Assembly (NCBI GenBank): GCA_002748065.1
Contig: PDRJ01000029.1
Span: forward strand, 1-64,000
Length of the DNA: 64,000 bases
Reading direction: 5' to 3'
Source: Bacteroidota bacterium
GTDB taxonomy: Bacteria > Bacteroidota > Bacteroidia > Bacteroidales > BM520
The translations under genes and the position numbers were made by a program. Under the pieces are notes generated by a model. The model was not told the origin of the DNA and did no database searches. It saw only the letters and a program-made list of their open reading frames with translations. Within the stretch, counting starts at the first letter, position 1. Each line of letters opens with the position of its first letter. Of this stretch, positions 1-64,000 are shown piece by piece.

Positions 1-605
1 AGCTAACAGCTAACAGCCAACAGCCAACAGCTGGTAAGCGCCGGAGGAAAGAGAATGGTAATGGAAATGATTATAGGGACGGAAGTCGGAAGACCGAAGT
101 CGGGAGTTGAGTGATAACTTTTTTGTGAATGTTGCCATTAACCCAAGCTAAAGGCTAACAGCTAACAGCTAACAGCCGGTAAGCGCCGGAGGAAAGAGAA
201 TGGTAATGGAATGATTATAGGGACGGAAGTCGGAAGACCGAAGACCGAAGTCGGGAGTTGAGTGATAACTTTTTGTGAACGTTGCCATCAACCCAAGCTA
301 AAAAGAGAATGGTAATGGAAATGATTATAGGGACGGAAGTCGGAAGACCGAAGACCGAAGTTGAGTGATAACTTTTTGAGAACGTTGCCATCAACCCAAG
401 CTAAAGGCTAACAGCTAACAGCTAACAGCCAACAGCCGGTAAGCGCCGGAGGAAAGAGAATGATAATGGAATGATTATAGGGACGGAAGACCGAAGACGG
501 AAGACGGAAGACGGAAGTTGAACGATAATTTTTTGTGAATGTTGCCATTAACCCAAGCTAAAGGCTAACAGCTAACAGCTAACAGCCAACAGCCGGTAAG
601 CCCCG
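1..605. repeat. Imperfect long tandem repeat (units about 110-150 bp) containing GCTAACAGCTAACAGC and GGAAGACCGAAG micro-repeats
   Basis: The anchor ATTATAGGGACGGAAG recurs at about 71, 215, 325 and 475; each unit continues through GTTGAGTGATAACTTTTTGTGAA(C/T)GTTGCCAT(C/T)AACCCAAGCTAAAGGCTAACAGC...CCGGTAAGCGCCGGAGGAAAGAGAATG. Confidence 0.9.
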
Positions 606-671
606 TAGGGGCGACACCTTTGTGCAATTAGGAATTAGAAGCCAACAAAGAATCCGAAGGATTCAACTATG

Positions 672-846
672 TAGCGTCCGTCTATAAAGTCCGACTTCTT
701 CGTTACGCTTCTCTTCCAAATGGTTCTTTCGGCTTTGCTCAACACATCGCATTTACCTCAGTAAACTCCCCTATTTCAGCCTTCGCAAGCCTCGAATACG
801 AACTTTCTAGACAGCCTCTTCTCAAAACGCTGACTTTATGGACAGG
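672..846 (+). repeat. Dispersed MITE-like repeat, copy A (long form)
   Basis: TAGCGTCCGTCTATAAAGTCCGACTTCTTCG...AGCCTTCGCAAGCCTCGAATACGAACTTTCTAGACAGCCTCTTCTCAAAACGCTGACTTTATGGACAGG; same family as nine other loci in the window. Confidence 0.9.
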
Positions 847-916
847 ATTTATACCACCGCGCAAGAGCCACAGGATAAATTATGGAGGGAATAGGGTGCT
901 AATAAAATTAATACAC

Positions 917-924
917 TATCTTTG
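917..924 (+). promoter_or_regulatory. Bacteroidota -7 promoter box TATCTTTG
   Basis: Matches TAnnTTTG, 47 nt upstream of the dehydrogenase start. Confidence 0.5.
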
Positions 925-970
925 ACCCTTTGAGAAAAAACTTTTACAAACCCACAAAATAGGAAAACCA

Positions 971-2164
971 ATGGGAAAAAGAACAATTGTTGCGATGCCC
1001 GGAGACGGTATCGGGAAGCCTGTACTTGAAGAAGCGATTCGCGTACTTGATGCGGCCGGTTTTGAGGCCGATTATGTAGAGGGCGATATTGGATGGGAGT
1101 TTTGGTGTAAGGAGGGAAACCCCTTGCCAGAGCGCACTGTCAAGCTCCTGGAAGAGCACAAAATAGGCCTTTTTGGCGCCATCACCTCCAAGCCGAAGGA
1201 TGCGGCAGCCGAGGAGCTTGCGCCCGAGCTTCGCGACAAAGGGCTAGTCTATTCCAGCCCCATCGTAGGTCTGCGCCAACACTTTGGGCTGGACATCTGC
1301 ATGCGCCCTTGTCGTTCTTACAAAGGGAACCCCCTCAACTTTATCCGGAGGGGCACCAACGGCATTGAGGAGCCCATGGTAGACAGCGTTATCTTCCGCC
1401 AAAATACCGAAGGCCTCTACGGAGGTGTGGAGTGGTCCAACCCTGACGAGAAGGTCTATGCATCGCTGATGACCCACCCGCGCTTTGTGAAAAACTTTGG
1501 CACGACCCCCAAGGAGGAGATCTCCGTCTCCACACGCATCTTCACCAAGAAGGCCACAGAGCGCATTCTACGCGCCGCTTTTGCCCATGCAAAGGAGTTT
1601 GGCTATAAGTCAGTCACCGTCTGCGAAAAGCCCAATGTCATCCGCGAAACCTCGGGAATGATGTATAAAATGGCCCAGCAGATTCAAAAAAATGATTACC
1701 CCCACATTGAACTGTGGAACACCAACATCGATGCCCAGATGATGTGGCTGACAAAGAACCCTGAGAACTATGGCGTTATTGTGGCAGGCAACATGTTTGG
1801 CGACATTGTATCCGATGGCTTTGCCGGCCTTATCGGAGGCTTGGGATTCGCCTGTTCTGCCCAGTTTAATCCGGAGACCGGCATCGGCGTCTTTGAGCCT
1901 ACCCATGGCTCCGCACCCAAGTATGCCGACTACCCCGTATCCATCGTCAACCCCATCGCCATGATTGAGTCGGCCTGTATGATGCTCGACTTCATTGAAG
2001 AGAAAGCCATCGCAGCAAAGATTCGGAAAGCCATTGCCGCAGTGATTGAAGAGGGAAAAACACGTACCTACGACATGATGAAAATGTCCGGACGTGCCGA
2101 TGTGGTGGAGAGAGGTGCTGCCAGTACGACGATGATGGCCGATGCTATTATTGCCAAACTCTAA
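971..2164 (+). CDS. Isocitrate/isopropylmalate dehydrogenase family protein (NAD-dependent type)
   Basis: 397 aa; MPGDGIGKPV start, IFRQNTEGLYGGVEW and NMFGDIVSDGFAGLIGGLGFACSAQFNPETGIGVFEPTHGSAPKYAD motifs. Confidence 0.9.
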   Translation: MGKRTIVAMPGDGIGKPVLEEAIRVLDAAGFEADYVEGDIGWEFWCKEGNPLPERTVKLLEEHKIGLFGAITSKPKDAAAEELAPELRDKGLVYSSPIVGLRQHFGLDICMRPCRSYKGNPLNFIRRGTNGIEEPMVDSVIFRQNTEGLYGGVEWSNPDEKVYASLMTHPRFVKNFGTTPKEEISVSTRIFTKKATERILRAAFAHAKEFGYKSVTVCEKPNVIRETSGMMYKMAQQIQKNDYPHIELWNTNIDAQMMWLTKNPENYGVIVAGNMFGDIVSDGFAGLIGGLGFACSAQFNPETGIGVFEPTHGSAPKYADYPVSIVNPIAMIESACMMLDFIEEKAIAAKIRKAIAAVIEEGKTRTYDMMKMSGRADVVERGAASTTMMADAIIAKL

Positions 2165-2165
2165 T

Positions 2166-2313
2166 GTAGCGTCTGTATAGAAAGTCCGACTTCTTTGTGA
2201 TGCTTATCTGAAAAAGGATTATTTACCTCAATAAACGCCCCTTTCTCAGCCTTCACAAGCCTCGAATTCGGACTTTCTATACAGCCCCTGCTCGAAACGC
2301 TGACTTCATAAAC
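2166..2313 (+). repeat. Dispersed MITE-like repeat, copy B
   Basis: Begins immediately after the stop codon at 2162-2164; contains a perfect 17-bp inverted repeat CTGTATAGAAAGTCCGA (2173-2189) / TCGGACTTTCTATACAG (2268-2284). Confidence 0.9.
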
Positions 2314-2479
2314 AAAAGAGACATAAGTAAATAGAACCTTTGTTTGTGTGATATTTGAGTTGGGACAAAACATTTAGGATTATTCTTTGTTCTATGTTGA
2401 TAGCATCTTTATTGGATGATATCTTCCAATGAAGAGTAGATAGCACAAAAAAAGATCATTATATTTAATTTTTTACTCC

Positions 2480-2974
2480 ATGAAAAAAACAGCAATTTTT
2501 TACGGATCCACATCCGGTACAGCGGAAGACATTGCAAAAAAGATTGGTACCACCTTGGGTGCTGACACGTTTGATGTAGCAGACAGCCCTCTGGACGAAG
2601 TGGCCAACTACGAAAATCTCATTATTGGGAGTTCGACCACCGGCATAGGTGACTTGCAAGAGGACTGGGAAGACTTCGTCACCGATTTTGAAGAGGCGGA
2701 CCTAAACGGAAAAACCATCGCTATCTTTGGCGTAGGAAACGGAGTCTCTTTCTCTGACAGCTTCGTGGGCTGTATGGAAAAACTTTACGATGCCGTAAAA
2801 GATAAAGGGTGTAAGATCGTAGGCTTTACCGATACAGAAGGGTACGAATACGACGACTCTCCCTCCATCGTTGATGGAAAATTTGTAGGCCTTCCCATTG
2901 ATGAGGATAATCAGGATGAGCTGACCGACGAGCGCATTGAAAAGTGGGTAGAGATCCTCAAACCCCACTTGTAG
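2480..2974 (+). CDS. fldA: Flavodoxin
   Basis: 164 aa; FYGSTSGTAEDIAKKIG FMN-phosphate loop, IIGSSTTGIGDLQEDWEDF, IFGVGNGVSFSDSFVGCM. Confidence 0.93.
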   Translation: MKKTAIFYGSTSGTAEDIAKKIGTTLGADTFDVADSPLDEVANYENLIIGSSTTGIGDLQEDWEDFVTDFEEADLNGKTIAIFGVGNGVSFSDSFVGCMEKLYDAVKDKGCKIVGFTDTEGYEYDDSPSIVDGKFVGLPIDEDNQDELTDERIEKWVEILKPHL

Positions 2975-2997
2975 TCACGCCCCATAAGAAAAAGGAT

Positions 2998-3030
2998 AAA
3001 CCCGCATTATTTTTTAATGCGGGTTTATTG
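2998..3030 (+). terminator. Intrinsic terminator after fldA
   Basis: Perfect 12-bp stem AAACCCGCATTA-(TTTTT)-TAATGCGGGTTT followed by a T-rich tract. Confidence 0.75.
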
Positions 3031-3041
3031 TTTGTTCCTGC

Positions 3042-3049
3042 TATCTTTG
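3042..3049 (+). promoter_or_regulatory. -7 promoter box TATCTTTG upstream of ubiE/menG
   Basis: Matches TAnnTTTG, 14 nt upstream of the ATG at 3064. Confidence 0.55.
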
Positions 3050-3063
3050 CAAAAATTTACGCC

Positions 3064-3780
3064 ATGAGGCCTAACAGATATCACCCCCTGAAGAAATATT
3101 TCACAGCTGTCCCCGCCAACTATGACCGGATCAACCGGCTTATGACATGGCGATTGGACCAGCGATACAGGAAGCGTATGGCAAAGCTTATCGTCTCTTC
3201 AGAAGCATGCTCCTTTCTGGACGTGGGTGCCGGAACCGGGGACTTAACCCTTCAAATTGCCTCGCATGACCCCACAAACCGCATTGCTCTTACAGCCTTG
3301 GACTTCAGTGATACCATGTTAGCCGAAATGGCCCGAAAGACGGCCTCTTTGAACCACAGCCCCATCCGGCGTGTTTTGGGTGATGCCTCCCAAATGCCCT
3401 TTGAAGAGGCTCAGTTTGATGCGGCAGGCACTGCCTTTGCCTTTCGAAACATGACTTTTGAAAATGAGAAATCAGAAAAGATCTTACAGGAGTACTATCG
3501 TGTCATTAAACCGGGAGGGAAACTTTATATTCTGGAGACTTCCCGACCCTCTTTAGCGCCCATCAGGTGGCTTTTTCACCTCTACCTCTATTTTGCTGCG
3601 GGCCTCTTAGGGGGCATCCTTTCGGGCAATCACGAAGCGTATCGCTATCTTGCTCGCTCGGCAACCCACTTCTATAGTCGAAAGACCATTCGTAACATGA
3701 TACAAAAGGCCGGTTTTGTGGAAGTAAAACAACGACCGGTTCTTATGGGAATGCTCGCCATCACCATCGCTTCCAAATAA
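3064..3780 (+). CDS. ubiE: Demethylmenaquinone methyltransferase / UbiE-MenG family SAM methyltransferase
   Basis: FTAVPANYDRINRLMTWRLDQRYRK, LDVGAGTGDLTL, FAFRNM, VIKPGGKLYILE. Start placed at 3064 because the longer ORF (2944) reads through the terminator and promoter. Confidence 0.9.
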   Translation: MRPNRYHPLKKYFTAVPANYDRINRLMTWRLDQRYRKRMAKLIVSSEACSFLDVGAGTGDLTLQIASHDPTNRIALTALDFSDTMLAEMARKTASLNHSPIRRVLGDASQMPFEEAQFDAAGTAFAFRNMTFENEKSEKILQEYYRVIKPGGKLYILETSRPSLAPIRWLFHLYLYFAAGLLGGILSGNHEAYRYLARSATHFYSRKTIRNMIQKAGFVEVKQRPVLMGMLAITIASK

Positions 3781-3992
3781 CCGCATATACAAAAACCCCT
3801 AAAAGTAGGGCGCTATACCCCCCTATCCCCCCACTCTCCTTCAGGTTCATTAGCATCCGAAAATTTATGAAAAACGCCCCTGTTTTAAGCAGAGCCTCCA
3901 GGACTTTTACCTCTTAGCCTTTGATTTTTTTAGCATTTCACCTTCGGAAATCATCCTATTTTATCATAGGCAGACAAAAAAGAGCGGAGATG

Positions 3993-4019
3993 AAAAAACC
4001 CCGGCTATTCACCGGGGTT
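3993..4019 (-). terminator. Intrinsic terminator on the minus strand
   Basis: Minus strand AACCCCGG-TGAATAG-CCGGGGTT followed by a T run (TTTTTT counting the stem's last two Ts) then CATC. Confidence 0.85.
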
Positions 4020-4170
4020 CGCACACAAAAAATCAGGTTCTTTGTCGATAGGCTCCGCTAACTAAAACTATAGGTATTCACAGGGTCTCGGAAACCCTGT
4101 AGGCACAGAAACCTTGTATGCTTCCGTATGAAAAAAAGAAAAAGGCCTATCTGAACCTATAATAATGTAA
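3993..4170 (-). ncRNA. Putative structured small RNA with 6S-like architecture
   Basis: Minus strand: -33 TTTG (4204-4201), 19-nt spacer, -7 TAATTTCG (4181-4174); long-range stems AGGTTC/GAACCT (4158-4153 with 4040-4035) and GATAGGC/GCCTATC (4151-4145 with 4053-4047), large asymmetric central loop, apical hairpin ACAGGGT-TTCCGAG-ACCCTGT (4100-4080), then the terminator at 4019-3993. No credible ORF. Confidence 0.6.
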
Positions 4171-4313
4171 CTCCGAAATTAACATTTTATTTTCTCTCCT
4201 CAAAAAAATCACGAAGAAAAATAAAAGAGCACCTCAACAAACCAGCACCCAAAAATCCCCCAGAAGAGATCATAGGGGGAGTCATCATCCTAAAAAAAGA
4301 AGTTATTTCATTA

Positions 4314-4465
4314 GAGACTCTCTATAAAGTCCGGCTTCTTCGTTATGCTTCTCTTCCCAATGGTCATTTACCTCAGTAAACTCCCATTTCTCAGCCTTCG
4401 CAAGCCTCGAATTCGAACGTTCTATACAGCCTCTTCTCTCAAAAACGCTAACTTTATAGACGAAG
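4314..4465 (+). repeat. Dispersed MITE-like repeat, copy C
   Basis: TCTATAAAGTCCGGCTTCTTCGTTATGCTTCTCTTCCCAATGGTCATTTACCTCAGTAAACTCC...CGAATTCGAACGTTCTATACAGCC...ACTTTATAGACG. Confidence 0.9.
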
Positions 4466-4466
4466 G

Positions 4467-6125
4467 CTAATTGTGGTTTCTTTGCTGCAAATAGAGATAA
4501 CGCTTAATCTTCTGCGTGGCGGTCTTCTCAAAGGGCAACTCTTGGTATATCACCATACTCAGTTTGGCAAACTTACTCACGCGTTGGTTCACAAATTCAT
4601 GAAGTTCCACCAACAAATCATCCACTGTCTCCTGAAATTCATGTTGTGATTTCTCCACAAACTCCTGGTAGTATTGTTTTACCTTTTCGACATTGAGGTG
4701 AACCATTGCCACCAACTTCCCATTTTGCTCTACCACGAGAGATTCTGCCACAAAGGCATTACTATTAATCACCGATTCGATCTCTTCCGGGTAGATATTT
4801 TCGCCACTGGCCCCAATAATCACATTCTTTATGCGTCCCTTCATGAACAGCACCCCTTTCCGGTCGAACAGGCCAATATCACCGGTACGGAACCATCCCT
4901 TCTCATCCAACACCTCGGCGGTCATCTCCGGCTCTTTATAATACCCTCTCATCACATTGGGGCCACGCACGACGATCTCCCCCTCTCCGGTATCGGGATT
5001 TACATCTCTCAATTTCAACTCCACACCCTCTGCCGGCTTTCCAATGGAATAGAGGCGTCTGTTAACCGGAGCAAATCCGGCTACCAATGGAGCAGTCTCT
5101 GTCAGGCCATAACCAATGGCATAGGGGAAATTAGCCTCATAGAGGAACTTCTCCACCTGTGGATCCAACTTGGCACCACCAACCCCGAAGAACTTCAGCT
5201 CACCGCCAAAGGTTTTTTTGAGTTTTCGCCCTGCCAGGCGATGCATCAACTTTCGAAAGGCTGGCACACCACGGTATAAGGCGGCTATCCCTTTACGCTT
5301 AGTAAAGGCGGGGAGAACGGAGTTTTTGAAAATCTTCTCCATAATCAGCGGCACCGTGAGCATGGCCGTGGGGCGTACTTTTTTAAGTGCAGGTAGAAGG
5401 ACACTGGCCGTTGCCGGTTTGCCCGGATAATAGACTGCGGCACCTCCATGCAAGGGAAGAATCAACCCCAGGGTGTTCTCATACGCATGGGAGAGAGGCA
5501 ATACCGAAAGCATCCTGTCGGAAGAGTCCAAACGGTGCATATTCGCCGACATAATGGCATCCGAAACTAAATTCTTATGGGTTAACATAACCCCTTTGGA
5601 ACGGCCGGTGGTTCCGGAGGTATAGATCAATGAAGCAAGGTCATCGGGCTGCACATCCGTAAGATCCACACCGGGACGGGCAGAAACAAAATGCCCCTCT
5701 TCCAGCGCATCCATCTCTTCCAAGCTGAAAACTGACAAATTCCGCTCTGGATCCTTATTCTCTCCAAAAACCTTATATTTCAAAGCTTTGGAAATGAAGA
5801 GCGCTTTGGCTTCCGAGTGCTCCAGAATGGTACGCACTTCCGAGGGATTAAAATCGGGCAACAGCGGCACGGCTACGGCTCCCATACCGACGATGGCAAG
5901 GAAAGCCATCCCCCAATAGGGCGTATTTGCCGAGAGAATAGCGACCCTGTCTCCTTTATCTATTCCTCTCATTCGGAGGATCTTCTGAATCCTATCCACC
6001 TCCTCTCCCAGCTTTTTGTAGGAGTACGATTGCCCATCCACGAAGGCCAAAGCCGGAAGATCTGCAAAATTCTTAAAGGAGGGATAGAGGTAATTTACAA
6101 GCGTTAAGGGTGTATTTTGTTCCAC
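4467..6125 (-). CDS. AMP-dependent synthetase / long-chain fatty-acid-CoA ligase
   Basis: 552 aa; LIYTSGTTGRSKGVMLTHKN, AIGYGLTETAPLV, GWFRTGDIGLFDRKGVLFMKGRIKNVIIGASGENIYPEEIE. Confidence 0.92.
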   Translation of the reverse strand: MEQNTPLTLVNYLYPSFKNFADLPALAFVDGQSYSYKKLGEEVDRIQKILRMRGIDKGDRVAILSANTPYWGMAFLAIVGMGAVAVPLLPDFNPSEVRTILEHSEAKALFISKALKYKVFGENKDPERNLSVFSLEEMDALEEGHFVSARPGVDLTDVQPDDLASLIYTSGTTGRSKGVMLTHKNLVSDAIMSANMHRLDSSDRMLSVLPLSHAYENTLGLILPLHGGAAVYYPGKPATASVLLPALKKVRPTAMLTVPLIMEKIFKNSVLPAFTKRKGIAALYRGVPAFRKLMHRLAGRKLKKTFGGELKFFGVGGAKLDPQVEKFLYEANFPYAIGYGLTETAPLVAGFAPVNRRLYSIGKPAEGVELKLRDVNPDTGEGEIVVRGPNVMRGYYKEPEMTAEVLDEKGWFRTGDIGLFDRKGVLFMKGRIKNVIIGASGENIYPEEIESVINSNAFVAESLVVEQNGKLVAMVHLNVEKVKQYYQEFVEKSQHEFQETVDDLLVELHEFVNQRVSKFAKLSMVIYQELPFEKTATQKIKRYLYLQQRNHN

Positions 6126-6276
6126 TAATTATCGTTTTAGAATGGGGAGCAAAGGTACAATTTTATCGCTTACAAATCAAAATATGGCTATTTTTCGCTT
6201 TTGGCATCCTCTTTACAGCCTTTTTGGCTACCTTAGCTCGTCGAAAAAAAACACACAAAAACGACGAGAAAGTGTC

Positions 6277-7794
6277 ATGCCGGATCGTCCGAAAAGATCG
6301 AATAATATGGGTACGGATAGAAGAACTTTTTTACGTCTTTCAGCCATTGGAGCGGGTGCACTCTTCCTCCCCCGCGGCCTCTATGCGGGAAGAGAAGACC
6401 GACTTGTAACCTCCAGGCTAAGGATGAAAAAACAATACGAAGACACCTCCCCTATCTTCAACATGAGTGGATACCGAGCCCCCAGGATTCCGGTAGTACG
6501 CATGGGTTTCCTGGGTCTTGGCGACCGGGGAGGCAGTGCGGTAATACGTTACACCTACCTGGAAGGTGTTGAGATAAAAGCCCTCAACGATAAGCGAGAA
6601 GCTGCGGTCAGGGGATCCCAGAAGGCCTTACAGGAGGCCGGACTGCCCCAAGCCGAGGCCTATTACGGCTCGGAAGATGCCTGGAAAGCCGTTTGTGAAC
6701 GTGATGACATCGACCTGATCTACATCTGCACCAACTGGGCAAACCATACGCCCATGGCATGCTATGCCATGGAACAGGGCAAACACGTGGCCGTAGAAGT
6801 TCCGGCCGCCGTCACCCTGGAGGAGGCCTGGCAACTGGTGGAGACCTCAGAACGCACCAAAAAACATTGCATGATGTTGGAAAACTGTTGCTACGATTTC
6901 TTTGAACTCCTCACCCTCAACATGGCGCGCCAAGGCTATTTTGGGGACCTTGTTCATGCAGAGGGCGCCTACCTGCACAACCTGTTGGACTTAAACTTCA
7001 ACAAGCCAAAGGATGAGGAGCAGTATGACGCTGGCTACACCGATATGTGGCGACTCAAGCAGAACAGACGCAACGGGAACCTCTACCCCACCCACGGTCT
7101 GGGCCCCGTGTGCCAGATCATGAATATCAACCGGGGGGACAAGATGGAGTATCTCACCTCCATGTCAAGTGCCGACTTTGGGATGGCCCAAAGAGCGGAA
7201 GAGTTAGCCCAGAAGGATCCCTTCTATGCCCCCTTTGCGGAAGGAAGCTACCGCGGCAACATGAATACCACCCTTATCCGCACCTACCAAGGACGCACCC
7301 TTATGATTCAACACGACGTTACCTCTCTTCGTCCCTACTCAAGAATCCATCAAGTTACCGGGCAGAATGCCATGGCCCGCAAATGGCCCTCCCCTGCCAA
7401 AATTTCCAATGGCCATCGTTGGGTAGACAAGAAAGGGATGAAAAAACTTAAACGCAAATACACTTTCGAGATGGTGAAAAAGATCGGAAAGATGGCCAAA
7501 AAAGTGGGAGGCCACGGCGGAATGGACTTTCTGATGGACTGGAGGCTAATCGACTGCCTGCGCAACGGCCTACCACTGGATCAAGATGTATACGATGCCG
7601 CCCTATGGAGTGCCATCGCCCCCTTGAGCGAATGGTCGGTAGCCAACAGAAGCAACTCTGTGGATGTTCCCGATTTTACCCGTGGCAACTGGAAAACCAA
7701 CGCACCGGTAAACCTGGATATGAAGGGAGGAGGCACCACCGGAGTTCGTGATGTGAGCAAAGCTGACCGCAAAAAACAGATGAAGGTCCACTAG
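6277..7794 (+). CDS. Gfo/Idh/MocA family oxidoreductase, GH109-like, with Tat-type signal
   Basis: TDRRTFLRLSAIGAGALFLP signal; GFLGLGDRGGSAV Rossmann motif; KHVAVEVPAAVTLEEAWQLVETSERTKKHCMMLENCCYDFFELLTLNMARQGYFGDLVHAEGAYLH. Start may be 6277 or 6307. Confidence 0.85.
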   Translation: MPDRPKRSNNMGTDRRTFLRLSAIGAGALFLPRGLYAGREDRLVTSRLRMKKQYEDTSPIFNMSGYRAPRIPVVRMGFLGLGDRGGSAVIRYTYLEGVEIKALNDKREAAVRGSQKALQEAGLPQAEAYYGSEDAWKAVCERDDIDLIYICTNWANHTPMACYAMEQGKHVAVEVPAAVTLEEAWQLVETSERTKKHCMMLENCCYDFFELLTLNMARQGYFGDLVHAEGAYLHNLLDLNFNKPKDEEQYDAGYTDMWRLKQNRRNGNLYPTHGLGPVCQIMNINRGDKMEYLTSMSSADFGMAQRAEELAQKDPFYAPFAEGSYRGNMNTTLIRTYQGRTLMIQHDVTSLRPYSRIHQVTGQNAMARKWPSPAKISNGHRWVDKKGMKKLKRKYTFEMVKKIGKMAKKVGGHGGMDFLMDWRLIDCLRNGLPLDQDVYDAALWSAIAPLSEWSVANRSNSVDVPDFTRGNWKTNAPVNLDMKGGGTTGVRDVSKADRKKQMKVH

Positions 7795-8015
7795 CGAGTG
7801 TATCTGTCCAATAACATCAGGGCGTATTCCGAATCGGAAGCTTACAACGATTAAAAAAACGGGAGTTCACGGAGAGAGAGATGAGCCTTTTGCTTATAAG
7901 GAATTACCCCTCACCCAAAAGGTAAGCAAACTTACCTTTGCTTTCAGTTTGCCCTATTTTTTAAGGCAAATAGAACGAAAAAGTCAGGTTTTGTAAACAA
8001 ACGCTAGCAAAACAA

Positions 8016-8054
8016 AAAAAAGAGAGGTGCCCCCGGGCGGCGGCACCCTCTCTT
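8016..8054 (-). terminator. Terminator-like hairpin, minus orientation
   Basis: Minus strand AGAGAGGGTGCC...GGCACCTCTCT (one bulge) followed by TTTTTTT; no minus-strand gene lies immediately upstream. Confidence 0.5.
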
Positions 8055-8382
8055 GTCCAACAAAACACTAAACCATATTGAGGTTAGAGTTAAACGAGTC
8101 CACAAATTGGGGATGTTGCTGCTACTAACCATAAAACAGACAACTTGTGGACTAATAAGACACTTTGAGTTATCAAGACGTTGCCTACTCCACAAAAAAA
8201 ATAAACACACCACACAATTCAACCGCTTACCACTTACGAACTGTTCGAAAAATTATTCCCGCCAGTAAGAGCCTCTCCCCCTCCGGAAAAATAAAGGAAC
8301 ACTCTTTGTAGCTGTTAAAATTAACGTTGTATTTTATAACTACCGGAGGGGTGCAACGTTGTGTTAAAACGCAAGAAAAACA

Positions 8383-8390
8383 TATCTTTG
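8383..8390 (+). promoter_or_regulatory. -7 promoter box TATCTTTG upstream of dapF
   Basis: TATCTTTG with TTG 21 nt upstream (8359-8361). Confidence 0.55.
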
Positions 8391-8420
8391 TCACGCAATA
8401 AGATGCAGAAGGAGGAGGTC

Positions 8421-9239
8421 ATGAAAGAACGAACGATACAGTTTGATAAATACCACGGAGCGGGGAATGATTTTATCCTCATCAACAGCCAGGCGTTGCG
8501 TTTCTCCCTCTCTGAGGAAGAGATTGCCCTGCTGTGCCACCGGCGCTTTGGCATTGGTGCGGATGGCCTTATCATGGTAAGCAAAAGCAATCGTGCAGAT
8601 TTCGAGATGCGCTACTACAATGCCGACGGAAGAATCTCCTCCATGTGCGGCAATGGAGGAAGGTGTGTCGCAGCCTTTGCCTTCGAAAAAGGGCTTGCCG
8701 GAAAAGAGCAGCTTTTTGAGGGGCCCGATGGCCTCCACCGGGCAAAGATCACCCAACAGCAAGGAACGCAAAATCACTATCATGTGATGCTCCACCTCCG
8801 CAACATCAACACCATTCATCAGGGGCACGGCTACGCTACCCTTAACACCGGCTCTCCACACTACGTCACCTTCACCCACAACTTAGAGAGTATGGATGTG
8901 AAGAGCCAGGGGCGGAAAATTCGCCTCTCTTCGCAATTTGCCCCCCAAGGCATCAATGTAAACTTCGTGGAGGAGAAGAGTGGCAAGCTCTTTGTCAGGA
9001 CTTATGAACGCGGAGTGGAAAACGAAACCCTTGCCTGTGGCACGGGAGTCACCGCTGCGGCCATTGCCTGGGCCGAACAGAGGGGAGTCACTGAAGGCAA
9101 TATCCCCATCTTAACCAAAGGAGGAAATATGCAGGTAAGTTTCCGAAAAGAGGATTCCTCCTATACTGACATCATACTCTCCGGGCCGGCAGAAAAGGTC
9201 TTCGAGGGAGTTATCACACTTAAAAACCCAAAAATATGA
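8421..9239 (+). CDS. dapF: Diaminopimelate epimerase
   Basis: KYHGAGNDFILIN, MCGNGGRC, YERGVENETLACGTGVTAAA. Start at 8421 follows an AGGAGGAG-type ribosome-binding sequence and the promoter. Confidence 0.95.
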   Translation: MKERTIQFDKYHGAGNDFILINSQALRFSLSEEEIALLCHRRFGIGADGLIMVSKSNRADFEMRYYNADGRISSMCGNGGRCVAAFAFEKGLAGKEQLFEGPDGLHRAKITQQQGTQNHYHVMLHLRNINTIHQGHGYATLNTGSPHYVTFTHNLESMDVKSQGRKIRLSSQFAPQGINVNFVEEKSGKLFVRTYERGVENETLACGTGVTAAAIAWAEQRGVTEGNIPILTKGGNMQVSFRKEDSSYTDIILSGPAEKVFEGVITLKNPKI

Positions 9240-9766
9240 TAGGAAAAAAGACCCTGTTAAGAGCCGTAGAACCCATTGATATGGAAATACTTTACCGATG
9301 GGAAAACGACATGCAAATGTGGCATCTCAGTAATACCAAGACCCCGTTTAGCAAGCACCTTATGGAGCAGTATGTGATGAATGCCCAACAGGATATCTAT
9401 ACGGCCAAACAACTTCGGTTGATGATAGACACCAACGACGAGAACCCACGAACCATTGGCTGTGTAGACCTCTTCGATTTTGACCCCACCAACCGACGTG
9501 CAGGCATTGGCATCCTGATTGACAAAGAGGAACGAGGCAAAGGCTTTGGGAAAGAGGCGCTGGAGATCCTTATCGATTATGCCTTTAACACCCTCAACCT
9601 CCATCAGCTCTATTGCTCAATCCTGGAAAGTAACAAACAGAGTATTACTATGTTCCAAAACTTGGGTTTTCAAGAGAGTGGTCAAAAGAGAGACTGGACG
9701 CTGGTGGACGGAATCTGGCAAAACGAACACTTCCTACAACTTATGAAACGGGAAAAACTCACGTAA
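9236..9766 (+). CDS. GNAT family N-acetyltransferase
   Basis: 176 aa; RRAGIGILIDKEERGKGFGKEALEILIDYAFNTLNLHQLYCSI; overlaps the dapF stop by 4 nt. Confidence 0.9.
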   Translation: MIGKKTLLRAVEPIDMEILYRWENDMQMWHLSNTKTPFSKHLMEQYVMNAQQDIYTAKQLRLMIDTNDENPRTIGCVDLFDFDPTNRRAGIGILIDKEERGKGFGKEALEILIDYAFNTLNLHQLYCSILESNKQSITMFQNLGFQESGQKRDWTLVDGIWQNEHFLQLMKREKLT

Positions 9767-9770
9767 GCTT

Positions 9771-10796
9771 ATGCTTAAAAGAGGTCATATCATCGTCCTT
9801 GTGGTATTTTTAGGGGGGGTGATAGGTTCGGTGCTTTACGTGGCCTATCAAACAACCTTCGGATCTTCGGTGAACCGTTCCAAGGAGGAGAACCTGGAGA
9901 TTTTCATCCACCCTGAAGATACCTACGAAGAGCTGCTCGCCTTCCTTCAGGATAAAATCCGCAACCCGGAGCTCTTCAACCGGTTAGCAAAACACAAAGA
10001 GCTGCATAGGAAAATGAAAGCGGGCCACTACACCATCCCCCGTGGCACGAGCAACAACGAACTTATTAACCGCTTGTTAAGCGGAAATCAACAGCCGGTA
10101 AAGGTGAACTTCAACAGCCTGCGCACCCTCTCCTATCTGAGTAAAACGCTGTCAATGCAGTTGGAGCCAGACTCCATTGAGTTTATCACCTTCTTCCAGG
10201 ATAGCACCGCATTACAGCGTATCGGCATCCACATCGACTCACTCTACCGTTATCTTCTTCCCGACACCTATGAATTTTACTGGACTGCCACCCCGGAAGA
10301 TTTTATGGTACGCATGAAGAAGGAGTCGGAGCAATACTGGCTCTCCAAGAAGAACCAGGCTGCCCAAAAGAATCTCACCCCTTGGGAGGTGGTCACCCTT
10401 GCAGCCATTGTGGAGAGAGAAACCCTGAAAGATGACGAAAAACCCACCATTGCGGGGGTCTACCTAAACCGATTGAAGAAGAACATGAAGTTACAAGCTG
10501 ACCCCACGGTAGTCTATGCGGTAGGAGATTTCTCCCTTCGTCGGATTTTAAAAGTACACACCCGCACCGACCACCCCTATAACACCTACAAGCATAAAGG
10601 ATTGCCCCCCGGGCCCATCTGCGTCCCCTCCAAGACCTCCATCGAAGCTGTACTCAGAGCCAAGGATCACCCCTATCTCTATTTCTGTGCCAAGGAGGAT
10701 ATGAGTGGCTACCATAACTTTGCCAAGACCTACCGTCAACACAAAAAGAATGCACGTAAGTTCCAACGGGAGCTCAACAAAAAAGGAATAAAATAG
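9771..10796 (+). CDS. mltG: Endolytic transglycosylase MltG (YceG-like)
   Basis: LLPDTYEF, LAAIVERETLKDDEKPTIAGVYLNRLKKNMKLQADPTVVYA, YNTYKHKGLPPGPICVPS. Confidence 0.95.
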   Translation: MLKRGHIIVLVVFLGGVIGSVLYVAYQTTFGSSVNRSKEENLEIFIHPEDTYEELLAFLQDKIRNPELFNRLAKHKELHRKMKAGHYTIPRGTSNNELINRLLSGNQQPVKVNFNSLRTLSYLSKTLSMQLEPDSIEFITFFQDSTALQRIGIHIDSLYRYLLPDTYEFYWTATPEDFMVRMKKESEQYWLSKKNQAAQKNLTPWEVVTLAAIVERETLKDDEKPTIAGVYLNRLKKNMKLQADPTVVYAVGDFSLRRILKVHTRTDHPYNTYKHKGLPPGPICVPSKTSIEAVLRAKDHPYLYFCAKEDMSGYHNFAKTYRQHKKNARKFQRELNKKGIK

Positions 10797-10798
10797 CT

Positions 10799-12145
10799 AT
10801 GAAAGCCTTTAAAGCCTACGATATTCGAGGGGTTTGGAATCAGGACTTCCACCCCGAAGATGTCTACCGAATCGGATTTTACCTTCCCCGGTTGCTCAAT
10901 ACCAGGACCATTCTTGTGGGACGGGATGTCCGCACCAGTTCTCCAGAGATCTTTGAAGCGCTAACTCAAGGTATCACCGAGGCAGGAGCCGACGTGGACG
11001 ATATCGGCCTGGCCACAACCCCTCTGGTCTATTGGGCTACAGCCAAATATGGGTACCGTGCCTCTGTACAGATCACGGCATCCCACAATGCAGCGCCCTA
11101 CAATGGCCTGAAGATCTCACGAGAGGATGCCCAACCCGTGGGATACGACAGCGGGCTCAGGCAGTTGCAGGAGATGATCCAACAAAAACCGGTACCAGTA
11201 TCCCCAAAGGGCTGCGTCAGGGAGCGTCCTCTCTACGCCCCCTACATGGACTTTCTGGCGACCTACCAAACCGACCTCTCCAACCTGAAGATCAGCATGG
11301 ATCTTTCCAATGGGATGGCCGCACTTTTCGCCCGCAAACTGTTCGGAGATCAGGTTCAATACCTGTTTGAAACGCTGGATGGGAGCTTTCCCAACCATGC
11401 CCCCAACCCATTGAATCCGGAAAACATCCTCCCTTTGCAGGCGCATGTTAAAGCCCATCACAGCGACATCGGGGTCATCTTTGACGGAGATGCCGACAGG
11501 GTCATGTTTGTGGATGAGCAGGGAGCCTTTATCTCACCGGATCTGATGATTGCGGTGCTGGGCCACCATTTCCTAAAGGGGAATACCAAGGCCAAGGTCT
11601 TGCAAGATATCCGCACCTCAAAGGCGGTGGGGGAATATTTGGTTCCCAAGGGAGCAGAGATGACGATGTGGCGTGTGGGAAGAGCCTATGCAGCGCTTAA
11701 ACTCCGAGAGATCGACGGACTTTTTGGCGGCGAATTGGCCGGCCATTACTACTTTAAAGACTTCTACTACAGTGATTCCGGACTTATGGCAGCGCTCCTA
11801 CTGTTGGGCATCTTCGCGGAAGAGAAGCGACAAGGGACCACCGTATCACAGCTTATCAAGCGCATCAGCCACTATCACAACAGTGGGGAGATCAACTTCA
11901 AGATAGCACAGAAACAGGAGGCCATGGAGGCTGTGGTAGCACACTTCCGCACTCAGACACCCCCCTCGGCGCTGTACGATTTTGATGGATACCGCCTGGA
12001 ATATCCCGGTTGGTGGCTCAATATCCGACCTAGCAACACAGAACCCTACCTCCGCTTTCTTTGCGAAGCAAAAGAGGAACATACCCTAAAAGATATCATT
12101 TCTCAAGTGAGGGCGATTATCGAAAAGATGGGAGGGGCTTCATAA
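10799..12145 (+). CDS. Phosphomannomutase/phosphoglucomutase
   Basis: KAYDIRGVW, ITASHNAAPYNGLKI, GVIFDGDADRVMFVDEQG, GGELAGHYYFKDFYYSDSG, IRPSNTEPYLR. Confidence 0.95.
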   Translation: MKAFKAYDIRGVWNQDFHPEDVYRIGFYLPRLLNTRTILVGRDVRTSSPEIFEALTQGITEAGADVDDIGLATTPLVYWATAKYGYRASVQITASHNAAPYNGLKISREDAQPVGYDSGLRQLQEMIQQKPVPVSPKGCVRERPLYAPYMDFLATYQTDLSNLKISMDLSNGMAALFARKLFGDQVQYLFETLDGSFPNHAPNPLNPENILPLQAHVKAHHSDIGVIFDGDADRVMFVDEQGAFISPDLMIAVLGHHFLKGNTKAKVLQDIRTSKAVGEYLVPKGAEMTMWRVGRAYAALKLREIDGLFGGELAGHYYFKDFYYSDSGLMAALLLLGIFAEEKRQGTTVSQLIKRISHYHNSGEINFKIAQKQEAMEAVVAHFRTQTPPSALYDFDGYRLEYPGWWLNIRPSNTEPYLRFLCEAKEEHTLKDIISQVRAIIEKMGGAS

Positions 12146-12194
12146 AAGATGGATGGCACCGTACGGTTTTAAAGGACTCACGTTATAGAGAGCC

Positions 12195-13118
12195 TTACAT
12201 TTTAACTGTTTTCCGTTTCCGCGAAGCTCCCTTGGGGCGATTGTTTCCCTTTTTATAGTAACGCATTGCTTCGGGAAGATGCGATTTTATGGCTTCTATC
12301 CTTTTGCGGTCAGAGGGATGGGAAGAGAGCAGTTCCGGCACATTTGTCCCCGAACCGGCAGCGGCCATACGCTCCCAGAAGGAGACTGCCAGCGAGGGAT
12401 CATAACCGGCCTTAGCCATCAGAATCATACCTATTTTATCCGCCTCATACTCATGCTTCCGCGAATAGGCCAACGACCCTAACGTAGAGCCAATACCATA
12501 GGAGGTCAAAAAGATCTGCTGGGTCATCTCCGGCTTCTCCTGAAGAGCCATAGACAAAGACATCCCCCCCAATTGCAGCGCCAATTGCTGACTCATCCGT
12601 TCATTCCCATGACGAGCCAGAGCGTGGGCTATCTCATGCCCCATCACCACGGCGATACCGCCATCATCCTTACATATGGGCATAATTCCCGTGTAAAAGA
12701 CCACCTTTCCCCCGGGCATACACCAGGCATTCACCAATTTATCCTCCACCAGATTAAACTCCCATTGGAAGTCATCAATACGGTCTGCCATCTTATTCTC
12801 ACGCAAGAAATCATCAACGGCCTGAGCAATATTCCCGCCCACACGTCGAATTTGCTGAACGCCCTTGTCGTTGGAAGGCTTTGCCGGGTTCTGTTTTAAG
12901 AAATCTCCGTAAGAGGCCAGGCTCATCTCCATCATCATCGATTTTGGAAGAAGGTTCACCTGTTTTCGATTGGTAAAGGGAACCGTTTTACAAGAGACAA
13001 ACGATACCACGAACAGAGATATCATGAAAAAATGAACGAGTGCTTTCATAGAGAAGGTTTTTATTTCAACAACTAGTGCCAACAGCTCTATCGAAGAACG
13101 ATAAAAATACTGTATCAA
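12195..13118 (-). CDS. M48 family metallopeptidase, lipoprotein
   Basis: Lipobox-like SFVSCKT; VMGHEIAHALARHGNERMSQQ (HExxH); YSRKHEYEADKIGMILMAKAGYDP. Real start likely downstream at MKALVHFF. Confidence 0.92.
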   Translation of the reverse strand: MIQYFYRSSIELLALVVEIKTFSMKALVHFFMISLFVVSFVSCKTVPFTNRKQVNLLPKSMMMEMSLASYGDFLKQNPAKPSNDKGVQQIRRVGGNIAQAVDDFLRENKMADRIDDFQWEFNLVEDKLVNAWCMPGGKVVFYTGIMPICKDDGGIAVVMGHEIAHALARHGNERMSQQLALQLGGMSLSMALQEKPEMTQQIFLTSYGIGSTLGSLAYSRKHEYEADKIGMILMAKAGYDPSLAVSFWERMAAAGSGTNVPELLSSHPSDRKRIEAIKSHLPEAMRYYKKGNNRPKGASRKRKTVKM

Positions 13119-13193
13119 GACTCAAAGATAAAATTTTTTCTCAACCCCAACGTTATTACCCTAGCTTTTACCATCACCATTGCCATTAACGCC

Positions 13194-13814
13194 GTGAACT
13201 ATATCCACTCCATAGCAGCAAATATGCAGCAGCCTCTCCCCGGAGAGAGGGCTCATGAGGAGATGGCTCCCGACTTTCGAGAGAGGATGCTGAAAGAGGG
13301 GCTGCACACCGCCCCTCCTATTCCATCAGCGGTGCTAATCCTACTGTACAAGAAAGAGGGGGAGTGGCATATTCCCTTTATCCGACGCGTAGTTGACAAC
13401 CGGGCACATAGCGGACAGGTCTCTCTTCCGGGAGGACGGAAAGAGCAACGAGACTACGACCTAAAGGCCACCGCAATGCGGGAGACCCGGGAGGAGATTG
13501 GCATCCCCCACGAGAAGATCAAAGTGATGGGAACGCTCACCCCTCTCTACATCCCCATCAGCAACTTTCTTGTAACCCCCTATGTGGGCTTCCACACCGG
13601 AGAGAACCTCTCTTTTATCCCCTCTCCCAAGGAGGTCTCCTACATCATTGAAGCCCCGGTAACGATGCTTATGGATACCACGAACAAAATCACCTATCCC
13701 GTTGAGAAAGAAACTATTGCGCCTGCTTTTCGCATCCATAACGAAGTTATATGGGGAGCCACTTCGATGATTATCAATGAATTAATCCATCTCACCCGAC
13801 ACAAAACAGTATGA
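13194..13814 (+). CDS. NUDIX hydrolase, CoA pyrophosphatase-like
   Basis: LPGGRKEQRDYDLKATAMRETREEIGI Nudix box. Confidence 0.92.
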   Translation: MNYIHSIAANMQQPLPGERAHEEMAPDFRERMLKEGLHTAPPIPSAVLILLYKKEGEWHIPFIRRVVDNRAHSGQVSLPGGRKEQRDYDLKATAMRETREEIGIPHEKIKVMGTLTPLYIPISNFLVTPYVGFHTGENLSFIPSPKEVSYIIEAPVTMLMDTTNKITYPVEKETIAPAFRIHNEVIWGATSMIINELIHLTRHKTV

Positions 13815-13864
13815 CACCCGTAAGAAATAATCCCATTCCGTAACCTTAACAGCCTTAGATTTCC

Positions 13865-13872
13865 TAATTTTG
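13865..13872 (+). promoter_or_regulatory. -7 promoter box TAATTTTG
   Basis: Matches TAnnTTTG; only 8 nt before the ATG at 13881. Confidence 0.5.
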
Positions 13873-13880
13873 CCGCCATC

Positions 13881-14519
13881 ATGAGTCATTACATCAAAAA
13901 CCTTATTCAGGAGGGCGAGCACCAGCAGTTGGATTTCAAGTACGAGATCTCCGACTCGCAGAAGATTGCCCGAAGCCTTGTGGCCTTTGCCAACACGGAT
14001 GGAGGAAGACTTTTGGTGGGGGTGAAAGACAATGGAATGATCTCCGGGGTTAAAAGTTCAGAAGAGTACTATATGGTGGAGACGGCGGCTACGCTCTACA
14101 CCAAACCGGAAGTCCCCTTTACCACCCGAAAATGGACCGTAGAGGGAAAGACCGTCGTGGAGGTCATTGTACATCCCCGCCATGGAAAACCCCACAAGGC
14201 TCCCGATAAAGAGGGTAAATTTAAGGTCTTCGTTCGGGTAAAAGACCAGAACCTCTTAGCCAATGCCGTTTTACTGAAGTATTGGCAACGCAAAAGTCAG
14301 GAGAGGCCCGAAGGGGTTTTTATCCACTATACGGAGAAGGAGAATCTACTCCTGAAGTACCTTGAAGAGAACGGCTCCATCACCTTAAGCAAGCTCATCA
14401 AGCTCACGGGGCTCAACAAGCGCAAAGCGGAAGCCCTACTGGTAGACTTTATGCTCTTGAACATCATTGAGATGACCCTCACAGAGCGCTCCACCTTTTA
14501 CACCATAAAGGATATGTAG
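13881..14519 (+). CDS. AlbA_2/Schlafen-like divergent AAA domain, ATP-binding protein with C-terminal winged-helix-like region
   Basis: EHQQLDFKYEISDSQKIARSLVAFANTDGGRLLVGVKDNGMISGV. Confidence 0.85.
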   Translation: MSHYIKNLIQEGEHQQLDFKYEISDSQKIARSLVAFANTDGGRLLVGVKDNGMISGVKSSEEYYMVETAATLYTKPEVPFTTRKWTVEGKTVVEVIVHPRHGKPHKAPDKEGKFKVFVRVKDQNLLANAVLLKYWQRKSQERPEGVFIHYTEKENLLLKYLEENGSITLSKLIKLTGLNKRKAEALLVDFMLLNIIEMTLTERSTFYTIKDM

Positions 14520-14578
14520 GGGCTGCCGGAGAGGCTTGGAAAATGAACCCTTGCAACGTTGTATTTCGCAATAACTAG

Positions 14579-14655
14579 TGCCTGTCCATAAAGTCAGCGT
14601 TTTGAGCAGCGGCTGTATAGAAAGTTCGAATTCGAGGCTTGCAAAGGCTGAAATA
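14579..14655 (-). repeat. Dispersed MITE-like repeat, copy D (right half only, inverted)
   Basis: GTGCCTGTCCATAAAGTCAGCGTTTTGAGCAGCGGCTGTATAGAAAGTTCGAATTCGAGGCTTGCAAAGGCTGAAATAG. Confidence 0.88.
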
Positions 14656-14661
14656 GAAAAT

Positions 14662-15639
14662 CTACTTGTCAATAACGTATTTTAACGTGAACATCTGTTG
14701 ATGATTAAGCTGCTCCCAATTAATAACATGAAGCGAATACGTAAAGCTTGCTTTTACCTTTTTATAGCTAATAAGGTGCCAAATAATATCGGTTCTTGAG
14801 TAATCTTTATTTTTGTAAAGAGGGTCGCCCAGCATAAGAGCATGTTCTCCCCCTTTATGTAAGATACTTTTCAAAGCATAATGCTTGTATTTTCCATAAA
14901 TCTCGGTAAATAAACTTGTTTTAAAATGGAATCTATCGGTTATTCCGCGATCTTTATGACTGGATGATAAGAGTCCTGTTTTAAAGTATCCGTAAAAATC
15001 ATTATTACGGGAGGTTTCAACGCCTAATAACAAACTAACGCCAATATAGTCGTTGATGTAGTCGTTAGGGATTCTGATTTTAGGTCTCATGCTGTGTACT
15101 ATCATAAAGGTATTTTCGACAAATAGGTGATTATAACCCCATTTACCGTTGGTAGCAAGCATAAATTCTTCTCTTTGAACATTTGTTTGTCGTGTTAGCC
15201 AATCAATAAAAATATTCTGAAAACCCCAATCACCTTTCTTTTCAAGCATTATACCCTCTATATTGGGCTGATAGTACAACACTAAACGTTGAAGCATTGC
15301 AAGAGGAAGGTTTGTGTGTTTTCGACGAGGAAAAGAGCCAAACAAAAAAGAGGTATTGTGATTTTTATATTCGTAGTAAAGCGTTAGTTGTGGTTTTAAC
15401 GCGTCAAAATTGTTACCAAACTCTATCAAATGGCTCATTCCAACTCGCATTCGGTGATTTTCTTTTTTTAACCCTACTTCAAAAGCTCCTCGTGCACCAA
15501 AAATTGTTTGTGGTTGAGCAAACAGAGGATCAAACTCTCGGTTGTCACCAATTCCATCAAAATCAAACTGATATTCGATTTTTTGCGCTTGTGAAAAGAA
15601 CGAGAAGAAGATGAATAAGATGAATAATAATCGGGGCAT
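14662..15639 (-). CDS. Hypothetical secreted protein, probable outer-membrane beta-barrel
   Basis: 325 aa; signal peptide MPRLLFILFIFFSFFSQAQ; alternating amphipathic, aromatic-rich segments; AT-rich composition. Confidence 0.65.
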   Translation of the reverse strand: MPRLLFILFIFFSFFSQAQKIEYQFDFDGIGDNREFDPLFAQPQTIFGARGAFEVGLKKENHRMRVGMSHLIEFGNNFDALKPQLTLYYEYKNHNTSFLFGSFPRRKHTNLPLAMLQRLVLYYQPNIEGIMLEKKGDWGFQNIFIDWLTRQTNVQREEFMLATNGKWGYNHLFVENTFMIVHSMRPKIRIPNDYINDYIGVSLLLGVETSRNNDFYGYFKTGLLSSSHKDRGITDRFHFKTSLFTEIYGKYKHYALKSILHKGGEHALMLGDPLYKNKDYSRTDIIWHLISYKKVKASFTYSLHVINWEQLNHQQMFTLKYVIDK

Positions 15640-15720
15640 TATTACAACATTTTTGAATATTTAAAAAGCAGCAATGCAGATTGTGGATCCTCCTACGGCG
15701 GGGCCCCTCTCCTCTCAGGG

Positions 15721-16818
15721 CTACTGGGAAATGTAGTGCCGGTTTATTGTTTGTTGCTGCAGAAGGTCAGCCACTGCAAGGCTCACCATGGCTTCAACCA
15801 CGGGAACCACACGGGGTGCCACACACACATCATGCCGCCCCTTGATGGCAAGATCTACGGCTTTACCATCGTGGTCCACCGTATGTTGTGGTTTCTTGAT
15901 AGAGGATACCGGTTTAACGGCTGCCCTCAACACGATATCCTCCCCTGTGGCGATACCCCCGGCCACCCCTCCGGCGTTATTGGTTACCGGAGAAATCTTA
16001 CCCCGGTCATACTGAAACGGGTCGTTATGTTCACTCCCCCTCATCGCAGCGGCGGCAAAGCCTCTCCCCATCTCCACACCTTTGATGGCAGGAATACTCA
16101 TCACCGCTTGGGCGATCACCCCATCCAGTTTGGCAAAAACCGGCTCTCCCACCCCCACGGGACAATGCTTCACCACACAGGTGACGACGCCCCCCACCGA
16201 GTCACCCTCACGGGCAACCTGATCCAACAGGGCCTCCATAGCCTGAGAGGTAGCACTATCGGGACAGCGGACTGCCGAGGCTTCTATCTCCCTCAGGGGG
16301 TAATCATAACGCTCACCCGGCATAACAATTCCACCGATGTTATGCACAAAAGCATACACCACCACACCATGGCGTTGCAAGAGCATTTTGGCCAAGGCAC
16401 CCGCAGCTACACGAGCCACCGTCTCTCTGGCCGAGGCCCGTCCACCCCCTCGGGCATCCCGAAATCCATACTTCTTATCCCAGGTATAATCGGCATGGCC
16501 AGGCCGATAGACACGCGAAAAAGAGAGGTAATCGGAGGAGCGCTGATACTGATTCCTTATGAGGAAGGCGATGGGTGTTCCCAAGGTAATACCATCCAGT
16601 ACGCCGCTCAAGATTTCCACCTCATCAGCCTCTTTACGAGCCGTCTCGAAGGATTGACCGCGGGGTCTTCTTCGCTGCATCTCTCTCCGCAAGAGCGCAT
16701 AATCCACAGGAATCCCCGCGGGAAAACCGTCAAGCACACCGCCCATGGCCACCCCATGCGACTCCCCAAACGTCATTAATCGAAGTTGTGAACCCAATAA
16801 AGAACCTCCCATAACCAT
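15721..16818 (-). CDS. aroC: Chorismate synthase
   Basis: LRLMTFGESHGVAMGGVLDGFPAG, DARGGGRASARETVARVAAGALAK, EHNDPF, NNAGGVAGGIATGEDIVLRAAVKP. Start placed at the MVMGGSLLG methionine. Confidence 0.95.
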   Translation of the reverse strand: MVMGGSLLGSQLRLMTFGESHGVAMGGVLDGFPAGIPVDYALLRREMQRRRPRGQSFETARKEADEVEILSGVLDGITLGTPIAFLIRNQYQRSSDYLSFSRVYRPGHADYTWDKKYGFRDARGGGRASARETVARVAAGALAKMLLQRHGVVVYAFVHNIGGIVMPGERYDYPLREIEASAVRCPDSATSQAMEALLDQVAREGDSVGGVVTCVVKHCPVGVGEPVFAKLDGVIAQAVMSIPAIKGVEMGRGFAAAAMRGSEHNDPFQYDRGKISPVTNNAGGVAGGIATGEDIVLRAAVKPVSSIKKPQHTVDHDGKAVDLAIKGRHDVCVAPRVVPVVEAMVSLAVADLLQQQTINRHYISQ

Positions 16819-17061
16819 TGTATTTAGTCTCTGCAAGAAAACACCACTTCGAAAGTTGATCATTTTCTTGCCCTCGCTATTGAGCCCCGAAGATACACAA
16901 TTTGTAGGATCGTGCGGAAAAACGATCCTCATTGATCGCCTATTTCAACCGTTTATACGGATATCGGTACAATGAAGCCATGAATTAGGAGAGAGAAGAT
17001 AAAAATAAGACATCCCCCAATTCCACACATTTTTGTAACTTCGCCCAAAAATCGTCCAATT

Positions 17062-18279
17062 ATGATACCTGATCTTAATACCCTATTCTCAGACCATGCC
17101 ATGCGCATGAAACGGTCAGCCATTCGTGAATGCTTAAAGCTCACCCAGCAACCGGACATCATCTCTTTTGCCGGAGGATTGCCGTCCAAAAGCTCTTTTC
17201 CCTACGACGACATTGCAAGGTTATCGGCAGAAGTCATTAAAGAGGAGGGAGCCGCAGCGCTTCAGTACTCCACCACAGAAGGCGATATGGAACTTCGTAA
17301 ACAGTTGTTAAAACGCTACCAGGCAGAGGGGTTGGATCACATCACCACGGATAATATCGTAATCACAACGGCCTCCCAGCAGAGCCTCGACCTGCTGGGA
17401 AAGATCCTTATTAACCCGGGAGACAAGATCATCTGTGGTTTGCCTAGCTACCTGGGAGGGCTCAGTGCCTTCTCCGTATATGGACCGGAGCTTGTGGGCA
17501 TTGAACTGGATCAGTACGGTATGCGATCCGATCAACTCGAACACACACTGGAAGCCATGCGAGAAGCCGGCGAGAGACCCAAGTTCATCTACGTCATTCC
17601 CGACTTCCAAAACCCCGCCGGCATCACCATGCCGGAATTCCGAAGAAAAGAGATTATCGCTCTGGCACACAAATATAATGTCTTGATCATAGAAGACAGC
17701 CCCTATCGGGAGATACGCTTCGAGGGCACCCCACCAAAGATGATGCACGCCCTGGATCAATCAGGCCATGTCATTACCTTGGGGACCTTCTCAAAGATCT
17801 TCTGCCCAGGATTCAGAATTGGTTGGATCATCGCCCACCGAGAAATTCTGGACAAATTTGTGCAAGCCAAACAAACCGCAGACCTCTGCACCTCCTCCTT
17901 CTTACAAAAAATCGCCGCAAGATACCTCGAACAGGGGCTCTTCGAAAAGAACCTGGTCCGCATTATTGCCGAGTATAAGGCTAAAAAAGAGAACATGATT
18001 CGCAACCTTGAGACCTACATGCCCGAGGGGGTCACCTGGACCAATCCAGAGGGAGGGCTTTTCCTCTTTGTCTACCTGCCCAAAACACTGAATGCAGAAG
18101 AACTTTTCCCCAAGGCCATTGAAAAGAAAGTAGCCTTTATCAAGGGGGATGTCTTCCACTGCAATGGTTCAGGAACCAATACCATACGTATTAACTTCTC
18201 TTTTGTGGATGAAGCAACCAATACGGAAGGGGTTAAACGAATGGGCGAAGTTATTAAGGAGGCATTATCCCATCCATAA
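17062..18279 (+). CDS. PLP-dependent aminotransferase, class I/II (MocR/2-aminoadipate aminotransferase-like)
   Basis: ISFAGGLPSKSSFP, PDFQNPAGITM, IIEDSPYREIRF, TLGTFSKIFCPGFRIGWI. Confidence 0.92.
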   Translation: MIPDLNTLFSDHAMRMKRSAIRECLKLTQQPDIISFAGGLPSKSSFPYDDIARLSAEVIKEEGAAALQYSTTEGDMELRKQLLKRYQAEGLDHITTDNIVITTASQQSLDLLGKILINPGDKIICGLPSYLGGLSAFSVYGPELVGIELDQYGMRSDQLEHTLEAMREAGERPKFIYVIPDFQNPAGITMPEFRRKEIIALAHKYNVLIIEDSPYREIRFEGTPPKMMHALDQSGHVITLGTFSKIFCPGFRIGWIIAHREILDKFVQAKQTADLCTSSFLQKIAARYLEQGLFEKNLVRIIAEYKAKKENMIRNLETYMPEGVTWTNPEGGLFLFVYLPKTLNAEELFPKAIEKKVAFIKGDVFHCNGSGTNTIRINFSFVDEATNTEGVKRMGEVIKEALSHP

Positions 18280-18392
18280 AGAAGGTTAACCATGTTTATT
18301 GCTGTTTTTTAAACACTTAACACCGGCTCTTGTCAGCCCAAACCAAACAAAGAAAAACGGATAACATGCCCATGACGGTAAAAAAAGATACA

Positions 18393-18505
18393 ACGGCATG
18401 ATTATGGCGTTGGAAGACGGAAGTTGGAAGTTGAGCGACATTTTTTTTACGAACGTTGTAGTGAAACCAAGCCAGAGGCTAACAACCAAAAGCCAAGGGC
18501 TACAA
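18393..18505 (+). repeat. Diverged single copy of the 1-605 tandem-repeat unit
   Basis: CATGATTATGGCGTTGGAAGACGGAAGTTGGAAGTTGAGCGACATTTTTTTTACGAACGTTGTAGTGAAACCAAGCCAGAGGCTAACA aligns by eye along the unit at 1-605. Confidence 0.7.
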
Positions 18506-18516
18506 AACAGAAACAG

Positions 18517-19938
18517 ATGAAATTAAAGAACATCCTATACACCCTCCTCTTTGTGGGGCTTTTTAGCTCCAATGCGTTGGCTCAAAAGGGGGGGTACTCT
18601 ATTCATATTTCCATTGATGGCATCAGCGACACCCTCGCCTATCTGGCCTTCTACATGGGCGATAAAATTTACGTGAAGGATACGGCAATCGTAGAAAAAG
18701 GAGCTCTAACCTTCGAAAACGACTCAGACACGCTAAAAGGCGGGGTCTACATCTTAGCAGGACAGGCAAGCAATAAATATTTTGACTTTCTGATCAATGA
18801 GAACACCCACTTCTCCTTAAAGACCTCCATAGACAATCTAGTGGAGGAGATGGAGGTTGAGAACTCCCCGGAGAACGCACTCTTCTACTCGTACATCGCG
18901 CGTCTTAATAAAGCACAAGAGGAGCGAATCACCTTCGACAAGCTACTGGAGAGGGAGAATACCCCCAAGGATTCCATTGCCTACGCCCACAAACAACTTT
19001 CATTAATTAATGAACGGGTAGATTCCATCAGGAATACCATGATTGAAACCCATAAGGGTACCTTCTTCTCCAGCTTGATCCGTTCGACCATCCCTGCCGA
19101 GATCCCACCACTTCCTCTCCTACCGGACGGCTCTCCGGACTCATCACAACTATGGTACCTTTACAAATCCTCTTTCTGGGATCACTACGATCTCAGTGAC
19201 GACAAAATTCTCAGAACTCCTGAGTTCACGAAAAAGGTGGATAACTATTTTGACAATGTGGTTTTCCAACACCCAGACTCCCTCTCCGTGGCCATTGATG
19301 CCTTTATTGCAAAAACAGAAGGAACTGAGGATCTATACAAATACCTGATATGGGACCTCACCTTTAAATACGAACGTCCTAAGATTATGGGATTGGACGA
19401 GGTTTATGTACACATGGCAAAGCGCTATTACGAAAGCGGCATTGACACCTGGAACAACCCCACCGTCGTAAAAAATATCATTGATAAAGCCCATAAGATC
19501 GAGCCCTTACTGCTAGGAAAAAAAGCCCCCAACCTTATCCTTATGGATACGCTCAACAATCTGGTTCAATTGTATCAGGTAAAGGCCCGGTACACTCTTG
19601 TTTTCTTCTGGGAACCCGATTGTGGACATTGCAAAAAGGAGGTACCCCACACGAAAAAGCTCTATACCGATTTTAAAGATAAATATGATTTTCAAATTTA
19701 TGCAGTCTGTTGCGACACCTCCTTCCGTAAGATGAAGCGATACATTACGAAAAATCAATTAAACTGGATCAATGTCAACGGTTATTATAGTGCTTCAGGC
19801 GATTTCCATGACCTCTATGATGTCTATTCAACTCCGGTAATGTACCTTCTGGATGAAGAGAAGAAAATCGTCGCAAAGCATCTATTATCCGAAGATATTC
19901 AATTACTTATAGAAGATTTGGAGAAACGAAAAGAGTAA
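18517..19938 (+). CDS. Secreted thioredoxin-like protein (TlpA-like, DUF4369/DUF5106-type)
   Basis: Signal peptide MKLKNILYTLLFVGLFSSNALAQ; FFWEPDCGHCKKEVPHTKKLY; the upstream part of the track ORF lies in the repeat. Confidence 0.85.
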   Translation: MKLKNILYTLLFVGLFSSNALAQKGGYSIHISIDGISDTLAYLAFYMGDKIYVKDTAIVEKGALTFENDSDTLKGGVYILAGQASNKYFDFLINENTHFSLKTSIDNLVEEMEVENSPENALFYSYIARLNKAQEERITFDKLLERENTPKDSIAYAHKQLSLINERVDSIRNTMIETHKGTFFSSLIRSTIPAEIPPLPLLPDGSPDSSQLWYLYKSSFWDHYDLSDDKILRTPEFTKKVDNYFDNVVFQHPDSLSVAIDAFIAKTEGTEDLYKYLIWDLTFKYERPKIMGLDEVYVHMAKRYYESGIDTWNNPTVVKNIIDKAHKIEPLLLGKKAPNLILMDTLNNLVQLYQVKARYTLVFFWEPDCGHCKKEVPHTKKLYTDFKDKYDFQIYAVCCDTSFRKMKRYITKNQLNWINVNGYYSASGDFHDLYDVYSTPVMYLLDEEKKIVAKHLLSEDIQLLIEDLEKRKE

Positions 19939-19978
19939 CTCCTCACCAAAATACCAATACGCCATTAACCCCACACCT

Positions 19979-21529
19979 ATGACAACTTTCACTCCCCATG
20001 ATATCCAGGCCATCACCTCACACGGGCTCACCCCCCAGCAGGTAGAACAGCAGATTCAACAATTCCAACAGGGTTTTCCCCACGCATCGTTACAAGAAGC
20101 AGCGACAGTAGGAAACGGCATCATCCGACTCTCCCCAACGGAAGCCCAAGAACTTGCAGAAGCCTATCAAGAGCTTATCCAAGCCGAAGAGGTCGTTAAA
20201 TTTGTCCCCGCCTCCGGGGCAGCCTCCCGAATGTTCAAACAACTCTTTGCCTTCTCCGAATCCTTTTCCGGCACACCGGAGGATTATGAAGCGTTGATGG
20301 CGGATCAAACACCAGAGTCCATGTTCTATCTCCTGGACAACCTCAAAGAGTTGAGCTTCTTCCCGGCTCTTGAGCAGGCCATGTCCAAAGACAACCTCAA
20401 CATCAACGATGTGATGGCCTCCAAGGATTACAAAACTGTCGTTGACTATATCCTGGAAGAGAAAGGGCTGGGGTACGGATCGCTCCCCAAGGGATTGATC
20501 CTGTTTCACCAATATGAACACGAGGTACGCCTGGCCTTTGAGGAGCACATTGTGGAGGGCTATCACTACTGCCGGAATGGGGAGCGGATAAATCTCCACT
20601 TCACCGTATCTCCGGAGCATCTAGCCCTTTTTCAGGAACAGGCAGCACAACTCCAAACGAAATACAAAAATCAATACGGCTTTGCACCGGAGATCCATTT
20701 CTCCACCCAAAAACCCTCCACCGATACCGTAGCTGTAAACCCGGACAACACCCTATTCCGCAATGAGGCGGGAGAGCCTCTCTTTAGACCCGGCGGACAC
20801 GGCGCCCTCATCGAAAACCTCAACGACCTGAAAGCGGGATTAGTCTTTATTAAAAACATTGACAACGTGGTACCCGATAGGCTCAAGGAGGACACCTACC
20901 TTTACAAAAAGGCCTGCGGCGCCATGTTGTTACAACTTCGAAATCAAGCCTTCAAATACCTTGAAGATCTTGAGAAAGAGTCTCTCTCAGCGCAGGATCT
21001 TGAAACCATTTACCGATGGAGTACCACACAACTATTTACGGAAAAGCAGCCCGATTTTCAATCGCTCTCACAGGAAGAGAAACGCATGCTCCTCAAAACA
21101 GCCTTAAATCGTCCCATAAGAATCTGCGGAATGGTTAAAAATGAAGGCGAACCCGGAGGAGGACCTTTCCTTGTGACCAATGAAGCAGGCCACACCTCCT
21201 TACAAATTGTGGAGAGTGCTCAGATAGACCTCTCCAAAGAGGATCAGCAAAAGATTGTGGCCAGCGCAACGCACTTCAACCCGGTAGACCTCATCTGTAG
21301 TTATACCGATTACAAAGGAAAGCCCTTCAACCTCAAGGAGTATGTGGATCATAACACCGGCTTTATCTCCGAAAAATCAAAGGATGGCAAACCCTTAAAA
21401 GCGCTGGAGTTGCCCGGACTCTGGAACGGAGCTATGGCTCATTGGAACACCCTCTTTGTAGAGGTTCCTATCACCACTTTTAATCCAGTGAAGACGGTCA
21501 ATGACCTTTTACGGCCGCAACATCGCTAA
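19979..21529 (+). CDS. DUF4301 family protein
   Basis: 516 aa; VKFVPASGAASRMFKQLFAF, LFRPGGHGALIENLNDLKAGLVFIKNIDNVVPD, RICGMVKNEGEPGGGPF. Confidence 0.75.
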   Translation: MTTFTPHDIQAITSHGLTPQQVEQQIQQFQQGFPHASLQEAATVGNGIIRLSPTEAQELAEAYQELIQAEEVVKFVPASGAASRMFKQLFAFSESFSGTPEDYEALMADQTPESMFYLLDNLKELSFFPALEQAMSKDNLNINDVMASKDYKTVVDYILEEKGLGYGSLPKGLILFHQYEHEVRLAFEEHIVEGYHYCRNGERINLHFTVSPEHLALFQEQAAQLQTKYKNQYGFAPEIHFSTQKPSTDTVAVNPDNTLFRNEAGEPLFRPGGHGALIENLNDLKAGLVFIKNIDNVVPDRLKEDTYLYKKACGAMLLQLRNQAFKYLEDLEKESLSAQDLETIYRWSTTQLFTEKQPDFQSLSQEEKRMLLKTALNRPIRICGMVKNEGEPGGGPFLVTNEAGHTSLQIVESAQIDLSKEDQQKIVASATHFNPVDLICSYTDYKGKPFNLKEYVDHNTGFISEKSKDGKPLKALELPGLWNGAMAHWNTLFVEVPITTFNPVKTVNDLLRPQHR

Positions 21530-21626
21530 GCTGATAGATAAGAGGGAAAAAGGGTGATTTCCCCTCTTTTTTTACAAAAACACAATTTATTTTGCCTTGC
21601 TCTTGGTTAAGACAAAATAAATGGCG

Positions 21627-21634
21627 TATATTTG
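21627..21634 (+). promoter_or_regulatory. -7 promoter box TATATTTG of rplS
   Basis: TATATTTG with TTG at 21603-21605, 21 nt upstream. Confidence 0.6.
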
Positions 21635-21674
21635 CACTCCTTTTGGGGAAGAAGTAATAAATATCTTGAAAGAG

Positions 21675-22028
21675 ATGAGCAAGAACGAGAATTTACAATA
21701 CATTGAGAGCTTGACAGAGATCAAGAGTTATCCTGAGTTTCAAGCTGGTGACACCATCACTGTCACCTACAAGATTATTGAAGGAAGCAAAGAGCGGTTA
21801 CAGAAATTTCAAGGGGTGGTACTGCAACGCCGGGGAAGTGGCAACACAGAGACCTTCACCGTACGAAAAATATCGGGAAATACGGGCGTTGAACGGATTT
21901 TCCCCATTGCAAGTCCCTTCATTCAAGAGATTAAAGTGAACAAATTCGGAAAGGTACGAAGAGCACGTATCTTCTACCTCCGAGGACTTAAAGGTAAAAA
22001 AGCGCGTATCAAAGAGCGCAGAAAATAA
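21675..22028 (+). CDS. rplS: 50S ribosomal protein L19
   Basis: [62 protein letters not shown]; start after the promoter. Confidence 0.96.
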
Positions 22029-22049
22029 TAGCCCTGTCTATCAAGACTT

Positions 22050-22092
22050 AAAAAGCCTCGATCCGTTTTTTATACTGGATTGAGGCTTTTTT
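22050..22092 (+). terminator. Intrinsic terminator of rplS
   Basis: AAAAAGCCTCGATCC...GGATTGAGGCTTTTTT. Confidence 0.85.
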
Positions 22093-22143
22093 CTTTCTCC
22101 CATATCCACCTCCGGATGATTTGTTTTTCTCTCTTTCCTTTTC

Positions 22144-22151
22144 TATATTTG
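22144..22151 (+). promoter_or_regulatory. -7 promoter box TATATTTG
   Basis: Matches TAnnTTTG, 17 nt before the ATG at 22169. Confidence 0.55.
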
Positions 22152-22168
22152 CGAAAAATGAAACAATT

Positions 22169-23788
22169 ATGAAAAACATCTATCTTTTTTGGGTTATTCT
22201 GGCCTTTCCGATTCTTGCGTTTGCACAACTCCCTGATACCTATGACCTACGCAATGTGGATGGGGCTAGTTATGTCACCTCTGTAAAGAGCCAGCAAGGA
22301 GGAACCTGCTGGACACATGGCACCATGGCCTCCATAGAGGGCAACCTCATGATCACCAACATCTGGGAAGAATCAGGAGAGACGGGAGAGCCCGCTCTTG
22401 CTGAATATCATCTCGACTGGTGGAACGGTTTTAACCAGTATAATAACGACGACCTGACCCCTCCCTCGGGCTCGGGACTCGAAGTGCACATGGGCGGAGA
22501 CTACCGTGTAGCCACGGCCTACCTCTCCCGTGGGGAAGGTGCCGTGAGAGAGATCGACGGACAACAGTATGAGAATCCGCCACAACGCCATCTGGACTCT
22601 TACCACTATTTTTACCCCCGGACGGTGGAGTGGTATACCATAGGCGACAACCTTGAGAACATCAACACCATCAAGCAAAAAATCATGGACCATGGGGTCA
22701 TTGCAACCTGCATGTTCTATGACAATGCTTTTATCAACTGGGATTATATCCATTATCAACCCCCTACTGACCCTTCGGATCCCAATCACTCCGTAGCCAT
22801 TATAGGATGGGATGATAACTTGGTAACCCAAGCCCCGGAGCCGGGCGCATGGCTCTGTAAAAACTCCTGGGGTACCTGGTGGGGTAACAACGGATACTTC
22901 TGGATCTCTTACTACGATAAGCATGCCTGCCGAAACGTTGAGATGGGAGCCATCTCCTTCCAGGAGGTAGAACCTATGAAGTATGAAAAGGTCTTCTATC
23001 ACGACTACCACGGTTGGCGCGACCAACTGGAGGAAGTCACTACTGCAGCCAACCGTTTTGAGTTGAATGAAAATTGCATCCTGGAAGCTGTTAGCTTCTT
23101 CTCAAATGCTGAAAATGTGGACTATACCGTAACCATCTTCAAACAGATGGGAGAGGATGGACCGGAAGAAGCCCTTGCAGAGATAAGTGGAAACATTGAA
23201 CATATTGGGTTCCATACATTCGACTTACCGGAGTCTGTAGAGCTTATGGACATGTCGGAGTTTGTAATACAACTGGAACTCTCCGATGGCGGAATCCCTT
23301 ACGACAGAACCTCTGATATCCCCGTACTTCTGGGTGCTCCCAACAGACGAACCATCGTAGAATCAACAGCAGCAGAGAATCAAAGTTTTTACCTCAACCC
23401 CGAAGATGGCTTGTGGAAAGACTTCTATAATTACGAAGATCCTTCAGGATATGAACATACTGGTAACTTCTGTATCAAGGGACTCTGCACGACCAAGGGT
23501 GTAGGAGTGAACCGCTACTCCTCAACCAAGGAGAATTTAAAGGTTTATCCAAATCCTGTGGAGTCGATACTGAACCTCACCTTCGATATGGAGAGCGCAG
23601 GCCACGCCGTTGTGATCATCACGGATATGGCAGGACGGCAAGTTGCCGACATCTCCACCTCGGTAACGCAAGGAAACAATACCCTTACCATGGCCATTGA
23701 CCGTTCTACCATTAAACCGGGATTTTATACTATTCGTGTGGAGAATGAAACACATGTCATTTCTCGCAGTAGCATAATCGTTAAATAA
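22169..23788 (+). CDS. Secreted C1-family (papain-like) cysteine peptidase with T9SS type A sorting domain
   Basis: YDLRNVDGASYVTSVKSQQGGTCWTHGTMASIEG, HSVAIIGWDDN, WLCKNSWGTWWGNNGYFWISYYD; C-terminal VYPNPVESILNLTF...STIKPGFYTIRVENETHVISRSSIIVK. Confidence 0.93.
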   Translation: MKNIYLFWVILAFPILAFAQLPDTYDLRNVDGASYVTSVKSQQGGTCWTHGTMASIEGNLMITNIWEESGETGEPALAEYHLDWWNGFNQYNNDDLTPPSGSGLEVHMGGDYRVATAYLSRGEGAVREIDGQQYENPPQRHLDSYHYFYPRTVEWYTIGDNLENINTIKQKIMDHGVIATCMFYDNAFINWDYIHYQPPTDPSDPNHSVAIIGWDDNLVTQAPEPGAWLCKNSWGTWWGNNGYFWISYYDKHACRNVEMGAISFQEVEPMKYEKVFYHDYHGWRDQLEEVTTAANRFELNENCILEAVSFFSNAENVDYTVTIFKQMGEDGPEEALAEISGNIEHIGFHTFDLPESVELMDMSEFVIQLELSDGGIPYDRTSDIPVLLGAPNRRTIVESTAAENQSFYLNPEDGLWKDFYNYEDPSGYEHTGNFCIKGLCTTKGVGVNRYSSTKENLKVYPNPVESILNLTFDMESAGHAVVIITDMAGRQVADISTSVTQGNNTLTMAIDRSTIKPGFYTIRVENETHVISRSSIIVK

Positions 23789-23811
23789 GGAAATCCCCCA
23801 ATCCACATAAA

Positions 23812-23848
23812 AAAGTGCAGAAGAGAAAATCTTCTGCACTTTCTTTTT
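23812..23848 (+). terminator. Intrinsic terminator after the C1 peptidase
   Basis: AAAGTGCAGAAGA-GAAAA-TCTTCTGCACTTTCTTTTT. Confidence 0.85.
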
Positions 23849-23875
23849 ACCTGAGTTTGGTCTTCAACGAGCTAG

Positions 23876-24010
23876 AGTCTGTCTATAAAGTCCGACCTCT
23901 TCGTTACGCTTGTCTTCCAACGGGTCATTTACCCTGGTAAACTCACCTATTTCAGCCTTTGCAGGCCTCGAATTCGAAAGTTCTACACAGTCGCTGCTCA
24001 AAACGCTGAT
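23876..24010 (+). repeat. Dispersed MITE-like repeat, copy E
   Basis: GTCTGTCTATAAAGTCCGACCTCTTCGTTACGC...CCTCGAATTCGAAAGTTCTACACAGTCGCTGCTCAAAACGCTGAT. Confidence 0.88.
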
Positions 24011-24051
24011 ACAAAAGGGATCGCTTTTTTATCAAATCCAGGTTCCCAGGA

Positions 24052-24765
24052 CTACTCTTCCCGGTCGTCGGGCTCTTCCAACGGTTTCCCCATCCGATAC
24101 TCCTGCTCCTTCACAAGCACCCCCTCCTCATCATAGAAAAACCATTTCCCATGTTTCAGGTTATGGATATAGGATCCATGGATCATAACCTTCCCATTGG
24201 GGTGGAAGTACATGGATTCTCCCTCAAGAAGTCCGTTGCGATACATTCCTTTCAATTTCAGACTCCCATCCGTGAAATATTGCTTCCAGGGCCCACTCTT
24301 CTTATCCTCTTCGTAGGAGGTCTCTTCATTCAACGTTCCATCATAGTAATAGACTTTCCAGACCCCCACTTTCTTCCCTTCGTCATAATACTCTTCACTA
24401 ATCATTTGTCCCTCCTCGTCATAAAATCGCCAATACCCATGCCGCTTCTTACGAAGGTAAGATCCCTCCGACATAAGCATTCCCTTACGATTAAAGATTT
24501 TGGAAAGAGCCTCCCGTGAAACCTCTTCACTACCATAAATAAGTTGTGCCTTCTTCATGCCATTATCAAAATAGTAATTGAAGGTATCAACGGGCAAATC
24601 ATTTAAAAAAGTACCCGTATAAACCAACCGGCCATTGGCATCATATTTTTCCCATTTCCCCTGTTTCAAGCCATTGGAATCTACCATATTGGGTGCTTTT
24701 TGAGCCTCACCCTCTAAGGCAATACACAGCAGAAGAACCAATACCAACAATGTTTTTCCTATCAT
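24052..24765 (-). CDS. YwqK-like MORN-variant repeat protein, secreted
   Basis: Repeated units such as YYDEGKKVGVWKVYYYDGTLNEETSYEEDKKSGPWKQYFTDGSLKLKGMYRNGLLEGESMYFHPNGK; signal peptide MIGKTLLVLVLLLCIALEGEAQ. Confidence 0.85.
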   Translation of the reverse strand: MIGKTLLVLVLLLCIALEGEAQKAPNMVDSNGLKQGKWEKYDANGRLVYTGTFLNDLPVDTFNYYFDNGMKKAQLIYGSEEVSREALSKIFNRKGMLMSEGSYLRKKRHGYWRFYDEEGQMISEEYYDEGKKVGVWKVYYYDGTLNEETSYEEDKKSGPWKQYFTDGSLKLKGMYRNGLLEGESMYFHPNGKVMIHGSYIHNLKHGKWFFYDEEGVLVKEQEYRMGKPLEEPDDREE

Positions 24766-24789
24766 GGTAACTCTATCCATCAGATTCTG

Positions 24790-24797
24790 TAATTTTG
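24790..24797 (+). promoter_or_regulatory. -7 promoter box TAATTTTG upstream of recR
   Basis: Matches TAnnTTTG, 41 nt upstream of the GTG start. Confidence 0.45.
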
Positions 24798-24838
24798 CAT
24801 CAAAATTAATATAACGAAACACAAACAAAAATATTATA

Positions 24839-25465
24839 GTGAATCAAATTCCTTCAAAATATGTGCAAGAGGCCGTTAATGCGCTCTCCAGGCTCCCCGG
24901 GATTGGAAAAAAGAGTGCGCTAAGGTTGGCACTGCACCTTCTCAAGGGAGAGGAAAGAGAGGCGGAGTTCTTAGGCGAGGCGCTCATAAAATTGAGAAAA
25001 GAGACACAATACTGCAATACTTGCCACAACTTATCAGATCAGGAAGAGTGCGAGATCTGTGCCAATCCCCTACGCGATGACGCCATCCTATGTGTGGTGG
25101 AGGATGTACGGGACTTTTTAGCCATTGAAAACACCGGACAATATAAAGGGCTCTACCACATTCTGGGAGGAGTCATCTCTCCCATGGAAGGAGTCAACCC
25201 CATGGATCTAAACATTACCTCTCTCATTGAGCGCATTGAAGGGGGAGGCATCAAAGAGATTATTCTGGCGCTGCCCACCACAGTGGAAGGCGATACCACA
25301 AGCTACTACCTCTACAAGAGGTTACAAAAGATGAACGTTGAGGTAACCACTATAGCGCGCGGCGTTGCCATTGGTGATGACCTTGAATACACGGACGAAG
25401 TGACCTTAGGACGCAGTATTCGCTTTCGCGTACCCTATAAAGAGTCTTCAAAAAGCTCCAGTTGA
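24839..25465 (+). CDS. recR: Recombination protein RecR
   Basis: LPGIGKKSALRLALHLL, CNTCHNLSDQEECEIC zinc finger, Toprim region CVVEDVRDFLAIE. Confidence 0.96.
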   Translation: MNQIPSKYVQEAVNALSRLPGIGKKSALRLALHLLKGEEREAEFLGEALIKLRKETQYCNTCHNLSDQEECEICANPLRDDAILCVVEDVRDFLAIENTGQYKGLYHILGGVISPMEGVNPMDLNITSLIERIEGGGIKEIILALPTTVEGDTTSYYLYKRLQKMNVEVTTIARGVAIGDDLEYTDEVTLGRSIRFRVPYKESSKSSS

Positions 25466-25680
25466 TTCGCAATGGGAACCTTCTCCGGCGGATTATCAGC
25501 ATACAACTCTATATAGGGATAGATCGCACGCTTTATCACCTTTATGGGGGTTGTATGATAGGCCTGACAATAGTTTTTCAGCGACCGCATCTGCCGTGAA
25601 GAGAGCTTAAATGTAATCGACTTGAATTTTGTTCTTCTTTTTCTTCTAAAACGCATAACCATTACCTTCAGGAGTTCCAA
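25435..25680 (-). CDS. Small basic RHH-like protein of unknown function with C-terminal QLELF
   Basis: MRFRRKRRTKFKSITFKLSSRQMRSLKNYCQAYHTTPIKVIKRAIYPYIELY...IANQLELFEDSL; strand-helix-helix layout; start could be 25662 or 25656. Confidence 0.65.
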   Translation of the reverse strand: MELLKVMVMRFRRKRRTKFKSITFKLSSRQMRSLKNYCQAYHTTPIKVIKRAIYPYIELYADNPPEKVPIANQLELFEDSL

Positions 25681-25709
25681 AGGTACTATTTTTTCAAAAG
25701 AAAAGAAAT

Positions 25710-26831
25710 CTATTGTCCAAGAAGTTCTTGCAACTTTACACGAAGTTCATTCCCACGAAGCTTAACAGCAATGATCTTTCCTTCGGGGTCGATTAATACG
25801 GTATGGGGGATGGAGCGAACAGCGTAGAGCTTTGCCGGGGCAGCGTCCCATTTCTTAAGATCACTCACCTGCTTCCACTTCAGTCCGTCTTCATCGATGG
25901 CTTGAAGCCACTTATCTTTATTGTTATCAAGGGATACCCCAAGGATATCAAATCCTTTCTCATGAAAATCTTCATACAGGGAGCGCACCTTGGGATTCTC
26001 CTTACGACAGGGGCCACACCAGGAAGCCCAAAAATCAAGGAGCAGGTATTTTCCCCGATAATCGGAGACCTTAACCTTCTCACCATCAGGGGTAGAGAGT
26101 TCAAAATCCGGAGCAGGCATCCCCGGCCTCATGGTTGATTCTGCCGTAACGGTATAGTTCAACTCCTCCACATAAACATTTTCAGGAAACTCCTCTTTCA
26201 GTTTTTGGGCAACTTTCTTAAAGAGATCCAACTCCTTTTTAATATCCAGACGATTCAGAAAGAGGAGATTGGATAGCGACCCGGGATTCTCTGTAACAAA
26301 TTGACGAACGAGGCTCTTTTGAGCTTCCTCCCACTTCTCGCCAAGGGCGGCAAACTCTGCGCGACGACGATCACGCTCCTCCTCTGACGGCAAAGCCCGA
26401 TAGGCTCTATTCAACGAATCTGACTTTATCTCAAAAGGACGGAGTTTATTTCCTAACGCCAAAAACTGCTCGGTAAAGAGACTCCCTTCAACCGTTACAT
26501 GTTCTCTTGGGGGAAGAGCCGACACCACAACCTTCACGGACTCTCCCGGACGAAGGATAAAATAGAGAAAGGACTTATCGGGAAAATCCATTTGATAAAA
26601 ACCAGCTCTCTCTGCTTCAAACGAAAAGGCAAAAGAACCATCGTCGTTCACCAAAGACTCAGCAACCACTGTTCGCTCCCGATCCAATCTTCTCACAAAG
26701 ACCTTTTCATAATCCACTCCGGGTTTTAGGATTCCCTGAAAGGTAATCTCCCCCTTCTTTTTACTCCCTGAACAGGCCACCGTTGCAACGACAACCATAA
26801 AAAACAGTACGAATCTCAAACTTTTCATCAT
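25710..26831 (-). CDS. TlpA-family thiol-disulfide oxidoreductase lipoprotein with DUF4369-like N-terminus
   Basis: Lipobox VATVACSG; DFELSTPDGEKVKVSDYRGKYLLLDFWASWCGPCRKENPKV. Confidence 0.92.
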   Translation of the reverse strand: MMKSLRFVLFFMVVVATVACSGSKKKGEITFQGILKPGVDYEKVFVRRLDRERTVVAESLVNDDGSFAFSFEAERAGFYQMDFPDKSFLYFILRPGESVKVVVSALPPREHVTVEGSLFTEQFLALGNKLRPFEIKSDSLNRAYRALPSEEERDRRRAEFAALGEKWEEAQKSLVRQFVTENPGSLSNLLFLNRLDIKKELDLFKKVAQKLKEEFPENVYVEELNYTVTAESTMRPGMPAPDFELSTPDGEKVKVSDYRGKYLLLDFWASWCGPCRKENPKVRSLYEDFHEKGFDILGVSLDNNKDKWLQAIDEDGLKWKQVSDLKKWDAAPAKLYAVRSIPHTVLIDPEGKIIAVKLRGNELRVKLQELLGQ

Positions 26832-26952
26832 AGTAGTATGGTTTAGGGCACAAACATACAAAAAAGCGAGAAGAAGCGCCCCCCCAAAGATCAGTACAAA
26901 ATAAAAGGGGAGAGCCATTGCCTGACAAGATTGAGAGTTGTACTTTTGGCCA

Positions 26953-28494
26953 ATGGAACAATCAGCACAATCGAAAAAGAGAGGAATCAATGAAAAAAGA
27001 TCCTTCTCAGTGGCATCAAAGGAGTTACTTGATCATGGCCGCGTCCCCCCGCAAGCAATCGACCTGGAGGAGGTTGTCCTCGGGTCTATGCTGCTAGAGC
27101 GTGATGCGCTTACGGAGGTGATCGATATCATCAAACCAGAAATCTTTTATAAGGAGGCGCACCAAAAAATCTGCGATGCCATCCACCGATTGTTTCGAAA
27201 TTCCGAACCCGTCGATATTTTAACGGTAACCCAGGAATTGAAAAAGACCAACGACCTCGAAGAGATTGGGGGATCTTACTATATTGCACGGCTCACCAAT
27301 CGCGTAGCCTCTGCAGCCAACATCGAGTACCATGCCCGTATTCTGGTACAGAAATACATCGAGAGGGAGCTGATCAACAGCTCATCGGAGATCATCAAGA
27401 TGGCTTATGATGAATCCATTGACGTTTTTGACCTCTTGGACAAGGCGCAAGGAAATCTTTTTGAGCTTAGCGAAAACAATTTCCGCAGGAGTTACGTGAG
27501 CATGGATACGGTGATCATCGAAACCATCAAAGAGATTGAGAAGACCAAGAACCATCAGGATGAACTTCGGGGGGTTCCCACCGGTTTCACAGAGCTTGAC
27601 GCCCTCACTGGGGGGTTTCAACGATCTGACTTACTAATTCTTGCTGCACGTCCCGGGATGGGAAAAACCGCCTTGGCGCTCACCATTGCGCGCAATATGG
27701 CCGTAGACTACAACCGTCCCGTGGCCATCTTCTCCCTGGAAATGTCAGCAGTACAGCTCACCACCCGCCTCATCTCCGGAGAGGCAAAGATCACCTCCGA
27801 CAAACTCCGAAAAGGGGAGCTCTCAGATAGGGAGTGGCAACAGCTCACAGCCATGGTTGACCCCCTCGCCAATGCCCCCATCTTCATTGATGACACCCCG
27901 GCGCTCTCCATCTTTGAACTCAGGGCCAAGTGCCGGCGCTTGAAGGAGCAATACGACATCCAATTTGTGGTGATTGACTACCTCCAGTTGATGACAGCAG
28001 GAAAGGAAAAGGGCAACCGAGAGCAAGAAATCAGCACGATCTCCCGCTCCTTAAAAGCCCTCGCCAAAGAGCTAAATATTCCAGTAATGGCACTCTCGCA
28101 ACTCTCCCGTGATGTGGAGAAACGCGGAGGATCCAAAAAGCCGATCCTCTCCGACCTACGAGAATCCGGAGCCATTGAACAAGATGCCGACCTTGTACTC
28201 TTTATCTATCGATCGGAATATTATAATATCGATCAAGATGAGGAAGGAGATACCAGTGACAAAGCAGAGTTACGCGTAGCAAAACACCGAAACGGTGCCA
28301 TCAAAGACATCCCCCTCAAATTTATCAAAGAGTATGCCCACTTCACTGATCCAGATCCGGAATTCGGCTTTAGCAATGAACCCATTGCTCCCAACATGAA
28401 CTTTTCACAAGGCGGACAGACCGTTACCCGACAATCAAAAATCAACCAGGAGTTACCCCCCTCCAATGACCCTGAATTTAACACGCCTTTCTAA
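26953..28494 (+). CDS. dnaB: Replicative DNA helicase DnaB
   Basis: RVPPQAIDLEEVVLGSMLLE, LLILAARPGMGKTALALTIARN, SLEMSAVQLTTRLIS, VVIDYLQLM, LSQLSRDVEKR, SDLRESGAIEQDADLVLFIYR. Confidence 0.97.
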   Translation: MEQSAQSKKRGINEKRSFSVASKELLDHGRVPPQAIDLEEVVLGSMLLERDALTEVIDIIKPEIFYKEAHQKICDAIHRLFRNSEPVDILTVTQELKKTNDLEEIGGSYYIARLTNRVASAANIEYHARILVQKYIERELINSSSEIIKMAYDESIDVFDLLDKAQGNLFELSENNFRRSYVSMDTVIIETIKEIEKTKNHQDELRGVPTGFTELDALTGGFQRSDLLILAARPGMGKTALALTIARNMAVDYNRPVAIFSLEMSAVQLTTRLISGEAKITSDKLRKGELSDREWQQLTAMVDPLANAPIFIDDTPALSIFELRAKCRRLKEQYDIQFVVIDYLQLMTAGKEKGNREQEISTISRSLKALAKELNIPVMALSQLSRDVEKRGGSKKPILSDLRESGAIEQDADLVLFIYRSEYYNIDQDEEGDTSDKAELRVAKHRNGAIKDIPLKFIKEYAHFTDPDPEFGFSNEPIAPNMNFSQGGQTVTRQSKINQELPPSNDPEFNTPF

Positions 28495-28502
28495 ACAAGC
28501 CC

Positions 28503-29759
28503 ATGAGATACCTTTTCACCCTCCTGATTCTGTTGCTCACTTTCTCCTTCTCCCACGGGGCCTACCTCCTTATTCCCATGGATCAGACCCAAAGCAACCA
28601 CCTCAAATCGTACGGACTAGCCTTTTGGTCACTACAAAACAATGTGGAGGTCTATTGGCTTCTCAACTATCAAGGGGGGAGTTTTATGATGAAGTACCAT
28701 GAAACGATTGAACAGGAGTGTATCATCCGGGATATCACCTATCACGTAATTGCGGATAGTAAAAGTACCGCTATCCTCACGAAGATCTCCGACCCCGGGG
28801 TAAATATGGATGCGGTAAAACTCCACAAAGCACCGAAGATTGTGGTGTACTCTCCCAAAAACAAGCAACCCTGGGATGATGCGGTCACCTTGGCACTCAC
28901 CTATGCTGAAATACCTTATGATGTAATCTATGACGAAGAGGTACTGGATGGCGTCCTCCCCCTTTACGACTGGCTCCACCTTCACCATGAGGATTTTACC
29001 GGGCAATACGGAAAATTCTGGCGAGCGTATAAAAATGTGGCGTGGTATCAGGAAAACCAGCGAGCAGCCGAAGAGACAGCCCAAGCCATGGGCTTCCAAA
29101 AGGTCAGCCAGTGTAAACTCGCCGTGGCCAAAGCCATCCGCGACTTCGTGTTGGGAGGAGGGTACCTCTTTGCCATGTGCTCAGCACCCGACAGTTTCGA
29201 TGTAGCGCTGGCTGCCGAAGGAGTTGATATCTGTGACGTGATGTTCGACGGGGATCCCATCGAACAGGGAGCACAGCAAAAGCTCAACTACGACAATTGT
29301 CTCGCCTTCAAAGATTTTACCATTAGTACCAACCCCTACGAATACGAGATCTCCAGCATTGACATGACACAGCACAGAAAGGTTCCTAAAAACCTGGATA
29401 TGTTCACTCTCTTTGAGTTCAGTGCCAAATGGGATCCGGTACCTAGCATGCTCTGCCAAAACCATGAGCAGATCATCAAAGGGTTTATGGGGCAAACGAC
29501 GGCCTTCAATCGGGACAACATCAAATCGGATGTCCTCATCATGGGAGAGACCAAATTATCCAATGAAGCACGTTATATCCATGGGGAGTATGGAAAAGGG
29601 ATATGGACCTATCTGGGCGGCCACGATCCCGAAGACTTCCAGCACCGCATAGGAGATCCTCCCACAGATCTCAACCTACATCCCAACTCTGCCGGATACC
29701 GGCTTATCCTCAACAATGTGCTCTTTCCGGCGGCAAAGAAGAAGAAACAGAAGACATAG
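28503..29759 (+). CDS. Secreted protein of a Bacteroidota family commonly annotated 'asparagine synthetase B'
   Basis: Signal peptide MRYLFTLLILLLTFSFSHG; AYLLIPMDQTQSNHLKSYGLAFWSLQNNVEVYWLLNYQGGSFMM; family recalled, catalytic role not evident. Confidence 0.6.
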   Translation: MRYLFTLLILLLTFSFSHGAYLLIPMDQTQSNHLKSYGLAFWSLQNNVEVYWLLNYQGGSFMMKYHETIEQECIIRDITYHVIADSKSTAILTKISDPGVNMDAVKLHKAPKIVVYSPKNKQPWDDAVTLALTYAEIPYDVIYDEEVLDGVLPLYDWLHLHHEDFTGQYGKFWRAYKNVAWYQENQRAAEETAQAMGFQKVSQCKLAVAKAIRDFVLGGGYLFAMCSAPDSFDVALAAEGVDICDVMFDGDPIEQGAQQKLNYDNCLAFKDFTISTNPYEYEISSIDMTQHRKVPKNLDMFTLFEFSAKWDPVPSMLCQNHEQIIKGFMGQTTAFNRDNIKSDVLIMGETKLSNEARYIHGEYGKGIWTYLGGHDPEDFQHRIGDPPTDLNLHPNSAGYRLILNNVLFPAAKKKKQKT

Positions 29760-29798
29760 CCCATCTACCTTTCCCACGCTCTCCTTCCACAAAAACAT

Positions 29799-30302
29799 CT
29801 ATCTTCTGGAGAAGATACGAATGGTAAAGGCCACCTTATGGCGTTCATCCACACCATGGGGCATGGACTTCACCTCCTCCCACTCCTCGGGTCTTACCAA
29901 AGGGAACCACACATCGGCTTCGAGGGGGGCATCTTCCACATCGGTATAATAGAGCTTTTGAGCCAGGGGAAAAAACTGTTCATAGAGAGAAGCGCCGCCC
30001 ATCACAAAATTCTCCTTATGGGCATCGGCCTCATCCATAGCCTGTTCAAGGCTATACGCCATAACACAGCCAGGGAAGGACTCTCCTTCATCCGCCGTTA
30101 AGACGATATTTCTTCGGTTTGGCAAGGCGCCTTTAGGCAGCGATAGATAGGTGTTTCTCCCCATAATGACCGTATGCCCGGTGGTTGTCTCCTTAAAAAA
30201 CCGCATATCATCAGGCAGCGACCACAAGAGGTGATTTTTATAACCAATGGCACGGTTTTTACCGGCTGCCACAATAAGGGAAAGGGGCTTTACAACTTTC
30301 AT
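29799..30302 (-). CDS. folA: Dihydrofolate reductase
   Basis: LIVAAGKNRAIGYKNHLLWSLPDDMRFFKETTTGHTVIMGRNTY. Confidence 0.96.
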   Translation of the reverse strand: MKVVKPLSLIVAAGKNRAIGYKNHLLWSLPDDMRFFKETTTGHTVIMGRNTYLSLPKGALPNRRNIVLTADEGESFPGCVMAYSLEQAMDEADAHKENFVMGGASLYEQFFPLAQKLYYTDVEDAPLEADVWFPLVRPEEWEEVKSMPHGVDERHKVAFTIRIFSRR

Positions 30303-30311
30303 AAACGATCT

Positions 30312-31115
30312 TTATACAGAGATTTCGCCTTTAATGTGAGGATGAGCCTGATAATTCAGCAACTGGAAATCCTCAAACACAAAGGCTTCAATATTTTTTT
30401 TCTCAGGGTTGATACGCATCTCGGGAAGGGGAAAAGGCGTACGTAATACCTGTTTTTTAGACTGTTCTATATGGTTAAGATAGATGTGCGCATCGCCAAG
30501 GGTATGGACAAACTCACCGGGTTTCAAGCCCGTAACCTGGGCTACCATCATGGTCAACAGGGCATAAGAGGCGATATTAAAGGGCACCCCCAGAAAGATA
30601 TCACACGAACGTTGGTAAAGTTGACAGGAGAGGGTGCCACGGGACACATAAAACTGAAAGAGGATATGACAGGGAGGCAAAGCCATCTCCTCCACTTGCC
30701 CCACATTCCAGGCACACACCAGGTGGCGACGAGAATGGGGATTATGCTGAATGGAAGAGATCACCTCTTGGATTTGATCGATGGATTCTCCCTGATAACC
30801 GGGCCAGGAGCGCCACTGGGCACCATAAATGGGGCCCAAATCACCCTTCTCATCGGCCCACTCATCCCAAATGGAGACCCCATTTGCTTTCAAGTAACCA
30901 ATATTGGTAGATCCCTTCAAAAACCACAAAAGTTCATGAATAATGGAGCGCAAATGCAATTTTTTGGTAGTTAACAAAGGAAAACCCGCTTGCAAATCAA
31001 ACCTCATCTGATAACCAAACACCGAAAGAGTACCGGTACCGGTACGATCATCCTTTACAACCCCATTGGCAAGAACGTGATTAAGAAGGTCTATATACTG
31101 TTTCATAACATGCAA
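30312..31115 (-). CDS. thyA: Thymidylate synthase
   Basis: [80 protein letters not shown]. Confidence 0.97.
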
Positions 31116-31129
31116 TACATTAAAGAGAG

Positions 31130-32668
31130 TTAACCCAGCAACATCCCGATCAGGGTGGCGGATATTAGGGCCGATATGGCTCCAGCAAACAGGGCGCGCA
31201 TCCCAAACTTTGAAAGATTGACCTTCTGGTTGGGCGCCAGTGCACCAATACCACCAATCTGAATCCCCACCGAACTAAAGTTGGCAAAACCACAAAGCAG
31301 GTAAGTAGCCATAATAATCGACTTAGGTTGCAATAACCCTTGGTTAATCATTGCAGAAAGGCTTCCGTAGCCTACAAATTCGTTCAGGATCGTTTTTTCG
31401 CCCAACAGTTGACCAAGGTAGGCGATATCCGAAGAGGGCACGCCCAACAGCCACATTAATGGAGAGAGGGCATAGCCAAGGATAAACTGCAAAGAGAAGG
31501 CCTTGTAACCGGTATTGGCTACCACCCAATCGTTGAGGTGTGTCCATGCGCCAATTTTTCCAAGCACAATATTTACCAATGCGATGGCAGCGATATAGGT
31601 AAGTAGCATAGCCGCAATATTCACTGCTAATTTCATCCCATCGGTGGTACCATTGGAGAAGGCATCCAGGGCGTTTGCCCCGATCTTCTCCGTGTTTATG
31701 GTTGCATCCTGATCAATGGATTCGGTTTGGGGCACAAGAATTTTTGCCGCCACCACTGCGCCGGGGGCCGCCATCACGGAAGCCGCCAGCAGATGCTTTG
31801 CAAAGATCATCTGTGCCACGGGGTCATTCCCTCCTAAAAAGCCAATGTAGGCCGCCAGCACCCCGCCGGCCATAGTAGCCATCCCTCCCACCATCACCAG
31901 GAAGAGTTCCGAATGGGTAAGTTTATCCAAATAAGCCTTCACTAAAAGAGGCGATTCGGTCTGTCCCAAAAAGATGTTCCCTGCCAGAGAGAGGCTCTCT
32001 GTACCGGAAAGGCGCATGGCCCGTATCATCACCCAAGCCAAACCACGAACCACGAGTTGAATCACGCCCCAGTAAAACAGTAAGCTTGAGATGGCAGAGA
32101 AGAACACGACCGTAGGTAAAATTTTAAAGGCGAAGATATAGCCCAACGAGTCGTTGTTGATCAAGTCGCCCAACAAAAAGATGGCACCACTCTCTGCCGC
32201 TTGAAGTACATAGACAAAGAGCCGCCCGACAATCTCGAAAAACGACTGGATAAAGGGTACATAGAGCACCCCCAGTGCCAACAGCACTTGTAAAAGAAGC
32301 CCTCGCGCCACGATTCCCCAGCGTATCGCCTTGCGGTTGGTACTCATGAGATAGCACAAAAACAGCAGTACGGCAAGCCCTAACATTCCCCTCAGGATAT
32401 TCATAAACTTAATCCCTCCGGAAGACTCCAGCGACATCAGCATATTGGCCATTGCCCCCCGAAACAACGCCTCCTGCTGCACCTCCGGCACCTCCTCCAC
32501 AACCTCCGACACCTCCACAGAAGAGTCGGTAAGCAACGGATTGCCAAGCAGTGCATCTTCCACAAAATTATCACTCTTCAAAGAGCCCTTTGTCCCCACA
32601 ACCATGCCGGTGCCGATAATAAAGAGGCTAAACAACAACAATAGCCCCAGTACCTTTTTTATTCTCAT
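31130..32668 (-). CDS. nupC: NupC/CNT-family nucleoside transporter
   Basis: Polytopic; [77 protein letters not shown]. Confidence 0.94.
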
Positions 32669-32681
32669 AAGCAATAAAAAA

Positions 32682-33275
32682 CTATTTGCGTTTATTGATT
32701 TCGTTCCTGATACAGGAAGCCCACTCATAATTCTCAGACTCAACAGCCTCTTCCAGCATCATTTTCAACTCATCAAGGCTCTTGGCCTCTAACACATCAT
32801 CGGGCTTCTTCTCTTCCCGCTCAAACAGTTCTTCCGATCTCTCAATATCCTCATCCTCTATTTCGATACCCGCCTCCTGTATCACCGATTCGTAGGCATA
32901 AAAGGGACAATCAAATCGCAAGGCAATGGCGATGGCATCCGACGTGCGGGAATCGATGACACGATGCTTACCGTTGAGGTCATGGCATAGGATTTTTGCA
33001 TGAAAGATTCCCTCCACAAACTTATCGATAATCACCTCGTCAACCGAGATATCAAACGACTCCGAGAGATGCTTGAAAAGATCATGCGTCAGCGGGCGGG
33101 AGGGTTTCATATTCTCAATCTCAAGGGCAATGGCCTGCGCCTCAAATCCGCCAATAATAATGGGCAATCGTCGAACACCGTCCTCTTCACCCAGGATCAA
33201 TGCATACGCCCCCTGTTGCGAATGGCTATATGACATCCCCACAATACGCAACCTAACTTTTTCTATCTCTCCCAT
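32682..33275 (-). CDS. Bifunctional nuclease (DUF151) family protein with C-terminal UVR-like motif
   Basis: GAYALILGEEDGVRRLPIIIGGFEAQAIALEIE, IDSRTSDAIAIALRFDCPFYAYE; tail LDELKMMLEEAVESENYEWASCIRNEI. Confidence 0.92.
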   Translation of the reverse strand: MGEIEKVRLRIVGMSYSHSQQGAYALILGEEDGVRRLPIIIGGFEAQAIALEIENMKPSRPLTHDLFKHLSESFDISVDEVIIDKFVEGIFHAKILCHDLNGKHRVIDSRTSDAIAIALRFDCPFYAYESVIQEAGIEIEDEDIERSEELFEREEKKPDDVLEAKSLDELKMMLEEAVESENYEWASCIRNEINKRK

Positions 33276-33456
33276 CTGATTTTTAAACTCCGGGAAAACC
33301 CAATTTGTTCAAAACGCTAAAATAAGAAAATAAAACAAACCTTCACGATCAAGATGGAGAACCAAGCGGTAAAAAAACAGCCCCCCAAAGGCCACAAACG
33401 TCCTATTTCCCTAAAATTTTATCGAATCTTTTACATATGAAGTGAATTAAAGTACC

Positions 33457-33464
33457 TAACTTTG
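33457..33464 (+). promoter_or_regulatory. -7 promoter box TAACTTTG upstream of hppA
   Basis: Matches TAnnTTTG, 25 nt upstream of the ATG. Confidence 0.5.
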
Positions 33465-33489
33465 TAGGGAAATCACAAACAAAACACGG

Positions 33490-35880
33490 ATGAAACAGAA
33501 ACTACTTATTCCGGCAATGTTGTTGCTTCCTGCAGCATCGATTGCCTCTGAAGCAGATCTCGTGGTTCCAAATTTACGCGACAACAGATTTTCAAATTTG
33601 GGGTTAACAGGTTGGGAGCTCCTCTTGTTAGGGAGTATTATCGTTATTCTTGGCTTTTTATTTGGGATATGGCAGTACCGTCGTATCCAGAAACTCCCAT
33701 CGCATCCATCCATGCTCAATGTGGCCAAAACGATCTATACAACCTGTAAAACCTACCTGTTCCAACAGGGTAAGTTTCTCATCATCCTATTTTTTATACT
33801 CGCAGCCGCCATCATCTACTATTTTGGAGTACTCAGTGAAATGACATTGGGACGGACAGCGCTCATCGTGCTATGGACGATTCTTGGGATCTTAGGATCT
33901 TATGGTGTTGCCTGGTTTGGGATTCGGATTAACACATTGGCCAATGCCCGAACCGCCTTTGCCTCCCTAAAGACCAAGCCCTGGGATGTGGTACGCATTC
34001 CGCTACAGGCCGGAATGAGTGTGGGCGTTCTGCTTATCGCAGTGGAGTTAATCATGATGCTCTTCATTCTGCTTTTTGTACCGGGTGATGCTGCAGGAGC
34101 CTGTTTCGTGGGGTTCGCCGTGGGAGAATCGCTCGGAGCTAGTGCGCTGCGTATTGCAGGAGGAATCTTTACCAAGATTGCCGATATCGGAGCCGACCTG
34201 ATGAAGATTGTATTTGATATCGGAGAAGATGACCCCCGAAACCCCGGTGTCATCGCCGATTGTACCGGAGATAATGCAGGGGATTCCGTAGGCCCTACCG
34301 CCGATGGCTTTGAGACTTACGGGGTAACCGGAGTTGCACTGATCTCCTTTATCGTCTTAGCATTTAAAGAGATTAACTTCCAGGGAACCATCATTGCATG
34401 GATCTTTGCCATGCGTATTATGATGGTCTTCACCTCGCTCTTCTCCTATTGGATCAACGATATCATCTCGAGTCGAAGATTCAAAGATAGTAAGCACTTT
34501 AACTTTGAAACGCCCCTGACGACCCTGGTGTGGATCACCTCTATCGTCTCCATCATTATCACCTACCTGGTCAGCTACCTCCTTATTGGAGATATTTACA
34601 CAGAACAGGGCGCACATATCACCGATATGTGGTGGAAACTGGCAACCATCATCAGTTGTGGAACCCTTGCGGCAGCCCTCATCCCGGAGCTCACCAAAGC
34701 CTTCACCTCTTCCAAATCACGCCATGTGAACGAAGTGGTTACGGCCAGTCGTGAAGGAGGAGCCTCCCTCAACATCCTCTCCGGAATTGTGGCCGGAAAC
34801 TTCAGTGCCTTTTGGAAAGGGATCGTCATCGCAGGCCTCATGGCCATTGCCTTCTTTGTGAGCGAACAGGGACTTGGCGTACTTATGGTGAATCCCAGCA
34901 TCTTCGCCTTTGGCCTTGTAGCCTTCGGATTTTTAGGAATGGGACCCGTAACCATTGCCGTCGATAGCTATGGCCCTGTTACAGACAATGCCCAATCCGT
35001 ATTTGAGCTCTCTCGCATCGAGCATCTGGAGTATATCCACGACGAAATTGAAAGGGATTATCATTTCCGTCCCGACTTTGAACAGGGGAAACACAATTTA
35101 GAGGACAATGATTCCGCAGGAAACACCTTTAAAGCCACGGCGAAACCGGTACTTATCGGTACCGCTGTTATTGGAGCTACAACCATGATCTTCAGCATCA
35201 TCCTTCTTCTCAGGGAAGCGGGGTTGTTGGATATCGAACTCACATCGGCACCGGTACTCTTGGGATTCATCGCTGGAGGAGCAGTAATATACTGGTTTTC
35301 AGGCGCCTCCATGCAAGCAGTAACCACTGGGGCCTACCGGGCAGTGGAGTTCATTAAGAAAAACATCAAATTGGATAAAGATGAAGCTGATATTGAAGAT
35401 AGTAAAGCCGTAGTAAAGATCTGTACTCAATATGCCCAACAGGGGATGTGGAACATCTTTGGTGTAATCTTTAGCATCACCCTGGCATTCGCCTTCTTCG
35501 ATCCCAACTTCTTCGTGTCGTACCTTATCTCCATCGCCGTATTTGGCCTGTTCCAAGCGATGTACATGGCCAACGCAGGAGGGGCATGGGACAACGCCAA
35601 GAAGGTGGTAGAGGTTGACCTCAAAGAGAAGAATACCCCTTTACATGAAGCCACTGTTGTGGGAGATACGGTGGGGGATCCTTACAAGGATACCACTTCG
35701 GTAGCCTTAAACCCCATTATCAAGTTCTCTACACTCTTTGGCCTTCTGGCAGCAGAAATCGCCATTGGCATGATCAAAAATGGACAGGGACACATCTCCG
35801 TACGAATCGGTATTATCTTCTTTATCATTGCCCTATTCTTCGTGTACCGGTCTTTCTACGGCATGCGCATTAAGAAATAG
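33490..35880 (+). CDS. hppA: Membrane-bound ion-translocating pyrophosphatase
   Basis: DIGADLMKIVFDIGEDDPRNPGVIADCTGDNAGDSVGPTADGFETYGVT; GAWDNAKK; VVGDTVGDPYKDTTSVALNPIIK. Confidence 0.96.
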   Translation: MKQKLLIPAMLLLPAASIASEADLVVPNLRDNRFSNLGLTGWELLLLGSIIVILGFLFGIWQYRRIQKLPSHPSMLNVAKTIYTTCKTYLFQQGKFLIILFFILAAAIIYYFGVLSEMTLGRTALIVLWTILGILGSYGVAWFGIRINTLANARTAFASLKTKPWDVVRIPLQAGMSVGVLLIAVELIMMLFILLFVPGDAAGACFVGFAVGESLGASALRIAGGIFTKIADIGADLMKIVFDIGEDDPRNPGVIADCTGDNAGDSVGPTADGFETYGVTGVALISFIVLAFKEINFQGTIIAWIFAMRIMMVFTSLFSYWINDIISSRRFKDSKHFNFETPLTTLVWITSIVSIIITYLVSYLLIGDIYTEQGAHITDMWWKLATIISCGTLAAALIPELTKAFTSSKSRHVNEVVTASREGGASLNILSGIVAGNFSAFWKGIVIAGLMAIAFFVSEQGLGVLMVNPSIFAFGLVAFGFLGMGPVTIAVDSYGPVTDNAQSVFELSRIEHLEYIHDEIERDYHFRPDFEQGKHNLEDNDSAGNTFKATAKPVLIGTAVIGATTMIFSIILLLREAGLLDIELTSAPVLLGFIAGGAVIYWFSGASMQAVTTGAYRAVEFIKKNIKLDKDEADIEDSKAVVKICTQYAQQGMWNIFGVIFSITLAFAFFDPNFFVSYLISIAVFGLFQAMYMANAGGAWDNAKKVVEVDLKEKNTPLHEATVVGDTVGDPYKDTTSVALNPIIKFSTLFGLLAAEIAIGMIKNGQGHISVRIGIIFFIIALFFVYRSFYGMRIKK

Positions 35881-35891
35881 CGGAAACCCGC

Positions 35892-36578
35892 CTAACGGAG
35901 GTTCCCCGGGTTCATGGTTGCGGGATCCACAGCCTGCAACCTCACCGGGTGCTCCTCCTGTGCACAGAGAGCTACCTGGTAGTCATCTCCAAGCAAAAGA
36001 TGGTGCAGATGACACCCCGTTCCGCGGGGGTCGTCCACCTCAAACCTATCGGCTCCCAACAAACAAACGGAAAAGCGATCCAGACCATACTTGATCCCTA
36101 TTCCCAGGTACTTCAGGTAGGCCTCTTTGGCAGTCCATAGTTGATAAAACAACCGATCACGATGCGCATCTTCTGCTGTCGATAACAGCTGGATCTCCTC
36201 GGGAGAAAAGAAACGCCGGGCCACCGCAAGCGGGGCGGCTTTCACCCGCTCCACGTCCACCCCCAGCGGTGCGTCCGAGGTAGCCACCACCACCCAATCA
36301 CCGGAGTGTGCCTTGTTAAAATGCCACCCTTCATGCCCCTCCAATTGAGGTTTTCCATGACGGTTCACCATAAAATGTTGATCCTGGAGTGCGATTCCGG
36401 TTTCAAGGGTACAGCAGCGCCTCTGCAACAGCGCTCCACAGAGGAGGTGCTTTGCCGAGAGGGGATGCCTCCATTGAGCGGCTCTTTCCACCAACGTTAC
36501 AAGCCCCTCATGCAGCGCTCGAGCACGCAGCACCTCCATGGTTAAGGAGGATATATCAAGGGTATAGAGGGTCATCAT
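35892..36578 (-). CDS. 4'-phosphopantetheinyl transferase superfamily protein
   Basis: GVDVERV, FFSPEEIQLL, FYQLWTAKEAYLKYLGIG; ATGA overlap with miaA. Confidence 0.9.
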   Translation of the reverse strand: MMTLYTLDISSLTMEVLRARALHEGLVTLVERAAQWRHPLSAKHLLCGALLQRRCCTLETGIALQDQHFMVNRHGKPQLEGHEGWHFNKAHSGDWVVVATSDAPLGVDVERVKAAPLAVARRFFSPEEIQLLSTAEDAHRDRLFYQLWTAKEAYLKYLGIGIKYGLDRFSVCLLGADRFEVDDPRGTGCHLHHLLLGDDYQVALCAQEEHPVRLQAVDPATMNPGNLR

Positions 36579-37495
36579 CCGTCGTAGTCTCCATATGCTT
36601 TCCAAATAGCCATCACCGCAGCCACCCGCTCTTCCATGGGCAATGTACCATCCACCCAGTGAATCACAGCCCCTTTACGTTGCATTCTTCGGTACCAGGT
36701 CATCTGGCGCTTGGCAAACTGATGAATGGCGATATTCAGCCGTTTTACCATCTCCTCGTAGGAGAGCTGTCCCAAAAGATGCAAGACAATATACTTATAC
36801 TCCAGGCCATAATAGAGTAACCTCTCAGAGTCGACCCCTCGGTGAAGGAGGGCGGCGACCTCCTCGACCATCCCCTCCTCCAGGCGCGCATGCAGGCGAT
36901 GGGTAATTCTCTCGCGCACCGTAGCTCTGTCAAGCTCCACACCGACGATCACCGAAGGGATCTCCGGCTCCGGCACGGCAGCCTCCTCTCTATAAGCAGA
37001 GGCGATCTCGATGGCACGCACCAAGCGCTCGCGGTCGGAGAGGTCGGATCGGTTATGCAGCCTCTTCATGGAGGTCAACATCTCCGTTAACTCCTCCATA
37101 CTCTTATCTTTCAGGCTTACCCGAAGGGGCTTATTAATGGGCACCTTTTCCAAACGGTACTTCCCCAATACCGCTTCAATATACATTCCGGTACCCCCAC
37201 ACAAAATCACCCGCTTGCCCCGCTCGCTAATATCGGTAAAGGCCTTTTGAAAGTCGCGCTTAAACTCATACACGTTGTAGGCATAACCGGGTTCCACAAT
37301 ATCAATCAGATGATAGGCAACCGGCTCTCCATCCACACGATAATCGTCAAGATCCTTCCCTGTGCCAAGATCCATTCCTCGGTAAACCTGGCGCGAGTCG
37401 GCACTAATAATCTCTGCATGGGCACGCACCGCCACGTGCGCAGCCAAAGAGGTTTTTCCCGTAGCCGTAGCTCCTAATATGGTTAACATCATCAT
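36575..37495 (-). CDS. miaA: tRNA dimethylallyltransferase
   Basis: LGATATGKTSLAA, ISADSRQVYRGMDLGTGK, GGTGMYIEAVL, QFAKRQMTWYRR. Confidence 0.96.
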   Translation of the reverse strand: MMMLTILGATATGKTSLAAHVAVRAHAEIISADSRQVYRGMDLGTGKDLDDYRVDGEPVAYHLIDIVEPGYAYNVYEFKRDFQKAFTDISERGKRVILCGGTGMYIEAVLGKYRLEKVPINKPLRVSLKDKSMEELTEMLTSMKRLHNRSDLSDRERLVRAIEIASAYREEAAVPEPEIPSVIVGVELDRATVRERITHRLHARLEEGMVEEVAALLHRGVDSERLLYYGLEYKYIVLHLLGQLSYEEMVKRLNIAIHQFAKRQMTWYRRMQRKGAVIHWVDGTLPMEERVAAVMAIWKAYGDYDG

Positions 37496-38703
37496 CCTCT
37501 ATTTTCATCATGACACCTCCGAGCCTGCAACTCCTCCTGAAAGAGCGCCTCACGAAGAGCGTTCAACCGGGCAATGGGCATCTCGTCAAACCCGGTAAAG
37601 GGTACAAAGGTAGCATATTTTTCACGGAGAAAATCGTTGAGTACCGTCAATTCATCGGCGGGTTGCTCGAGGTAGCGGAAGCGCAGATACTGACGAATAC
37701 GCAGCCCATCCACCTTTTCCCAGCAGGCTCTCACAAACAGCGATTCCGTTTTGAAGTTGTTGCGCAACCGCTCCCAGGGATCCTGCTCCTTAAAGATTGC
37801 TCGTAGGAAGGGCGACATGGGGGTCTCCACATGCCGGTGAAAGAGGAGAGGGAACGCATCGAACGTCGCCTTCACCTCATCGAAGAGGGAAGCCGGGTAG
37901 AAGGGATATCCGGACCAATTGCCGGAAGCCCCTTTGCGCAGGGCAGGTCCGGTACCGATGGGGACGCGGTCGGAGAAGCGGGGCGAGGGACGAACCACCG
38001 CCTCACAATGGTCAAGCACCAAACCGGCCTTCGCCAACTTCTGCAACAGGTAAAAATCCTCTCCCCCGGCTTTAGGGGTCATTCCCCCTATACGCGTATA
38101 GGCAGCAACACGCAGGGCGATGGCACTACCCAATGCCGTCCGGGCATAGGGAAGCTCCCGGGCATACATATTCAACGCGTAATAACGCATGTAGAGCTCA
38201 TACCGAAGCATGGCCCGGGCGGCAATCGCCTCCTGGGGCAACGGGTGGTAATAGGGTACCGCCAATGCCAGCGCCTGAGGGAAAGCCTCTAAGCGTTGTA
38301 CAACTCTGGTCAGATAATCAGGATCCCAGAAGGTATCGGCATCCATGGAGAGGATAACCTCCTCCGAGGAGGCCTGCCGGGCGATGGCATCCATCAATGT
38401 TTTTCGTGCCATGCCCACCCCTTGCCGCTTGGGAGGCCAACCCTTACCCGGCGAAGAACGGTCGATCACCGTGATATCATTCCGCCCCAGCGTCTGGAAA
38501 AACTGCAGGGTACGATGGTTCTGTGCCACCACCTCTCGCTCCTCCTCCCCCGCCTGGCACCAGGAATCCGGTTGATTCACACAGATCCAAAGGTGTCTTG
38601 CAGGGTATTCCGACTGATCGTACAGCCGCACCAAACGGGAGATGTTGGCCTCCTCAGCCAACACCGGAACAGCAATATGTACGGTGGGGGTGGTCACAAC
38701 CAA
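37492..38703 (-). CDS. Glycosyltransferase family 2 protein
   Basis: GMARKTLMDAIARQASSEEVILSMDADTFWDPDYL (DxD), GGEDFYLLQKLAK; ATGA overlap with miaA. Confidence 0.88.
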   Translation of the reverse strand: MVVTTPTVHIAVPVLAEEANISRLVRLYDQSEYPARHLWICVNQPDSWCQAGEEEREVVAQNHRTLQFFQTLGRNDITVIDRSSPGKGWPPKRQGVGMARKTLMDAIARQASSEEVILSMDADTFWDPDYLTRVVQRLEAFPQALALAVPYYHPLPQEAIAARAMLRYELYMRYYALNMYARELPYARTALGSAIALRVAAYTRIGGMTPKAGGEDFYLLQKLAKAGLVLDHCEAVVRPSPRFSDRVPIGTGPALRKGASGNWSGYPFYPASLFDEVKATFDAFPLLFHRHVETPMSPFLRAIFKEQDPWERLRNNFKTESLFVRACWEKVDGLRIRQYLRFRYLEQPADELTVLNDFLREKYATFVPFTGFDEMPIARLNALREALFQEELQARRCHDENRG

Positions 38704-39201
38704 AGTATTTTCCCCCTTTCCACGATTATCAGAAACACCATAACAAATGTTTTTAAACTTAATTTCCCACCTTCCCGAAATCTACGCCAAAATTAAGCCT
38801 ATTTTGGAACTTTTCTTCGTAATTCTGTTTGCTCAACACCAATGTGTGTGATTTTGTCGGGGAGAACCAATTTAGTCTATTTTCCAACTTTCTTTTATCA
38901 TCGTAGTTCTTCACCTTTGCTTGCCCACTTTTTTCTTCTTTTCTCTCCTTATCCTTCTCCAAACATCATATTGCCGTGATCCCTTTTTAATAATCTCCTT
39001 CGTATCTATTTTCATTCTTTTTATTCCTCTTTTCCTACCCAAAAATAGGGGGAACTTCATCCCCGGACGATCTTAACAACACCCGATGTAATGATCACTC
39101 CCCCCCATCCTCACTGTACAAATCTACCACATTTATGGGTAAGGGGAATGCCCTTCTCGTTCACTTCCCTCTTTAGGTTGACAGCACTACTCTACCCTAT
39201 T

Positions 39202-39353
39202 TAGCGTCCGTCTATAAAGTCCGACTTCTTCGTTATACTTCTCTTCCAAAGGGTCATTTACCCCCAGTCCCCCCCTATTTCAGCCTGCACAAGCCTCGAA
39301 TTCGAACCTTCTACACAGACGCTACCCAAAACCTTGACGCTATAAACAGACAC
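39202..39353 (+). repeat. Dispersed MITE-like repeat, copy F
   Basis: TAGCGTCCGTCTATAAAGTCCGACTTCTTCGTTATACTTCTC...CCTCGAATTCGAACCTTCTACACAGACGCTACCCAAAACCTTGACGCTATAAACAGACAC. Confidence 0.88.
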
Positions 39354-39511
39354 AAAATAATTTCTAATTTCCCTACGGTTTAACCCTACATTAGCGCAAT
39401 AATTGCCATAATTTCTGCACTAATGATACAACTTCTGCAAAAACTTGAATAGCATCAACATTTGATTGATCTTTGACAAAAAAATATCATTGTAGTTCAT
39501 ATCCCCAAGAG

Positions 39512-41149
39512 ATGAATAAAACAACGAGATATCAACTAATAATCACCCTAATAGCAGGGCTACTATTTATCCCCTTTCTGGGACAAGTCCATCTTTTTGA
39601 CTGGGATGAGATTAATTTTGCCGAATCAGCCAGGGAAATGATTGTTACAGGTGATTATCTAAACGTACAGATTAATTTTGACACTTTTTGGGAAAAGCCT
39701 CCCCTTTTCACATGGTTTCAAGTCTTAAGCATGAAGATTTTTGGCATTAATGAATTTGCGGCACGTTTTCCCAATGCAATTGCAGGAATTATTACGCTAC
39801 TGGTCTTATTTAATATTGGAAGAAAACTATACAACGAGCGACTTGCTCTCATTTGGATCCTGGCTTATGCAGGATCCATCCTACCCCATTTCTATTTTAA
39901 GTCAGGAATCATTGACCCCTGGTTCAATCTCTTTATATTTTTGGGTATTTATTACTTCTACCTCTTCTCAAGAGATAGTGGAACGAAGCTAACCTATGTA
40001 TTATTATCCGCAACGGCTATAGGGTTGGGCATTTTAACCAAAGGACCTGTGGCATTCTTGTTATTCTTCATCACAGCCGTTGTTTACATGATCTTAAATG
40101 GAGCGTATAAAAAGTTTTTGAATGTTAAGGTCATCGCCACTTACATTGCGACACTCTCATTGGTGGGTGGTTTTTGGTTTATCCTACAGATTTTAAATGG
40201 GAACTATGATATCCTCGTTAAATTTATTGCATATCAAATACGATTATTTACCATAGAAGATGCAGGACATGGCGGGTTCCTACTCTACCACTTTGTCATA
40301 CTCTTTTTTGGGGTCTTTCCGGCATCTATTTTTATGCTAAAATCGTTCAAAAAAGAGAGCGACGACAGCTATGAATATCGTAGTTTTAAACAGTGGATGA
40401 TCATCCTCTTCTGGGTTGTACTAATCATTTTTACCATTGTAAATACAAAAATTGTGCATTATTCATCCATGTGCTATTTTCCCATGAGCTTTTTAGCGGC
40501 CTATATCATCAACAAAATTGTTGAAGGCAAACAACCTTTTGAAAGATGGATGAAAATTACCCTAAGCATAATCGCATCGATACTCGGACTAGCAATTGCT
40601 ACCTTGCAATTAATCACTACTCATAAAGATCTGGTTATCAAGTCAGGCATGATAAAAGATAACTTTACCATTGGAAATTTAGAGGCCAATAGTCATTGGC
40701 TAGGATTTGAATTTATAACGGGTATTGTTCTTCTCTTAGGTGTTTTATTATCCATCCTATTCCTAAAAAAAGAGAAAAATCAGATCATTGGGGTTTTTAT
40801 AAGCAGCCTTATATTTGTTAATTCAAGTATTGTCTTAATCGTTCCACGCATTGAGGAATATTCGCAAAACACAGCCATTGAATTTTACAAAGAGATCGCA
40901 AAAGAAGAGTGTTATTTAACCACATTTCATTTTAAAAGCTATGCCATTTATTACTATTTCGACCTACAACCGGAATCCAATAAAAATTATAGGAACAAGA
41001 AATGGTTATATAGGGGCAATATTGACAAGCCAGTGTATGTAGTCTGTAAAAACACATCCCACAAAAAATTTGAACAACGTTACCCCCTGTTTAGAAAAGT
41101 CAAAGAGAAAAATGGATTTGTATTCTATTTCAGGGATAAAAAGAAATAA
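39512..41149 (+). CDS. Family 39-type (ArnT/PMT-like) membrane glycosyltransferase
   Basis: FIPFLGQVHLFDWDEINFAESAREMIVTGDYLNVQINFDTFWEKPPLFTWFQ (DxDE and EKPP motifs); many TM segments. Confidence 0.9.
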   Translation: MNKTTRYQLIITLIAGLLFIPFLGQVHLFDWDEINFAESAREMIVTGDYLNVQINFDTFWEKPPLFTWFQVLSMKIFGINEFAARFPNAIAGIITLLVLFNIGRKLYNERLALIWILAYAGSILPHFYFKSGIIDPWFNLFIFLGIYYFYLFSRDSGTKLTYVLLSATAIGLGILTKGPVAFLLFFITAVVYMILNGAYKKFLNVKVIATYIATLSLVGGFWFILQILNGNYDILVKFIAYQIRLFTIEDAGHGGFLLYHFVILFFGVFPASIFMLKSFKKESDDSYEYRSFKQWMIILFWVVLIIFTIVNTKIVHYSSMCYFPMSFLAAYIINKIVEGKQPFERWMKITLSIIASILGLAIATLQLITTHKDLVIKSGMIKDNFTIGNLEANSHWLGFEFITGIVLLLGVLLSILFLKKEKNQIIGVFISSLIFVNSSIVLIVPRIEEYSQNTAIEFYKEIAKEECYLTTFHFKSYAIYYYFDLQPESNKNYRNKKWLYRGNIDKPVYVVCKNTSHKKFEQRYPLFRKVKEKNGFVFYFRDKKK

Positions 41150-41160
41150 ACGGAAAGAAA

Positions 41161-41904
41161 ATGATAGATAACAAAAAGATCATAGTAGTACTACCTGCCT
41201 ATAATGCAGCAAAAACATTAGAGATCACCTATAGAGAAATACCGTTTGACATCGTTGACGAAGTGATTCTGGTAGATGATTTAAGTAGTGATAACACCAT
41301 TGAGACGGGGAAAAGACTAGGAATAAAACAGATCATAAAACACGAAATAAATAAGGGATACGGTGGCAATCAGAAATCGTGTTACAATAAAGCACTCGAA
41401 TTAGAGGGGAATATTGTTGTTATGTTACATCCGGACTACCAATATACCCCCAAATTACTCCGATCCATGTGTTATCTGCTTGCCGATGGCGCTTACCAGG
41501 TTGTTATAGGCTCAAGAATTCTGGGACGTGGCGCATTGCGAGGAGGAATGCCCATTTACAAATATATCGCAAATCGTTTTCTAACGCTCACACAAAATAT
41601 CCTTATGAAGCAAAAACTCTCGGAATATCACACCGGATACAGAGCCTTCACCGACAACGTCTTAACGAGTATCAACTACAACGAAAACTCAGATGATTTT
41701 ATCTTCGATAATCAAATGCTCGCACAAATCTTTGACAAAGGATATGAAATTGCCGAAATAACATGCCCCACAAAATATTTTGAAGAGGCATCATCCATCA
41801 ACTTGCGCAGAAGTGTGAAATATGGTTTTGGTGTACTTGCGGTCTCTTTCTCCTATTTTTTTCACAAAATAGGCCTCTCTCACCCCAAGATTTTCAGGAA
41901 ATAG
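41161..41904 (+). CDS. Glycosyltransferase family 2, dolichyl-phosphate mannosyltransferase-like
   Basis: VVLPAYNAAKTLEITYREIP, EVILVDDLSSDNT, NKGYGGNQKSCYNKAL, MLHPDYQYTPKLL, GYRAFTDNVL. Confidence 0.92.
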   Translation: MIDNKKIIVVLPAYNAAKTLEITYREIPFDIVDEVILVDDLSSDNTIETGKRLGIKQIIKHEINKGYGGNQKSCYNKALELEGNIVVMLHPDYQYTPKLLRSMCYLLADGAYQVVIGSRILGRGALRGGMPIYKYIANRFLTLTQNILMKQKLSEYHTGYRAFTDNVLTSINYNENSDDFIFDNQMLAQIFDKGYEIAEITCPTKYFEEASSINLRRSVKYGFGVLAVSFSYFFHKIGLSHPKIFRK

Positions 41905-42223
41905 GAGAAGGAGGTCTATCCAAGCAGACAGGGAGATGCATCCGATTTCCCCAAAACACCCGCCTCAACACGCCCAAATCACCGATCCTGATCAAAACAA
42001 AACGCCCCAAACCCTCCCCATTAGGTTTAGGAAAAATTGATATGCCTTCTCTTGAGGAATATTGAAAATTGGAACATTAACACGCCTTCGGCAATAGAGA
42101 AAACAGCCTGTCAGCAATTAACCGATTCCATACAGCCATTTTGGCAGCATTCTTTCCATGGCATATCCTTTGTTGAAGGAGGAAACAGAAATTAACTCAT
42201 CGTAAACATAAAATCCGGAAAAA

Positions 42224-44125
42224 ATGCAACAAGGCAAGATCAATGTTCAAACTGAAAACATTTTCCCGATCATTAAGAAATTCCTCTACTCAGACCACGA
42301 AATCTTTCTGAGAGAGATCATATCCAACGCCGTTGATGCCACCCAAAAAATCAAAACGCTCTCCTCGCTCGGTAAGTACAAAGAGGAGCTTGGCGACCTC
42401 ACCATCAAAGTGGCTGTTGACAAAGAGGCTAAGACCATAACGGTCACAGACCGCGGAATCGGCATGAATCAGGAAGAAGTTGACAAATATATCAACCAAA
42501 TTGCTTTCAGTAGTGCGGAGGACTTTGTAAAAAAATTCAAGGCGAAAAGCGAAGCTGAGATGAATGCCATTATTGGCCATTTTGGGCTAGGTTTCTACTC
42601 CTCCTTCATGGTCTCCGACAAGGTTACCATCGATACCAAAACCTATAAAAAGGGAGGCGCTACCAAACCGGTTCACTGGGAGTGTGACGGCAGCCCCAAC
42701 TACACCCTTAGCGAGGGCACACACGACGATCGCGGAACCAGAATCACCATGCACATTGCAGAGGATGCCGCAGAGTTCCTGGATGATTATAAAATCCAAC
42801 AACTACTCACCAAATATTGTAAGTTCCTCCCCGTCCCCATCGAATTTGGCACGGAAACCAAAACACGAGAGATTGAAGGCGAAAAGGATGAAGAGGGCAA
42901 CCCCAAAACAGAGACCTATACCGTCCCAAGAATCATCAACAATCCGGATCCGGCTTGGAAGAAAACACCTACTTCACTCAAGGACGAAGATTATAAAGCC
43001 TTCTACCATCAACTCTACCCCACCGTTTTTGACGAACCTCTCTTCAACATCCACCTGAACGTAGACTATCCCTTTAACCTCACCGGTATTCTTTACTTCC
43101 CCAAGGTAAAGAACAAGATTGAAGTACAAAAGGAGAAGATTCAACTCTATTGTAACCAAGTGTTTGTAACCGATGAGGTAAACGGTATTGTTCCGGATTT
43201 CCTTACCCTGCTACACGGGGTAATCGACTCTCCCGACATCCCCCTCAACGTCTCCAGGAGCTATCTTCAGAGCGATGCTAGCGTCAAAAAGATATCCAAC
43301 CATATCATGAAAAAGGTATCAGACAAATTGGAAGATATCTTTAAAAACCAACGGGAAGAGTTTGAAGCAAAATGGGACGATATCCGCGTATTTATCCAAT
43401 ACGGAATGATCTCCGAGGCCAAATTTAACGATCGGGCCAAGAAGTTTGCACTACTCAAAAATACCGAGGGAAAGTATTTCACTCTGGAGGAGTACAAAGC
43501 CCACGTAGAGAAGACACAAAAGGACAAGGAGAATAAGCTTGTTTACCTCTACACCACCAACACCGAAGAGCAACATACCTACATCAGTGCGGCCAAAGAG
43601 AAAGGATATGATGTGCTGGTATTTGATGGTGTCATCGACAACCACTTCATCAACAGCCTGGAACAGCAGTTGGAAGAGACCTCCTTCAAACGTGTAGATG
43701 CGGACATCATCGACAAACTCATTGAAAAGGAGGAGAATCAACCCTCAAAACTTACAGAGGAGGAGATCAATACCCTTAAACCACTCTTTGAGATAGGATT
43801 AGAGAAGACACAGTTTGAGGTAAAAACGGAGAATCTCAGCGAAACGGATATGCCGGTCATCATCACCCAAAATGAATTTATGCGCCGCATGAAAGATATG
43901 GCAAAAATTGGAGGCGGCATGGATTACATGGGAAATATGCCAGACAACTACACCCTTGTGGTAAACACCAATCACCCACTCATGGGGAAAATCCTGAACC
44001 TCAACGAAGAGACAGAGCGGGAAGCTCTGGTCAAACAGGTGCGCGACCTGGCCTTTTTAGCACATAACCTACTCAAGGGAGAAGCGTTAAATGATTTTGT
44101 AAAACGATCCGTTAACCTTCTGTAA
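42224..44125 (+). CDS. htpG: Molecular chaperone HtpG (Hsp90)
   Basis: EIFLREIISNAVDATQKI, TVTDRGIGMNQEEVD, GHFGLGFYSSFMVSDKV, DIPLNVSRSYLQSD. Confidence 0.97.
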   Translation: MQQGKINVQTENIFPIIKKFLYSDHEIFLREIISNAVDATQKIKTLSSLGKYKEELGDLTIKVAVDKEAKTITVTDRGIGMNQEEVDKYINQIAFSSAEDFVKKFKAKSEAEMNAIIGHFGLGFYSSFMVSDKVTIDTKTYKKGGATKPVHWECDGSPNYTLSEGTHDDRGTRITMHIAEDAAEFLDDYKIQQLLTKYCKFLPVPIEFGTETKTREIEGEKDEEGNPKTETYTVPRIINNPDPAWKKTPTSLKDEDYKAFYHQLYPTVFDEPLFNIHLNVDYPFNLTGILYFPKVKNKIEVQKEKIQLYCNQVFVTDEVNGIVPDFLTLLHGVIDSPDIPLNVSRSYLQSDASVKKISNHIMKKVSDKLEDIFKNQREEFEAKWDDIRVFIQYGMISEAKFNDRAKKFALLKNTEGKYFTLEEYKAHVEKTQKDKENKLVYLYTTNTEEQHTYISAAKEKGYDVLVFDGVIDNHFINSLEQQLEETSFKRVDADIIDKLIEKEENQPSKLTEEEINTLKPLFEIGLEKTQFEVKTENLSETDMPVIITQNEFMRRMKDMAKIGGGMDYMGNMPDNYTLVVNTNHPLMGKILNLNEETEREALVKQVRDLAFLAHNLLKGEALNDFVKRSVNLL

Positions 44126-44211
44126 GAAAAAAGAATTATCCACTTTATCCTTAAAAAGTGTTAGTCATGGAGGCAGCGTAAGCTGCCTCCATGAACAAAA
44201 GAGATCTAAAC

Positions 44212-44360
44212 AGCGTCTGTCTATAACGTCCGACTTCTTCGTGATGCTTGGCTTCCAAAGGGTCATTTACCTCCGTAAACGCCCCTATTTCAGCCTTCGC
44301 AAGCCTCGAATTCGAACGTTCTGTACAGCCTCTTCTCAAAACACTAACTTTATGAACAGA
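44212..44360 (+). repeat. Dispersed MITE-like repeat, copy G
   Basis: AGCGTCTGTCTATAACGTCCGACTTCTTCGTGATGC...CTCGAATTCGAACGTTCTGTACAGCCTCTTCTCAAAACACTAACTTTATGAACAG. Confidence 0.9.
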
Positions 44361-44371
44361 GACGAAATAAG

Positions 44372-44956
44372 ATGAAAAAGAGAAATATCGTTGTTATCAT
44401 TGTCATCGCAGCCATTATTGCCATCTGGAGTACCAACGCCTACAACAGCTTGGTGAGTGCAGAGGAGGGTGTGGAAGCCCAATGGGCTCAGGTGGAGAAC
44501 GTCTATCAGCGTCGTGCCGACCTCATTCCCAACTTGGTCAATACCGTGAAAGGGTATGCCGACTTTGAACAACAGACCTTAACCAAGGTAGTCGAAGCAC
44601 GCGCCAAGGCCACCTCCATCAACGTGGACCCCACCCACATCTCCCAAGAGGGCATTGCCAGGTTCCAGGCAGCCCAGGAGCAACTTAGCGGTGCCCTATC
44701 CCGACTTCTCGTTACCATTGAGAAATACCCTGAATTGAAAGCCAACCAAAACTTTCTGGAGCTACAAGCACAACTGGAGGGTACGGAGAATAGAATTACC
44801 GTAGAACGAAATAAGTTCAACGAGAAGGCTCGAAGCTATAACACCTCCATTCGCCGTTTTCCCAAGAAGATCTTTGCAAACCTATTCGACTTTGAGCGAA
44901 AAGGGTACTTCAAAGCCAAAGAGGGGTCGGAAGAGCCCCCCACCGTAACCTTTTAA
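44372..44956 (+). CDS. LemA family protein
   Basis: YNSLVSAEEGVEAQWAQVENVYQRRADLIPNLVNTVKGYADFEQQTLTKVVEARAKA. Confidence 0.95.
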   Translation: MKKRNIVVIIVIAAIIAIWSTNAYNSLVSAEEGVEAQWAQVENVYQRRADLIPNLVNTVKGYADFEQQTLTKVVEARAKATSINVDPTHISQEGIARFQAAQEQLSGALSRLLVTIEKYPELKANQNFLELQAQLEGTENRITVERNKFNEKARSYNTSIRRFPKKIFANLFDFERKGYFKAKEGSEEPPTVTF

Positions 44957-44969
44957 TCCCCCATAAACC

Positions 44970-45425
44970 ATGGCTAAACCTAAACCAGCAGTAGATTTTT
45001 TCAGTAGCAACGAAAAGGAGATGATCAAGCAGGCGATCATGAATGCAGAGCTTGACACCTCCGGGGAGATCAGGGTACACATTGAAAACCAGTGCTCCGG
45101 AGATGTAATGGAGCGAGCGGCCTTTGTCTTCAACAGGCTGAATATGCACAAGACAGAGAAGCGAAACGGCATTCTATTCTATTTGGCGATTCACCATCGG
45201 AAATTTGCCATCATCGGAGATCAGGGGATCAACGCAGTGGTGCCGGAGAACTATTGGGACCGTATCAAGGCCAACATGGTAGAGAAATTTGCCGAGGGGG
45301 ACTTTTGCAATGGCCTAACCGACGCCATCCTTGACACGGGGGTACAACTAAAAAAACACTTCCCCTACCAGAGCAACGATATCAACGAACTTTCCGACGA
45401 GATCTCCTTTGGAGAGGAGCAATAA
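44970..45425 (+). CDS. TPM-domain protein
   Basis: SGEIRVHIENQCSGDVMERAAFVFNRLNMHKTEKRNGILFYLAIHHRKFAIIGDQGINAVVPENYWDRIKANM. Confidence 0.9.
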   Translation: MAKPKPAVDFFSSNEKEMIKQAIMNAELDTSGEIRVHIENQCSGDVMERAAFVFNRLNMHKTEKRNGILFYLAIHHRKFAIIGDQGINAVVPENYWDRIKANMVEKFAEGDFCNGLTDAILDTGVQLKKHFPYQSNDINELSDEISFGEEQ

Positions 45426-45470
45426 CAGGATCATCAAGAGGGCGATAAAAAAACAGATAACCACCAAACT

Positions 45471-46274
45471 ATGAAACACATACGTTTACTCTTTCTGGGA
45501 GTCATCGTCTCGTTGGGACTTTTTGCAACGGAGATCCCCGACCGTCCGGTACCGCCACGGTTGGTCAATGACCTGGCCAACCTCTTATCCCCCAACGAAG
45601 AGCAACAGCTGGAACGCTATTTGGTAGATTTTGCACGAGGCACCTCCACACAGATTGTGGTCGTCACAGTTCCCTCCCTAAATGGGATGGACAAGGCGAA
45701 TTTCACCTACCAGTTGGGCGAAAAATGGGGCATAGGACAATCGGACAAAGACAATGGAGCTGTTATGATGATCAAGCCCAAAGTGAAAGGCGACAAAGGA
45801 GAAGCTTTTATCGCCACAGGATACGGTCTGGAGGGGGTCATTCCCGATGCCATTGCCAAACGTATTGTGGAACACGAGATGATTCCGGCCTTCAAGCAGA
45901 ACGACTATGCAACGGGAATCGCCTCCGGCTTGGAGGTGATGACTGCATTGGCCCGGGGGGAGTACCCTTACGAGGAGTACCAATCCCGTACAGCGGGAAG
46001 AGGAGGTACTCTCACCTTCTTTCCCGTCCTCCTTTTCCTTATCTTCTACTTCCTTTTTCTGAGCCGACGCGGCCGTTACTACAACGCCGGTGGCAGACGA
46101 AGCCGCCTCCCCTTTTGGTTAATCCTATGGGGGCTAAACAGCGGACGCAGCGGCTCCAGCGGCTTCTGGAATGACTTTAATTCAGGGAGCGGCTCCTTTG
46201 GAGGAGGCGGCAGTGGATTTGGAGGATTCGGTGGCGGCTCTTTCGGTGGCGGGGGTGCCGGTGGATCCTGGTAA
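45471..46274 (+). CDS. YgcG-type TPM-domain protein with Gly/Ser/Phe-rich C-terminus
   Basis: VNDLANLLSPNEEQQLERYLVDFARGTSTQIVVVTVPSLNG; GYGLEGVIPDAIAKRIVE; GSGFGGFGGGSFGGGGAGGSW tail. Confidence 0.92.
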   Translation: MKHIRLLFLGVIVSLGLFATEIPDRPVPPRLVNDLANLLSPNEEQQLERYLVDFARGTSTQIVVVTVPSLNGMDKANFTYQLGEKWGIGQSDKDNGAVMMIKPKVKGDKGEAFIATGYGLEGVIPDAIAKRIVEHEMIPAFKQNDYATGIASGLEVMTALARGEYPYEEYQSRTAGRGGTLTFFPVLLFLIFYFLFLSRRGRYYNAGGRRSRLPFWLILWGLNSGRSGSSGFWNDFNSGSGSFGGGGSGFGGFGGGSFGGGGAGGSW

Positions 46275-46428
46275 CCAACCTACTAAAAAGGGAAAGAACA
46301 GGGAATTAACATCTCTCTTTTACCCTCTACCGGGAACCTTCAAAACCTTGTTCGTTTTTAGAAATACCACCCGGGGCAAATCGTAAACATAAGAGAGGGT
46401 TTTATCACACCCAACGGCCTATTTTCAC

Positions 46429-46436
46429 TACCTTTG
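46429..46436 (+). promoter_or_regulatory. -7 promoter box TACCTTTG
   Basis: Matches TAnnTTTG, 30 nt upstream of the ATG at 46467. Confidence 0.5.
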
Positions 46437-46466
46437 CCCCCAATCGGACAAAAAACACGACGAAAA

Positions 46467-47534
46467 ATGCTTCATCGAATTACCCTTATTTTAGGACTGC
46501 TCCTACTCACGTTAAATGTTGCTTTTTCCCATGATACCTTAAGGGTCGCCTACAGCATAGAACCTCCTTTTGTGGTTAAATCCAAAAATGGGACCCTTTC
46601 CGGTCCCTCCGTATGGCTATGGGAAAATATTGCCAAAGAAAACAATCTCACATATAAGTATCAGGAGATGTCCTTAGACAACCTTCTAAAATCACTCAAA
46701 AACAACGATATAGACGTCAGCCTATCCCCCTTAACAATAACTGCAGAACGATACAAAACCATTAATTTTACCTCACCATACCATATCGAACATGCCTCTC
46801 TATTAGAGCGTAGCATCTCATCACTTCAAAAATCCCGACAGTTTATAAAATCGTTCTTCTCCATCAATTTTTTGCGCGCCCTGGGAGCTCTTGCATTTAT
46901 CATTCTTGTGTTTGGCGTGCTCATCTGGTTCTTTGAACGCAAAAAAAACAGGGAGGAGTTTCACTATGGCATAAAAGGAATTTGGGAAGGTTTTTGGTGG
47001 TCGGCCGTCACCATGACCACCGTTGGATATGGCGACAAATCCCCAAAGACGGTAGGAGGAAGAGTTATTTCACTCATTTGGATGTTTACCGCCGTTATTA
47101 TTATCTCCGGTTTTACCGCAGGAATCGCATCGTCGCTCACCGTGAATAATATCAGCTCTTCGCATGATGAAATCACCGATTTTAAGCATAAAAACCTGGG
47201 GGCCATCGAAGGCTCTGCAACCAATGAGTGGTTAAGAAACAACTTTTTCACCCAAAAAAAAGAGTTTGTAACCATTGATGAAGCACTCCGTGCGCTGAAT
47301 GCAAAAGAGATCGATGCCATCGCATACGACCATGCCTTACTACATTGCGTGATGAAAAGCGATACCCTCTCGCGATATCAACTAATAGATATTAAGTATA
47401 ACCCTCAGTTTTACGCCTTCGGGTTGAGTAAAAAATTGCCGGAAGAACTTGTCAAATCCATTAATTACTCCATGTTGTCGAATATTGAAAAAATGGATTG
47501 GAAGATACTACTTTCAGAAAATGGATTGAAATAA
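46467..47534 (+). CDS. Prokaryotic ionotropic glutamate receptor-like (GluR0-type) channel
   Basis: Signal peptide; SBP lobe with LTITAERYKTINFTSPYH; TM helix; WWSAVTMTTVGYGDKSPKTVGGRVISLIWMF pore; ISGFTAGIASSLTV; second SBP lobe with EIDAIAYDHALL. Confidence 0.88.
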   Translation: MLHRITLILGLLLLTLNVAFSHDTLRVAYSIEPPFVVKSKNGTLSGPSVWLWENIAKENNLTYKYQEMSLDNLLKSLKNNDIDVSLSPLTITAERYKTINFTSPYHIEHASLLERSISSLQKSRQFIKSFFSINFLRALGALAFIILVFGVLIWFFERKKNREEFHYGIKGIWEGFWWSAVTMTTVGYGDKSPKTVGGRVISLIWMFTAVIIISGFTAGIASSLTVNNISSSHDEITDFKHKNLGAIEGSATNEWLRNNFFTQKKEFVTIDEALRALNAKEIDAIAYDHALLHCVMKSDTLSRYQLIDIKYNPQFYAFGLSKKLPEELVKSINYSMLSNIEKMDWKILLSENGLK

Positions 47535-47547
47535 AAAAGTATCTTTC

Positions 47548-48210
47548 TTGGAACAAATACTGGATAAATCCCCTAAAATCATGGAAAGAGGTGGTAATAT
47601 TTTCCCGGAAATAGCACAAATAATCAACCATTTAGATCAAAAAAACATTTCCAAAGAGCGTAAAGCGGCCCTACAGCCACTAATCGACTTTATGCAGTCG
47701 AAAGTTGCAAAGAACCAAACGATCCGATTGAACTTTATCTGTACCCATAACTCACGAAGAAGCCATCTCTCACAGGTCTGGGCACAAACAATGGGGCATT
47801 ACTTTCGAATGCAAAACATCTATTGCTATTCGGGAGGGACAACGGCAACAGCACTCTATCCCATGGTGGTGAAGACCCTACAAAATGTGGGTTTCCGGAT
47901 TCATCGGATTTCAACGGGTGACAACCCTGTTTATCACATCAAATATGCAAGCAACGAGCATCCTATCATTGGTTTTTCCAAAAAGTGGGAAGATGAGTTC
48001 AATCCCAGGTCCGAGTTTGCCGCCATTATGACCTGCCATTCGGCTCATGAGATGTGCCCCTCCATCCCCGGTGCAGAAAAACGGATCCCTCTTATTTTTG
48101 AAGACCCCAAAGCATTCGACAACACGCCCCAACAGGCAGAGAAATACCGCGAAAGAAGCTTGCAGATCGCCACGGAGCTCTACTATGTATTCTCACAGTT
48201 AGAGGGGTAA
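47548..48210 (+). CDS. Low-molecular-weight phosphatase/arsenate reductase-like protein
   Basis: FICTHNSRRSHLSQVWAQ (CX5R(S) P-loop), EDPKAFDNTPQQAEKYRERSLQIATEL. Confidence 0.82.
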   Translation: MEQILDKSPKIMERGGNIFPEIAQIINHLDQKNISKERKAALQPLIDFMQSKVAKNQTIRLNFICTHNSRRSHLSQVWAQTMGHYFRMQNIYCYSGGTTATALYPMVVKTLQNVGFRIHRISTGDNPVYHIKYASNEHPIIGFSKKWEDEFNPRSEFAAIMTCHSAHEMCPSIPGAEKRIPLIFEDPKAFDNTPQQAEKYRERSLQIATELYYVFSQLEG

Positions 48211-48350
48211 ACAAACAACCAAAAGCGTCTTCATTTTTTTACAAAAAAAATGGATGCCACTTCCTTTGGTATCCATTTTACGAACTTAAACAGTTCAACG
48301 TTCCTAAACCTATACGTTGAAATAAATCCACTACCTTCGGTTCCCTGCCC

Positions 48351-48468
48351 AGAGGCTGTACAGAAAGTCCGACTTCTTCCTCACGCTTGTCTTCCAAAAG
48401 ATCATTTACCTTAGTAAACGCACCTATTTCAGCCTTCGCAAGCCTCGAATTCGAACGTTATAGACGGA
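48351..48468 (+). repeat. Dispersed MITE-like repeat, copy H (lacks right terminus)
   Basis: GGCTGTACAGAAAGTCCGACTTCTTCCTCACGCTTGTCTTCC...AGCCTTCGCAAGCCTCGAATTCGAACGTTATAGACGG. Confidence 0.88.
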
Positions 48469-48569
48469 CCCTACCTCTTTATGGCATGTAAGAATCTCTT
48501 TTGTATACAAACCTGCTATTGGAGAGCTACAATCCATCGTCAGGAGTGATTATCTCCAATCATTTTTAT

Positions 48570-49856
48570 TTACAGAATGATCTTCTTTGAAAAAGAACCC
48601 CCATAAGCATCTGTAAATCTAACAATTATAGGAATATTTGATGATTGATGAACCTCCAATCGGTTCCTTTCAACCGTTGAATATTTTCCCAAAAACATAC
48701 CCAAGTTGTTAAAAACCTCAACACGAATAACATCCTCTAATCCTTCAAAAACAACAGATTGGTGGTTTATCACCTTTATGGTAACATGCGAATCATTTAA
48801 CGTATTTATTCCTGTTATTACCCCTATGGAGTGTACTACAGAGTCGGAAAAACAAGTGTTGGAAGCAATGAGTTTAACATCAAAAATACCACTGTCAAAA
48901 TGATGTTCGGGATTCTCTTCTTCGGAAGTACTTTCGTCATCAAAGAACCATTTTACGGCAGTTTCATTGACAGACTGGTTAAAAAAGCTAACCTCATTCC
49001 CAGAGATGGTATAATCAAAATTGGCCAAAACTGATTGACCATAAATGAAGTAATTATCCCGATTCATGACAAAGGTGTTATTACTGTATTCATCCTCGAA
49101 GATATATTCAAAATCTTCGCTAAAAATCGAATTAGCCACCGACTGTAAGTATAGCGCTTTATCCTCTTCCAAACCATTATAGAAAGAGGCATTCACAGGC
49201 TCTTTAAAGATGCTGTAATATATCACACAAGCCGAAAGGTAGCTTCCATATGGAGAGGGGTGGCTCCCATCACTTGAAAATAAATCAATCTCATTCATCA
49301 TCCCATCTTCGCGTGCCATACGCCAAGCAATGCCAACCGGACTAATAGAGGCCTCATTTTGCTCCGTCATCATATAGTATCCTGCCAGAAGGCGGTCGTT
49401 CATCTCCTCAAAAGAACAAACAGGAGGCCACACTTGACAGTTTTGCTGGTCACCATTCTTTCGCCCCCAGGTTTCAAAAAACAGAATCTCTGCACAAGGG
49501 TTATATGCTTTGATAGTGTCGGATAATATCTTAGCATAAGGGAAAACCTCAACTTCCATTTGACCGATAGGCCAAGACGGTTCCTGACTTTGGGCTTGTA
49601 AAACAACAAAATCCCAAGAACCTTCTTTTATCTTGTTCATGGAGGTAACACTATTTGCATGATCTATTAAGCGATACCCTCCCGGTGTATTTTGATCTGT
49701 TATCAAAGAATATTCATTCGCATTGGCTAAACCGGATAAGATCATTGGTAAATCATTCACATAAGTATAACTATTACCCAAAAAGAGAACCTTAACCTCC
49801 TGAGCATAACCACCTAAGAAAAAGAGGATTATAACACAAATTATTCCTATTCTCAT
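48570..49856 (-). CDS. Secreted SGNH/GDSL-like hydrolase with PKD-like region and T9SS sorting domain
   Basis: VKVLFLGNSYTYVNDLPMILSGLA; WDFVVLQAQSQEPS; SSDGSHPSPYGSYLSACVIYYSIF; PKD-like FDDESTSEEENPEHHFDSGIFDVKLIAS. Confidence 0.82.
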   Translation of the reverse strand: MRIGIICVIILFFLGGYAQEVKVLFLGNSYTYVNDLPMILSGLANANEYSLITDQNTPGGYRLIDHANSVTSMNKIKEGSWDFVVLQAQSQEPSWPIGQMEVEVFPYAKILSDTIKAYNPCAEILFFETWGRKNGDQQNCQVWPPVCSFEEMNDRLLAGYYMMTEQNEASISPVGIAWRMAREDGMMNEIDLFSSDGSHPSPYGSYLSACVIYYSIFKEPVNASFYNGLEEDKALYLQSVANSIFSEDFEYIFEDEYSNNTFVMNRDNYFIYGQSVLANFDYTISGNEVSFFNQSVNETAVKWFFDDESTSEEENPEHHFDSGIFDVKLIASNTCFSDSVVHSIGVITGINTLNDSHVTIKVINHQSVVFEGLEDVIRVEVFNNLGMFLGKYSTVERNRLEVHQSSNIPIIVRFTDAYGGSFSKKIIL

Positions 49857-50022
49857 GATTAACTGTTTAAAAGAGTATAAGACATCCACCCCGTGACTTG
49901 CGAAGTTAATATTTCTTAAAAAAGGGACAATGAACACAGGAAATAAAATTCAACGCCTAAGAATCGACAAAAGAAATAAGGAAAGATCTTTACCTTAAGG
50001 TTTATCCAAGGAAGAAATCCAC

Positions 50023-50030
50023 TACCTTTG
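50023..50030 (+). promoter_or_regulatory. -7 promoter box TACCTTTG upstream of the CotH gene
   Basis: Matches TAnnTTTG. Confidence 0.45.
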
Positions 50031-50050
50031 ATTCTCTATCTAGCGACTTT

Positions 50051-52450
50051 ATGGACAGACACTATCTAACCCTCTGGAAGTGCACAAAAGAGATGGAACC
50101 ATTCGATGAGACTACAGGAGAGACTTTCGCTGGGATTGCTTCAATTTTGGAGAAAATAAACAACGGCATCGTCCTCATCGCAACGCTCCTCTTTTTTGCG
50201 ACCACAATCCATGGACAAACAGTAGTCATCAACGAGTTCATGGCAAAAAACAGTACAACCATTCAGGATGAGGATGGGGACTTTAGCGATTGGATTGAGC
50301 TGTTTAACCCCGGCGATTCAACCGTCAACCTGCTCAACTACAGGTTGTCTGATGACAGCAACAACCTTGATAAGTGGTTCTTTCCGGAAGTACACCTCCT
50401 ACCGAATAGCTATCTGTTACTCTTTGCCTCTAAGAAGGACCGGACAGACACCACAATGTTACATACCAACTTTAAAATCTCCTCGGGTGGAGAGGCGTTA
50501 TTCCTCAGTGATCAATCAGGAAGGTTAATCGACCAGACCGAGATCCAATCTTTATCAGATGATGCATCCTATTGCCGAATCCCCGATGGCAGCACACGCT
50601 GGATTATCACGACCGTTCCCACGCCCAAGGCCACAAATAACGAAGCCAATCAGTTACACTTCTCCAATCAAGAGGGTTTCTACACAGCCCCCTTCTTCCT
50701 ATCCATCACTTCTGCATCGGGAGACACCATCTACTACACCTTAAATGGGAATCTCCCCAGCCCAAATACCTCGTATGTTACAGCACCGCTGCACATCGTA
50801 AATCGAAATAGCGAGCCCAACCTTTTCTCAGAAATCCCCACAACACCGGAACAGGATCTCATTAGCCTTAAAGCCTGGGAATCTCCGCAGAAAAGCATTG
50901 ATAAAGCAACCATTTTACGATGTGCATCCTACAGAAACGGAATACGGACAAGCAAGGTATATACAAAAAGCTACTTCGTGGATAGTACAATTATGGGAAA
51001 ATACACCATGCCGGTGATCTCATTAATTACAGAGGCAGATAATCTCTTTCATAACGACAGCGGACTCTACGTACCGGGTGTACATTTCAATAGGGAAAAC
51101 CCCGAAAGGACCGGAAATTACTTTATGCATGGCAGAAACTGGGAAAGAGAGATCCATATCGAATACTTTGAACCCAACGGGAATCTCGGTTTTGCGCAAG
51201 ATGCAGGCGTAAGGATACATGGAGGAAAAACACGGCAGGCCGCCCAAAAATCGCTACGCCTTTATGCAAGGAATGCGTATGGCAAAAAATATTTTAACTA
51301 CCCCCTACTTCCTCATCGACAAAATGATAACTACAAACGATTTTTACTAAGAACCACCATGGGCGGTTGGGAGGGCCAAACCATTATTACAGATGTATTG
51401 GGACAGAAGATCGCCTCTCCACTAAACATTGATTATCAGGAATTTCAACCTGTAATTGTGTTTATCAATGGCGAATACTGGGGTATCCACACCATGAGAG
51501 ATCGAATTGATGAAAGATACATTGCCTATGTCCATAACATCGATAAAGAGGCCGTTGAATTCAAGGAACATGACAATGAAGCCTATGAGGATCTGATGAA
51601 TTTCATTGCCAATAACAGCTTGGCGTTTGAGGACAATTACCACTATGTGACGACGCAGATAGACCTTCATAATTACATTGATTACACCATTGCTGAGCTA
51701 TTCTTTAACAATTATGACTGGCCTACCAATAACATAAAGTTATGGAGAAAGGTTCCGGAAGGTAAATGGCGGTGGATTTTATACGATCTTGATGCAGGTT
51801 TTAGAGATGAAACCTACAATATGCTCCTTCATGCCACGACAAATGACGCCTCTATCAATTGGCCCAACTCACCCGAATCCACCTTTCTATTCCGAAATCT
51901 ACTGACCAATGACTCCTTTAAAGCGGCATTTATGAACCGATATGCCTCCATCCTGAACAGGGAGTTTGACGGGCAACGGATGCGCCATATGTTGGACTCC
52001 ATCAAGGGGCTTTACGCCCCCGAGATCACCGTTCATAGCGACCGCTGGAATTACCCAAACAGCCTCCACAAATGGGAGGAGGATATCGCCAATGAATTAG
52101 GTTTCTTTATGGAAAAAAGGCCCTGTATTGTACGAGAACAGATCATGTCGTTCTTTGAATTAACGGACTTTGATTTTGACTGTGGGGATTTCACGTCACC
52201 TTCACTGATTCTTGCACCCAACCCCAACAGGGGTCAGTTCTTTCTGTCCAATACCCATTCTGACATAACCGATGCCACCCTCACCATCACCAACCTAAAA
52301 GGACAACAAGTGTACCGAGAGCATGGCGTCACGATCATGAATAACAACCGCAAATACATTGACTTATCCCATTTTTCAGAAAATGTGTATGTGCTACGCA
52401 TTGTAACAAGGAGTTATTCCATGCAAAAGAAAATCATCATCACAAAATAG
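50051..52450 (+). CDS. CotH kinase family protein with N-terminal lamin-tail-like domain and T9SS sorting domain
   Basis: VVINEFMAKNSTTIQDEDGDFSDWIELFNPGDSTVNL; LRLYARNAYGKKYFNYPL; YWGIHTMRDRIDERYIAYV; WRWILYDLDAGF; LAPNPNRGQFFL tail. Start may be 50093. Confidence 0.92.
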   Translation: MDRHYLTLWKCTKEMEPFDETTGETFAGIASILEKINNGIVLIATLLFFATTIHGQTVVINEFMAKNSTTIQDEDGDFSDWIELFNPGDSTVNLLNYRLSDDSNNLDKWFFPEVHLLPNSYLLLFASKKDRTDTTMLHTNFKISSGGEALFLSDQSGRLIDQTEIQSLSDDASYCRIPDGSTRWIITTVPTPKATNNEANQLHFSNQEGFYTAPFFLSITSASGDTIYYTLNGNLPSPNTSYVTAPLHIVNRNSEPNLFSEIPTTPEQDLISLKAWESPQKSIDKATILRCASYRNGIRTSKVYTKSYFVDSTIMGKYTMPVISLITEADNLFHNDSGLYVPGVHFNRENPERTGNYFMHGRNWEREIHIEYFEPNGNLGFAQDAGVRIHGGKTRQAAQKSLRLYARNAYGKKYFNYPLLPHRQNDNYKRFLLRTTMGGWEGQTIITDVLGQKIASPLNIDYQEFQPVIVFINGEYWGIHTMRDRIDERYIAYVHNIDKEAVEFKEHDNEAYEDLMNFIANNSLAFEDNYHYVTTQIDLHNYIDYTIAELFFNNYDWPTNNIKLWRKVPEGKWRWILYDLDAGFRDETYNMLLHATTNDASINWPNSPESTFLFRNLLTNDSFKAAFMNRYASILNREFDGQRMRHMLDSIKGLYAPEITVHSDRWNYPNSLHKWEEDIANELGFFMEKRPCIVREQIMSFFELTDFDFDCGDFTSPSLILAPNPNRGQFFLSNTHSDITDATLTITNLKGQQVYREHGVTIMNNNRKYIDLSHFSENVYVLRIVTRSYSMQKKIIITK

Positions 52451-52584
52451 TCTTCTCCACCAGGGATTCCCCTGCCTCCCCCCCCCATGCCATAAGATGC
52501 GGGAAGGAAAGAAGGGAGTTAAACCCATTTTTTAATACTTTTACCGCCTAAAAACACCTCCTTTTTCATAAAAAAAGCTAACCC

Positions 52585-53088
52585 ATGATTCGCACACGAT
52601 TTACCGTCCTATTTATTCTTCTGCTGCTCTTACAAGGTTGCTCCTGTACAAAGCATGGAATCTCCCCCAAAAGGGAGAAGAAGAGTGAATGTTCCGAAGA
52701 GACAACAAATAATCCAACGCAAGAAGAGCCTTATGGACCCAACCACGACCACCGCAGACTCCACGACATCTGGATTACCACACACATTGAGGGAGACTCC
52801 CTTCCCTCCACCTCCCCCATTCCCATGCTGGAGATTAACTTAACGGAGATGAGGGTAATAGGACATGATGGTTGTAACAGATTTCATGGAAAAATTCAGG
52901 AAGTCTCCGAAAATAACATCACCCTGAGCCCCATTGCCTCAACACTCAAGAGGTGCAGTGCCATGGAGGTACCCAACAGGTTTCATGAAGCCATTAATAG
53001 GGTGGAAGGGTACAAGTTAGAAGGACTCAGACTAATCCTAACCGATAAAGAGGGCAATGAGGTTCTCACCTTTTTAAAAGGGGATTGA
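52585..53088 (+). CDS. META-domain lipoprotein
   Basis: Lipobox LLLQGCSC; MRVIGHDGCNRFHGKIQEVSENNITLSPIASTLKRCSAMEVPNRFHEAI. Confidence 0.88.
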   Translation: MIRTRFTVLFILLLLLQGCSCTKHGISPKREKKSECSEETTNNPTQEEPYGPNHDHRRLHDIWITTHIEGDSLPSTSPIPMLEINLTEMRVIGHDGCNRFHGKIQEVSENNITLSPIASTLKRCSAMEVPNRFHEAINRVEGYKLEGLRLILTDKEGNEVLTFLKGD

Positions 53089-53231
53089 TAAGGATCTCAT
53101 TACACAAGAGGATCTGAAAAAGACATCAAGGGTCCAAGGTCTCGGCACTCGCCAATTAGAATTATTTCCGTTAAAAAGATACCCTTGGATCGATTATTGA
53201 TACGTTATGGTATCTAAAAAACATACGAAAC

Positions 53232-54464
53232 ATGAAAAAGCTACTCTATCTATTGGCCATCATATCACTCTTTAGCGCCTGCAATAGCAACAAGAAAAGA
53301 ACCACAATCGATGAACACTCAGCGGAGAATGCGCTGGATTACGAAGGGGTTTACAAGGGAACGTACCCCTGTGCCGACTGCAGCGGGATTGAGGCCTCTC
53401 TCACCCTAAATACCGACAAAACCTTTGTGTATGAAATCCTTTACATGGGGGAGAAAGACGGACGATTTGTCTACAAAGGACATTATACCGTAAACAAAAA
53501 CATCGCAACAATTCAGGTGGATGGCAGGCCAGTGCATTTCTTCGTGGGGGAGAGTGCCTTAATCCTTTTGGGAGAGGACCTAAAACCCAATACCGGAGAA
53601 CTGGCTCACTACTACCAATTGAAAAAGCAACGCACCTTCCATTACGAAGGCGAATACGAAACGTTCAATGAGGAAAAAGGGGGCTACACCCAGACGCTCT
53701 CCATACACCCTAAAGGAGCAGATTATGAGGTTATCTTCTCGGCATCAAAGGTAAAAGAGAGGGAAAACTGCCGGTTCTCGGGTATAGCCAACCTAAAAAA
53801 AGACACCCTTTGGGTCAATATCTCCAACGAAGCAGATAAAGAAGTGCGCATGTATATTGCACCATCCCACGATAACCTGGGCGTAGAGGTGTTCACCTCC
53901 AACTTTGACGAACGGTTCTACATGATGCGCTATTGCGGTGGTGGTAGCTCCCTCGCCGGGAAATACCTTAAGAACAGGATTACCGCAAACAGCATCGGCG
54001 TTTTTAATGCGCAACAAACCATCGCGGAGGTATTACACACCCTCCCCGACACCCAAACGCAAAAAAAAGAAGGCAAGGGCGAATTCGCGGAAGATCAGTA
54101 TGACGATTACGAAATATATACCCGTAACAACCAACTACTCTTCACCTTAACACCCAAAGATACGGGAGATATCTACCAAAAGATAAACCGAGTATGGATA
54201 AACAGTCCCTCTTTCCGAACAGAGAAAGGGATTAACACCAGCTCCACTTACGGTGACCTAAAAAAAGCCTATACCATCAGCAACATAGTACCTACCCGAG
54301 AGCATATCGTATTTGAGGTAGAGGAACTCAACGCCAGTTTTAGCATAGCTAAAAGCAAACTCAAAAAAGGGTGGTGGGACGATCAGGCGAAAAAGGTAAA
54401 CGAACATAAAATCCCCACAAACGCACCAATTGATCATTTTATCTTGTGGTGGAAGGAAGAGTAA
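53232..54464 (+). CDS. NlpE N-terminal-domain lipoprotein
   Basis: Lipobox ISLFSACNS; YEGVYKGTYPCADCSGIEASLTLNTDKTFVYEILYMGEKDGRFVYKGHYTV. Confidence 0.9.
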   Translation: MKKLLYLLAIISLFSACNSNKKRTTIDEHSAENALDYEGVYKGTYPCADCSGIEASLTLNTDKTFVYEILYMGEKDGRFVYKGHYTVNKNIATIQVDGRPVHFFVGESALILLGEDLKPNTGELAHYYQLKKQRTFHYEGEYETFNEEKGGYTQTLSIHPKGADYEVIFSASKVKERENCRFSGIANLKKDTLWVNISNEADKEVRMYIAPSHDNLGVEVFTSNFDERFYMMRYCGGGSSLAGKYLKNRITANSIGVFNAQQTIAEVLHTLPDTQTQKKEGKGEFAEDQYDDYEIYTRNNQLLFTLTPKDTGDIYQKINRVWINSPSFRTEKGINTSSTYGDLKKAYTISNIVPTREHIVFEVEELNASFSIAKSKLKKGWWDDQAKKVNEHKIPTNAPIDHFILWWKEE

Positions 54465-54485
54465 CTGGCATTCCCTTGCAGGAGT

Positions 54486-54666
54486 TAGCGTCCGTCTATA
54501 AGTCCGACTTCTTCGTGATGTTTCTCTTCCAAATGGCTATTTCGGCGTTGCTCAACACATTGCATTTACCTCGGTAAACGCCCCCATTTCAGCCTTTGCA
54601 AGCCTCGAATGGGAACGCTCTATACAGCCGCCGCTGCTCAAAACGCTGACTTTATGAACAGGCACT
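54486..54666 (+). repeat. Dispersed MITE-like repeat, copy I (long form)
   Basis: TAGCGTCCGTCTATAAGTCCGACTTCTTCG...GGCTATTTCGGCGTTGCTCAACACATTGCATTTACC...GACTTTATGAACAGGCAC; same ~30-nt insert as copy A. Confidence 0.9.
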
Positions 54667-54683
54667 AACGCCTAATGGTAATG

Positions 54684-56078
54684 TTAATCCTTCATACACC
54701 GTACGGAAAAGCCGAGTGACTTGTAGTAGAGGTAGCGCCCCACGTTGGCATAGTCATGGCCTATATTCCGAAACAAAGCGAGGCTAAAGCCATCATCCGT
54801 AGCCGACCACCAGTGGCCATATGTACCAACATTGTAGAACGTGCCATCGCTGCTAAAACGATAGCCCCCCGGAAGAGCGGTAAAACCACTACTATTATCT
54901 CCATTCCCACCATTATTCCAACCCGTAGTTGACTTCAAATGAGTTCCAACATCATAACCTCGCCACTCTGTCTCGAGCCACACAATATCCCCCACAGGAT
55001 ATTGGGTATCCACATACCCTTCCAACACCCGCCACTCGAAATCGGTAGGCAGATGCCAACCCTCGGGACAGATTCCCTGCCCCTCGACATTATCCCGCGC
55101 CCAGTTATCTCCAATGGCCGCAGCATAGGTATACAGCGCTCCATACACACTTGAAGAATCATTCTCATAGTAACAATAGGCATCATCCGTATTAATATCC
55201 CCCAAGGCTCCCCAGGCATCATTATCCACAATATAGGGAATGGAATCCCCGTTGGGGTAATGTGTTACCCTTAAATTCTCCTGCATCCAACACTGTTCGC
55301 CAATCAAAACCGTATTATAACTGTTGCCATCAATATCGGTTACGGTATAGGGACAGTCAATAACCTTGACATAGCCCACCTTAGTTTCCATATCCGTACC
55401 ATACACATTGCCCACGGTGAGGGTAACGGTATACTCTCCGACAACGGCGTATTCGTGAACCGGATACTGATCCGTGGAGGTGCTACCATCACCAAAGTCC
55501 CAGAGCCACGTAGTGGGATTATGAGTACTCTGATCCGTAAAGGTTACAGAAAGCGGGGGACGACCCGTAGGAGGCGTTGCCTCAAAAGAAGCCTCCGGTA
55601 TCGCATGAATCACAAGAATTAGCTGACCCTCATCTGTCATTGCGACATGCCCCTCTGTACCATTGGGACTTTGCAATTTCACCCCTCCGGAAATCATGGC
55701 ATAGGGAACCGACAGCAACTGTGTAGTTCCCATATCCCTATAACCATCACCCTCCTGTAAATCAAGCTCCTGCTTCAAATAAAGGTTGTAATCCTGCCAC
55801 GGAATAGAGAGAAAATCACCAAACACCTCCGTCCCCTGCCCCAGCACCACATTGACCAACCCAAACTGATTGGTGGTCTGCTGCTGAGTCTCCTGGTAAA
55901 CCGGAGTTCCTGCGATACTATCTCTCAAAAGCGTAAAACGCAGCCCCACCTGCTTTTCAGGGATAAGAACCCCGGCGTAGTTACGAACAACCATCTGCAA
56001 GTTGATCCCCTGCGGTAACTGTGCAAAGGATAATGCGCCACAAAAAAGAGAGAAAAAAAGAAGTTGTAGTTTTTTCAT
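54684..56078 (-). CDS. Secreted PKD-domain protein with C-terminal FISUMP domain
   Basis: PTTWLWDFGDGSTSTDQYPVHEYAVVGEYTVTLTV; VTDIDGNSYNTVLIGEQCWMQENLRVTHYPNGDSIPY; GICPEGWHLPTDFEWRVLE; LPGGYRFSSDGTFYNVGTYGHWWSAT; GFSVRCMKD. Confidence 0.92.
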   Translation of the reverse strand: MKKLQLLFFSLFCGALSFAQLPQGINLQMVVRNYAGVLIPEKQVGLRFTLLRDSIAGTPVYQETQQQTTNQFGLVNVVLGQGTEVFGDFLSIPWQDYNLYLKQELDLQEGDGYRDMGTTQLLSVPYAMISGGVKLQSPNGTEGHVAMTDEGQLILVIHAIPEASFEATPPTGRPPLSVTFTDQSTHNPTTWLWDFGDGSTSTDQYPVHEYAVVGEYTVTLTVGNVYGTDMETKVGYVKVIDCPYTVTDIDGNSYNTVLIGEQCWMQENLRVTHYPNGDSIPYIVDNDAWGALGDINTDDAYCYYENDSSSVYGALYTYAAAIGDNWARDNVEGQGICPEGWHLPTDFEWRVLEGYVDTQYPVGDIVWLETEWRGYDVGTHLKSTTGWNNGGNGDNSSGFTALPGGYRFSSDGTFYNVGTYGHWWSATDDGFSLALFRNIGHDYANVGRYLYYKSLGFSVRCMKD

Positions 56079-56252
56079 AAGGCCTCCTATTTAATTACTC
56101 AAAAAAGATAACATGCAATCAAACTGTCTCACAGGAAAACCTCTTAGAACACTCCTGCAAGCACCTCAATGTGACAAATTTAATCAAAATAATAAACTAT
56201 TGCAACTATCAACTGCTGATCGCCTGCAACCAAGGAGTAAAAAAGGAGGGAG

Positions 56253-56327
56253 TGGGACGTGCTGGAATCGAACCAGCGACCTCATGCCTGTCAAGCATGC
56301 GCTCTAAACCAACTGAGCTAACGCCCC
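56253..56327 (-). tRNA. tRNA-Val (anticodon GAC)
   Basis: Minus strand GGGGCGTTAGCTCAGTTGGTTTAGAGCGCATGCTTGACAGGCATGAGGTCGCTGGTTCGATTCCAGCACGTCCCA; 7-bp acceptor stem, CATGC/GCATG anticodon stem, loop TTGACAG, GGTTCGATTCC T-arm; CCA not encoded. Confidence 0.93.
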
Positions 56328-56395
56328 ATAAACGACGCAAAAGTAACACTTTTTTCCCATAAAAGAAACCCGATCTTCTTTCTCTCCAATCCGCC

Positions 56396-57772
56396 CTATT
56401 GAACCCAAAGGCCTTCCTGCTGCAAAGCCAACGACAACTGTTTAACATTCAAAGGTTTGGACAAGATCTTCCCCTCCTTATCCAACAGCAACATGGTAGG
56501 GGTTGCATAGATATAAAAGTCGTTGGCCATGGTGCCATTCCACCCCTTTAGGTCACAACTCTCTTTCCACCACTGGGGATGCCCCTTCATGGCATTCTCC
56601 CACTCCGATTTCACCTCATCCACCGAAACGAGAATCACCTCTATACGTTCCCTATCCACCCGGTTCAAGGATTCAATAATCGAGGGCATCTCTTCCAAAC
56701 AATGGGGACACCAACTGGCCCAAAACATCACCAGGCGATACGATGCCGTACAGGCATTGGTAAGGGTCTCTCCTGTTGTGGTGGAGATGGAAAAGGGTGG
56801 GATCGTTTTCCCCACGGCCATCTTATCAAATCCCTCAATACGTTGCTCCAACACCGCTTTTCGTGCTTCATCCACACAGCTACTCTTCAACACATAAGCA
56901 TTGACAATATGGGTTAATACTTCCTGAAAGTCCAATTGCTGAAACCCCTTCACCAGGGTGTTAATCACCATCTCTTCAACCTCATCATTCTTTCCTCCTG
57001 CAAACTCCATAATATGATCCACCCCCTTGATGTATTCCTTCTCCAGTGCCTCACGAGAGAGGGTTCTATTGGCATAGAGCTTAAGATAGGCGGGGATCTT
57101 AGCGGGAATGATATCCGAATAGAGAATCCTTTCATCGTGAAAATCAATATTGTCAAAGAAATGATCCCTCATCCATGCCCGTTGCTCCTTGGGATTCAAA
57201 TTCTCCGATAAGAGAGGAAGCAGTTCACTTTTACTTAAAAAACCGGCCCATGAGGCAGTACTTCCCTGCAGAAGTTCCTTCACAAAATGCTCCTTGCTCT
57301 CAAGGATCGTCAAATATTCATCTTGCAACACAGCATAAAAGGGGTCATCATCAGGATAATAGGCCAACGCATTCCCCAATACGCTAAGTCTCCGCTCAAA
57401 ACTCTCCATGCTCTTCCGGTAGTGATACCAAGCCCTGTTCTCTTCGGATTTCTCAATCCTCATTCCCACCACAAGATCATAGTAGTCAGTGGTAAAGAGT
57501 ACCGGATTGCCGTCATGGATCAGGTCCACGTAATGCTTTTTACCCGCACTAAAACGGATTATCCCATGACTCACGGCAACACCGGGATCATAGGAGAAGC
57601 TCCCCTTTTGAACCTCAATAGTGTCTAACACCTCCACATTATCGCCATAGAGGCTCAACACCACCAATTGATCTCCGGTAAAGTTCGTAATCTCCCCAGT
57701 AAAAAGCCCCTGATCCTGAGCAGAAGCATACCCCAAAAGGAGCATAAAAAAGATCATCAAACGACTTCTCAT
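56396..57772 (-). CDS. TlpA-like thioredoxin-fold secreted protein (DUF4369-type N-terminus)
   Basis: Signal peptide MRSRLMIFFMLLLGYASAQ; FWASWCPHCLEEMPSIIESLN; IYATPTMLLLDKEGKILSKPL. Confidence 0.88.
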   Translation of the reverse strand: MRSRLMIFFMLLLGYASAQDQGLFTGEITNFTGDQLVVLSLYGDNVEVLDTIEVQKGSFSYDPGVAVSHGIIRFSAGKKHYVDLIHDGNPVLFTTDYYDLVVGMRIEKSEENRAWYHYRKSMESFERRLSVLGNALAYYPDDDPFYAVLQDEYLTILESKEHFVKELLQGSTASWAGFLSKSELLPLLSENLNPKEQRAWMRDHFFDNIDFHDERILYSDIIPAKIPAYLKLYANRTLSREALEKEYIKGVDHIMEFAGGKNDEVEEMVINTLVKGFQQLDFQEVLTHIVNAYVLKSSCVDEARKAVLEQRIEGFDKMAVGKTIPPFSISTTTGETLTNACTASYRLVMFWASWCPHCLEEMPSIIESLNRVDRERIEVILVSVDEVKSEWENAMKGHPQWWKESCDLKGWNGTMANDFYIYATPTMLLLDKEGKILSKPLNVKQLSLALQQEGLWVQ

Positions 57773-57931
57773 ATTTCATATTTTCTGCGAAGATAATCAA
57801 AACCATGCATTAGCCCACAAGGGAAAGGAGGCAGAACAGGGGAGCAGACCCCAAAGGCCCCTACAAAAACTCCGTCGATAGGGTATATTTTCCCCACTTT
57901 CCGATAAAAGGATAGGAACAAAAACCCATCC

Positions 57932-58948
57932 ATGAAGAAGCTCCTACTAACAGCCATAGCCACCTGCTGCATCTTCCTGCTTAACGGAGTTTCACAACCT
58001 CCCGTAAAGATTGCTTTTTACAATGTGGAGAACCTCTTTGACATCTATGATGATCCGCAGAAGCAGGATGAAGAGTTTCTTCCGGGCGGTATAAAGGGGT
58101 GGAATTACAGACGTTATCAAAGAAAGCTGCGCCATCTATACAAAACGATTCTTGCCATGGAAGAGGGGTCGCGCATTGCGGCAATAGGCCTCTGTGAGCT
58201 GGAGAATTGTTTTGTTACACGCCAGTTGCTGGAACGCACTCCCCTCTCAGGACGACGGTTTCGATTTATCCAGTATGAATCTCCCGACCGTCGGGGTGTT
58301 GATGTGGCCTTACTCTACGACCCTACCCTACTAACGCCCATCGCCAGTCGCCCCATCGCCATCCGGTTTCCCTTTGATACCCTTGGACGCACCAGAGATA
58401 TCCTTTACGTCAAGGCACTCATACATCGGAAAGATACCTTACATCTTTTCATAAACCATTGGCCCTCGCGCTTTGGAGGGCTTCTTGCAACCATTCCCAA
58501 ACGCAATCATGTGGCTCAGATCCTACGGACCCTGTGCGACTCCATTCTCTGTCGCACCCCCTCGGCGCACCTCGTCCTCATGGGCGACTTCAACGACAAC
58601 CCCGATGACGAGAGTATCCGTCTCCACCTTATGACCGGGAAGCATCCGCTGGTCAACCTTATGGACAAACCCCATTGGCAAGAGCTACACGGCACACTCA
58701 AACACGGCGCAATATGGAATCTCTTTGACCAGATCATCGTCAGCGATGCCTTTTTTCAGCCTCAAACAGACCTTCTCATCGTAGGAGCGCGCGCCCACCT
58801 CTACGATGCCCCGTTCCTCTTCACCGAAGACCCCAAATTTCCGGGCAAAAAACTCTTTCGGACCTATAATGGGATGAACTACCTGGGGGGCTTTGGCGAC
58901 CACCTCCCTGTTTTTATAGAGGTCACCACGCGACCAGAGGGAAGGTGA
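57932..58948 (+). CDS. Endonuclease/exonuclease/phosphatase family protein, secreted
   Basis: VKIAFYNVENLFDIYDD, IGLCELEN, LFINHWPSRFGG, LVLMGDFNDNPDDESI, YLGGFGDHLPVFIEV. Confidence 0.92.
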   Translation: MKKLLLTAIATCCIFLLNGVSQPPVKIAFYNVENLFDIYDDPQKQDEEFLPGGIKGWNYRRYQRKLRHLYKTILAMEEGSRIAAIGLCELENCFVTRQLLERTPLSGRRFRFIQYESPDRRGVDVALLYDPTLLTPIASRPIAIRFPFDTLGRTRDILYVKALIHRKDTLHLFINHWPSRFGGLLATIPKRNHVAQILRTLCDSILCRTPSAHLVLMGDFNDNPDDESIRLHLMTGKHPLVNLMDKPHWQELHGTLKHGAIWNLFDQIIVSDAFFQPQTDLLIVGARAHLYDAPFLFTEDPKFPGKKLFRTYNGMNYLGGFGDHLPVFIEVTTRPEGR

Positions 58949-61020
58949 TAGGCCCATAAAACCAACGCTCCCTCCAGCGCTGTGCAAACCAGAGAGCCGT
59001 GCTCTCCCTCTCCCTGAAAGGCTTGTTGCACACGTTCATAGTCAGAAATCCCAACCGTTACAAGATGCGCCGTCACCTTGTGACAAAGCACCTCCAAAGC
59101 CTCTATGGAGCGCACCCCCTTGAGGATTAACACATCCACACAGGGGAAGTCGGCCACCTCCTTCGCACTCCAACCACCTTCACAAATGGCCATGCGCATC
59201 TCTCCAAGCATAAAAAACTGCGCCGTACGCCTCTTTCCGGAAAGGCTCATCCCATAGTAACCGGGAGGCATGGCCGGGGAGCGGGCTCTTATACCGTATT
59301 TACGGTGAGCATCCGCCAGCATCGAGGCGAAACCCGGATGGCTTGCCTCTCCATGAAGCAATGTGGCCTCCCGCCCGACCATATACTCCACCACAAGATC
59401 CCGATAGTGGCTATAAACCACCACCCGCTGCTGCAAACGCAATAGAGCAGTATGGGTTCCACAAATCCCAAACAGCAGAGTCAAAGCCAACCAAACCCAA
59501 CGCGTACGACGGTAAATTCCACGATAAAGAAGAAGGATAAGCGCACAAAGAAGAAAGAAAATAACGACCACATGAAGCCCTGTGATATTAATATGATCCA
59601 CCACCCCCCAAGCGATCCCGGAGACCCATTGGGTAAAACGTTGAAGCAAGGCAATCAAGAGGTAAAAGAGAAACGCTACCCCCTGAGAGAGCAGAGGAAT
59701 AGAGGAGAGCAGCAAAAAGGCAATACCCAGGTAAAGAATCAAGGAAGCCAGGGGGATCACCACCAAATTGGTAAGAAGAAAGAGTATGGGGAAGCTGTGA
59801 AAGTAGTATAGGGTCAAGGGGACGATCCCCAGTTGGGCAGCCAAGGAGACCGACAGAAGATCCCAACCCCACCGAAAAATGCGGCAAGAGGGGGTAAATA
59901 TGCCCGAAAGCGGCTTATGAAACGTAACAATGGAAATTACAGCCAGATAGCTCAGCTGGAAACCAATAGAGAACAGCAACAAGGGGTTAAGAAAAAGGAG
60001 GAACAAGGCAGAAGCGGCAATGGAGTTATGGATGGAGGTATGCCGTTCCAACTCTTTCCCGGTCACCACGAAAGAGAGCATCACCGTGGCGCGCATCACC
60101 GAAGGGGATAAACCAGTCACAAAGGCATAAGACCACAGGCCCAACAGCAACAGCAAATAACGAATCCAGCGCATCCGTTTCCTCCGGAAAAGGTATCTTA
60201 GAAGGGTGTTGATGATCAAAAACATCACCCCCACATGCAACCCTGACACGCAAAGGATATGCATTGCCCCGGCTCGGGAAAAGTTCGCCCTGGACTCCGG
60301 CGACAGGTTATCATCATAGCCAATGATCAGCGCGCCGGCAATGGCATAGAGCCCATCCGAAGGGGCATGCGCCGCCAACCGCTCAAGCAGTTTAAGGCGA
60401 ACCTTAGTCGCAACACGTTGGATCATATAGCGCTTCACCGGCTTCAGCAGTACCAGAGAGGAGGCCTCACCATAGGCGAGGCACGCGATCCCTTTGCGTC
60501 GCAAAAAGAGGTTGTAGTCAAAGCCTCCGGGGTTCACCGGAAAGTGCAGCGGCACAACCCGTCCAGAGAAGAGGAAACGGTCGCCGGGCAGCAGGGCAAC
60601 CTCCTCCCCGGCATCCTTCAGCACGACACGGATGCCCACAAGCGGTTGATGATTCGGAAAACATACATTTCCATACAGCGTCACCCTCTCTCCCTTTCTA
60701 ACCGGAGCCTCTTTTACGGTGATGAGATAGTGAGGGGCCTCCGGAATCGCGGATAGTTCCTCCCCGCGAGAAGCGGACACACGGCAATAACCAAACAAGA
60801 GATAGGCCAAGGCGATCAAAAGACCCGACACCCAATGAAACCCCATGGCAACTCGTCCGCGAAGAAGCCAGAACCAAACAATCAACCCACCCAACGTAAC
60901 CGTAAAAAGAGCCCAGGCAGGCAACGTATAACCGGGAAGATACTCCCCCAGAGCAATCCCGGGAAGAAAAAAGAGAAGCACCCTCACCAAGGGATATTGA
61001 TTCAGATTCAGAGAGGTCAT
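58879..61020 (-). CDS. comEC: ComEC/Rec2 family competence protein
   Basis: 713 aa polytopic; PGDRFLFSGRV, FNLFLRRKG-like YNLFLRRKGIACLAYG, GAMHILCVSGLHVGVMF, GLSPSVMRATVMLSFV. Confidence 0.92.
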   Translation of the reverse strand: MTSLNLNQYPLVRVLLFFLPGIALGEYLPGYTLPAWALFTVTLGGLIVWFWLLRGRVAMGFHWVSGLLIALAYLLFGYCRVSASRGEELSAIPEAPHYLITVKEAPVRKGERVTLYGNVCFPNHQPLVGIRVVLKDAGEEVALLPGDRFLFSGRVVPLHFPVNPGGFDYNLFLRRKGIACLAYGEASSLVLLKPVKRYMIQRVATKVRLKLLERLAAHAPSDGLYAIAGALIIGYDDNLSPESRANFSRAGAMHILCVSGLHVGVMFLIINTLLRYLFRRKRMRWIRYLLLLLGLWSYAFVTGLSPSVMRATVMLSFVVTGKELERHTSIHNSIAASALFLLFLNPLLLFSIGFQLSYLAVISIVTFHKPLSGIFTPSCRIFRWGWDLLSVSLAAQLGIVPLTLYYFHSFPILFLLTNLVVIPLASLILYLGIAFLLLSSIPLLSQGVAFLFYLLIALLQRFTQWVSGIAWGVVDHINITGLHVVVIFFLLCALILLLYRGIYRRTRWVWLALTLLFGICGTHTALLRLQQRVVVYSHYRDLVVEYMVGREATLLHGEASHPGFASMLADAHRKYGIRARSPAMPPGYYGMSLSGKRRTAQFFMLGEMRMAICEGGWSAKEVADFPCVDVLILKGVRSIEALEVLCHKVTAHLVTVGISDYERVQQAFQGEGEHGSLVCTALEGALVLWAYHLPSGRVVTSIKTGRWSPKPPR

Positions 61021-61130
61021 TGAAAGCCGTCAATAGTCACTATCCCTTTATACGGAAACAGCATCCATTGACACCCTTTCATCAGCACTAAAAAGGGCAA
61101 CAAAGAGGATCCAACGGCTAAAAGCTACTT

Positions 61131-61230
61131 AACGTCTGTCTATAAAGTCCGATTTTTCAGCCTTCGCAAGCCTCAAATTCGAACGTTCTATACAGCCTCT
61201 TCTCAAAACGTTGACTTTATGGACAGGCAC
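61131..61230 (+). repeat. Dispersed MITE-like repeat, copy J (internally deleted)
   Basis: AACGTCTGTCTATAAAGTCCGATTTTTCAGCCTTCGCAAGCCTCAAATTCGAACGTTCTATACAGCCTCTTCTCAAAACGTTGACTTTATGGACAGGCAC. Confidence 0.92.
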
Positions 61231-62267
61231 TATTTACAATACATATCAAGCCACTTCTGTGCCTGAGAAACCCCCATGAGCTTCGCCTTTTCCCAGTCGG
61301 CACAAGCTTTATTCCGCTCGCCATTGGCAAAATAGGCCAATCCCCGGTTATAAATGGGATTAGTAGCCTTGGGATTCTTCTCCATGGCTCTCGTATAGTA
61401 GAGGATCGCCTGCGCATTGTCTCCATTGGCTTTACAGGTGCTTCCCAAGCCGTTATAGGGCAACCAATTTTCCGGATCGAGCGCTACCGCCTGCAGATAA
61501 TCCTGCTCAGCCAAGGCATAACTTTTCATCATGAAGTAGGTATTTCCCCGGTTCACATAGGCCTGTGCATTCCCGGGCTCAAGCTCAATGGAGTAAGAGA
61601 GATCCTCCACTGCCCTGTTAAAATCCTGGTTATTGGCAAACAACAAGCCACGGTTATAGTATGCGGAAGCCATCCGAGGGTTCAGGTCAATGGCTTTGTT
61701 GAAGGCCTCCATAGCCTCTCGCAACTTCATCACATTCATGGCTGCAGCTCCCTTAGAGTCCCAGGCAACGGCGTCATTGGGATCGCTTTGGGTAGCCAAC
61801 CGAAACTCATGATATGCAGGCAAAAACTGCTGTTGAGCATTGAAATAACGTCCCTTTAAGGCGTGAAAATGCTCCAGATCAGGATTAAACCGGTCGATAT
61901 AGGCCATATCCTCCTGTGCCTTATCATACTGTTTCAGGCTCATATAGGCCTCGACGCGGTAGTAACGAAAATGCACGTTGGTAGGATCCTCTTCGATGGC
62001 CTCATCAAAATGCTTCAAGGCCTCCTTATACTCCCCTTTTTGGGCTGCCGCAATCCCATTACGGATCCGGGAGAGATCCACCGATGCAGAGTTCCCCGGA
62101 ATAGCAATCGCGTTTACCGGTTTCACAGCTTCTTTCCCTTTTCCCAACCACACGCCGGTGGTATCGGATTGAGAAGATTGTTCCTTCACCCCCGAATCCT
62201 GCCTAAAATTACAGGCAGAAAAAGAAAGAGACACCAATAGTACAAAAACAAACACTCTATTTTTCAT
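61230..62267 (-). CDS. Tetratricopeptide repeat lipoprotein
   Basis: Lipobox LSFSACNF; multiple 34-aa TPR units such as ASAYYNRGLLFANNQDFNRAVEDLSYSIELEPGNAQAYVNRGNTYF. Confidence 0.92.
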   Translation of the reverse strand: MKNRVFVFVLLVSLSFSACNFRQDSGVKEQSSQSDTTGVWLGKGKEAVKPVNAIAIPGNSASVDLSRIRNGIAAAQKGEYKEALKHFDEAIEEDPTNVHFRYYRVEAYMSLKQYDKAQEDMAYIDRFNPDLEHFHALKGRYFNAQQQFLPAYHEFRLATQSDPNDAVAWDSKGAAAMNVMKLREAMEAFNKAIDLNPRMASAYYNRGLLFANNQDFNRAVEDLSYSIELEPGNAQAYVNRGNTYFMMKSYALAEQDYLQAVALDPENWLPYNGLGSTCKANGDNAQAILYYTRAMEKNPKATNPIYNRGLAYFANGERNKACADWEKAKLMGVSQAQKWLDMYCK

Positions 62268-63378
62268 CATGTTCCTTATTTTCAAGCATGTTCCACATCG
62301 CATCAGCCACCCGCTGAGAAGCACCGGCATCACCGAGAAGGTTATGCAGTTCAGCGTACGAAGATACTATTTCCTTCCGGGATTCCGTACCGGGAAGCAA
62401 CTCCTCGAAGGCATCTAACAGGTTAGAGCGGTTCAATTCACGCTGTATCAACTCTTTCACAACCGGCCGATCAAGGATAATATTCACCAAAGAGATATAT
62501 TTGATGGTAATCAGAAAACGCGCAATGAGGAAGGTGAGCAAAGAGCTCCGATAGCAGACCACCTGCGGCACACGAAAAGCAGCCGTTTCCAGGGTCGCAG
62601 TACCCGAAGTAACCAACGCCGCCATGGCACTGCTAAGAACAGGGTAAACTGTTTCATAGACCACCGTCACCTCCGGGTAATCGGCCAAATAGGAGGCGTA
62701 CAAAGACTCATAATGGGAAAGGCCACAAAGGACAAAACGGTATTGGGGATAAACCTTCACCACCGAAAGCATCAGGGGAAGTATCTTTTTTATCTCCTGT
62801 CTTCGGGATCCCGGAAGGAGAGCCACCACCGGCTTATCTCCGGAAAATGCCTCCTCTTTCGCACGCTGTTTAAAGCGTGCCACCTCATCCATCAGGGGAT
62901 GCCCCCCATAAAAACAGGACACCCCATGACTCCGGTAAAAGATCTCTTCAAAGGGAAGAATCACAAACATCTTGTCCGTGGTCTTTTTTATCTTTTTTAT
63001 CCGATTTTTCTTCCAGGCCCAGACCTGTGGGGAGATGTAATAGAAGACCTTCAGCCCATGCTTTCGAGCAAAGGAGGCTATCCTAAGGTTAAAACCGGGG
63101 TAATCCACCAGGATCAACACATCCGGTTGAAAGGCAAGAATATCTTTTTTACAGAAGCTAAGATTGGAAAGAATCTCCCCCAAATGTTTTGCCACCTCCG
63201 CAAAACCCATAAAAGCCAGGTCGTGGATATGTTTTATAATAACCGCTCCTGCCGAAGCCATCTTATCGCCCCCCCAGGCACGAAAAGCAGCGTGGGGGTC
63301 CCTTTTTCGAAGCGACCGAATAAGGTTTGCGGCATGCATATCCCCGGAGGATTCACCTGCAATTACATAATACTTCAT
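62257..63378 (-). CDS. lpxB: Lipid-A-disaccharide synthase
   Basis: YYVIAGESSGDMHAANLIRSLR, RAWGGDKMASAGA, DYPGFNLRIA, YYISPQVWAWKKNRIKKIKK, ALLPGSRRQEIKKILP, SGTATLETAAF. Confidence 0.96.
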   Translation of the reverse strand: MKYYVIAGESSGDMHAANLIRSLRKRDPHAAFRAWGGDKMASAGAVIIKHIHDLAFMGFAEVAKHLGEILSNLSFCKKDILAFQPDVLILVDYPGFNLRIASFARKHGLKVFYYISPQVWAWKKNRIKKIKKTTDKMFVILPFEEIFYRSHGVSCFYGGHPLMDEVARFKQRAKEEAFSGDKPVVALLPGSRRQEIKKILPLMLSVVKVYPQYRFVLCGLSHYESLYASYLADYPEVTVVYETVYPVLSSAMAALVTSGTATLETAAFRVPQVVCYRSSLLTFLIARFLITIKYISLVNIILDRPVVKELIQRELNRSNLLDAFEELLPGTESRKEIVSSYAELHNLLGDAGASQRVADAMWNMLENKEHDEK

Positions 63379-63650
63379 AAGCGACCAATGAGGATAAACA
63401 AGGAGATACCGGCGAAGAATGCCGCAATCAAAGCCCCCCTTCCGGCGACCTCTTTTTTACGCCTGAAGTAATACCATACATTTAAGGCTCCCGGGATCAG
63501 GGCCAACATAGAGGGCTTACCCGGATTTTCAAAAGCAATTCCCGCATCGCTATGCATGGTTCCATAAATGGCCGATATCACCAGCAGCACCAAGAAGATT
63601 TGTCCCATGGTAAGGAGAAATCCGGCATTAAAATTGTCTTTCTTATACAT
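63375..63650 (-). CDS. Small conserved membrane protein between surE and lpxB
   Basis: 91 aa with about three hydrophobic segments; ATGA overlap with lpxB and 8-bp overlap with the surE 3' end. Confidence 0.7.
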   Translation of the reverse strand: MYKKDNFNAGFLLTMGQIFLVLLVISAIYGTMHSDAGIAFENPGKPSMLALIPGALNVWYYFRRKKEVAGRGALIAAFFAGISLFILIGRL

Positions 63651-64000
63651 GGAACGACGTATTTTTTAAATAATCATAAGCGGTACAATCCAGCGACAAC
63701 GGCACCACTGCCACATAGCCCTCATCCAGCACGGCATGTTCCATATCGGGGCCTTCATCCATCACCCGATACTGTCCGGAGATCCAGTAATACTCCTTTC
63801 CGTAGGGGTCAACCCGCTTATCGAAGTGCTCTCTCCAGCGTCCTTTGGCCATACGGCACATCTTCACCCCCTTTATGGCTTCTGCCGGAAGGTCGGGAAT
63901 ATTCACATTCAGGGTAATTCCCGGAGGAAGCCCATGCGCTACCACATGGGTTAACAGCTGCTCTACCGGCTTTTGACAAGCGGAAAATACCGCATCCCTG
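63643..64000 (-). CDS. surE: 5'/3'-nucleotidase SurE (partial; C-terminal part, gene runs off window)
   Basis: GLPPGITLNVNIPDLPAEAIKGVKMCRMAKGRWREHFDKRVDPYGKEYYWISG; DEGYVAVVPLSLD; frame open to the window edge. Confidence 0.9.
   Translation of the reverse strand, partial: RDAVFSACQKPVEQLLTHVVAHGLPPGITLNVNIPDLPAEAIKGVKMCRMAKGRWREHFDKRVDPYGKEYYWISGQYRVMDEGPDMEHAVLDEGYVAVVPLSLDCTAYDYLKNTSFHV

Follow-up and report, generated by a model that had tools for sequence, protein, structure and literature searches.

A putative RNA gene next to ubiE/menG

The window analysed here, a 64 kb stretch of DNA, contains an acyl-CoA ligase gene on the minus strand and, further along that strand, an element that adjoins a convergent ubiE/menG methyltransferase gene. 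The element begins with a putative sigma-ABfr-type promoter (4204–4174, minus strand), which can be read directly as TTTG (4204–4201), a 19-nt spacer and TAATTTCG (4181–4174), exactly as proposed in an earlier sequence-only reading of this DNA. The TAATTTCG box deviates at one position from TAnnTTTG, the consensus cited in PMC7366714. Combinations of TTTG, a spacer of 17–21 nt and a −7 box with at most one mismatch occur 31 times on the two strands of the 64 kb window, corresponding to about one per 4 kb, and the promoter site alone is therefore modest evidence. At the other end lies an intrinsic terminator (4020–3993, minus strand), in which GAACCCCGGU and GCCGGGGUUU form a 10-bp stem (4020–3996) around the loop GAAUA, followed by a U tract; the GC-rich hairpin and T run described earlier are thus both present. 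From the positions of promoter and terminator we infer a transcript of about 177 nt (4171–3994, minus strand). In the window copy, no internal ORF is longer than 12 codons, and none is kept in the homologue described below, in line with the earlier statement that a credible reading frame is absent.

Predicted fold

The predicted transcript and its last bases (4172–3990) fold with a minimum free energy of −58.1 kcal/mol compared to −41.1 ± 4.0 kcal/mol for 1,000 dinucleotide shuffles (z = −4.3), none of which was as good. Without the terminator, the body of the RNA has a z-score of −2.6, indicating that the terminator supplies part of the fold signal.

In the predicted structure, three nested helices on the minus strand bring the ends together. 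The outermost, P0 (4171–4021), pairs the 5′ end (4171–4166) with UGUGUGC (4027–4021) just before the terminator. P1 (4159–4034) consists of UAGGUUC (4159–4153) and GAACCUG (4040–4034), and P2 (4151–4047) of GAUAGGC(CU) (4151–4143) and (GG)AGCCUAUC (4056–4047), so that the two pairs of complementary arms pointed out earlier, UAGGUUC/GAACCUG and GAUAGGC/GCCUAUC, are recovered. Inside P2 follow hairpin H1 (4128–4104) with 9 bp and a 7-nt loop, hairpin H2 (4101–4079), formed by UACAGGGUUU CCG AGACCCUGUG and identical to the apical hairpin of the sequence-only reading, and a core (4075–4051; ACCUAUAGUUUUAGUUAGCGGAGCC in the window) that is mostly unpaired according to the pairing probabilities and partly paired in some low-energy alternative folds. 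The sequence-only reading had envisaged a rod with a large unpaired central region and one apical hairpin, overlooking P0 and H1. Because the 9 bp of H1 lie inside the supposedly unpaired region, the interior is predicted to be a multiloop in place of a bubble capped by a single hairpin, and the modelled fold is multibranched, with two hairpins and a 3′ core, unlike a 6S-type rod with a bubble.

A homologue with a different upstream neighbour

The genus sample comprised three genomes, namely that of the window (G000), G001 and G002. A blastn search of the two other genomes revealed a homologue in G002 (E = 2.7e-9), which adjoins the same convergent ubiE/menG methyltransferase gene as in the window (58% protein identity) and has a promoter-like site, GTTG-N20-TATTTTAG, at the same place. 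As the G001 contig ends inside the methyltransferase gene, this genome was left out of the presence/absence comparison at the element locus.

The G002 copy is predicted to fold with a z-score of −5.2 (0 of 1,000 shuffles as good) and with the same order of helices. Since the automatic consensus structure (model R1) misaligned the two hairpins, helices were compared by hand from the separate folds. ACA/UGU of P0 is kept, P1 is conserved with consistent one-sided changes, P2 is shortened to GGGC/GCCU, and the terminator stem is retained with paired changes. H1 and H2 share little sequence between the two copies, yet equivalent hairpins are formed: in G002, H1 has 11 bp, again closes a 7-nt loop and shows paired changes by hand count, and UUACAGC/GCUGUAA is found at the place of H2. 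In total, approximately eight pairs are altered on both sides and approximately seven on one side, a hand count from two sequences that is descriptive. The core, by comparison, is near-invariant, with 24 of 25 positions identical between the two homologues (ACCUAUAGUUUUAGUUAGYGGAGCC). An alternative pairing is available in both homologues, in which AURGG of the P2 5′ strand (4151–4143 in the window) pairs with CCUAU of the core (4075–4051) at a cost of about 4 kcal/mol in the window and about 1 kcal/mol in G002; in these energy models it might represent a conformational switch.

The arrangement of genes bears on an alternative already raised in the sequence-only reading, in which the element is only the 3′ UTR of the acyl-CoA ligase mRNA, and on the related option of a 3′ fragment processed from that mRNA. 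The ligase gene is the upstream neighbour in the window, lies on the same strand, and its stop codon precedes the promoter-like site by 263 nt, all of which would suit such an origin. In G002, however, the element follows an unrelated gene, whose product carries a type IX secretion (T9SS) tail domain, and the promoter-like site stands ahead of both copies. Because this site, the fold and the terminator are kept while the upstream neighbour differs, the element does not behave as the 3′ UTR of the ligase mRNA, and we regard this origin as improbable.

Even less probable is a small protein or a dual-function RNA. G002 does contain a 35-codon ATG frame, MGSDGRLIIENELQMFVFTYSDVLQDEAVNTYSFS (L003:383–490, G002:C229), which crosses the structured region, but the window reads ATA at the position of this ATG and the frame is lost through the core, leaving the 12 codons mentioned above as the longest window ORF; the G002 frame is probably due to chance.

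The features expected of an sRNA gene, namely a putative promoter, a terminator, lack of an ORF and a structure kept in changed surroundings, are all seen at the sequence level. They support the earlier proposal of an independent RNA gene. We estimate a probability of roughly 85% that the element is a structured RNA gene, and consider a real, independent and so far undescribed sRNA gene likely.

Range of the element

An Rfam scan of the window together with a permissive scan of the region placed no family at the element above cut-off. The RteR sRNA (RF04181) matched weakly (23.3 bits, cut-off 72), and only in the terminator region, leaving the body unmatched. In blastn searches, the element had no second strong match within the genome it comes from, and plasmids yielded a single 22-nt chance match.

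RNA-model searches covered 394 genomes of the order and 395 genomes of the class, using stricter filters with which strongly diverged relatives would be missed. Besides the two members, the order-level search yielded only G010 (25.9 bits), judged a chance match and located in sequence that reads as coding, and the class-level search only G635 (29.6 bits), also judged chance and overlapping the beginning of an initiation-factor-2-like gene. The core pattern with up to three mismatches gave four extra matches in the order-level genomes, which we attribute to chance because the model search, run on these same genomes, recovered none of them as homologues. In a core-pattern scan of GTDB contigs, the sole real member was the G002 contig RZYD01000049.1, the other six matches reaching at most 17.5 bits, and loci around more distant ubiE genes contained no homologue (best score 9.3 bits). 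Most likely, the element matches no described RNA family and, among the searches run, occurs in two genomes only; as far as these sequence searches see, it appears restricted to one genus of a Bacteroidota lineage.

Relation to 6S RNA

The sequence-only reading had proposed, as an inference, that the element is a 6S RNA. As a 6S, or as a second and diverged 6S, it would mimic an open promoter and hold RNA polymerase. In length (approximately 175–180 nt), in its paired ends and in having an A/U-rich strip on the 3′ side, the element indeed resembles the 6S RNAs of Bacteroidota (RF01685, RF01693 and the genus copy described below). The strip, CUAUAGUUUUAG, is loosely similar to the TAnnTTTG −7 box, and two 6S genes per genome are known in the Bacillus cereus group (PMC7726162). 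However, none of the three 6S families RF00013, RF01685 (6S-Flavo) and RF01693 (Bacteroidales-1) matched at E ≤ 10 between positions 3,700 and 4,500, and none reached its gathering score within the window.

A separate 6S is present in all three genomes of the genus. In G000, it is located at C37:47066–47197 (L001:1501–1632) between the zapA and RNase Y (rny) genes, and scores 34.1 bits with 6S-Flavo (E = 0.002 in the genome; cut-off 85) and 19.9 bits with Bacteroidales-1 (cut-off 60). The same 6S, surrounded by corresponding reading frames, was found in G001 and G002 (L206 and L207), the three copies having a mean column identity of 91%. As these scores are far below the Rfam cut-offs, Rfam annotation would miss the 6S in this lineage, making it a case in which gathering cut-offs hide a lineage's 6S RNA. 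A position of ssrS after zapA is typical of beta- and gamma-proteobacteria (PMC7641849); the element lies not at a zapA-adjacent locus but next to ubiE/menG.

A model built from the three genus 6S genes (R2) gave the element only 2.1 bits with filters off, compared to 59.9, 36.2 and 34.3 bits for three remote 6S candidates from the order, which are matches of the Rfam Bacteroidales-1 search below cut-off. Clear Bacteroidales-1 members (L176–L178) are too distant for this model, which accordingly covers close paralogues while the Rfam scan covers the wider family. In the converse search, the model of the element found nothing at the genus 6S locus. By eye, there is local likeness between element and genus 6S (GUUCAGAUAGGC to GUUCAUUAGGGC and CCUAUAGUUUUAG to CCCUAUUCGUGUUUUAUAG), and the core recalls the 3′ strip of the genus 6S, a resemblance that the models run both ways do not support. 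A counterpart of the conserved 6S segment CAGGCCUC...GUGGA is absent from the element, which also differs in having a separate terminator hairpin. Lastly, the 6S architecture comprises a closing stem, one bubble and one apical stem-loop, whereas the predicted folds of both homologues show a multiloop that carries two long hairpins, with a strip on the 3′ side only. Given that the 6S RNA of this genome is encoded at another locus, we conclude that the element is not 6S, and consider either form of the 6S assignment very unlikely.

Proposed mode of action

To our knowledge, few sRNAs have been described in Bacteroidota beyond gut Bacteroides. The element shares with GibS and FopS of Bacteroides thetaiotaomicron (PMC7366714, PMC11697453) an intergenic location, a conserved and presumably single-stranded segment and an intrinsic terminator. 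Whereas GibS is relatively unfolded and FopS consists of a single-stranded 5′ stretch plus terminator, the element is highly folded in the prediction and has its core on the 3′ side.

From the sequence comparison, we propose with about even odds that the RNA is a genus-restricted, trans-acting sRNA whose conserved core is presented to either mRNAs or a protein. P0, P1 and P2 would bring the two ends of the RNA together, H1 and H2 would act as stabilising hairpins that are free to evolve, and the near-invariant core, located just 5′ of the returning strands of P2 and P1, would be the working surface. The core would most likely contact mRNAs via short seeds, perhaps together with the RRM-1 protein of the genome, or bind a protein directly. 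Hfq, ProQ and CsrA are generally missing from Bacteroides (PMC12119571), which employ RRM-1 proteins, RbpB for example (PMC12119571, PMC11697453). Since RRM_1 proteins are also encoded in the genus (one in G000, one in G002 and two in G001), an RRM-assisted sRNA is plausible. A search of the genus genomes for antisense targets (complement of the core, up to two mismatches over 16 nt) yielded matches not above those of a backwards control; in the absence of a long antisense target, short-seed pairing or protein binding is left.

We rate base-pairing somewhat above pure protein binding. That the RNA binds a protein through its core as sponge or scaffold, instead of pairing with mRNA, is a possible though doubtful reading, to which the length of the conserved strip, its repeated UAG-U units, the stable scaffold, the presence of RRM_1 proteins in each of the three genomes and the lack of a long antisense target would be well suited; however, the core matches no known motif and lacks GUAGGAUA, which PMC12119571 quotes as the motif reported for RbpB. 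Being structured, stand-alone and equipped with an A/U-rich strip, the RNA could also be a tracrRNA or an antisense RNA to a CRISPR repeat or mRNA, but no further copies of the core's complement are found in the genus genomes and blastn detected no strong second match in the element's own genome, rendering this extremely improbable. A further, unlikely idea is that the element represents a lineage-specific RNA class whose strip of about 25 nt beside a multiloop docks a conserved protein such as the RRM-1 regulator or RNA polymerase; if true, it would be a global regulator comparable to 6S yet unrelated to it. The combination of a fixed unpaired strip with freely evolving hairpins in one compact RNA offers a concrete probe for finding the partner of this RNA.

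Two other features of the window are of note. The acyl-CoA ligase gene is adjoined, in divergent orientation, by a gene for a Gfo/Idh/MocA protein that carries a glycosyl hydrolase 109 domain at its C terminus (6142–7791). At the start of the contig, ahead of an isocitrate dehydrogenase gene, positions 1–609 consist of nested degenerate tandem repeats with periods of 7, 103, 157 and 260, built from AGCTAAC and GACGGAA units.
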